Shown here: positions 1 to 24,386 of the stretch, one piece after another | How positions within the stretch are numbered: the stretch's first letter is position 1 | How the letters are laid out: every line of letters begins with the position of its first letter | Virus record (IMG/VR): IMGVR_UViG_3300045970_000204 | Location: 1-24,386 of that record | Strand: one strand, 5' to 3' | DNA from: a virus | DNA length: 24,386 nt | Translations under genes and position numbers: made by a program | Notes under the pieces: generated by a model | Database searches by the model: none | What the model saw: only the letters and a program-made list of their open reading frames with translations | Told to the model about the DNA's origin: nothing

Positions 1-1
1 G

Positions 2-1615
2 ATGACTGGCAACCTGGTCATGGCTTCTGGCACCTTTATCACGCTGAACTCTACAGCTGTTGCTGGTACTGACGCTGTCAACAAGGCTTACGTTGACGCT
101 GCTACTCAAGGTCTGTCATGGAAGAATGCAGTTGTTGCAGCTTCTATCGCCAACGTCACTGTTTCTGCCCCTGGCGCAACAATCGACGGCGTTACGCTGA
201 CAGCTGGTGATCGTGTTCTTCTGAAGAACCAGACGACCGCTTCTGAGAATGGTGTCTACATCTTCACGGGTGCTGCTACCGCAATGACGCGCGCTCTGGA
301 CATGGACGCTGCTGCTGAGTTCGACGGTTCTGCCGTGTTCGTTCAGCAAGGTACTGTCAACGAAGGCACTGGTTGGACGGAAACCCTGACGGTCACGACC
401 GTTGGCACCTCGCCAGTCGCATTCTCGCAGTTCTCCGGCGGCCAAGCCTTCATCTGGGGCACCGGTATCTCCAACACTGGCAACACCATCTACCTGAACC
501 TCGGTGCTGGTATCAAGGAATTGCCAACTGACGAAATCGGTATCGACGTTGTTTCGAACCTCGCACTGCAACTGACTGGTACTGGTACTGCTACTGGCGA
601 CCAACTCACGTTCGTTCTGGACACGGGTTCTGGTCTCGAGCAGTCAGCTACTGGCCTGAAGATCAGCGCTGCTGGTGTGACGAACGCAATGCTGCTGCAC
701 CCACAGTTCACGCTGAACGGTGACTCCGGTACCGACTCCCTGATTCTCGGCGACACGCTGCAGATCAAGGGTGTTTCGACACAAGGCATCTCGACCGCAA
801 CGACCGAATCGCCAGCTGGCACTTCGACTGTCACGATCACTGCTTCTGACGCTTCTGCTAGCCAGAAGGGTGTTGCAACGTTCAACACTGCATCGTTCAC
901 TGCTACTGCTGGTGACATCACCATCAAGGCAGCCGGTGTTACGAACACGCAGCTGGCAAACAGCACGGTCACGATCGCTGGTACCACTGGCTCTGACGCA
1001 GTTGCTCTCGGCGAAACGCTGACCTTCTCGTCAACGGTTGCTGGCCTGGTCTCTTCGACAGTCGCTACCAACGGTGTTGCACTTGACATCCGTCTGGCTG
1101 ATGCATCGAACACCGGTGTGGCTTCCTTCGACGCCAACATGTTCACCGTGACCGCTGGTGCTGTTACCCTGACAGCTACACTCGACGACCTGACCAACGT
1201 CTCGTCTGCTGATGCTGCTGCAACTGGTGACCTGCTCACGAAGACCGCTGGCGACTGGCAGAACGTTACCCGCGCCGCAGTTGTTGGCTCAACCTCGGTT
1301 GCTGACCACAATGACGTGACTGTCACGACACCAGCTGCTGGTGAAGTGCTCAGCTACACTGCCGGTGGTCAGTGGATCAACAAGAAGATCTACCACATGC
1401 AAGGCTTCGGCACTCTTGCCACCGTGCCTGTTGCTGCTGCTACAACCTGGGTCGTCGCTCACGCGCTCGGCGCCAAGTTCTGCAACGTGACTGTTGTTGA
1501 CAGCACCGACAACGTGGTGATCCCACAGTCGATCGTGTTCGACAGCACATCACAGCTGACTGTTACCTTCAACACGGCCATCTCCGGCACGGTTATCGTA
1601 ATGGCAGTTGCCTAA
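2..1615 (+). CDS. Tail-fibre-like virion protein, 5' truncated by window
   Basis: At least 537 residues. The frame is open at the left edge, and the first visible Met sits in a phrase (MTGNLVM) that is normally internal in phage fibre proteins, so the true start is probably upstream. Residues about 24-146 match a widespread tail-fibre module: DAVNKAYVD, then DGVTLTAGDRVLLKNQT, SENGVYIF and FSQFSG. Residues 221-308 and 309-390 form two diverged repeats (AAGVTN, LGxTL, DAS, GVAxF, FTxTAG). Residues 393-460 resemble the LDDLTNV...GDLLTKTAGDWQN linker common in fibres. Residues 464-537 are a C-terminal beta-rich module that recurs in the next three genes. The protein is Thr/Ala/Gly/Val-rich with few Cys, typical of trimeric fibres. 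It probably forms part of a long or short tail fibre contacting the host surface. The fold family is fairly sure; the exact fibre identity is not. Confidence 0.75.
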   Translation: MTGNLVMASGTFITLNSTAVAGTDAVNKAYVDAATQGLSWKNAVVAASIANVTVSAPGATIDGVTLTAGDRVLLKNQTTASENGVYIFTGAATAMTRALDMDAAAEFDGSAVFVQQGTVNEGTGWTETLTVTTVGTSPVAFSQFSGGQAFIWGTGISNTGNTIYLNLGAGIKELPTDEIGIDVVSNLALQLTGTGTATGDQLTFVLDTGSGLEQSATGLKISAAGVTNAMLLHPQFTLNGDSGTDSLILGDTLQIKGVSTQGISTATTESPAGTSTVTITASDASASQKGVATFNTASFTATAGDITIKAAGVTNTQLANSTVTIAGTTGSDAVALGETLTFSSTVAGLVSSTVATNGVALDIRLADASNTGVASFDANMFTVTAGAVTLTATLDDLTNVSSADAAATGDLLTKTAGDWQNVTRAAVVGSTSVADHNDVTVTTPAAGEVLSYTAGGQWINKKIYHMQGFGTLATVPVAAATTWVVAHALGAKFCNVTVVDSTDNVVIPQSIVFDSTSQLTVTFNTAISGTVIVMAVA

Positions 1616-1644
1616 GCAATACGGGCTCTTCTGAGCTCTACCTG

Positions 1645-1674
1645 AAAGGGCAGTCCTAGGACTGCCCTTTTTTC
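1645..1674 (+). terminator. Rho-independent terminator after the fibre gene
   Basis: Positions 1645-1670 are a perfect 26-base palindrome centred on CCTAGG, giving a stem of about 11 bp with a tiny loop, followed directly by further T residues to 1673. It lies 30 bases after the fibre stop codon and before a late-type promoter motif. Confidence 0.85.
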
Positions 1675-1692
1675 TGGTCTAGTGACTTGCAG

Positions 1693-1700
1693 CATAAATA
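1693..1700 (+). promoter_or_regulatory. Candidate T4-type late promoter (CATAAATA)
   Basis: CATAAATA differs from the T4 late consensus TATAAATA at the first base. It lies just after the terminator and 33 bases before the ATG at 1734, leaving room for a short leader. An AAAGGA sequence at 1722-1727 could serve as ribosome binding site. It would restart transcription of the small fibre-module genes. Confidence 0.5.
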
Positions 1701-1733
1701 CCTGCGACCACATCCCTATTCAAAGGATCCACC

Positions 1734-2336
1734 ATGAAGTTCTACGGCGACGCAAACCTCCAGCAGAATGAGCTACAGAACGCAGTGCTGTCCACCCTGT
1801 CGGCTTTCCCAACTAACCCTAAGCAGGGTCAAGTTGCATTTGTCAACAGTACGGTCTACATCTGCGTCAGCATCGCAAACAATCTCCCAGTCTGGGTTCC
1901 CCTGACCCGTGAGATCACTGCATACACCCATACTCAATCATCGGCTGCCACCGTCTGGAACATCAACCACAAGTTGAACACTACCAGTGTAAACGTTCAG
2001 GTCTATGACAATGCATCACAGGTGCTGATCCCTGACACCATCACTACTGTTGATGCAGACAACGTCCAAGTTGTCTTCAACTACGCTCTCGCTGGTCGCG
2101 CTGTTATCGTCACTGGTCACTTCGACGGTCTCGTGAAGCCAACCTACGCCTACACGTACTACCAATCGACTGCTGCTACAACGTGGGTCATTGCACACAA
2201 CCTCGGCTACAACCCAGTCGTTCGCGTGTTCATCGGCAACAACGAAGTGCAGCCAGCCAGCATCACGCATGACAGCGTCAATCAGACGACCATCACCTTC
2301 TCTACAGCACAGGCAGGCTACGCCCGCCTGCAGTAA
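1734..2336 (+). CDS. Tail-fibre-associated protein with two C-terminal repeat modules
   Basis: A 200-residue protein. Residues 1-60 (MKFYGDANLQ..., then FPTNPKQGQVAFVN and VWVPL) resemble the short N-terminal segment of many small phage fibre or adhesin proteins, possibly an attachment or trimerisation part. Residues 64-128 and 139-200 are two copies of the Y-x-H-x-Q...T-x-W-x-I-x-H-x-L module also found at the end of the previous protein and in the next two. The start ATG follows a terminator, a late-type promoter motif and an AAAGGA ribosome binding site. It is likely a virion component carried at the fibre tip or decorating it, which is inference from the shared module. No enzyme motif is visible. 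Confidence 0.65.
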   Translation: MKFYGDANLQQNELQNAVLSTLSAFPTNPKQGQVAFVNSTVYICVSIANNLPVWVPLTREITAYTHTQSSAATVWNINHKLNTTSVNVQVYDNASQVLIPDTITTVDADNVQVVFNYALAGRAVIVTGHFDGLVKPTYAYTYYQSTAATTWVIAHNLGYNPVVRVFIGNNEVQPASITHDSVNQTTITFSTAQAGYARLQ

Positions 2337-2351
2337 TCTGGAGGGCATGTC

Positions 2352-2576
2352 ATGTCACAGAAGATTTCAACAATGTACAAGCATGTGCAGGCAACGGCAT
2401 CAACAACCTGGACCATTGCCCATTATCTGAAGGGCTATCCTGTTGTTGACGTGTATGTCACCATCAACGGTGCACAGGAAAAGATCCTGGCATCTGAGGT
2501 GACCTACATCGATACCGACACCTGTACTGTAACCTTTACAATGGCGTTCGCAGGAACGGCAATGGTGAGCGCATGA
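2352..2576 (+). CDS. Small single-module fibre-tip-like protein
   Basis: A 74-residue protein that is almost entirely one copy of the repeated module (Tyr9 to the C-terminus, with TTWTIAH at about residues 19-25). A GGAGGG sequence at 2340-2345 gives a good ribosome binding site and settles the start. It follows the previous gene by 15 bases, and its stop overlaps the next start by four bases (ATGA), so the pair is translationally coupled. The role is inferred: an accessory fibre or receptor-binding subunit built from the same domain that ends the large fibre. It has no signal peptide or membrane segment. Confidence 0.6.
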   Translation: MSQKISTMYKHVQATASTTWTIAHYLKGYPVVDVYVTINGAQEKILASEVTYIDTDTCTVTFTMAFAGTAMVSA

Positions 2577-2827
2577 GCTTTATCTACGAACACACTCAGT
2601 CCACCCCAGCGACAACCTGGACCATCACCCACAACATGGGCGGTCCAGTCGTCTCTGACGCAATGGTCACAGTCAATGGCGTGGTAGTTAAGATCCTGCC
2701 AAGCTCTGTCATCTACACCGATGACAACACGCTAACGCTTACCTTCAGCACCGCAGTCTCCGGCAAGGCTCGACTGGTTGGCCCTTGGCAAACCCCTGTC
2801 ATCACGGGACCCGGAAGTATCGGCTAA
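2573..2827 (+). CDS. Small single-module fibre-tip-like protein
   Basis: An 84-residue protein consisting of one copy of the repeated module (Tyr5 to about residue 69, with TTWTITHNMGG) plus a short Pro/Gly-rich tail ending GPGSIG. The ATG overlaps the stop of the preceding gene by four bases. It is the closest relative of its neighbour at the DNA level around the TTWTI block, suggesting recent duplication. A structural role at the tail fibre is inferred from the domain and position. The Pro/Gly tail is the only part not shared with its paralogues. Confidence 0.6.
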   Translation: MSFIYEHTQSTPATTWTITHNMGGPVVSDAMVTVNGVVVKILPSSVIYTDDNTLTLTFSTAVSGKARLVGPWQTPVITGPGSIG

Positions 2828-2858
2828 ACATCTCCATACCGCATAGGACATACACATC

Positions 2859-3272
2859 ATGCCAATCTTTACAGCACTGGGAGTGAAGGGCGTAGCCATC
2901 CTCGTCCTTCTCCTAGCACTTGGCGGCTGGGCTGCCTACAAGACATACCAAGTATCAAGTGCACAGGCCGAGGCAGCAACTGCCAAGGCTGAGCGCGATG
3001 AGGCCGAAACCGCCCGCGATGAGGCACTGAAGGTCAATACTGCCAATCAGCTTGCCATCTCTCAGCTGCAGAAGGAAAAGGCTGACATTCAGGTAGCCTT
3101 GACCAATCTCGATGCAGATCGCAAGAAGAACCAGAAGGTCATCAATGACCTGTCTGCTGTCATTCGCACAATGGCCACTGACCCAGCCAACAAGGTCCAG
3201 CTCAGCCCGGTCCTTCAAGCTACAGTCGACACCATCCAGAAACAGCGCACGGCACGGGAGGCACTGCCATGA
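2859..3272 (+). CDS. Rz-like: Inner-membrane spanin (Rz-like)
   Basis: A 137-residue protein with a single N-terminal membrane anchor (about residues 10-27, VAILVLLLALGGWAAY region) and no cleavage motif. A long charged Ala/Glu/Lys-rich helix (about 33-110), predicted as coiled coil, follows in the periplasm. This is the type II membrane topology of i-spanins. The next gene starts inside its stop codon (ATGA at 3269) and encodes a small Pro-rich lipoprotein, the standard overlapping Rz/Rz1 arrangement. Together they would join and fuse the inner and outer membranes at the last step of lysis, which implies a Gram-negative host. Assignment rests on architecture and context, since spanins are poorly conserved in sequence. 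Confidence 0.8.
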   Translation: MPIFTALGVKGVAILVLLLALGGWAAYKTYQVSSAQAEAATAKAERDEAETARDEALKVNTANQLAISQLQKEKADIQVALTNLDADRKKNQKVINDLSAVIRTMATDPANKVQLSPVLQATVDTIQKQRTAREALP

Positions 3273-3595
3273 AGCTCCTGCTCTCACTCCTTCTCGTCAT
3301 CGGCCTAACTGGCTGTGAGACCTTCGTCCGCAAGGAAGTTGTCGTCCAGCATGACTACATCGTGCGCAAGGCAACTGACCAGCAGAAGGCACTGCCACCG
3401 TTTCCGGCTCCTATAAATGTCCTCACCGCTGACCAACTTGCCTTGGCACAGTGGATTGCTGACAGCGAAAGGCGTCAGTTAGATCTCGAGTCGATTATTC
3501 GCAGGCTCATCGAGTTCTATGAGGCACCACCACTGCCAGCTGAGACGACACCCGGCCCACCAGCACCAGCCTCGGCGGCCTCTAGTGCCTCATGA
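3269..3595 (+). CDS. Rz1-like: Outer-membrane spanin lipoprotein (Rz1-like)
   Basis: A 108-residue protein with a lipoprotein signal: hydrophobic residues 3-12 followed by the lipobox L-T-G-C ending at Cys16. The mature part has Pro-rich stretches (PPFPAP near 43-48 and a Pro/Ala-rich C-terminal tail) as in other o-spanins. The ATG overlaps the i-spanin stop by four bases and its own stop overlaps the next ATG in the same way, so three genes are coupled. It is longer than lambda Rz1 but within the range of separate or overlapping o-spanins. It would be anchored in the inner leaflet of the outer membrane and bind the i-spanin coiled coil. Confidence 0.8.
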   Translation: MKLLLSLLLVIGLTGCETFVRKEVVVQHDYIVRKATDQQKALPPFPAPINVLTADQLALAQWIADSERRQLDLESIIRRLIEFYEAPPLPAETTPGPPAPASAASSAS

Positions 3596-4587
3596 GCTGC
3601 TGCCCAACAGTCCCTGACATCCAAGCAAGCGGTGTCAGCCCTGATGAGCCTGAGATTGGTGAAGAACCAGCTGTAGATCCAGACAAGCCAGTCGACTGCA
3701 CAGAGGTTGCCAACAGCAACAAGAGCACGACTGGCCAGGTCAACGACAAGACACAGCCGATACCTGACCGTATCCAGCAGCACTCAATCGTGACCAAGTT
3801 TGATGGCACGATCGACATGACCTTCACCACCAGCGGCCCGACACCGGTCACAAGCTGGGTATTCACGCCTTCAAGTTACCCTGACAGCGTTACCACCAGC
3901 GGTGCACGTCTCTCAGGCACCTTCGCTAACAGCCTCATCAACACGCGCTTGGTGATCTCTGTTGAAGCGCTTGGTGCTGCAGGGCGCATCGACAAGAAGA
4001 CCTTTGCCTTCTCACCCTCGAAGTATGACGCCAAGACAGCGGTGAAGCTGCTGCACCCGCTACCGGGATCTGTGGTCACCTCGGGCTACGGTCCTCGAAA
4101 GCCACCTGTTCAGGGCGCATCATCATTCCATGCAGCGCTTGACTTCGCCTACTCAGGTGGGGGCGGCAAGGAGGTCATCTGCAGTGCTGATGGTGAGGTT
4201 GTTTGGGCTGACACGCAGGCCGGTGGTAAAGGCTACGGCAACTACGTCATCGTCCAGCACAAGGGTGCTGATGGTCGCCTACTCATCAGCACCGTCTATG
4301 CCCACCTTGAAAAGATGTACGTGTCCAAGGGACAGAAGGTTGCTGCAGGCCAGTCTCTTGGCAAAGAAGGCAACACAGGCCATGGCTCAGGCAAGCACCT
4401 GCACTTCGAGGTGCGACTGCCCAACAATGCCAAGGTCGACCCTACACCTTACCTCTTTGGCGGCACGAAGGTTGCCATCGTTGTCAACCCTGACAACACG
4501 CCTGGCGCAGGTGGGACGACAGATGCTGAAGGTGACAAGGGTTTGACCCGTGAGCAGGTTACCGCACGCATCACGTGCCAGACCTGA
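3592..4587 (+). CDS. M23 (LytM-type) metallopeptidase, endolysin or tail-associated
   Basis: A 331-residue protein. Residues about 70-142 look like an Ig-like beta domain (TSWVFTPSSYP...SGTFAN). Residues 152-290 are an M23 peptidase domain: SGYGPRK near 164, the zinc-ligand pair H180-x3-D184, YAH238, and H269-x-H271 in KHLHFEV, so all catalytic residues are present. M23 enzymes cut peptide cross-bridges of peptidoglycan. No signal peptide or membrane segment is seen. The start ATG overlaps the o-spanin stop, which favours an endolysin, while the following PAAR-like gene favours a spike-associated tail hydrolase. The sequence does not decide between them. The Ig-like domain and the Asp/Pro-rich N-terminus with a Cys-Cys pair at 3-4 are unusual additions. 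Confidence 0.85.
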   Translation: MSCCPTVPDIQASGVSPDEPEIGEEPAVDPDKPVDCTEVANSNKSTTGQVNDKTQPIPDRIQQHSIVTKFDGTIDMTFTTSGPTPVTSWVFTPSSYPDSVTTSGARLSGTFANSLINTRLVISVEALGAAGRIDKKTFAFSPSKYDAKTAVKLLHPLPGSVVTSGYGPRKPPVQGASSFHAALDFAYSGGGGKEVICSADGEVVWADTQAGGKGYGNYVIVQHKGADGRLLISTVYAHLEKMYVSKGQKVAAGQSLGKEGNTGHGSGKHLHFEVRLPNNAKVDPTPYLFGGTKVAIVVNPDNTPGAGGTTDAEGDKGLTREQVTARITCQT

Positions 4588-4599
4588 TATCCTGGGCAC

Positions 4600-4607
4600 C
4601 GTAAATA
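4600..4607 (+). promoter_or_regulatory. Candidate late promoter (CGTAAATA)
   Basis: A TAAATA-core motif 15 bases before the ATG at 4623, followed by a strong GGAGG ribosome binding site at 4613-4617. It belongs to the same motif family as the other late-type sites in this window but has CG where T4 has TA, so it is weaker. Confidence 0.4.
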
Positions 4608-4622
4608 CGGCTGGAGGTAATC

Positions 4623-4937
4623 ATGGGCAATGTGGTAAGGCTGGGTGATAGATTAGACTGTGGGTCAAAAGCGGCTCAGGGGTCCCCAACAGTCTTCGTC
4701 AATGGAAAGCCAGTCTCTACGCAGACCTACAAGGCTACGACAGGCCATGAGTGCAACCCGCCCTCATTCTTTGTCGGTCCATTCACGGTCTCGGTCTTCG
4801 TCGAAAATGCGCCAGTCACCACGAATGGTGCCAAGGGTCCACCGACTTCGCAGGAAAAGCACAAGTGCACTGCGCTCTACATCGGTCACCAAGGACATGC
4901 TGCACAAGCATCTCCTAACGTATCGTTTGACGCATGA
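4623..4937 (+). CDS. PAAR-like tail spike tip protein (T4 Gp5.4-like)
   Basis: A 104-residue protein with the layout of PAAR-repeat proteins. It starts VVRLGDRLDCGS, then SPTVFVNGKPVS, a His/Cys-bearing segment (GHECNPPSFFVG), a second strand block (TVSVFVENAPV), KHKCTALYIGH and a closing SPNVSFDA. The His and Cys residues are placed to bind the metal that sharpens the tip. Such proteins cap the central spike of contractile tails and help pierce the outer membrane. A strong GGAGG site fixes the start, and its stop overlaps the next gene's ATG by four bases. The position after an M23 peptidase fits a cell-puncturing device. Confidence 0.7.
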   Translation: MGNVVRLGDRLDCGSKAAQGSPTVFVNGKPVSTQTYKATTGHECNPPSFFVGPFTVSVFVENAPVTTNGAKGPPTSQEKHKCTALYIGHQGHAAQASPNVSFDA

Positions 4938-5713
4938 CTGGCATTCTACTTCGCACCGTAGATCTTGTACGCGCAAGATTAGCAGTAGGCGGGTTGTTTC
5001 TTCGGGCAAGATTACCGGGGATGGAGGGCAACAGCATCTCTGTCGTTCTGGAGCAGTATACGCCTGACGAGGCCGCACTGATAGTTATCAACCACAGCAT
5101 TGATGTCAGCGAGATGGTCTCCGGTCCAGGCTCACTTGAGATCTTTGACATACACCTGCCATGGGATCAGGTCATCACCATTCGAGACATTGCCACTAAC
5201 CCACGCGCGCACTCCAATAGCATTAGTGCACAAATAGGGGCGGCCCCTGGACCCGAGGTAGACTTGGGACCAGTTCGGCTGGATCGCATCTTCGGCATTC
5301 CAGGTGTACTGGCAGCCAAGATCATCCTGGGAGGTGACGGGGGATCACCCGACGATGCGATTACGATAGCAACCAGACGCCGGGTGTATCATTTGGCGCG
5401 CTCTGGGGAGGCAAGCCAGGAATGGGATATTCCGGCACTACGCCAGCAGATAAACGCTGCTGACCCGTGGATTGAGATGCCTGAGCGGGGTGCAGATGTT
5501 CACGACGCTGGCATAGATGGAGCCCTCACGCCATTCAAGGAGACGCGGCTGACTGGTGGTAGTGGACTACCGCTGACACCAGAGTTAGAGCATCCTCTAT
5601 CGGGCGGGGCAATCATACACGTCAACTACAGCGAGGCTGGTGATGGCTCACCAGCAGGGCACAACAGGGTCTATCAGTGGGTAGGACCCGCTCACAAGGG
5701 TCGCTGGACCTAA
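4934..5713 (+). CDS. Unrecognised probable virion protein, 259 aa
   Basis: It is coupled to the PAAR-like gene by an ATGA overlap and is the last + strand gene of the tail module. Near the N-terminus RLPGMEGNSISVVL resembles the G-x-x-G-N-x-I-x-V motif of tail-sheath and other contractile-tail proteins. A second feature is the Gly-rich ILGGDGGSPDD near residues 131-141. There is no signal peptide, membrane segment, coiled coil or enzyme motif, and the C-terminal third is Gly/Pro-rich and looks extended. A tail or baseplate role is inferred from position only. It is too short to be a complete sheath protein. Its base usage looks less regular than the fibre genes (rarer codons such as ATA and AGA appear). 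Confidence 0.5.
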   Translation: MTGILLRTVDLVRARLAVGGLFLRARLPGMEGNSISVVLEQYTPDEAALIVINHSIDVSEMVSGPGSLEIFDIHLPWDQVITIRDIATNPRAHSNSISAQIGAAPGPEVDLGPVRLDRIFGIPGVLAAKIILGGDGGSPDDAITIATRRRVYHLARSGEASQEWDIPALRQQINAADPWIEMPERGADVHDAGIDGALTPFKETRLTGGSGLPLTPELEHPLSGGAIIHVNYSEAGDGSPAGHNRVYQWVGPAHKGRWT

Positions 5714-5729
5714 CTCAGGCGTCCTGAGT
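5713..5729. terminator. Short hairpin between convergent genes, possible bidirectional terminator
   Basis: ACTCAGG and CCTGAGT (5713-5719 and 5723-5729) can form a 7-bp stem with a three-base loop exactly where two genes meet tail to tail. No T run follows on either strand, so termination is only possible. Confidence 0.3.
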
Positions 5730-6359
5730 AAACCATTCCTGGTACGTGCCAGGATAGGATGCCGGTTGATAGAACCACGGTCCACCATCTTCAGCTGTCA
5801 TGCGAACCGTTACCTTGATCTGCTCGAGTGAGCCAACCAGGATAGGTGAGATAGCTGTGATGAAATGCGGTCCTGCTGGGTAGAGGATCAGAGTGCCACG
5901 CTGCGGAACCAGGCTGAAGTTGTAGGTAGGAAGTTCAAGCTTGCCACCGTACGTTTCAAAGCGTGGATCCAATGGCACACCACCGTTGTAGTCCTTCAGC
6001 CAGATGTAGCCAACAAGATCAACAGCCTTCGTTTTGACCCACTTCTTGCGCAGGTACTCCGAGTTTTCGCAGCCATGCTTGCGGCAAGGCTGCGATGGGT
6101 TCTCGAAGAACTGCTGCAGCATCGGCACTTCCATGCCCTTGACGATGGATGAATAGCGCTCTTCAATCTGCGGAACCAGCGCCTGCATCGCGCCCTGCAC
6201 GAGGGTGATGTGCTCTGGCTCAGAGAGCAGCCGTGAAAATGGTAGGGGGATACCATTCTCATCACGGTCCGGAACGCTTAGCGCAAGTTCCTTGATGAGC
6301 TGCTCACACTTCGCAGGTGAAAGTGCATGCTCGACAACGAGGAAGGGGCTTTTGATCAT
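5715..6359 (-). CDS. 2OG-Fe(II) oxygenase-like protein (prolyl-hydroxylase fold), possibly degenerate
   Basis: A 214-residue protein. The N-terminus (SPFLVVEHALSPAKCEQLI) is the usual opening of phage prolyl-4-hydroxylase-like proteins. The core follows family order: VDLVGYIWLKDYN near 113-125, GGKLEL near 138-143, VPQRGTLILYP at 151-161, the distal PH165F and a basic residue (K182) where the 2-oxoglutarate-binding Arg/Lys is expected. The proximal iron site is normally His-x-Asp, but here the aligned residues are Ala112-Val113-Asp114. It may therefore bind iron differently, be inactive, or be a structural relative. It stands alone in its frame with a TAAATA motif five bases before the ATG and no ribosome binding site. 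The target, if any, is unknown. Confidence 0.6.
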   Translation of the reverse strand: MIKSPFLVVEHALSPAKCEQLIKELALSVPDRDENGIPLPFSRLLSEPEHITLVQGAMQALVPQIEERYSSIVKGMEVPMLQQFFENPSQPCRKHGCENSEYLRKKWVKTKAVDLVGYIWLKDYNGGVPLDPRFETYGGKLELPTYNFSLVPQRGTLILYPAGPHFITAISPILVGSLEQIKVTVRMTAEDGGPWFYQPASYPGTYQEWFTQDA

Positions 6360-6364
6360 GCAGC

Positions 6365-6372
6365 TATTTACA
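6365..6372 (-). promoter_or_regulatory. Candidate late promoter (TGTAAATA) overlapping a stop codon
   Basis: On the - strand TGTAAATA contains the TAA stop of the upstream gene and ends five bases before the ATG at 6359. If used like a T4 late promoter, transcription would begin about at the start codon. No ribosome binding site is visible between the two. Confidence 0.4.
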
Positions 6373-6901
6373 CGAGGCCGATGTGCTTAGCGGTGGCTGG
6401 GTCCAGGATGATGAAGGCGCGGCCTGTAGAAGGGGCGATCTCGGCGTCGACTATCTTACCGCTTTTGCCAACCAGCTGGACAGCAGCGCCGACGGTATTC
6501 GGTTCACGCCAGAAGGTAAAGGCGCTTTCATTCAGCTTGTAGGAGAGCTTGTTGTCACCAGTCAGATCAACAACGCGCAGAAGCGGGAATGTGCGAGTGG
6601 TGTCGAGATAAGCCATGACCTTCTCACCGTCAACCTCGATTTCACCGATGGCTTCAGAGGTTGGCGGCTCTTCAGCTGGAGGTGCTTCAGGCGGTGCATC
6701 AGGTGCAGGCTCTTCCTCAGTTGGCTCAGTGACCGGCTGGTCTTCAACAGGCGCGCTGTCATCGACCATGCCGATGGCCATGTGCAGAAGATTGGCAGCA
6801 GTTGCCTCAACGACCTCTACCTCATGTCCTGCTTCCTTCAGCGCGGCTTCGCCAGCTGAAACGTCTTCACCCGCAGGTGCAAAGATAACGATCTGTGCCA
6901 T
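6368..6901 (-). CDS. Unrecognised two-domain protein with acidic Pro/Glu linker, 177 aa
   Basis: The N-terminal part (residues 1-45, MAQIVIFAPAGEDVSAGEAAL...) looks like a small alpha/beta unit. Residues about 48-85 are a Pro/Glu/Asp-rich flexible linker (EEEPAPDAPPEAPPAEEPP). Residues 86-177 form a second compact, beta-rich part (IEVDGEKVMAYLD, VVDLTGDNKLSYKLN, AFIILDPATAKHIGLV). I do not recognise a family. The GGAG ribosome binding site overlaps the end of the preceding gene, 9 bases upstream, so it is probably co-transcribed with it from the late-type promoter near 7375. The flexible acidic linker and late-block position would suit a capsid decoration or internal protein, which is only a guess. 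Confidence 0.5.
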   Translation of the reverse strand: MAQIVIFAPAGEDVSAGEAALKEAGHEVEVVEATAANLLHMAIGMVDDSAPVEDQPVTEPTEEEPAPDAPPEAPPAEEPPTSEAIGEIEVDGEKVMAYLDTTRTFPLLRVVDLTGDNKLSYKLNESAFTFWREPNTVGAAVQLVGKSGKIVDAEIAPSTGRAFIILDPATAKHIGLV

Positions 6902-6910
6902 GATGGCTCC

Positions 6911-7348
6911 TTATTCAAGTCCCGCAAGGCGACGGAAACGCTTGCGTGTTGCAGCAGCTTCTTCCTTCAGTGCATCACTCTTCTTGGCTTCAACGACTGA
7001 AACTGGCGTGCTGCTCTCAGCCTCACATGCCAGCTTGCACTTGTCGATGCCGATGCGCTTCACGACCTGGTAGGTCTTCGTGCTGTCGCCGCAGTTGATG
7101 CCAACTGAGAAGACGATGTCAAATGCAACGATGGTGTCATTCGCTGCTGCGTAGGTAACTGGAGAGATTGTGTTGGCGTACACCGTGATGGCTGATACAT
7201 CGTAGCCGTTTGTCGGCGCGCCGATGGCGATGCTGCTGTCGTAACTCATCTCAGGTGCAGTCATCACAGACTGCACGTCTCCGCCAACAACGCCCATCGC
7301 TGGCGCGCTGATCATTGGCATGTTCATTTCGTTGGTGGTCTCAGCCAT
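6911..7348 (-). CDS. Unrecognised small probable late protein, 145 aa
   Basis: A Met/Pro/Ala-rich N-terminus (residues 1-35) leads into a beta-rich middle (about 48-95, with ITVYANTISPVTY and VAFDIVFSVGINCG). Then comes KTYQVVKRIGIDKCKLACEAES and a basic helical tail (KEEAAATRKRFRRLAGLE). Three Cys residues (in INCG, DKCKL and LACEA) might form a site or bond, though a phage cytoplasmic protein would keep them reduced. No signal peptide or membrane segment is present. GGAGAG 8 bases before the ATG is a good ribosome binding site, and a TGTAAATA motif lies 27 bases before the ATG. I do not recognise the family. Confidence 0.5.
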   Translation of the reverse strand: MAETTNEMNMPMISAPAMGVVGGDVQSVMTAPEMSYDSSIAIGAPTNGYDVSAITVYANTISPVTYAAANDTIVAFDIVFSVGINCGDSTKTYQVVKRIGIDKCKLACEAESSTPVSVVEAKKSDALKEEAAATRKRFRRLAGLE

Positions 7349-7363
7349 CGTATCTCTCCATCA

Positions 7364-8038
7364 TTAGATAGAGCTATTTACAGCGTGCAGCCAATAGGCG
7401 GCTGCCCGATCCCGCAGCTCTTCCATGTGATCAGCCAGCTTCACCTTGAACTCCATCGGAAACCCAGTGTCTGCGACCATGAGGATGATGCCATCTTCGA
7501 TGGTGGTGCCAAACATCTCATTGTGGGCGAGTGCGTAGAAGGCGAGCTGCACCTTGTACGCGCCGATGTCCTTGTGTCCCTTCAACCGACCAGCGGTCTT
7601 GAAGTCGATGATGACAGGTAGTCGCTTGTAGGTGCCGACGAGATCGCAGCGACCGGCGATCTCGATGCTTGTCGAGTAGAGAGCGCACTCCTGTCCCCAC
7701 ACCTCATCAATCTTGTCGAGCTTCAGCTTGAGCGCCTTGAAGGAAGCCATGTCCGCCTCAGGCACCGAGTGACCGTCGATAGGTGCATCGACCGGTTGCT
7801 TCTTGAGATAGCGCTCAGCCAACAGGTGCACGTTGGTCCCACGATCGGTGGCGGCTTTGCTGATCTCCTGTGCACGTGTGCCTAACGCGTCTTGCCAACG
7901 CTTCAACGAAGCCTTCATCTCAGGCGGCTCAGTGAAGCCCAATATGGTGGTGATCGATGGAAATGCCCCAACTGGGGTAAGATACCAGCGACCACCAAGA
8001 TGTGTTTCTGTCTCAATCTCAGGATACGGATAGCGCAT
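7364..8038 (-). CDS. PD-(D/E)XK exonuclease, RecB/MGME1-like
   Basis: A 224-residue protein with the core of RecB-like nucleases. RGTNVHLLAERYL (66-78) is the family's early helix. E117 in QECALYS, D132 in AGRCDLVG, D145 and K147 in IIDFKTAG form the metal site, and Q164-x3-Y168 in YKVQLAFYALA is the QxxxY motif. The length and SITTILGFTEPPE opening resemble the small phage relatives of mitochondrial exonuclease MGME1, which process single-stranded DNA ends. A role in replication or recombination is likely. The upstream homing-endonuclease gene overlaps its first 20 bases, so no clear ribosome binding site precedes the ATG. All catalytic residues seem present. Confidence 0.8.
   Translation of the reverse strand: MRYPYPEIETETHLGGRWYLTPVGAFPSITTILGFTEPPEMKASLKRWQDALGTRAQEISKAATDRGTNVHLLAERYLKKQPVDAPIDGHSVPEADMASFKALKLKLDKIDEVWGQECALYSTSIEIAGRCDLVGTYKRLPVIIDFKTAGRLKGHKDIGAYKVQLAFYALAHNEMFGTTIEDGIILMVADTGFPMEFKVKLADHMEELRDRAAAYWLHAVNSSI
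7375..7382 (-). promoter_or_regulatory. Candidate late promoter (TGTAAATA)
   Basis: An exact repeat of the octamer at 6365-6372 and extended by a shared AGCT context. It lies inside the last codons of the nuclease gene and 27 bases before the ATG at 7348, which has a GGAGAG ribosome binding site. This spacing fits a normal T4-type late leader. Confidence 0.5.
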
Positions 8039-8672
8039 TGGCTGCTTTCTTTACGAGATAGTGACTGATGCCGAGTGCTTCGCTAGCATCTGTGATTGAG
8101 CGATACTCTACACCACCTACGCATATCTTACGACCCCTCGCTGCACGCATCTTGGCACATACGACCTCACGTTTGTTGGGGTCTCTCTGTCCCAGCTTTA
8201 CCCCAAGACGGCTCAATGACATCTTAGCTTTCGTTTCTGGCGATGCTTTCTTACCAAGCTTTGCCGCTGCCTGCCTTGCTCGCCACTGGTCAGTGCGAGG
8301 TGGTGCCTTCTTACCGCGCCTGCTTTCTGCAGCCTTAGCAATGGTCTCAGGCGACTGCCCTTCGCCAGTGTTGAAGCGCCTGTTTGCAAGTGCAAGATTG
8401 ATGTGCATCGGATTTTTGATTATGTCCAACCTGCGGTGTAGTCGCTCTTCTGCATCATAGGCTTCCTGCCTGGTATCGTATAGCGCAACAACCTGCGTCC
8501 TAAACATCTCAGGATGATGCTCTATCTCTGCTTCCCAGATTTTACGATATCGCCTAGACTTCACGCTGCCGTGATAGCCACGCGCTATTTGCTTGGTGCT
8601 ACTTGACCCAACGTAGAATGGTGGAAGTTTGTTTCCACGATAGGAGGTTAGATAAATGCAGAACTGTTTCAC
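8019..8672 (-). CDS. GIY-YIG homing endonuclease (free-standing, Seg-like)
   Basis: A 217-residue protein. The catalytic GIY-YIG domain occupies residues 4-100: CIYLTSYRG (5-13) for GIY, FYVGSS (19-24) for YIG, then IARGYHGSV with the Arg and His of the motif, and AEERLHRRL carrying the conserved Glu. Residues about 105-165 hold NUMOD3-type repeats (SPETIAKAAESRRGKK, SPETKAKMSLSRLG) that contact DNA, and the C-terminus has a small helix-turn-helix-like part (SITDASEALGISHYLVKKAA, a NUMOD1-type motif). It starts with GTG, overlapping the upstream stop (GTGA), and its stop lies 20 bases inside the next gene. Such enzymes spread themselves between related phages by cutting alleles that lack them. 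The domain architecture is complete. Confidence 0.9.
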   Translation of the reverse strand: MKQFCIYLTSYRGNKLPPFYVGSSSTKQIARGYHGSVKSRRYRKIWEAEIEHHPEMFRTQVVALYDTRQEAYDAEERLHRRLDIIKNPMHINLALANRRFNTGEGQSPETIAKAAESRRGKKAPPRTDQWRARQAAAKLGKKASPETKAKMSLSRLGVKLGQRDPNKREVVCAKMRAARGRKICVGGVEYRSITDASEALGISHYLVKKAANALSVS

Positions 8673-9337
8673 TTTATCCGTTGATTGGCGGCTACTAACC
8701 GCTTCGATGCTGAGCGCATGCGGGTGCGCTTACCCTTGAGGATGCGAATAATCTTCTTCCGACGCCCCGCCAGCCGCAGCTTCATCCGAGTAGACGCCTT
8801 AGCACGTGGCTTTGAGGCGCTCTTCGCTGATGCAACTACACGACCCTTGCGAAAGCCCGACGTCACACGGAAACCACGCTTCAGCTTGTTGCCAGTCCGA
8901 CGGTAGGCGCGCTTGACGCCTTCCTTGATTTCGTTGCCTGGCGCCATAACCTCAGCGTCTGGATCGATTGTATCACCTTCTGCGTCGGTGTCAGGGTTGT
9001 CTTCAGGACCATCGTGCTGCTCAATGCCCATCTCCTTGAGGGTCTTGAGGTCAAGCATGATGCCCTGTGGGTAGGACTTGTCACCATCACGCGACAGGAT
9101 GATGCCGCTGTCACTCACCTCGACATACACAGCGTTGTCATCATGGTCGCGGACCTCACCACTTGCTCCATCCTCAGCAAGGTCAAACAGGATGTTGAGC
9201 TGGTCGATGTCCAACTTCATCGAGAAGCCATCACACGTCAGCAGGATGCCGTGGTGTGCAAGGTGCCCCACATTCCAGCCGTCTTCAGGGACAACTGGTT
9301 GTGGGATCTCCTCAGTGACTTCGCGAATGAGGCGCAT
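8669..9337 (-). CDS. Probable internal head or DNA-binding protein with basic tail, 222 aa
   Basis: I start it at the ATG at 9337, which shares its A with the preceding TGA stop, rather than one codon earlier at a TTG. The N-terminus is MRLIREV, like the short N-termini of the next two genes upstream. Residues about 15-108 form a compact Asp-rich beta/alpha part (GILLTCDGF, AVYVEVSDSGIILSRDG). An acidic stretch (113-135) leads to a strongly basic tail (about 142-222) rich in Lys, Arg, Ser and Ala (KLRLAGRRKKIIRILKGKR). The tail would bind nucleic acid. It resembles the plan of phage head-core or packaged DNA-binding proteins, but I do not recognise a named family. Confidence 0.5.
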   Translation of the reverse strand: MRLIREVTEEIPQPVVPEDGWNVGHLAHHGILLTCDGFSMKLDIDQLNILFDLAEDGASGEVRDHDDNAVYVEVSDSGIILSRDGDKSYPQGIMLDLKTLKEMGIEQHDGPEDNPDTDAEGDTIDPDAEVMAPGNEIKEGVKRAYRRTGNKLKRGFRVTSGFRKGRVVASAKSASKPRAKASTRMKLRLAGRRKKIIRILKGKRTRMRSASKRLVAANQRIK

Positions 9338-10998
9338 CAACGTGTTGGCTGCGTGCCGGTCGGCTCAGTGTTCGGGTTAGCGCGGGTAACACGAGACTTT
9401 GCTTGCGCGAAGGTTGTCGTGAAGCGCTTGACCATTGCCGTCAAGGCACCTGCATTCATCAGCTTGCGATCATTACGGAACTTGGTACCGAGGATCATAC
9501 GTGCATTGCGTGCGAATGCCTCCTCTGGAACTCCAAGCACTTCTACCAACATCATCACAGCATCTGCATACAGATCGGCGCCAGATGGATCGATTGCTTC
9601 AGTCATGGCCTTGTCATCGAGCTCAGCCATTGCGTCCGATGGCTTCAGACCCATGCGAACTGCCAGCATGCGAAGTGCAGCCTTCAACTCACCATTGTCT
9701 TCGATGTCCTTTGATGCCTTGTAAAGGGCGGTGCCGACCACGCCGGGGCCAGTCGTTGAGACCAGGCTCTCAGGCATGCCAAGCTTCACGAGCACTGTCT
9801 CGAGCTGCTTCTGCAGGAAGTTGCCACGCTTGAGGCGGCCTTCTTGGACAGGTGCTGGCTCAGCAGCGATCTTCTTGCCCTTCACAGTAGCAAACAGATC
9901 AAAGAAGGCGTTGAAGGCACGACGCACCGTGAGGTTGGTGCGAAGCAGCTCAGCAGCTTCAGCAACGCTCTCCTCAGCACCAGCGCTGTTGAGCTTGTTG
10001 CCAGGCACGCCAATGAGTGAGAATAATTGGATGATCTTCTTCGGCAGTGGATAGCGCAGCTTCGATGCCAGCGCCTGTTGCTGTGCATCAAGCATGATGT
10101 CATAGCCGTCACCGTCACGGTCACGTGCTCGCTGATTTGATTGTTGCTTGCGCTGGCGCATGCCAGCTTCATCAAGCTGGCTCTCAGCCAGAACGCGTGT
10201 CAGAAACTTGTTACCAATACTCATGTTTGCTCCTTGGGCTTCTACACCCTCTTTGACCTTCTTCATCTTGCTGCCAACGTTTGACAGGTTTGAGTGCTTG
10301 TCGCCCTTCTTAGGGGCAGGCTTTGAAGCCGCTGTCTCTTCCTCTTCAGGCTCTTCCTCAGTAGAGGCAGCTGGCTTCTTCTTTGGTTTCTCAGCCTTCG
10401 GCTCTTTCTCTTCAGGCTCATCAGCCTCTGCCTTGTCTACGGGGGCTTCATCCTCAGGAGATGTGTCATCAGCTGCGATGACGTCCATGTCATCATCGTT
10501 TTCATCATCTGTCGGTGCTTCATCGCCCAGGCTTGGGTCGCCGATGTCAGCGCTGTCGTCGAGATCGACGTCGTCGCCTTCTTCACCAGCAGCGTCAGGA
10601 CCAGTGCCCTTCGGCCAGACCACGTCGACGATGTCGAAGCGAGTAGCCAAGTCATTGATGGCTTCCTCGATGTCGTCTTCCATGCCGAGCATCTTCTTCA
10701 TCTCAGCTTCGAAGGCGTCGGCTTGGGTGGCATTCACGTAGACCTTGACTACCTCACCATCACTGGTCTCCAGTCCGTAGACGACGGTTTCAACGTCATC
10801 ATTCAGGTCACTGGCCTTCTCGAGGTAGTTGGCAACGTCAGATCCGGTAATCTTGCCATCTGCGTTGATGGTGTTGCGCATCAGCGAAAACTTTACATCA
10901 CCAGACCCTGCCTTGGCAGACACGTCATTCTTGCCTGCATCTGAGCCGTCACTCTTCGTGAGGTCATTGGCAGAAAACTCCTGTAGGAGACTTTTCAT
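9337..10998 (-). CDS. Large acidic probable internal head protein, 553 aa
   Basis: The N-terminus MKSLLQEF resembles T4 capsid-targeting peptides (hydrophobic residues followed by x-Glu). Residues 1-128 form a small folded part. Residues 132-222 are extremely acidic (runs such as DDVDLDDSADIGD and TDDENDDD) and then alternate with Lys/Pro (EPKAEKPKKKP). The remaining 310 residues are mostly helical with charged linkers, including FLTRVLAESQ and VKRFTTTFAQAKSRV. There are no enzyme motifs and no Cys. Its ATG overlaps the stop of the 883-aa gene (ATGA) after a GGAG site, and its stop touches the next gene, so all three are made together. A scaffold or internal head protein is the best inference. 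Confidence 0.5.
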   Translation of the reverse strand: MKSLLQEFSANDLTKSDGSDAGKNDVSAKAGSGDVKFSLMRNTINADGKITGSDVANYLEKASDLNDDVETVVYGLETSDGEVVKVYVNATQADAFEAEMKKMLGMEDDIEEAINDLATRFDIVDVVWPKGTGPDAAGEEGDDVDLDDSADIGDPSLGDEAPTDDENDDDMDVIAADDTSPEDEAPVDKAEADEPEEKEPKAEKPKKKPAASTEEEPEEEETAASKPAPKKGDKHSNLSNVGSKMKKVKEGVEAQGANMSIGNKFLTRVLAESQLDEAGMRQRKQQSNQRARDRDGDGYDIMLDAQQQALASKLRYPLPKKIIQLFSLIGVPGNKLNSAGAEESVAEAAELLRTNLTVRRAFNAFFDLFATVKGKKIAAEPAPVQEGRLKRGNFLQKQLETVLVKLGMPESLVSTTGPGVVGTALYKASKDIEDNGELKAALRMLAVRMGLKPSDAMAELDDKAMTEAIDPSGADLYADAVMMLVEVLGVPEEAFARNARMILGTKFRNDRKLMNAGALTAMVKRFTTTFAQAKSRVTRANPNTEPTGTQPTR

Positions 10999-13646
10999 TT
11001 CTTTGCTCCATCCTTAGGACGTGGAAACTTGTAACGGGAGATGTCAGGATTGCGCTTCATCATGACTGTCTTGCGATTGTTCTTGCCGAAGATTGGCTGT
11101 TGATAGCTTGCAACACTGCCAGCGGTAGTTGCTGCGGCAGGTCCGATAGGAGATGCACCACCAGGTCCACCAGCAGCGGCGGCCATGGCGCCAGCAGCTT
11201 CACCATCTTCAGTAATAGCAGTCACTCGTTGTAGCAGCTTCATCTCTTGGACCATCTGATCATTCTCACCATTGGCATTCAGCAGCAAGTTGTCGTAGAT
11301 CACGCGCAGGCGATAGGCAAGTGGTGAGTTAGCAGCAAACTGCTGAATGTAGTAGAACAGCTTGGTGTGGAACTTAACCTTCTCATCAAAGGATAGCTCA
11401 CTGTACCCAAACGTTCCATTCAGGAGTGTATTTACGCGGTCGTTGTTCATTCCTGGTGTTCTGAGCAGGACTGCAAACGCCTTGCGGTGCTCAGCCCATT
11501 CCACCTTGCGGACCTTGCCATAGCTCAGATCCATGTGCAGGAAGCGCCAGTAGCTGGCAGGCACGTGACGCACCTGCTGGAAGATCTGCTTTGCAACCTT
11601 AGGACCAACCAGCTTCTTGACCGCAGGTGTGCCTGAGCGCCATACCACGTAGCCCCAGAAGTTCAGCGGCGACATCTCCTTGTTCCAGCTCGTGAGACGC
11701 ATGTGCGTCTGGTCACGAAGCAGCTTGATGCCGGTGGTGTCATCAGCTTGGTAGATGATCGAGGCCATCATGTAAACTGCCAGATAGGTGTTCAGGATTG
11801 TCCATGCGTCACGGCCATGGTACTGCGATACGTCGGTGACGATGCGCTTCTCAGCCAGCATGTGCTCACTGAGCGTCTTCACAAACTCGATGTCGCCGCC
11901 CCAGTCAACCTCCATATCAGCAAGCGCATCCCACAGCGCGTCCTCATGCACTGACTGATCTGTCTTGATCTCAAACTCATAGCCACCGCCCTCAGCATCA
12001 TCGCGGATACGCTTGAGCTTGACGCCCTTCTTTCCACCAATCGTCTTTGAAGCCAACGCAGTCATGATGCGGTGCTCTTGCACATTCGCCTCATCTGGGT
12101 TTGAGCTGGCAGTAGGGCTTAGGGTGATGTTCCAGATCCTATCGCCCTTGCTTTCGGCAACTGGTTCGGTTGGCTCAGCAGGTTCAATCTCATGCACTGC
12201 CTTGGCGATCTTGCCATACAGCAGGGCTACCAACTGCACGAGGCTCTTGGTCTTGGCAACCTTCTCACCCAGCTCGGTGACATCTCTCTTGGCTTCAGCG
12301 TACGCAACGAGCGTACGACGAATGACCTCGGCGCTGAGACCCATCGTCTTGCCGCTCTTGAGCTTCAACTGAAATTCATCCTTGTTGGCCTTGAAGTCCT
12401 TCAGTGACTGCTCGAGCTCAGCCTTGGTGTTGTCGATGAGCGCGGCGATCTTGGTCTTGATGCCACGATAGTCATCGTTGTTGGTCAGTTCCTTGGCTAC
12501 GTTCTTGACGGTCTCTTCAGCCGTTGTGCCCTTGACTGTCTGAAAGATCTTCTTGGCAGTCTGGGTGCGTGCCAGATCCTGGTTGCCCAGCAGATCTGCG
12601 ATCGTGATCTTCAGCTGACCCAGCATACCGCCACGTGCCTCAAGGCTGGCCTGTGGGTCGAGTGTCTTGATGGTGCCTGAGATTGATCCGCGAACTGCAT
12701 GGTTGAACTGGTTCATCGTCGTGAACGTGTCCTTATCAACCAGCTTGACCTGCTCACCATTGTCTGGGTCGCGAAGCACAACACCCTCGACGCCGTTGTC
12801 CTCATCTGCTGAGAGGTCATCTGCTGCGAGTGGGGACTTGATCTTGCTAACGAACTTGTCGAGCAGCTCCTTCTTGATTGGCAGCTTGAAGTCGGTCAGG
12901 ATCTTGGCCAGGATCTGCGACTTCAGCACCTTCGCGGCTGGGCGGATCTCCTTGTCGATAGCACCGAGCGATGCAGTCGCCAAGTCAAAGTTGGTGATGG
13001 TCTTGCCCTCAAGTGGGGCACGCTGACGCAGATAGTCCTGCAGTTTTGCGAGCTGCTTTGCTACGTCAGTGGTCTTCAGATGGGTTGTGTCTAACTTCTG
13101 CACACCCACAAACTGGAAGAGGACATCAGTAGGAGTGAGCTTCAGGTTGACGCCATCAATGGTGTCGACGGTCTGAACGCTGACGGTGACTGTCGTGTTG
13201 TTGAAGCTGTTGGCCAGCTGGTCTACGATGGCATCAGGGGTGCCCTCAACACCGCGCAGGAAGGCGATGTAGTTACGACCACCAGCGCCGTAGGTGACAG
13301 CATTCGGTTGACGCCCGTAGAGGACCTCGATCTCGACCGTAGATCCTGGATTGAGGACCTTCTTGATCTCACTTTCCTTAGCCTTCAGCGCCGCATGGGC
13401 AGCCCGAAAACCGTTGTAGGCAGCGAAGTACGGATACTCCTTCTCCTCGTACATGTTCTCAGCGTTCTTGCGCTTGCCTGCACGGGATGTAAACAACCGA
13501 CCATCGTCATCGATACCGAACCACAAATTGGCACCATCGAGTTTCTCGGCTGCTTGTAGTTTAGCCAGGTTGCCCACCACCTTGATGAAGGTCTGGAGAT
13601 CCAGATCTTCCAAATGTTGGATGCCTTCGGTGATTAGTTTGATCAT
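10995..13646 (-). CDS. 883-aa protein with N-terminal ligase-type nucleotidyltransferase domain
   Basis: Residues about 25-310 carry the covalent nucleotidyltransferase signature of ATP-dependent DNA/RNA ligases. Motif I is EK35-L-D37-G38 with the candidate nucleophile Lys35; motif Ia is TS54-R55-AGK; a motif III-like EIEVLYG lies at 105-111; motif IV is E287-G-V-V-L-R; and motif V is VK301-L-V. All key residues are present. The long remainder is mainly helical (coiled segments about 370-480, a hydrophobic helical part about 610-810), then an Ala/Gly/Pro-rich low-complexity stretch and a basic tail. The N-terminal MIKLITEG matches the T4 prohead protease cleavage rule (L/I-x-E, then G/A), suggesting targeting into the head. 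The substrate is unknown. It is much longer than known phage ligases, so the C-terminal two thirds are probably structural. Confidence 0.65.
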   Translation of the reverse strand: MIKLITEGIQHLEDLDLQTFIKVVGNLAKLQAAEKLDGANLWFGIDDDGRLFTSRAGKRKNAENMYEEKEYPYFAAYNGFRAAHAALKAKESEIKKVLNPGSTVEIEVLYGRQPNAVTYGAGGRNYIAFLRGVEGTPDAIVDQLANSFNNTTVTVSVQTVDTIDGVNLKLTPTDVLFQFVGVQKLDTTHLKTTDVAKQLAKLQDYLRQRAPLEGKTITNFDLATASLGAIDKEIRPAAKVLKSQILAKILTDFKLPIKKELLDKFVSKIKSPLAADDLSADEDNGVEGVVLRDPDNGEQVKLVDKDTFTTMNQFNHAVRGSISGTIKTLDPQASLEARGGMLGQLKITIADLLGNQDLARTQTAKKIFQTVKGTTAEETVKNVAKELTNNDDYRGIKTKIAALIDNTKAELEQSLKDFKANKDEFQLKLKSGKTMGLSAEVIRRTLVAYAEAKRDVTELGEKVAKTKSLVQLVALLYGKIAKAVHEIEPAEPTEPVAESKGDRIWNITLSPTASSNPDEANVQEHRIMTALASKTIGGKKGVKLKRIRDDAEGGGYEFEIKTDQSVHEDALWDALADMEVDWGGDIEFVKTLSEHMLAEKRIVTDVSQYHGRDAWTILNTYLAVYMMASIIYQADDTTGIKLLRDQTHMRLTSWNKEMSPLNFWGYVVWRSGTPAVKKLVGPKVAKQIFQQVRHVPASYWRFLHMDLSYGKVRKVEWAEHRKAFAVLLRTPGMNNDRVNTLLNGTFGYSELSFDEKVKFHTKLFYYIQQFAANSPLAYRLRVIYDNLLLNANGENDQMVQEMKLLQRVTAITEDGEAAGAMAAAAGGPGGASPIGPAAATTAGSVASYQQPIFGKNNRKTVMMKRNPDISRYKFPRPKDGAKK

Positions 13647-13650
13647 CGAC

Positions 13651-13658
13651 TATTTATG
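13651..13658 (-). promoter_or_regulatory. Candidate late promoter (CATAAATA) directly before the start codon
   Basis: CATAAATA on the - strand, four bases before the ATG at 13646 and just after a hairpin. No ribosome binding site lies between. A T4-type start point would fall at or next to the ATG. Confidence 0.5.
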
Positions 13659-13662
13659 AGCA

Positions 13663-13692
13663 AAGGGCAAGGAAGTCGCCCTCCTTGCCCTT
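13663..13692 (-). terminator. Hairpin terminator downstream of the 90-aa gene
   Basis: AAGGGCAAGGA (13663-13673) pairs with TCCTTGCCCTT (13682-13692): an 11-bp stem with an 8-base loop. On the - strand it is followed by T-T-T-G-C-T-C, a weak U tract. It separates the 90-aa gene from the next late-type promoter. Confidence 0.55.
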
Positions 13693-13715
13693 CTTCGAAC
13701 TACGTACTGGGCGAC

Positions 13716-13988
13716 TTAGACTGCTGGTGCAGCGTCAGCTGGTGCAGCGTCAACAGTAGCCTCATTGGCGGCAGTTGCTGCAGCTTCAAGTTCCTTCTTG
13801 ACAGCAGCGGTGATCTGGTTGCCGACGGACTGCATGGCAGCCTGGCACTTGACCACGTCGAGCTGGGCCTTCTGCAGGTCAGCATTGAACGTGTTGTAGA
13901 TCGTGACGGCCTGTTGGACGCCTTCGCTGAAGGTGGCCACGTCGTAGGAAACGCCGTCGAGGGTGATGGTGCGAGCTTGCTCGGTCAT
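13716..13988 (-). CDS. Small helical protein, DUF6447-like, 90 aa
   Basis: It opens with a short beta hairpin (TITLDGVSYDVATFSEG), followed by a long amphipathic helix (about residues 24-72, VQQAVTIYNTF...LQKAQLDVVKCQAAM) and an Ala/Pro-rich tail (AAPADAAPAV). This plan, G-x-x-Y-x-x-x-x-x-S followed by a coiled-coil helix, is that of small phage and bacterial proteins I know as DUF6447; the family name is from memory and uncertain. AGGAG lies 6 bases before the ATG, and an exact TATAAATA late promoter lies about 55 bases upstream. It is flanked by its own promoter and a hairpin terminator, so it is probably a strongly expressed single-gene late transcript. Function unknown. Confidence 0.6.
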   Translation of the reverse strand: MTEQARTITLDGVSYDVATFSEGVQQAVTIYNTFNADLQKAQLDVVKCQAAMQSVGNQITAAVKKELEAAATAANEATVDAAPADAAPAV

Positions 13989-14042
13989 AGTGAACTCCTG
14001 TAGGGATGGGTTTGGGATTGGGGTGGATGGGTATCCAGTTGG

Positions 14043-14050
14043 TATTTATA
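14043..14050 (-). promoter_or_regulatory. Late promoter, exact T4 consensus TATAAATA
   Basis: An exact match to the T4 late promoter octamer on the - strand, 12 bases after the helicase stop and 55 bases before the ATG at 13988. It marks the border between replication genes and late genes. Confidence 0.65.
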
Positions 14051-14061
14051 TCGGCTGGGCG

Positions 14062-15438
14062 TCAGGTTGTGGGAGGCTCCTTCTTGAGAAACTGGTCGAT
14101 GGATGTCTGCCTGCCCTCTCTTGGTGCAGGTTGCTGCATCTGAAGTGTGCCACGCTTGCGCAGCTCCAGCTTGCCCTTCTCTGCCTCCATGTCGGAGATG
14201 ATGAGGGACTTCTTGTTCCAGGCCATCTCGATGCGTCGACCTGTGGCATCCGAGTTACGTGCCTTGGGGAAGCCGAAGCGGAAGATGCCGGCCTCATGCA
14301 TGGCAAGGGTCTTCTCCATCGAGATCTGCAGGTCGGCCGTATTGGTCTTCGATGAGCCGCCCTGGATATCGCCCTGGTGGATGACCTTGCCTTCCTCGAT
14401 GGCTTCAGTGGCGTGCTTGCCGAGCTGGGAACCAGAGATGCCGATTGAGTTCTCGTCGAAGTTCAGGGCACGGAACTCTTCGGCTACGTACTTGTCCTTC
14501 AGGAACATACTGTCGCCTGCACCCTTCTGGTCGGGTGCCATGATGTCGAGGTAGTCGCCGACGATGAAGTCGATCTTGGCGCCGTACCGAAGCTTCACCT
14601 CACGAATGTAGGCAGCGATGTCAGACGTGCGGGTGGTGCCCTCACGCATGCGCTTCACGTGGAAGCTGACGCCTGTCTGCTCGTGGAACTTGTGGATCTC
14701 ATGGGCCACCTCAGCCTTGTTCATCGAGATCATGCCGCTGGCCATGCGTGCCAACATCTGGTCGGTACGCATGGTGACCTTCTTGTCCTTCATCTCGAGC
14801 GAGATGTAGACACCGCTCAGACCCTGACGCATCAGGTTGTGTGCAAGGTTCAGCATGCCGACGGACTTGCCACCACCGGAAGGGGCCAGGAACAGTACCA
14901 ACTCCTGTCGACCCATACCACCACCGATGATGTCATCGACAGACTTCCAGCCAGTGGAGATGACCTCATCCTCATCGTCGTAGGAGGCCAGCCGCTCTTC
15001 AACACCCTCGAAGTAGTTGATGCCAAGGTCGGCCAGCAGGCCCATCTCGGATGCTTCCTTGAACTTCGCCACCATCGTACCGAGGTCGCCCTTCTCGAGG
15101 TAGCCGCCAGTCCCGACCGCCTTCTGCACCTGCTCGATGACCGCCTTGAAGCGGCAGAACTGGGCGATCTGGTTGAGGACAAAGTCACCATCCTTCCCGT
15201 TGAGCGGCACCAGATCGGTAGGCAGCTTTGTAGCCGCGGTGAAGATCGACGATGCTGGCACCGAGTGGTGCTCAGCGAAGTACTCCTTCAGGAACTTCAC
15301 ACCCTTCGCGATGTGCGGGTCGAAGAAGGTGGGGCTCAGCAGGTTCTGCACTCTGCAGAAGAGGTCAGGGTTGCTGACCATTGCGTTGACGTAGAGCCGC
15401 TGCCACTCTTCATCCATGTGGGGGACATCATTGTTCAT
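14062..15438 (-). CDS. gp41-like: Replicative DNA helicase, DnaB/T4 gp41 type
   Basis: A 458-residue protein. Residues 1-130 are the helical N-terminal domain, and residues 155-430 the RecA-like motor. Walker A is A185-PSGGGKS192, YISLEM (211-216) is the H1a-type motif carrying the catalytic Glu, FIVGD295YLDIM is Walker B, and GSQLGKH near 336-342 carries the sensor Gln. The length is close to T4 gp41 (475). It would unwind DNA ahead of the fork as a hexamer with the primase, whose stop overlaps its ATG by four bases. The C-terminus ends in QTSIDQFLKK, where Q444, I447, F450 and L451 fit the clamp-binding PIP pattern. This is not an established feature of this helicase family. Confidence 0.92.
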   Translation of the reverse strand: MNNDVPHMDEEWQRLYVNAMVSNPDLFCRVQNLLSPTFFDPHIAKGVKFLKEYFAEHHSVPASSIFTAATKLPTDLVPLNGKDGDFVLNQIAQFCRFKAVIEQVQKAVGTGGYLEKGDLGTMVAKFKEASEMGLLADLGINYFEGVEERLASYDDEDEVISTGWKSVDDIIGGGMGRQELVLFLAPSGGGKSVGMLNLAHNLMRQGLSGVYISLEMKDKKVTMRTDQMLARMASGMISMNKAEVAHEIHKFHEQTGVSFHVKRMREGTTRTSDIAAYIREVKLRYGAKIDFIVGDYLDIMAPDQKGAGDSMFLKDKYVAEEFRALNFDENSIGISGSQLGKHATEAIEEGKVIHQGDIQGGSSKTNTADLQISMEKTLAMHEAGIFRFGFPKARNSDATGRRIEMAWNKKSLIISDMEAEKGKLELRKRGTLQMQQPAPREGRQTSIDQFLKKEPPTT

Positions 15439-16427
15439 CGATAGGTTCCAAATGTTCCATTGTTGAGGATGCCGATCCGCTGCATGATCGGACTGCGCGT
15501 GACGTTCTTCATGAGCTGGTAGATTGCCAGTGGCTTGCCATACAACTCGACCATCTTGCTGGCATCAACTCCACGCTTGTCGAAGTAGCTGATCTCCCAG
15601 CCGTGTTCGAGAGCGAGGGCGGTGAGTGCATCTCCATTGCCATCAGGATCCTGCACGAAGATGATACGGCGACGGCACTTCTTCAGGATCTCCAGCTTGG
15701 CGGCATTGAGGGTAGATCCAAGGATGCAGACCCCGTCCAGTACGATGGCATCGAAGACGCCTTCACAGACGAACAGCGGTGCTGGGTCGTACTGATAGAG
15801 GCGATCGTAGCCGTAGAGGACCGCTTCTCGAGAGGCCGTGCAGTTCACATACCGGGGCTTGATGTTGTCGATGCTGCGTGCCTGCCAGTAGATGACCTTC
15901 CCATCTCGGTAGTAGGGGATGATGACACGTCGAAGGTGCCGAGGATCGAGACTGAAGTGCGCACGAACTGCAAGAGGATCGACCTTGCGTGATAGCAGGT
16001 ACTCGATCAACGGTTCCTGCAGCTCGTCGTTGTGGTCTGCACCCAGCGGATAGCACCGGTCTGGCAGCGTCACCTCAGGTGTGATGAGCTTGATCTTCTT
16101 CAGCTCATCAAGGCTGATCTCACTGTCTTCTTTGACCTCAGCAAACATGGCTGAGCGAATGCCAGTGAGGTCATCTCGAGTGATGCCGAAGGCCTCGAGG
16201 ATCTCACGCGCATTCTTCGACAGCTTGCCTGAGCCCTCCTCGTACTTGAACTTGGCACCGCAGTTGTAGCACGAGTAGCCTGTGTGGTCAGGGTCGAACT
16301 TGAAGCCGCCGCGGTCCTTCTGGTCATGGCACATCGGGCACCGTACATCGAAGAAGCCTCGGGAGTTTGCGCTCCCAAGAGCTACCTTCGATTGAATGAT
16401 GTCAGCGAGTGTGCGTTGTTGCAGCAT
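15435..16427 (-). CDS. gp61-like: DNA primase, T4 gp61/DnaG type
   Basis: A 330-residue protein. The zinc ribbon uses C30-x2-C33 (CPMC) and C53-x2-C56 (CYNC). The TOPRIM core has E222 in LFVCEGVFDAI and D260-x-D262 in FVQDPDGNGDA, with D266 following. The segment around 167-195 (RRVIIPYYRDGKVIYWQAR) is the usual RNAP-basal strand region. It makes RNA primers for lagging-strand synthesis and works with the helicase encoded directly after it (ATGA overlap). The length matches T4 gp61 (342). A TGATACAAT element sits seven bases before the ATG, and AGGAG lies almost against the ATG, so the 5' end of its message is uncertain. Confidence 0.9.
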   Translation of the reverse strand: MLQQRTLADIIQSKVALGSANSRGFFDVRCPMCHDQKDRGGFKFDPDHTGYSCYNCGAKFKYEEGSGKLSKNAREILEAFGITRDDLTGIRSAMFAEVKEDSEISLDELKKIKLITPEVTLPDRCYPLGADHNDELQEPLIEYLLSRKVDPLAVRAHFSLDPRHLRRVIIPYYRDGKVIYWQARSIDNIKPRYVNCTASREAVLYGYDRLYQYDPAPLFVCEGVFDAIVLDGVCILGSTLNAAKLEILKKCRRRIIFVQDPDGNGDALTALALEHGWEISYFDKRGVDASKMVELYGKPLAIYQLMKNVTRSPIMQRIGILNNGTFGTYR

Positions 16428-16433
16428 ACTCCT

Positions 16434-16442
16434 ATTGTATCA
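16434..16442 (-). promoter_or_regulatory. Candidate extended -10 promoter before primase
   Basis: TGATACAAT on the - strand fits TGnTAyAAT. No convincing -35 is seen. A start about seven bases downstream would fall on the primase ATG itself. The ten bases TACAATAGGA recur before the clamp gene. Confidence 0.35.
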
Positions 16443-16474
16443 ACGATCGATACGGCGGGAGACCTGAATGGTGG

Positions 16475-17095
16475 TTACTTCGGCACGCGGTAACTGACGA
16501 GCTTGCGCTGAGCATCGCGGGCATAGGACCCGTCAGACCCACCAGAAGGGCCCTTGTTATAGGCAGTCATCAGCGCAGCACCTTTGAGACCATACTGCTG
16601 GCCGAGAAGGATGAGGTAGCGGCCTGCGACCTCGATGTTGAAGCGCTCGTTGAGGATGAGGTTGGCCTTGATCTCGTCGTCGGTGCGGGTGTGGAAATCG
16701 TAGGCTTCAAACATCGATGGCCAACGTGACAACACGTCGCGCGCTGCTGCTAACTTGATCTGCATCGGGCCGAAGTAGGCGTTGGGCCCAGGGTTGGCGA
16801 CGTTGTACTTCGCTGCACCACCAGCCAGTGTTTCCTGTAGCAGGACAGCTTGAAGAAGCTCGGGGCTCTTCATCTGGATCTCCACCGCTACTTCACGCGC
16901 CATGTTGAGCAGCTCATACTGCTTGGGCGTGAGGTTAGACGGCAGCACGTGAGCTACCTGTCCGCCCACCTGGGTCTCGCTGTGCTCAGCGATAACCGAG
17001 TTGCCGACGGGTGATGGCATCTGTTGAAAGAGATTTACAGCGGCAGCTGTAAGCAAACTCGCGAGCAGCGAGAGGGGCAAAATTACGATTTTCAT
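16475..17095 (-). CDS. Secreted SLT-type lytic transglycosylase
   Basis: A 206-residue protein. Residues 1-20 (MKIVILPLSLLASLLTAAAV) are a signal peptide or N-terminal anchor. Residues about 58-200 match the Slt/goose-lysozyme-like fold of lytic transglycosylases: the catalytic Glu in LLQETLAGG (near residue 88), YFGPMQIK (the GLMQI motif), NIEVAGRYLILLGQQYG (the NI..G..YL motif) and TAYNKGP (the AYNAGP motif). It would cleave the glycan strands of peptidoglycan in the periplasm. It has its own sigma70-like promoter and a GGAG site 8 bases before the ATG. It lies in the replication block rather than next to the spanins, so roles in superinfection exclusion, envelope remodelling or lysis are all possible. 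Confidence 0.75.
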   Translation of the reverse strand: MKIVILPLSLLASLLTAAAVNLFQQMPSPVGNSVIAEHSETQVGGQVAHVLPSNLTPKQYELLNMAREVAVEIQMKSPELLQAVLLQETLAGGAAKYNVANPGPNAYFGPMQIKLAAARDVLSRWPSMFEAYDFHTRTDDEIKANLILNERFNIEVAGRYLILLGQQYGLKGAALMTAYNKGPSGGSDGSYARDAQRKLVSYRVPK

Positions 17096-17151
17096 GTCTA
17101 CTCCGTAGAAGGATGAGGCCTTATAGTTGGCCCAGATTATGCGGGTATTCC

Positions 17152-17181
17152 ATTATAGCATACAACGCGCCCAAAAGACAA
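17152..17181 (-). promoter_or_regulatory. Sigma70-like promoter with extended -10
   Basis: On the - strand TTGTCT (17176-17181), an 18-base spacer, then TATAAT (17152-17157) preceded by TGC, an extended -10. Transcription would begin near 17145 and give the transglycosylase gene a leader of about 50 bases. It is the best host-type promoter in the window. Confidence 0.75.
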
Positions 17182-17192
17182 CCTGAAAAATG

Positions 17193-17217
17193 AAAGGGCC
17201 CGAAGACCGGGCCCTTT
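17193..17217 (-). terminator. Rho-independent terminator
   Basis: AAAGGGCCCG (17193-17202) pairs with CGGGCCCTTT (17208-17217) around a five-base loop. On the - strand it is followed by CATTTTT. It ends the transcript of the 145-aa gene at 17288-17725, just before the transglycosylase promoter. Confidence 0.85.
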
Positions 17218-17287
17218 GGTTGCTGAGCGCAATGTATTTACTGCGCCATGCGGTAGATCACGGTTAGATGATTACCACATCGTGACA

Positions 17288-17725
17288 TCACATTGACGAG
17301 ATTGAAGGACGCTCGCCCGAAACGGTGCCTTGATCGCCCTTGGTGAACTCAGAGCCGATCTGTGCGTCAGAGCCGTACACCTCGACAGTAGCAAGACCGC
17401 CGCCGAGCACTGCACCCCGTGGGCGCTTGATCTTGACGTAGTTCATGTGGAAGAAGTCGAGTGGGTTGACACCGTTGTTGAGCTTGCCCTGGGACAGAAG
17501 TTCCCACAGTGGGTACTTGTCGGCGTGAACTGAGACCAGGAACTTCTTCAGACGTGCCTTGTCGATAGGGTGAAGCTTGTCAACTTCGATACCATAGAGC
17601 GTGCCATCTGGGGCTTCCATAACAACAGCTACTTCCTTGAGGATGCCGTCATCATTCCAATCGATGAGGTAGACGTGCATCAAATCAGTTTTCCGCTTTT
17701 CAATCTTTACTGGTGCTGTTGCCAT
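17288..17725 (-). CDS. Unrecognised protein, 145 aa, own transcription unit
   Basis: It opens with a basic segment (KIEKRKTD). A beta-rich part follows (MHVYLIDWNDDGILKEVAVVMEAP, then GTLYGIEVDKL), next a helical, basic stretch (DKARLKKFLVSVHADKYPLWELL), then NYVKIKRPRGAVLGGGLATVEVYG and a Gly/Ser-rich tail. There is no signal peptide, membrane segment, Cys or enzyme motif, and I do not recognise a family. A TAGGAG site 7 bases before the ATG fixes the start. The gene forms a closed unit: a TGTAAATA late-type promoter and a hairpin leader upstream, and a strong terminator downstream. That suggests high late expression and a virion or assembly role, which is inference only. Confidence 0.55.
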   Translation of the reverse strand: MATAPVKIEKRKTDLMHVYLIDWNDDGILKEVAVVMEAPDGTLYGIEVDKLHPIDKARLKKFLVSVHADKYPLWELLSQGKLNNGVNPLDFFHMNYVKIKRPRGAVLGGGLATVEVYGSDAQIGSEFTKGDQGTVSGERPSISSM

Positions 17726-17791
17726 TCTTTTCTCCTAAGAGGTGGTACGGGAAACACGTTAGACGTTTTATCTCAGAGAGAACCCATTAGT

Positions 17792-17813
17792 TGGATGTAG
17801 CCCTCTACATCCA
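17792..17813 (-). other. 5' leader hairpin upstream of the 145-aa gene
   Basis: TGGATGTAG (17792-17800) pairs with CTACATCCA (17805-17813): a 9-bp stem with a four-base loop. It would form at the very 5' end of a transcript from the late-type promoter at 17819-17826. Such stems can protect the message or tune translation. Confidence 0.5.
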
Positions 17814-17818
17814 TCCTA

Positions 17819-17826
17819 TATTTACA
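17819..17826 (-). promoter_or_regulatory. Candidate late promoter (TGTAAATA)
   Basis: The third exact copy of TGTAAATA in the window, on the - strand, about 94 bases before the ATG at 17725. No other candidate promoter was seen for that gene. Confidence 0.5.
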
Positions 17827-17849
17827 GCACCTGGCAGGCGCATCAATCC

Positions 17850-17857
17850 TTTAAATA
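17850..17857 (+). promoter_or_regulatory. Candidate late promoter for the HNH gene (TTTAAATA)
   Basis: TTTAAATA, one mismatch from TATAAATA, 22 bases before the ATG at 17880, with a GGAGAG ribosome binding site at 17871-17876. Free-standing homing endonuclease genes in T4 often carry their own late promoter. Confidence 0.35.
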
Positions 17858-17879
17858 TACATGATAGAATGGAGAGACA

Positions 17880-18653
17880 ATGCACCCTGTTGATAACAAG
17901 TACACACACTGGTATTACGCACTTATGCAGAAGCGCAGGAATACACCACTATTGAAAGTTGGTGGATATTGCGAGAACCATCACGTTCTACCAGAATGTC
18001 TCGGCGGTCCCAATACCAAGGAGAACATGATAATGCTCTCAGCACGAGAGCATTATGTAGCGCACTTGCTACTGACAAAGATGTTCGATGGCGATGCTAA
18101 AAAACGGATGCATTATGCGTTCTATTCAATGCGTCGCAAGAAAGCCGGCATGGTGCGATATGAGCCCAATAGTCACATTTATGAGATACTGGTCAAAAAG
18201 ATTGATAGGGCCCCATCAGAAGAAACACGCAAGCGCATGCGTGATAGCGCAAAGCTTAGACCCCCGCAAACAGAAGAAACTCGACAACTTCGAAGCGCAG
18301 CAGTAAGGGCCTCATACACCCCTGAACTTAGAGCATCACGTTCTGCTCAGTTCAAGGATAAACCTTTTACAGACCAACACCGTCGTAACTTGTCAGCAGG
18401 TCAGAAGGGTAAAGTTATGTCAGAAGCGTTCATTGAATATTGCCGCCAGCGCAGGGGCGAGAAGAACGCTCGCTCTAAAACCTGGGTAATATCATCGCCA
18501 ACCGGTGAAATCTTTACCACCAAAGCTATGGGTGATTTCTGCAATCAGCATGGCTTAGCTTATAGTGCATTTAGAAACCGGGCACGCGAAAATAGTCGTA
18601 GCCCGCTGGTGAAGGGACCGTCGAAGGGCTGGTCCCTCCTATCCTGCGCCTGA
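17880..18653 (+). CDS. HNH homing endonuclease with NUMOD3 repeats
   Basis: A 257-residue protein. The HNH catalytic unit lies at about residues 30-65: ENHHVLPECLGGPN with the His pair 34-35, N49 region, and REHYVAH with H58/H62. This is the form typical of phage free-standing HNH enzymes. Residues about 110-205 hold NUMOD3-like DNA-contact repeats (SEETRKRMRDSAK, TEETRQLRSAAVR, TDQHRRNLSAGQKGK). The C-terminus (FTTKAMGDFCNQHGLAYSAFRNRAR) looks like a NUMOD1-type helix-turn-helix. It is the only + strand gene in the replication block and is visibly richer in A and T than its neighbours, both signs of acquisition. A GGAGAG site fixes the start. It would cut related phage genomes that lack it. 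Confidence 0.88.
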   Translation: MHPVDNKYTHWYYALMQKRRNTPLLKVGGYCENHHVLPECLGGPNTKENMIMLSAREHYVAHLLLTKMFDGDAKKRMHYAFYSMRRKKAGMVRYEPNSHIYEILVKKIDRAPSEETRKRMRDSAKLRPPQTEETRQLRSAAVRASYTPELRASRSAQFKDKPFTDQHRRNLSAGQKGKVMSEAFIEYCRQRRGEKNARSKTWVISSPTGEIFTTKAMGDFCNQHGLAYSAFRNRARENSRSPLVKGPSKGWSLLSCA

Positions 18654-18658
18654 GATTG

Positions 18659-18901
18659 TTACTGAAAGATCCAGAAGCAGGCAGTCATCGCCCGCACCGT
18701 GCCACGCTTCTTGATGATGGCTGTGCGCCAGCCAAGAACCCGAAAGACCTCTTCACCATCATCTAACCAAGGGCGGTATGCCCGACGCCAGAGGCGGGTC
18801 AGAGCTTTCGACTTGGTGATGCGCACCTTCACGTTGTGTCGCCACGTTGTGAAGTTGTCCAGCATAATGCCGATAGCGAAGAGGTAGCGACCATCTTTCA
18901 T
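18659..18901 (-). CDS. Unrecognised small basic protein, 80 aa
   Basis: It is rich in Arg, Lys and Trp (RITKSKALTRLWRRAYRPWLDDGEEVF, then VLGWRTAIIKKRGTVRAMTACFWIFQ). The ATG at 18901 lies one base after the stop of the 5' nuclease gene. An alternative ATG at 18937 would add 12 residues and overlap that gene by 35 bases; it has a weak AAGG upstream, whereas 18901 has no clear ribosome binding site. It ends five bases from the converging HNH gene. No known motif is visible. The many Trp and basic residues could suit nucleic-acid binding. It is probably a small replication-block accessory gene, or possibly a remnant cut by the HNH insertion. Confidence 0.4.
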   Translation of the reverse strand: MKDGRYLFAIGIMLDNFTTWRHNVKVRITKSKALTRLWRRAYRPWLDDGEEVFRVLGWRTAIIKKRGTVRAMTACFWIFQ

Positions 18902-18902
18902 G

Positions 18903-19904
18903 TCAGAACACCAGCGTCGATTGCCTCTTCTCAGCATTGACAGCCTTCGTCTCTTCCTTTAGAGGTGAGTTACGCCCTGTCGAACTAAACAACTCCACAA
19001 AATGCTGAGCATCATCAGCAATCTTGCGTAGCCCGAACTTGGCGCAGAATTTGGTAAAATGGAAATAGCTGAATGCACCGTGATGCATGATTTCATGCTC
19101 AACCATCTCATGCATGAGGGCACGGATGTGGGCAGGCTGCCGCTCGAGGTTCATCAGCAGCTGGTTCTCTTCAAACATGTCACCAACACGGAGGGTGCGC
19201 TTGATGCCAGTCTCAGGGTCGCTGAACACCCAGGTCTTGTTCATCAGATTGGTACGATCATACTCGTTGGTGAAAGCCTTTGTGATCTTCGTGATGCGCT
19301 CACGTGGGGAAGCTGTCAACACGTTGTCGCCAGTATCGCCGCGAATGGCCTTCTCGAACATGAAGAAGATAGGATCGATCTTCTCGCCAGTGTCCTTGTC
19401 CCAACCACGGAGCTTGCCATCATCAGGGTTCAGCAGTGAAACGCCAGGCAGCTTGAGCAGCTGGATGAAGTCCTTGTCGCCAGAGAGAATGACGACTTCA
19501 TCACCGACAGCGGAGAAGTGCTGCACATAGGCGGCGATGCTGTCGTCGCCCTCCAACTCTGGCCGTGACAGGCAGACGAGCGAGGTGTGCTTGCGTGCCA
19601 GCTCTTCGAAGGCAGTCATCAGCTCGTAGAAGGCGATCTTACTGTCGTCGGTGACGCGGTTGCCCTTGTAGAGGCGCTGCGAGACACACTCCGGAGATCG
19701 GGTGTAGTCCTTGCGCCAGTTCTTGGATCCTTCGAAGGCCACTGCCACCTGATCAGGTTTGATCTTGCGGTAGTGCGACTTCAGCGTGTTCAGCGCCACA
19801 TGCATCGACAGGCCAGCCAGATCGTCGGCTCCGCTGTTGTACTTGCTCTGGGCTGCTGCGACACGAAAGAGGATGTTCGAGGTGTCAACGACGAGGCGCT
19901 TCAT
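18903..19904 (-). CDS. rnh-like: 5'-3' exonuclease / RNase H, FEN family (T4 rnh-like)
   Basis: A 333-residue protein with the FEN metal-binding residues in order: D7 in VVDTSN, E118, D120 and D121 in LEGDDSIAAY, D143 and D145 in LSGDKDFIQL, and D190 and D193 in GDTGDNV. The position usually held by Asp after the third strand is Glu58 here (AFEGS). The arch region WRKDY...YKGNR carries the conserved basic residues. The length is close to T4 RNase H (305). It removes RNA primers and flaps on the lagging strand. It is coupled to the preceding gene by ATGA. The protein ends with RQSTLVF, a C-terminal clamp-binding-like tail. Confidence 0.88.
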   Translation of the reverse strand: MKRLVVDTSNILFRVAAAQSKYNSGADDLAGLSMHVALNTLKSHYRKIKPDQVAVAFEGSKNWRKDYTRSPECVSQRLYKGNRVTDDSKIAFYELMTAFEELARKHTSLVCLSRPELEGDDSIAAYVQHFSAVGDEVVILSGDKDFIQLLKLPGVSLLNPDDGKLRGWDKDTGEKIDPIFFMFEKAIRGDTGDNVLTASPRERITKITKAFTNEYDRTNLMNKTWVFSDPETGIKRTLRVGDMFEENQLLMNLERQPAHIRALMHEMVEHEIMHHGAFSYFHFTKFCAKFGLRKIADDAQHFVELFSSTGRNSPLKEETKAVNAEKRQSTLVF

Positions 19905-20245
19905 GTTGGGTATCCAGTATTGCGTTGTGGATCAGAACGACGTTCGATCAGGCCGTAGAAGATGTCATCGACTGGATCTCCACGCATCTTACCCATCTCG
20001 ACAGCTGCATTGAGGAGCAGTTGCCATGTTGGTATGTCAGAGCGGCGCATGTTGCAGGTGCGGAGGTACATTGCCAGCTCGATCGTCTCGAACTGCTGGC
20101 GTGTCTGCATGACTTCCTGCAGCCGCTTCTCAACGGCCCAGCTGTTGCCCGCGCCGTCAAGAAAGCCGAAGATGTCAGGTGCATCCATGAGATGCATCAC
20201 CTCATCGACGATCTCGGTCAGCCGTTCTGTAGAAACATTCTTCAT
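19901..20245 (-). CDS. Unrecognised small replication-block protein, 114 aa
   Basis: It appears entirely helical: an acidic N-terminal helix (ERLTEIVDEVMHLMDAP), a middle segment (AVEKRLQEVMQTRQQFETIELAMYLRTCNM) and a C-terminal part (WQLLLNAAVEMGKM, then DDIFYGLIERRSDP). No signal peptide, membrane segment or enzyme motif is seen. It overlaps both neighbours by four bases (ATGA), so its translation is tied to the 5' nuclease and to the 115-aa gene. The position between clamp and nuclease genes suggests a replisome accessory. It is too short and lacks motifs for a clamp-loader ATPase; a small clamp-loader subunit cannot be excluded. I do not recognise it. Confidence 0.5.
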   Translation of the reverse strand: MKNVSTERLTEIVDEVMHLMDAPDIFGFLDGAGNSWAVEKRLQEVMQTRQQFETIELAMYLRTCNMRRSDIPTWQLLLNAAVEMGKMRGDPVDDIFYGLIERRSDPQRNTGYPT

Positions 20246-20589
20246 GTGCGGATCTCGTTGACGATCGTGCTCAGGCCGGGATGAGCGGCTGATTGGACTG
20301 CATCATCCTGCGGGTCGTTGGCCAGGTGGGTTGGACGCATGGATGAAGCATAGAAGAACAACTGCACGGTATCCTCCTCAGTCTCTGCCTCGAAGCCGAG
20401 CGTCTTCAGATGGGCAATGAAGGCTGGGTTCCACTTCATCTTGATGGCTACTCGGCCGTCTGGCTCGAAGCCATCGATCTCGAAGGAAGCCCATGCCTTG
20501 GGGGATGCCTCGCGCGCCGCAAGCACCTTCTCTTCAGGCGTCGGAAACTTGGTGAAGTAGTCCCAAGTGCGGCGCAGCAAGCTCACCAT
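20242..20589 (-). CDS. Unrecognised small protein, 115 aa
   Basis: A basic N-terminus (MVSLLRRTWDYFTKFPTPEEK) leads to a central strand-helix unit, RVAIKMKWNPAFIAHLKTLGF, followed by EEDTVQLFFYA and an Asp/Pro-rich tail. The W-N-x-x-F-I-x-x-L...G-F...E-E-x-x-V-Q pattern recurs, from memory, in small hypothetical proteins of many tailed phages, but no function is known to me. It overlaps the previous gene by seven bases and the next by four. It may be RNA-binding or a replisome accessory by context. It does not match the RegA translational repressor, which occupies a comparable region in T4. Confidence 0.5.
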   Translation of the reverse strand: MVSLLRRTWDYFTKFPTPEEKVLAAREASPKAWASFEIDGFEPDGRVAIKMKWNPAFIAHLKTLGFEAETEEDTVQLFFYASSMRPTHLANDPQDDAVQSAAHPGLSTIVNEIRT

Positions 20590-20942
20590 GATGTGGATGC
20601 TCCACGCGTGGCTGCGACACCCTTCATCATGCGATCCACTTCAGGACCGACGATGTCACGCAGGCGGTCGATCATCAGGCTCTCACACAGGGTATCGATG
20701 ACGCTGGAGGTCATCGTGGTGAGGTCAGTGGTCAGCAGTGTGTCTGTGCTGATGGTGCCAGTGGTCTGCTTGCCGCCAAACTGCAGGGTGATAGCTGCCC
20801 CGCCCTGCGTCATCTTGGCGGTGGCAACAGGCTGCCACTTCTGAGCCAGTGGCTTGTACATGGCCAGCTCACGTTGAAGATGCTGCACCTGCTCTTCCAG
20901 GCGGGCTACGTATTCCAGGCGGGTCTTGTCGATGTCGTCCAT
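20583..20942 (-). CDS. Unrecognised coiled-coil protein, 119 aa
   Basis: Residues 1-35 form a clear heptad-type coiled coil (LEYVARLEEQVQHLQRELAMYK), probably a dimerisation helix. Residues 40-72 are beta-rich (PVATAKMTQGGAAITLQFGGKQ), and a Thr-rich stretch leads to a C-terminal helix (SSVIDTLCESLMIDRLRDIVGPEVDRMMK). The ATG lies two bases beyond the clamp stop, so the two are co-translated. No family is recognised. The coiled coil suggests an oligomeric adaptor acting with the clamp or nuclease, but this is inference from position. Confidence 0.5.
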   Translation of the reverse strand: MDDIDKTRLEYVARLEEQVQHLQRELAMYKPLAQKWQPVATAKMTQGGAAITLQFGGKQTTGTISTDTLLTTDLTTMTSSVIDTLCESLMIDRLRDIVGPEVDRMMKGVAATRGASTSW

Positions 20943-20944
20943 TT

Positions 20945-21658
20945 TCAGTCCTCGTTGATGTTGGGCATGACCATGAGCGAGTAGCCCTTGACCAGTGCGG
21001 TGATAGAACCAGCTTGACCAAACACAAGGTCGATGCTGTCGGCGTCTTTAGTACCCTCTGCCAGAACGGTCGTGAGGTAGCTGGCCTGGTACGTGAAGAA
21101 CAGAGGATCTGCTTCATCGATAAACTCAGCCTGCTTCTCAGTGCCCGTGGAAAACTGATCATTGGTGCTGTCAACGCACTCAATATGTACATCTCCGGCA
21201 GGCGAGATTTTGAAGATGATTGTCTCGGCGCCGAAGATCTTTGCTGCCTTGACGAGGATTGCTACCTCCGTCTTGGACAGGCTGAGTGCCGCAACGGGCG
21301 CATCATCATTGGACTTGGGGTGGAGGACCATGCTTGTGGCGCTGCAGCGAAACTGGGCTTTCGTCCGACCCGCGGCCATCGTCAGGCGCGAGACCTCACC
21401 GCTCTTGTTGATCTCAGCGGTCATGACGACACCCTCGGCGAAGATGGTCAGCCGCTTCTCCAGCTCGGTCAACCTGCCAATACCGACCTTGGTCTCAGGG
21501 TCGATCGACAGCTTGGTCGGCGAGATGATGGCGAGCTTCTTGCTGCTCGCCGCACCCATCACCTTGCCATCTGCAAGGACAGCGCCGTCGATACCAACGG
21601 TCTTGCAGAGAGTGAGGATGGCCCGAAGCTCCTCAACGTCTTGTTCTGTAAAGTTCAT
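20945..21658 (-). CDS. gp45-like: Sliding clamp, T4 gp45 type
   Basis: A 237-residue protein, close to T4 gp45 (228). The N-terminus (FTEQDVEELRAILTLCKTVGIDGAVL) matches the gp45 pattern of an opening helix followed by a strand ending in a Gly turn. The second half begins at LSLSKTEVAILVKAAKIFGAETIIFKI, the repeat of the same helix-strand plan, as expected for a two-domain trimeric ring. It ends LVKGYSLMVMPNINED, similar in plan to the gp45 C-terminus. It would hold the polymerase on DNA and, in T4 relatives, also activates late transcription. Identification rests on length, two-fold internal plan and position next to the polymerase, since clamps of this type diverge strongly. Confidence 0.7.
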   Translation of the reverse strand: MNFTEQDVEELRAILTLCKTVGIDGAVLADGKVMGAASSKKLAIISPTKLSIDPETKVGIGRLTELEKRLTIFAEGVVMTAEINKSGEVSRLTMAAGRTKAQFRCSATSMVLHPKSNDDAPVAALSLSKTEVAILVKAAKIFGAETIIFKISPAGDVHIECVDSTNDQFSTGTEKQAEFIDEADPLFFTYQASYLTTVLAEGTKDADSIDLVFGQAGSITALVKGYSLMVMPNINED

Positions 21659-22062
21659 TTGCCAACCATCTGGTAGGTAATATGTCCTATTGTAACATCA
21701 ATCAGCTTGGGCTGAAGGAGTTTGCATAGGTCGCTGACTTCAAACACGAACCACTGGTGACCGTTCCAGACCTCGGCCATTCCAGTCATGGAATTTTCGC
21801 TTATTGCCCCCACCCGCCGAGGACAGACGGGATCGTAGTAGTGCATCTGTTGGCGGTGCTGGATAACCCAGTCCTCCTTGTAGAACTGCTCGTACTCACC
21901 AAACTGACCAACGTCCTCTTCATGATCGGGGTCCAGCGGCAGGTTGAGCTGATGGTCATCATCCATCAACAGCTCATCATCCTCTACCAACTCGAGCTCC
22001 AGGTCAACGCCCTCTTCGAGTGGGGCGGGTTGCTTGCCTCTTCGGCTGACGATCTTGACCAT
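21655..22062 (-). CDS. Unrecognised acidic protein, 135 aa
   Basis: It begins MVKIVSRRGKQ, nearly the same as the next gene upstream (MRKIVSKRGKK). A very acidic stretch follows (about residues 15-52, with ELELVEDDELLMDDDHQ), then an aromatic and His-rich part (YEQFYKEDWVIQHRQQMHYYDPVCPRRVG) and a compact C-terminus (EVWNGHQWFVFEVSDLCKLL). The ATG shares one base with the upstream stop (TGATG), and its stop overlaps the clamp ATG by four bases. No known motif is visible. It is made together with the clamp and polymerase, so a replisome or regulatory role is plausible. Confidence 0.5.
   Translation of the reverse strand: MVKIVSRRGKQPAPLEEGVDLELELVEDDELLMDDDHQLNLPLDPDHEEDVGQFGEYEQFYKEDWVIQHRQQMHYYDPVCPRRVGAISENSMTGMAEVWNGHQWFVFEVSDLCKLLQPKLIDVTIGHITYQMVGK
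21689..21697 (-). promoter_or_regulatory. Candidate extended -10 promoter before the clamp gene
   Basis: TGTTACAAT on the - strand inside the end of the 135-aa gene; a start near 21682 would give the clamp a leader of about 24 bases. No good -35 is seen. It shares TACAATAGGA with the primase upstream site. Confidence 0.3.
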
Positions 22063-22280
22063 CAGTCATTCTCCGGTTGTTTGTGGGTGATGTCTACACC
22101 CTTGGTTGTACGCTTGAGCACCTCCTCAGCATCCTCAGCATCTGGAAAGCTCCATGTCCCGTCGGGGTTGATCCTCACGCGTGGTGGATGACCACCAGTC
22201 CCAGTAGGGAAGGGCCAGTTGGGCGACTTGTCGGGCGTGGGCTCGGACTTCTTTCCACGCTTGCTGACGATCTTGCGCAT
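22062..22280 (-). CDS. Unrecognised small protein, 72 aa, N-terminus shared with neighbour
   Basis: The N-terminus MRKIVSKRGKK matches that of the following gene, including an identical 12-base DNA block encoding KIVS. Residues 12-30 are Pro/Gly-rich (DKSPNWPFPTGTGGHPP). Then comes RVRINPDGTWSFPDAEDAEEVLKRTTKG, which looks like a strand-turn-helix unit. The ATG is two bases from the polymerase stop, so it is translated as part of the polymerase message. No family is recognised. The basic N-terminus could bind nucleic acid or a shared partner. Confidence 0.45.
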   Translation of the reverse strand: MRKIVSKRGKKSEPTPDKSPNWPFPTGTGGHPPRVRINPDGTWSFPDAEDAEEVLKRTTKGVDITHKQPEND

Positions 22281-22281
22281 G

Positions 22282-24386
22282 TTAGAACTTCAGGATGCTG
22301 TTGATGAGGGTATTCTGTGGTGTCGGCACTTCCCAACCGATCGCACTGAAGATGCCCTTCAACTTGTTGTCGAACATCTTCTCTTCAGTCAACCGCTTGT
22401 CGACTGCGAACTCATCATCGAACCAGTCGGGAAAGCGCTCGAGTTCGGCTGGAATACCGATCGACTTCCAGCGGTGGTGGTTGGGCTTGAGGTAGAAGAC
22501 ACGGACCTTGTCACCACCACGGACCAGCTTGGCACCCTGCTCCTTCTCCTTGACGATCTCGTTGTAGTGAATGGCCGCCCTCACCTGGCCTGGTACCGCG
22601 GTACCAGCGTAGCCATCACGGTTCATCTCGCTCGGCAGCATAACTTTGCCAGCAATAGGACGACCAGCACGGACCCATGCTGCGTAGTACTCATCAAGAT
22701 TGTTGGCCTGCTTGGCCACACCCATCGAGAAGATGTCACCATCCTTGCCGAGGAGGGCCTTGCGTTGCACATTGACGAAGGCTTCTACCTCGGGGTAGCC
22801 GTCGCCAGAGAGGATGCGACCCATCAGATCCTTGAGGAAGCCCTGGATGATCTTCGGTGTGTCTGACTTCTTGATCTCGGAGCCCTGCGACTTGAGCTTG
22901 TATCCACCAGCGGGTGTCACACCCTCGTTGTCCACCACCTTCAGCACGTACTTCTTCTTGGCTTGGAAGAGACCACGCTCAGCAACCACTTCACGACCGG
23001 CCTTCATCCGACCGTTGAAGTCAGGCTGCACGTTGAAGGCGTTGACCATGAAGGCGGGCCATCCAGCATTCACCACCGCTGCCACTTCATCGGCGATCTT
23101 GATGGCGTCAGCTTTGTTGGTGGCCTTGGTGCGGAAGTAGCAGCTGTCGGTGTCGCCGTAGATGATGACGTCGCTATCGATGGTGTAGCCGTGAGAGACC
23201 TTGCCATCCTTGTCCACCTCAGTCGTCTTCACCAACCGTCGGTTGGTGCCTTCGAGATGCTTGTGAATGACCTGCATCATCTGTGTGGTGGTAGCACGAC
23301 CACATGCCGTCACTGATGCACCCATCTCCTTGCGACCAAAGCGGAACGCCGCATTCAAAAGCGCACCGTAGGTTGAGTTCAGCTGGATCTTCTTGGTCAG
23401 CTGCAGCAGGTCGAAGTGCTCTTCCTGCCTCTCGTACTCAGCCTTCTTGACTGGGTCCTGCTCCTCGCGAGCCAGCTTACCGAACTTCTTCTTCTCGCCC
23501 TGTAGCCGCTTGCGCTCTGCAAACCAGTAGGACAGCACCTCAGGCACCAGGCCCATACCACGAGACTGATCGAAGATCGTGCCATAGGCGGTGAGACACC
23601 ACTTCTGCTCGATCAGCACGGCCTTCCACTCCACACGGGACATCTCGATGAAGTCACCGTCGTCCGTGTTGGCGCGGTACACCTCATCCTCGGGTACCGG
23701 CACGTGCTCGGTGGTGGTGCCGAACATGATGGCAGACCATGCCTCTTCAGCATCGACGAACTGCGCGATGAACATCTCAGGTGAGATGTTGGCCGACATG
23801 ATCTCGGTTGGGTACAGTGACACCAAGTCGACTGAGCCGAGAAACTCCCACAGTCCGATCTTCGGGGTCAGCACGATTGCACCTTCGACCTTGTCACCGT
23901 CAGTCATGATCCGCTTGTCAGGAACGATGACCTTCTTCTTGGTGTGCGCGAAGTTGGTGATGCCTGTCTCGACGTAGCGCACAGTGCCCAGCATGTCAGG
24001 AAAGCGGCACGTGTTCTCGTGTGCCATCTGGTTCACCATCTGGATGAACTTGAACTTGCCCTCCAGATCGACCATGCCGCTGACGTCACGGAAGTTGTAC
24101 GCGCAGAAGAGAGGAAAGGCGTTGTGGTACAGCTCCTCGAGGGTGCCTTCGTAGTGTAGCTTGCCAACACCAACCTCTTCAGCGAGGATGTTGCCGAGAG
24201 CGTAGCTCTCGCGACCCTCGAAGGTAAACTTCTCGAAGAGGTCCTTGTAGTCAAGGTGCGAGCGGCCGTAGATGGTGCAGACCGGTTCTGGCGATCCGTA
24301 GTGATCACGCTCAGACCATTTCGGCTTGCGGCAGCCAATGAAGCACATCTTGGCCACCAGCTTGGGCCATATCAACTCGAGCCGCT
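22282..24386 (-). CDS. gp43-like: DNA polymerase, family B (T4 gp43 type), N-terminus cut by window end
   Basis: About 700 C-terminal residues are visible; the frame stays open to the window end, and the first apparent start is only a TTG inside the domain, so the exonuclease N-terminus lies outside. Seen in order (numbering from the TTG): an Exo III-type motif Y93-N-x-x-D97, polymerase motif A D183-LVSLYP, motif B K329-x3-N-S-x-Y336-G, and motif C YGD408-T-D410. All catalytic residues are intact. T4 gp43 has 898 residues, so about 200 are missing. It copies the phage genome with the clamp encoded downstream. The C-terminus, QNTLINSILKF, is hydrophobic and clamp-binding-like, as in T4 gp43. 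Confidence 0.95.
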   Translation of the reverse strand, partial: RLELIWPKLVAKMCFIGCRKPKWSERDHYGSPEPVCTIYGRSHLDYKDLFEKFTFEGRESYALGNILAEEVGVGKLHYEGTLEELYHNAFPLFCAYNFRDVSGMVDLEGKFKFIQMVNQMAHENTCRFPDMLGTVRYVETGITNFAHTKKKVIVPDKRIMTDGDKVEGAIVLTPKIGLWEFLGSVDLVSLYPTEIMSANISPEMFIAQFVDAEEAWSAIMFGTTTEHVPVPEDEVYRANTDDGDFIEMSRVEWKAVLIEQKWCLTAYGTIFDQSRGMGLVPEVLSYWFAERKRLQGEKKKFGKLAREEQDPVKKAEYERQEEHFDLLQLTKKIQLNSTYGALLNAAFRFGRKEMGASVTACGRATTTQMMQVIHKHLEGTNRRLVKTTEVDKDGKVSHGYTIDSDVIIYGDTDSCYFRTKATNKADAIKIADEVAAVVNAGWPAFMVNAFNVQPDFNGRMKAGREVVAERGLFQAKKKYVLKVVDNEGVTPAGGYKLKSQGSEIKKSDTPKIIQGFLKDLMGRILSGDGYPEVEAFVNVQRKALLGKDGDIFSMGVAKQANNLDEYYAAWVRAGRPIAGKVMLPSEMNRDGYAGTAVPGQVRAAIHYNEIVKEKEQGAKLVRGGDKVRVFYLKPNHHRWKSIGIPAELERFPDWFDDEFAVDKRLTEEKMFDNKLKGIFSAIGWEVPTPQNTLINSILKF

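What the first reader, a model, noticed from the sequence alone, without database searches (positions are those of the whole stretch)
10995..13646. Ligase-type nucleotidyltransferase domain at the front of an 883-aa probable head protein
The sequence shows all core motifs of the covalent nucleotidyltransferase superfamily (K35-x-D-G, S-R, EIEVLYG, E287-G-V-V-L-R, V-K301) in one protein with over 570 further residues of helical and low-complexity character. Phage DNA and RNA ligases are normally 300-500 residues and sit with nucleic-acid genes. This one is coupled to two probable internal head proteins, starts with a prohead-protease-like cleavage motif and has a late-type promoter. It could be an enzyme carried inside the capsid and injected to seal or cap nucleic acid early in infection, or a structural reuse of the fold.
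Basis: partly seen in the sequence, partly recalled or inferred. Interest (0 to 1): 0.78.

Follow-up and report, generated by a model that had tools for sequence, protein, structure and literature searches.

The report
Phage RNA-ligase-like enzyme addressed to head
A large phage gene encodes an RNA-ligase-like enzyme with a removable address tag of the kind T4-type phages use to load proteins into their heads, so the phage probably brings a ready-made RNA-repair tool into each new host; this is predicted from sequence and not yet shown by experiment.

Summary
A confident model (pLDDT 89) of residues 1-499 has a covalent-nucleotidyltransferase fold. The closest solved structures are fungal tRNA ligase Trl1, and the C domain is helical with no OB fold. 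K35, D37, G38, E107, E287, G288 and K301 are invariant in 21 family members.

In 14 relatives (window included) the start reads [LIV]xE|[GSA], the T4 prohead-protease rule. Leaderless homologs begin exactly at the cut. The same motif sits at the domain junction in 11 of 15 proteins (0.36 expected). It is nearly absent from ligase cores of that clade (2 seen, 32 expected) but not from a sister clade without leaders (32 seen, 18 expected). The protease gene is present in all near-complete relatives.

A second, Pol-beta-like nucleotidyltransferase sits beside the ligase in leaderless phages. In the leader clade it lies elsewhere but also carries a capsid-targeting leader in 6 of 6 genomes.

Best reading: a head-packaged, ejected RNA-repair pair. 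Encapsidation is well supported; RNA ligation is plausible; neither is experimentally shown. The leaderless PA5oct homolog is not tagged as a virion protein.

The parts
10995..13646 (-). Whole gene, 883-aa precursor
   Evidence: ORF, translation; homologs
13651..13658 (-). CATAAATA, T4-late-promoter-like box 4 nt before the ATG
   Evidence: same place in L005, L080, L084; YATAAATA 30-42 nt upstream in L006, L010, L011, L012, L083; none within 60 nt upstream in the ten sister-clade genes
13626..13646 (-). Residues 1-7, MIKLITE, predicted capsid-targeting leader cut after E7
   Evidence: [LIV]xE|[GSA] at the same place in 14 contigs; leaderless homologs start here
12735..13625 (-). Residues 8-304, covalent nucleotidyltransferase (ligase-type) domain
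   Evidence: AlphaFold2 model, Foldseek, invariant motifs
13533..13547 (-). Motif I, E34-K35-L-D37-G38
   Evidence: invariant E, K, D, G in 21 sequences
13314..13334 (-). Motif III, EIE107VLYG
   Evidence: E107 invariant
12777..12788 (-). Motif IV, E287-G-V-V
   Evidence: E287, G288, V290 invariant
12732..12746 (-). Motif V, K301-L-V-D-K305 (KxV-D-K rather than the usual KxK)
   Evidence: K301 and D304 invariant
12186..12734 (-). Residues 305-487, all-helical C domain of the ligase module
   Evidence: secondary structure of model
12150..12161 (-). VAE498|S499, predicted prohead-protease site separating ligase module from the rest
   Evidence: motif in 11 of 15 junction linkers, 0.36 expected
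11142..11849 (-). Residues 600-835, all-helical domain, a separate gene (gp064) in Agrobacterium phage Atu_ph07
   Evidence: AlphaFold2 model, Foldseek to A0A2L0UZB0, prob 1.00, TM 0.57; 15 related loci
10998..11141 (-). Residues 836-883, Gly/Ala-rich then basic tail
   Evidence: sequence; model unconfident there
9337..10998 (-). 553-aa acidic protein, overlapping the gene by 4 nt; fused to the ligase module in L010, L011, L012
   Evidence: protease motif enriched in 18 relatives, 77 vs 44 expected
8669..9340 (-). 223-aa protein with basic C-terminus, next gene in the operon; role unknown
   Evidence: ORF; no family match; conserved in L005

Best explanation
This is a head-cargo precursor of a T4-type large phage. 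A short N-terminal leader (MIKLITE) takes the 883-aa protein into the prohead core. The phage's S77 prohead protease then cuts after E7 and in the linker at E498, freeing a roughly 490-residue ligase module (nucleotidyltransferase domain plus helical C domain) from a helical C-terminal part. The free enzyme stays in the head and enters the next host with the DNA. There it uses K35 to take AMP from ATP and seals broken RNA, most likely tRNAs cut by host anti-phage nucleases, before new phage proteins are made. In the same phage clade a Pol-beta-like nucleotidyltransferase, encoded elsewhere with its own leader, would restore lost nucleotides. Shown by computation: fold, conserved active site, conserved leader and junction sites, motif avoidance, protease gene in relatives, leader on the partner enzyme. 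Inferred: actual cleavage, encapsidation, ejection, nucleotide used, RNA as substrate.
For: Fold: model pLDDT 89, pTM 0.83; top PDB matches Trl1 tRNA ligase (prob 1.00), then ASFV DNA ligase and T4 Rnl2; PF09414 RNA_ligase hits 19 of 21 members, best E 7e-6; no OB fold after motif V. Active site invariant. Leader: 14 contigs with [LIV]xE|[GSA], leaderless homologs start at the cut. Junction: 11 of 15 vs 0.36 expected. Avoidance in ligase cores: 2 vs 32.2 in the leader clade, 32 vs 18.2 in the leaderless sister clade; same-contig helicase 22 vs 23.6. Clades supported in the tree. S77 protease in all 7 larger records; major capsid proteins with LFE|S and LLE|G-type sites. T4 gp21 cuts after L/I-x-E and the T4 Alt propeptide is 7 residues (PMC9026906). 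Partner Pol-beta-like gene: adjacent in leaderless phages, leader-tagged in 6 of 6 leader-clade genomes; PA5oct gp253 carries an MS tag.
Against: No experiment on any member. PA5oct gp256, the isolate homolog, has no leader and no MS tag though its neighbours do. The more distant DUF6267 protein of S-CREM2 is not in that phage's virion list (table; position). Motif V lacks the second lysine of KxK. Leader-clade genomes also encode separate ordinary PF09414 ligases, so a repair need is not obvious. The Pol-beta assignment rests on motifs only. Sequence profiles find no solved relative. The leader clade is one lineage, so the avoidance test is not fully independent.
Confidence: 0.58

Rival explanations
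1. The protein is packaged and ejected, but acts on DNA: with the Pol-beta-like partner it fills gaps and seals nicks in the incoming genome, like the polymerase X and ligase pair of African swine fever virus.
For: Ligase and Pol-beta-like pairing; ASFV DNA ligase and human DNA ligases are among the PDB matches.
Against: No OB fold follows motif V in the model, whereas ATP-dependent DNA ligases need one; best matches and Pfam/PHROG hits are RNA ligases; the partner's GS-GK-SGDID motif looks template-independent (inference).
Confidence: 0.12
2. The protein is in the head but the enzyme acts during head assembly, or is a catalytically used core component, and is not meant for the next host.
For: Fusion to a helical domain and, in L010-L012, to the acidic protein whose many protease motifs recall a degraded core protein.
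Against: Conserved cut sites free the ligase module intact and its core avoids the motif, which suggests that a whole enzyme must survive maturation.
Confidence: 0.12
3. It is not packaged: a cytoplasmic RNA ligase whose leader and linker motifs are coincidental.
For: Leaderless relatives exist (L006, L014, L028, Phosso, Atu_ph07); PA5oct homolog has no MS tag; a four-residue motif is short.
Against: Position-exact leaders in 14 contigs, junction enrichment and clade-specific avoidance, plus leaders on the partner enzyme.
Confidence: 0.1
4. A covalent nucleotidyltransferase that modifies proteins or small molecules, or caps RNA, and does not ligate.
For: Motif V deviates from KxK; distant DUF6267 relatives keep motifs I, IV and V but their function is unknown; cytidylyltransferases often lie next to DUF6267 genes.
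Against: Best structural matches are RNA ligases; capping enzymes need an OB fold, absent here.
Confidence: 0.15

Closest known systems
T4 Alt and internal proteins IPI-IPIII (capsid-targeting sequence, gp21-processed, ejected)
   Same: Short N-terminal leader ending in L/I-x-E; the Alt propeptide is 7 residues, as predicted here (PMC9026906); T4-type protease and capsid protein in relatives
   Different: Cargo is a ligase-type nucleotidyltransferase, not an ADP-ribosyltransferase or nuclease inhibitor; extra internal site splits a fused protein; packaging not shown
RNA ligases of the Rnl1 / Trl1 type (PF09414 and relatives)
   Same: Motifs I, III, IV, V; helical C domain; Trl1 ligase domain is the best PDB match
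   Different: Pfam score below cut-off (20.7 vs 27 bits); KxV-D-K motif V; carried in a head-type precursor
DUF6267 (PF19782) of T4-like cyanophages and pelagiphages
   Same: Profile match 97.1%, E 8e-11 over motifs I-III; H-L-E-x-L-E-D start; KxDG; P-N-x-[IV]-x-Y; EG[FY]V; KLVD[RK]; gene follows the primase-helicase in HTVC008M
   Different: One of 21 members hits it, at E 0.011 only; no strict leader in most; not in the S-CREM2 virion list
PA5oct gp256, Paride_0025, Phosso 446, Atu_ph07 gp066
   Same: Orthologous ligase module in the same replication-gene context
   Different: Stand-alone genes, no leader, next to a Pol-beta-like gene
RlaP with RNA ligase (predicted tRNA-repair pair, PMC7824862)
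   Same: A ligase paired with a Pol-beta-type nucleotidyltransferase
   Different: The partner here matches no library model; both enzymes carry head leaders in one clade

Membership tests
Covalent nucleotidyltransferase superfamily | Motif I KxDG with nucleophilic lysine, motifs III, IV and V conserved | tested here: met
   K35, D37, G38, E107, E287, G288, K301 invariant in 21 sequences
Covalent nucleotidyltransferase superfamily | Nucleotidyltransferase fold | tested here: met
   model pLDDT 89; Foldseek prob up to 1.00 to Trl1; TM-scores low (0.29)
Covalent nucleotidyltransferase superfamily | Covalent lysyl-NMP intermediate | not testable with these tools
   needs protein
RNA ligase, Rnl1/Trl1 type | Helical C domain, no OB fold | tested here: met
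   only helices and two very short strands after residue 305
RNA ligase, Rnl1/Trl1 type | PF09414 above gathering score | tested here: not met
   20.7 vs 27 bits; 19 of 21 members match sub-threshold
RNA ligase, Rnl1/Trl1 type | Motif V KxK | tested here: not met
   K301-x-V-D-K
RNA ligase, Rnl1/Trl1 type | RNA sealing activity | not testable with these tools
   needs assay
ATP-dependent DNA ligase or mRNA capping enzyme | OB-fold domain after motif V | tested here: not met
   all-helical after motif V
T4-type capsid-targeted internal head protein | N-terminal leader ending L/I-x-E before A/G/S | tested here: met
   LITE|G, with 13 relatives
T4-type capsid-targeted internal head protein | Phage encodes a gp21-type (S77) protease | tested here: met
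   PF03420 in 7 of 9 relatives' records, the other two short; the window itself is a 24-kb fragment and cannot be tested
T4-type capsid-targeted internal head protein | Found cleaved inside virions and ejected | not testable with these tools
   no isolate of the leader clade; leaderless PA5oct gp256 has no MS tag
DUF6267 | PF19782 above cut-off | tested here: not met
   one of 21 members, E 0.011; profile-profile kinship only

The most novel reading that the evidence does not exclude
Some T4-type large phages ship a complete RNA-repair kit, a ligase and an end-restoring Pol-beta-like nucleotidyltransferase, inside the capsid as leader-tagged precursors, so that tRNA-cutting host defences are reversed from the moment of injection.
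Probability: 0.4. Interest if true: 0.88.

Novelty: new variant of a known kind. Interest (0 to 1): 0.74.

Why it matters
Phage RNA ligases are known as newly made repair enzymes; head cargo is known for ADP-ribosyltransferases, nuclease inhibitors and RNA polymerases. I found no paper describing an RNA-ligase-like enzyme as head cargo. If true, phages can answer tRNA-cleaving defences before any phage gene is expressed, and the finding gives a directly testable pair of enzymes. The method is also reusable: position-exact leaders plus avoidance of the protease motif in the mature core flag packaged enzymes from sequence alone.

Tried and rejected
(1) Sequence-profile search of the PDB with the ligase alignments: only chance hits. 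(2) PHROG and NCBIfam: no named family for the whole protein. (3) Linking the helical domain and the acidic protein to MS-tagged PA5oct proteins by HMM or hhalign failed; the helical domain was linked to Atu_ph07 gp064 only by predicted structure. (4) PA5oct gp255 as the counterpart of the C-terminal half: no similarity. (5) DUF6267 as the family itself: distant kin only. (6) Genome-wide scarcity of the protease motif as the cause of its depletion: rejected, because helicase and primase of the same contigs are not depleted. (7) Motif-shape artefact: other motifs fall to 0.34-0.81 of the shuffle mean in the same cores, the reversed one rises to 1.87, and only the true motif (and its L/I-only subset, 0.09) reaches 0.06. 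(8) DNA ligase or capping enzyme: no OB fold. (9) A genome-wide correlation of leaders with PA5oct mass-spectrometry tags was considered and not run.

Full report
WHAT IS THERE. The window is a 24,386-base virus record of a T4-type large phage: family B DNA polymerase, primase and replicative helicase lie on the minus strand. The gene of the finding is 10995-13646 on the minus strand, 883 aa. It is followed with a 4-nt overlap by a 553-aa acidic protein (9337-10998) and a 223-aa protein with a basic end (8669-9340).

FOLD AND ACTIVE SITE. Pfam gives only a sub-threshold RNA_ligase hit (20.7 vs 27 bits). tblastn finds homologs in PA5oct-like Pseudomonas phages, Sinorhizobium phage Phosso and Agrobacterium phage Atu_ph07, all annotated hypothetical in these records, at 26-31% identity. 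IMG/VR gave many more. In 21 aligned sequences K35, D37, G38, E107, E287, G288, V290, K301 and D304 are invariant and R55 is above 90%. PF09414 touches 19 of the 21, best E 7e-6. AlphaFold2 on residues 1-499 gives pLDDT 89 and pTM 0.83. Foldseek against the PDB ranks the ligase domain of fungal tRNA ligase Trl1 first (prob 1.00, E 1e-3), then ASFV DNA ligase, T4 Rnl2 and human DNA ligases; capping enzymes appear lower. TM-scores are low (0.29), so the placing inside the superfamily is tentative. After motif V (residue 301) the model is essentially all helix, with no OB barrel, which fits RNA ligases of the Rnl1/Trl1/Rnl2 kind and not DNA ligases or capping enzymes (knowledge of these families). 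One deviation: motif V reads K-x-V-D-K, not K-x-K.

A DISTANT RELATIVE. Profile comparison links the family to DUF6267 (97.1%, E 8e-11, motifs I-III), a protein present in hundreds of cyanophage records (471 with a tblastn match). Both begin with H-[LI]-E and share K-x-D-G, P-N-x-[IV]-x-Y, E-G and K-[LI]-V-D. DUF6267 is not in the published virion list of S-CREM2, whereas a cytidylyltransferase with the leader MKNFSSFLTE|A is (PMC10665884).

THE LEADER. T4 gp21 cuts after L/I-x-E; the Alt propeptide is 7 residues, and the first ten residues of IPIII suffice for packaging (PMC9026906). The window protein starts MIKLITE|GIQHLEDL. At the same place relatives read LLSE|G, IILE|S, MLIE|S, VLME|A, SVFE|G, LLVE|G, LITE|G, KISE|G, RLSE|S, VLLE|S, ILTE|G, FLSE|G and ALSE|S: 14 contigs, with only the E constant. 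Homologs without a leader (L006, L083, L014, L028, Phosso) start at or within a residue or two of that point; the Atu_ph07 homolog does too if its start is the upstream ATG at L003:6016 rather than the annotated one. So the leader is an added tag that ends where the enzyme begins.

THE JUNCTION. In fifteen proteins the ligase module is fused to a second helical domain. Eleven of the fifteen linkers hold [LIV]xE[AGS], against 0.36 expected from the rest of the same proteins. In the window it is VAE498|S499.

AVOIDANCE. If the ligase must survive in a head full of active protease, its core should lack the motif. In the clade that has leaders or the fusion (18 rows, support 98/96; with L021, 19 proteins) the ligase cores contain 2 motifs in 8,824 residues where shuffling gives 32.2. 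In the sister clade without leaders (10 rows, 98/99) they contain 32 where shuffling gives 18.2. Seven related control motifs in the leader clade range from 0.34 to 1.87 of expectation; the true motif is at 0.06. Helicase (22 vs 23.6) and primase (36 vs 12.5) of the same contigs are not depleted. The leader clade is a single lineage, so this is strong but not fully independent evidence.

THE PROTEASE. PF03420 (S77, gp21 type) is found in PA5oct, Phosso, Atu_ph07 and the parents of L005, L006, L014 and L028; the two records without it are short. Capsid proteins of these phages carry LFE|S, LLE|G, LTE|G or LCE|G near their starts.

THE C-TERMINAL PARTS. Residues 600-835 model as an all-helical domain (core pLDDT above 90). 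Its second-best BFVD match, and the best with a name, is the 262-aa Atu_ph07 protein, corresponding in length to gp064, the gene two downstream of the ligase there (prob 1.00, TM 0.57). In L010, L011 and L012 the helical domain is missing and the ligase is fused directly to the acidic protein in one ORF of over 1,100 aa. The acidic proteins are rich in the protease motif (77 vs 44), as a core protein cut into pieces would be. Homology of either part to an MS-confirmed virion protein could not be shown.

THE PARTNER. In PA5oct, Paride, Phosso, Atu_ph07 and ten IMG/VR contigs without leaders, the ligase gene is followed closely by a protein with invariant GS, DxD and QxD motifs of the Pol-beta superfamily. 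PA5oct gp253, this protein, is annotated from ESI-MS/MS as structural; gp256, the ligase, is not. In leader-clade genomes the partner lies elsewhere, and in all six where it was found it carries a leader: MKLKQLFE|AKS, MKLQDLFE|AKS, FKQFLTE|GGK, FKQFLLE|GGK, LIELLCE|GGK, LKQFLTE|GGK. Leaderless homologs begin M-GG or M-SG exactly there. The Pol-beta assignment rests on motifs; no library model supports it. The pairing recalls the RlaP-plus-ligase repair systems proposed for jumbo phages (PMC7824862). Five of ten such records also encode one to three ordinary PF09414 ligases, so there the tagged one is an addition.

EXPRESSION. CATAAATA stands 4 nt before the ATG in the window, L005, L080 and L084, and YATAAATA 30-42 nt before it in five others (counting L012 once), but in none of the ten sister-clade genes. 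This fits late expression with head genes.

MOST LIKELY MECHANISM. Shown by computation: fold, active site, leader, junction sites, avoidance, protease, tagged partner. Inferred: the leader docks the precursor to the prohead core; the protease frees the ligase; it is ejected with the DNA; it seals RNA, most likely tRNA cut by host defences, with the partner restoring lost nucleotides. I put encapsidation at about 0.85, RNA ligation at about 0.6, the full statement at 0.58 and the two-enzyme kit at 0.4.

NOVELTY. Leader-tagged ejected head proteins are known, as are phage RNA ligases; the combination was not found in the searched papers, which cover open-access text only. UniProt already names the Atu_ph07 homolog 'RNA ligase'. 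I call it a new variant of a known kind.

Noticed in passing
L006 3058-4809: Four small consecutive genes with starts such as MKLEQLFE|A, MKVAELFE|A and MGRLMKVSDLFE|G (MKLQELFK|S lacks the E); the second weakly matches ART-PolyVal (PF18760, E 0.0056). Looks like a cassette of head-targeted cargo genes beside the primase.
   Followed up: partly
window 13651-13658 (-), also L005, L080, L084: The late box sits 4 nt before the ATG, so transcription would begin at about the start codon; a leaderless late mRNA is possible. L085-L088 and L090 show CTAAATA at nearly the same place.
   Followed up: partly
window 5715-6359 (-): 214-aa protein conserved in 12 leader-clade contigs with no protease motif (0 vs 6.8 expected); may also be exposed to the prohead protease.
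   Followed up: no
window 6368-6901 and 6911-7348 (-): Two small conserved proteins enriched in the protease motif (16 vs 6.2 and 15 vs 5.4); possible cut core or head proteins. The primase is also enriched (36 vs 12.5), unexplained.
   Followed up: no
window 8019-8672 (-) and 17880-18653 (+): By eye, GIY-YIG-like and HNH-like homing-endonuclease-type genes that interrupt the conserved gene order; not tested with a tool.
   Followed up: no
L051, L053-L057 (cyanophages and pelagiphage): Genes around DUF6267, including cytidylyltransferases, often begin with T4-type leaders (e.g. MQGFKTFLSE|A, MKKFSAFLNE|A, MNFSEFLE|A), suggesting a wide practice of head-packaged nucleotide-transfer enzymes.
   Followed up: partly
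L003 9694-12336 (Atu_ph07 gp059-gp062): Tandem paralogs starting MRWHQLIE, MKWHQLTE|A and MRWDQLTE|A downstream of the ligase module; leader-like, function unknown (PHROG 11975).
   Followed up: no
window 3592-4937 (+): By eye, an M23-peptidase-like protein followed by a PAAR-like protein, probably tail or baseplate; not tested.
   Followed up: no

What the first reader, a model, noticed from the sequence alone, without database searches (positions are those of the whole stretch)
10995..13646. Ligase-type nucleotidyltransferase domain at the front of an 883-aa probable head protein
The sequence shows all core motifs of the covalent nucleotidyltransferase superfamily (K35-x-D-G, S-R, EIEVLYG, E287-G-V-V-L-R, V-K301) in one protein with over 570 further residues of helical and low-complexity character. 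Phage DNA and RNA ligases are normally 300-500 residues and sit with nucleic-acid genes. This one is coupled to two probable internal head proteins, starts with a prohead-protease-like cleavage motif and has a late-type promoter. It could be an enzyme carried inside the capsid and injected to seal or cap nucleic acid early in infection, or a structural reuse of the fold.
Basis: partly seen in the sequence, partly recalled or inferred. Interest (0 to 1): 0.78.

Follow-up and report, generated by a model that had tools for sequence, protein, structure and literature searches.

The report
Phage head-linked RNA-ligase-like enzyme
A giant virus of bacteria carries a gene for an RNA-joining type of enzyme built into a large protein that looks designed to be packed into the virus head, cut to size there and probably delivered into the host with the viral DNA; if confirmed, it would be a ligase that a phage brings along ready-made.

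Summary
The gene (10995-13646, minus strand, 883 aa) has every core motif of the covalent nucleotidyltransferase (DNA/RNA ligase, capping enzyme) superfamily. K35, E107 and E287 are invariant in 27 homologues and K301 in 26. AlphaFold models residues 8-486 well (pLDDT 90, pTM 0.85), and the closest solved folds are RNA ligases (TbREL1 Z 9.1, NgrRnl, T4 Rnl2 and Rnl1, Trl1). The family is found almost only in large T4-like phages. A short form (308-492 aa) occurs in PA5oct, Atu_ph07, Phosso and metagenomic phages. The window belongs to one well-supported clade (11 members, 96/94) in which the enzyme gained a T4-late-type promoter (8/11), an N-terminal L/I-x-E leader like that of T4 Alt (9/11), a second L/I-x-E before a basic tail (9/11), and coupling or outright fusion to an acidic LLxE-led protein. 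Best reading: a catalytically intact RNA-ligase-type enzyme turned into a head-packaged, protease-processed, probably injected protein. Fold and catalytic conservation are shown; packaging, injection and RNA sealing are inferred. Against it: PA5oct's short form was not flagged by virion mass spectrometry, and one clade member (L050) has lost the motif V lysine.

The parts
10995..13646 (-). 883-aa gene: covalent nucleotidyltransferase with head-protein features (P0001)
   Evidence: homologues
13626..13646 (-). N-terminal leader MIKLITE| (residues 1-7), predicted gp21-type cleavage after E7; disordered in the model
   Evidence: L/I-x-E|[GSA] in 9 of 11 clade members; pLDDT 46 for residues 1-10
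12708..13625 (-). nucleotidyltransferase domain (residues 8-313): motif I K35-L-D-G (codon 13544-13542), SR55, motif III E107 (13328-13326), IIIa F179, motif IV E287-G (12788-12786), motif V K301 (12746-12744)
12189..12707 (-). helical domain (residues 314-486), present in nearly all family members
   Evidence: alignment; model, mean pLDDT of each 10-residue block 84 or more up to residue 480
11892..12146 (-). small ferredoxin/S6-like domain (residues about 501-585), present in window and L004, absent in L005, and located inside the P0002-type gene in L047
11271..11831 (-). C-terminal helical domain (residues about 606-792), probably homologous to a separate gene downstream of the short form in Atu_ph07, Phosso and L028
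   Evidence: weak; Atu_ph07 262-aa protein among matches, TMt 0.56
10998..11216 (-). second predicted cleavage site A-I-T-E813|D followed by Gly/Ala-rich basic tail TTAGSVASY...KTVMMKRN...KFPRP
   Evidence: [LI]xE[DEA] before the tail in 9/11
9337..10998 (-). 553-aa acidic protein (P0002) with LLQE|F leader; its start overlaps the end of the enzyme gene by 4 bases; fused to the enzyme in L009-L012 and L050
8669..9340 (-). protein with LIRE|V leader and very basic C-terminus, probable internal head protein
   Evidence: equivalents in L004, L005, L046, L047
13651..13658 (-). T4-late-type -10 box CATAAATA, 4 nt before the ATG
13662..13693 (-). stable hairpin (MFE -26 kcal/mol, z -5.0) between the upstream 90-aa gene and the late box, terminator-like

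Best explanation
P0001 is a late-expressed polyprotein-like head component of a large T4-like phage. Its front end is a catalytically intact, RNA-ligase-type covalent nucleotidyltransferase: K35 is the predicted nucleotidyl-lysine, with E107, F179, E287 and K301 in the pocket. The leader MIKLITE and the rest of the coupled unit direct it into the prohead, as the capsid-targeting propeptides of T4 Alt and the IPs do. The phage's gp21-type protease removes the leader after LITE and cuts again at ITE813|D, releasing the mature enzyme (about residues 8-813) beside the acidic and basic head proteins encoded next to it. The enzyme is stored in the head and enters the host with the DNA. There it most probably seals 5'-phosphate/3'-OH ends, most likely in RNA such as tRNAs cut by host defence nucleases, before any phage gene is expressed. 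Shown here: fold, motif conservation, clade-wide late promoter, leader, fusion, and protease gene in relatives. Inferred: cleavage, packaging, injection, and the RNA-sealing substrate.
For: Invariant catalytic residues. AF2 of residues 1-490: pLDDT 90.2, pTM 0.85, leader disordered. Closest solved folds TbREL1 Z 9.1 (rmsd 3.7 over 190 residues), NgrRnl 8.6, T4 Rnl2 8.3 (that row has rmsd 19; 2hvq 7.8 at rmsd 4.2), T4 Rnl1 8.2, Trl1 7.9, with DNA ligases proper at 6.6 or lower. The range ends of the TbREL1 alignment put K35 and K301 opposite its motif I and V lysines (inference from ranges and known TbREL1 numbering). PF09414 matched by 20/22 members. The distant homologue in Atu_ph07 is named RNA ligase in UniProt. 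The window's clade is single (96/94) and has the late box in 8/11 against 0 of 18 short forms (0.07 loci expected) and L/I-x-E|[GSA] at the leader in 9/11. The enzyme gene is directly upstream of, or fused with, the LLxE-led acidic protein in the clade. A gp21-type protease PF03420 is present in 4 of 5 related contigs searched. T4 gp21 cuts after L/I-X-E, and Alt has a 7-residue N-propeptide, C-terminal processing and is injected (PMC9026906). The L005 contig also has a DNA ligase, two stronger RNA ligases and an RlaP, so this is not the replication ligase.
Against: No virion proteome of this clade. The PA5oct short homologue gp256 is not flagged ESI-MS/MS although neighbours gp258, gp257 and gp254-gp249 are. 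[LI]xE in the first 12 residues occurs in 16/90 MS-positive and 25/139 other PA5oct proteins, so the motif alone says nothing. L005 and L013 lack the leader motif. L050 has R55L, V290T and K301T, so the activity may be dispensable there. Motif V reads K-x-V-D, where DNA ligases and T4 Rnl1/Rnl2 have K-x-K (own knowledge). Foldseek E-values are weak (best 5.8e-3). No substrate evidence, and no kinase/phosphatase partner was seen in the window.
Confidence: 0.45

Rival explanations
1. An active RNA/DNA ligase made late in infection that works in the infected cell, not in the virion: for example repair of nicked RNA, or joining late in replication or packaging. Its fusion with head proteins tethers it to assembling heads.
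For: The short forms sit right behind primase and helicase and PA5oct gp256 is not flagged in the virion. The short form lies next to a pol-beta-like nucleotidyltransferase, resembling the RNA-ligase/RlaP repair pairing described for jumbo phages (PMC7824862).
Against: The window clade has its own late promoter and L/I-x-E leader and tail sites and is fused or coupled to an LLxE-led acidic protein. The contexts differ: no pol-beta partner in the window.
Confidence: 0.27
2. A structural or assembly protein that reuses the ligase fold: nucleotide binding or the fold itself serves head assembly, with catalysis secondary. T4 RNA ligase 1 (gp63), which also promotes tail-fibre attachment, is a precedent.
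For: Long helical and low-complexity additions; loss of R55 and K301 in L050; T4 Rnl1-type proteins are annotated 'RNA ligase and tail fiber protein attachment catalyst' in PHROGs.
Against: K35, E107, E287 and K301 are all kept in 10 of 11 clade members and 16 of 16 short forms across about 25% identity.
Confidence: 0.15
3. A virion enzyme that seals nicks in the phage's own DNA after entry, or a capping-like GTP-dependent transferase acting on RNA 5' ends.
For: The same superfamily includes DNA ligases and capping enzymes (human capping enzyme among Foldseek rows).
Against: RNA ligases fill the best rows; the L005 relative has its own DNA ligase; the model is helical, with no evident OB domain, after motif V.
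Confidence: 0.1

Closest known systems
PA5oct gp256 / Atu_ph07 gp066 / Phosso protein 446 (uncharacterised; Atu_ph07 copy named RNA ligase in UniProt)
   Same: Same family, same catalytic residues, same place just behind primase and helicase
   Different: 340-446 aa, no late box, no C-terminal extension; E-before-G leader absent; pol-beta-like gene close by instead of the acidic protein
RNA ligases of the covalent nucleotidyltransferase superfamily (TbREL1, T4 Rnl2, T4 Rnl1, NgrRnl; Pfam PF09414)
   Same: Fold and motifs I, Ia, III, IIIa, IV, V
   Different: About 13-15% identity, below the PF09414 gathering score, K-x-V in motif V, 570 extra residues, late promoter and head-protein features
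T4 Alt (packaged and injected ADP-ribosyltransferase)
   Same: N-terminal propeptide of 7 residues ending in L/I-x-E, predicted C-terminal processing, enzyme probably delivered with the DNA (PMC9026906)
   Different: Unrelated enzyme fold; packaging of P0001 not demonstrated
RNA-ligase plus RlaP (pol-beta) RNA repair sets of jumbo phages (PMC7824862)
   Same: Ligase-type enzyme close to a pol-beta-like nucleotidyltransferase in short-form genomes
   Different: The neighbour is not recognised by the RlaP model, and is missing from the window
Polyvalent proteins (PMC5512222)
   Same: Multidomain phage proteins predicted to be packaged, processed and injected
   Different: No RNA ligase domain in polyvalent proteins is reported in the passages read there

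Membership tests
Covalent nucleotidyltransferase superfamily | Motif I K-x-D/E-G with nucleophilic Lys | tested here: met
   EK35LDG, 27/27 homologues
Covalent nucleotidyltransferase superfamily | Motif III Glu, motif IIIa aromatic, motif IV E-G | tested here: met
   E107 27/27, F179 24/27, E287-G288 27/27
Covalent nucleotidyltransferase superfamily | Motif V Lys | tested here: met
   K301 26/27; canonical second Lys of K-x-K is Val here
Covalent nucleotidyltransferase superfamily | Adenylyltransferase fold | tested here: met
   AF2 pLDDT 90; the best 31 rows of the VIA comparison are all ligases of this superfamily, Z 7.3-9.1
Covalent nucleotidyltransferase superfamily | Covalent lysyl-NMP intermediate | not testable with these tools
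   needs purified protein
Pfam RNA_ligase PF09414 | Score over the curated cut-off (27 bits) | tested here: not met
   window 20.7 bits, E 5.1e-4
T4 Rnl1 or Rnl2 subfamily | Family-specific C-terminal domain | tested here: inconclusive
   domain 314-486 is helical; partial alignment to Trl1 and Rnl3-type ligases at rmsd above 5
T4-type packaged internal proteins (Alt, IPI-III) | Short N-terminal propeptide ending L/I-x-E | tested here: met
   window LITE|G; 9/11 of clade; motif alone not diagnostic in PA5oct
T4-type packaged internal proteins (Alt, IPI-III) | gp21-type protease in the same phage | tested here: inconclusive
   PF03420 in 4 of 5 related contigs; the window is a 24-kb fragment
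T4-type packaged internal proteins (Alt, IPI-III) | Presence in the virion | not testable with these tools
   no proteome of this clade; PA5oct short homologue not flagged
RlaP RNA-repair pairing | PF10127 gene beside the ligase | tested here: not met
   pol-beta-like genes near the short forms are not recognised by PF10127; none in the window

The most novel reading that the evidence does not exclude
A phage head packages a pre-made RNA ligase as a protease-processed polyprotein module and injects it with the genome, so that RNA (for example tRNA) cut by host defence nucleases can be resealed from the first moment of infection: a ligase counterpart of T4 Alt.
Probability: 0.35. Interest if true: 0.85.

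Novelty: new variant of a known kind. Interest (0 to 1): 0.62.

Why it matters
RNA and DNA ligases of phages are known as enzymes made inside the cell. None of the held papers found by the searches describes one carried in the virion (most subscription papers are not held). If this enzyme is packaged, RNA repair against tRNA-cutting immunity could begin before phage gene expression, and the leader, tail and fusion layout would show how a giant phage turned a replication-side enzyme into a head passenger in one traceable evolutionary step. The family also has cultured short-form relatives (PA5oct, Paride, Callisto, Atu_ph07) that today carry mostly 'hypothetical protein' labels, so the biochemistry is testable now.

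Tried and rejected
Bare [LI]xE leader as proof of packaging: not enriched in PA5oct MS-positive proteins (16/90 against 25/139; stricter forms also not significant), so not used as proof. Direct sequence search of the PDB with P0001 (no hit) and with profile A2 (only weak unrelated hits). NCBIfam and PHROGs: no useful family. Profile comparison of the C-terminal domain with the separate Phosso/Atu_ph07 gene: suggestive only (E 0.006, probability 6%). Profile comparison with the strong RNA ligase of the L013 contig: only the motif I region aligned (E 0.008). DUF6267 as the parent family: three members hit it at E 0.011 or worse, and a 9-record search gave one sub-threshold hit elsewhere; left open. 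Prokaryotic origin: only one relative in 84,980 species genomes, on a contig of a Cloacimonadota MAG. RNA families and tRNAs in the window: none. Supplementary proteome tables of Atu_ph07 and the PA5oct omics paper could not be read.

Full report
WHAT IS THERE. The finding's coordinates hold a single 883-aa ORF on the minus strand, ATG at 13646. Its neighbours on the same strand are, upstream, a 90-aa protein, DnaB-type helicase, primase, exonuclease and family B polymerase, and downstream a 553-aa acidic protein (P0002), a protein with a very basic C-terminus, a GIY-YIG-like ORF and a PD-(D/E)XK nuclease (the GIY-YIG label is by eye). The record is a 24-kb virus fragment.

FAMILY. Named phages with a homologue are PA5oct and its relatives (MIJ3, Paride, Callisto and others), Sinorhizobium phage Phosso and Agrobacterium phage Atu_ph07, all annotated 'hypothetical protein' in their records. 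IMG/VR gave 24 loci by profile and five by the P0002 neighbour, with overlap. Only one of 84,980 prokaryote species genomes gave a relative, on a contig of a Cloacimonadota MAG.

CATALYTIC MOTIFS. In 22 sequences at 21-62% identity to the window the invariant columns include the ligase motifs: E34 K35 D37 G38, E107, E287 G288 V290, K301, plus D304 and F308. In a 27-row set K35, E107 and E287 are 27/27 and K301 is 26/27; the exception, L050, also has R55L and V290T. Pfam RNA_ligase PF09414 is hit by 20 of 22 members, best 6.9e-6, though the window itself (20.7 bits) is under the curated 27 bits. Motif V reads K-x-V-D where T4 Rnl1/Rnl2 and DNA ligases have K-x-K (own knowledge), a real deviation.

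FOLD. AlphaFold on the 490-residue N-terminal part with 23 sequences: pLDDT 90.2, pTM 0.85, only residues 1-7 and the end disordered. VIA-align 2 puts RNA ligases on top: TbREL1 Z 9.1 (rmsd 3.7, 190 aligned), Naegleria RNA ligase 8.6, T4 Rnl2 8.3, T4 Rnl1 8.2, Trl1 7.9; DNA ligases proper follow at 6.6 and below, apart from a putative Aquifex ligase at 7.2. The full-length model gave a similar order. Z near 9 is modest and Foldseek E-values are weak (5.8e-3), but the best 31 rows are one superfamily and agree with the motifs.

THE WINDOW'S CLADE. A maximum-likelihood tree puts the 11 extended members in one clade (96/94). Traits of the clade follow. (a) A T4-late-type box YATAAATA within 50 nt of the ATG in 8 of 11; 0.07 loci are expected from box density in the ten loci counted, and none of 18 short-form loci has it. 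In the window the box follows a stable hairpin (-26 kcal/mol, z -5.0). (b) L/I-x-E|[G,S,A] directly before the conserved I-x-H in 9 of 11: LITE|G window and L046, LLSE|G L004, LLVE|G L047, ILTE|G L048, IILE|S L009, MLIE|S L010, VLME|A L011, LLTE|S L050; the residues before it vary freely. Short forms mostly have K, R or S there, with one E (L020). (c) [LI]xE[D,E,A] before a Gly/Ala-rich, basic-ended tail in 9 of 11. (d) An acidic protein, usually with its own LLxE start, is next to it or, in L009-L012 and L050, fused to it in one frame of about 1,080-1,150 aa.

Clade members are not independent, so these counts show consistency within one lineage, not repeated origin.

HEAD LINK. T4 gp21 cuts after L/I-X-E; T4 Alt has a 7-residue N-propeptide, is also cut near its C-terminus and is injected (PMC9026906). 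The window protein mirrors that layout. A gp21-type protease (PF03420) is in 4 of 5 related contigs. In Atu_ph07, CDS 31-76, which includes the homologue gp066, is one of three clusters that hold most virion proteins, with 29 identified by mass spectrometry (PMC6102473); whether gp066 itself was found could not be read. In PA5oct the short homologue gp256 carries no ESI-MS/MS note while neighbours gp258, gp257 and gp254-gp249 do. A general test in PA5oct shows that a bare [LI]xE near the N-terminus does not mark virion proteins (16/90 against 25/139). So packaging is a reasoned inference, and for the window clade only.

WHAT IT MIGHT DO. The L005 relative separately encodes a DNA ligase, two clear RNA ligases and an RlaP-type enzyme, so P0001 is not the replication ligase. 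Several short-form genomes carry a pol-beta-like nucleotidyltransferase close to it (GS...D-x-D...D), reminiscent of the RNA-ligase/RlaP pairing proposed for tRNA repair in jumbo phages (PMC7824862), although PF10127 does not recognise those neighbours. Together with the RNA-ligase-first fold ranking, RNA end sealing is the most likely chemistry. Delivery by the virion would let it act before phage transcription. The chain is: enzyme fold (predicted and matched), intact active site (shown by conservation), late synthesis (box shown, transcription inferred), leader and tail cleavage (inferred), packaging and injection (inferred), RNA sealing (inferred).

DOMAIN HISTORY. Residues about 606-792 probably match, by fold (Atu_ph07 262-aa protein, TMt 0.56; the aligned range is not printed, so assignment to this region is inferred) and weakly by profile, a separate gene that lies two genes downstream of the short form in Phosso, Atu_ph07 and L028. 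A small S6-like domain (501-585) sits in the enzyme in the window and L004 but in the P0002-type protein of L047. The locus thus looks like a head-gene neighbourhood in which the enzyme has been joined to its neighbours.

VERDICT. Observation confirmed. Interpretation partly supported. New variant of a known kind: an RNA-ligase-type enzyme in a head-protein architecture, with no description found in the papers that could be searched.

Noticed in passing
window 13646-13658 (-); also L004, L046 and, with CCTAAATA, L048: The late-type box ends only 4 nt before the ATG, so a T4-like start site would give a leaderless mRNA; other clade members have the box about 30-42 nt upstream.
   Followed up: partly
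L001:14570-15283, L002:13199-14059, L003:13028-13861, L014:9639-10535, L028:9208-10071: A pol-beta-like nucleotidyltransferase family (GS..GDxD...QxD) close to the short-form enzyme, not recognised by Pfam RlaP; the PA5oct copy (gp253) is flagged ESI-MS/MS, i.e. found in virions.
   Followed up: partly
window 11892-12146 (-) and L047:5309-5536: A small ferredoxin/S6-like domain sits in the enzyme in the window but in the neighbouring acidic protein in L047: domain shuffling between adjacent genes.
   Followed up: partly
window 9337-10998 and 8669-9340 (-): Two further genes start with LLxE/LIxE-type leaders, one acidic, one with a very basic C-terminus; both conserved in the clade and without any family hit.
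   Followed up: partly
window 8019-8672 (-), 17880-18653 (+); L047:1004-1669; L020:6058-6699: GIY-YIG-like and HNH homing-endonuclease-type ORFs inserted among these genes; in L047 one lies directly before the enzyme gene.
   Followed up: no
L050:2069-5305: Fused clade member with R55L, V290T and K301T: possibly an enzyme on the way to losing activity.
   Followed up: partly
window 7364-8038 (-): PD-(D/E)XK nuclease (PF12705, E 7e-9) conserved in the head-gene neighbourhood.
   Followed up: no
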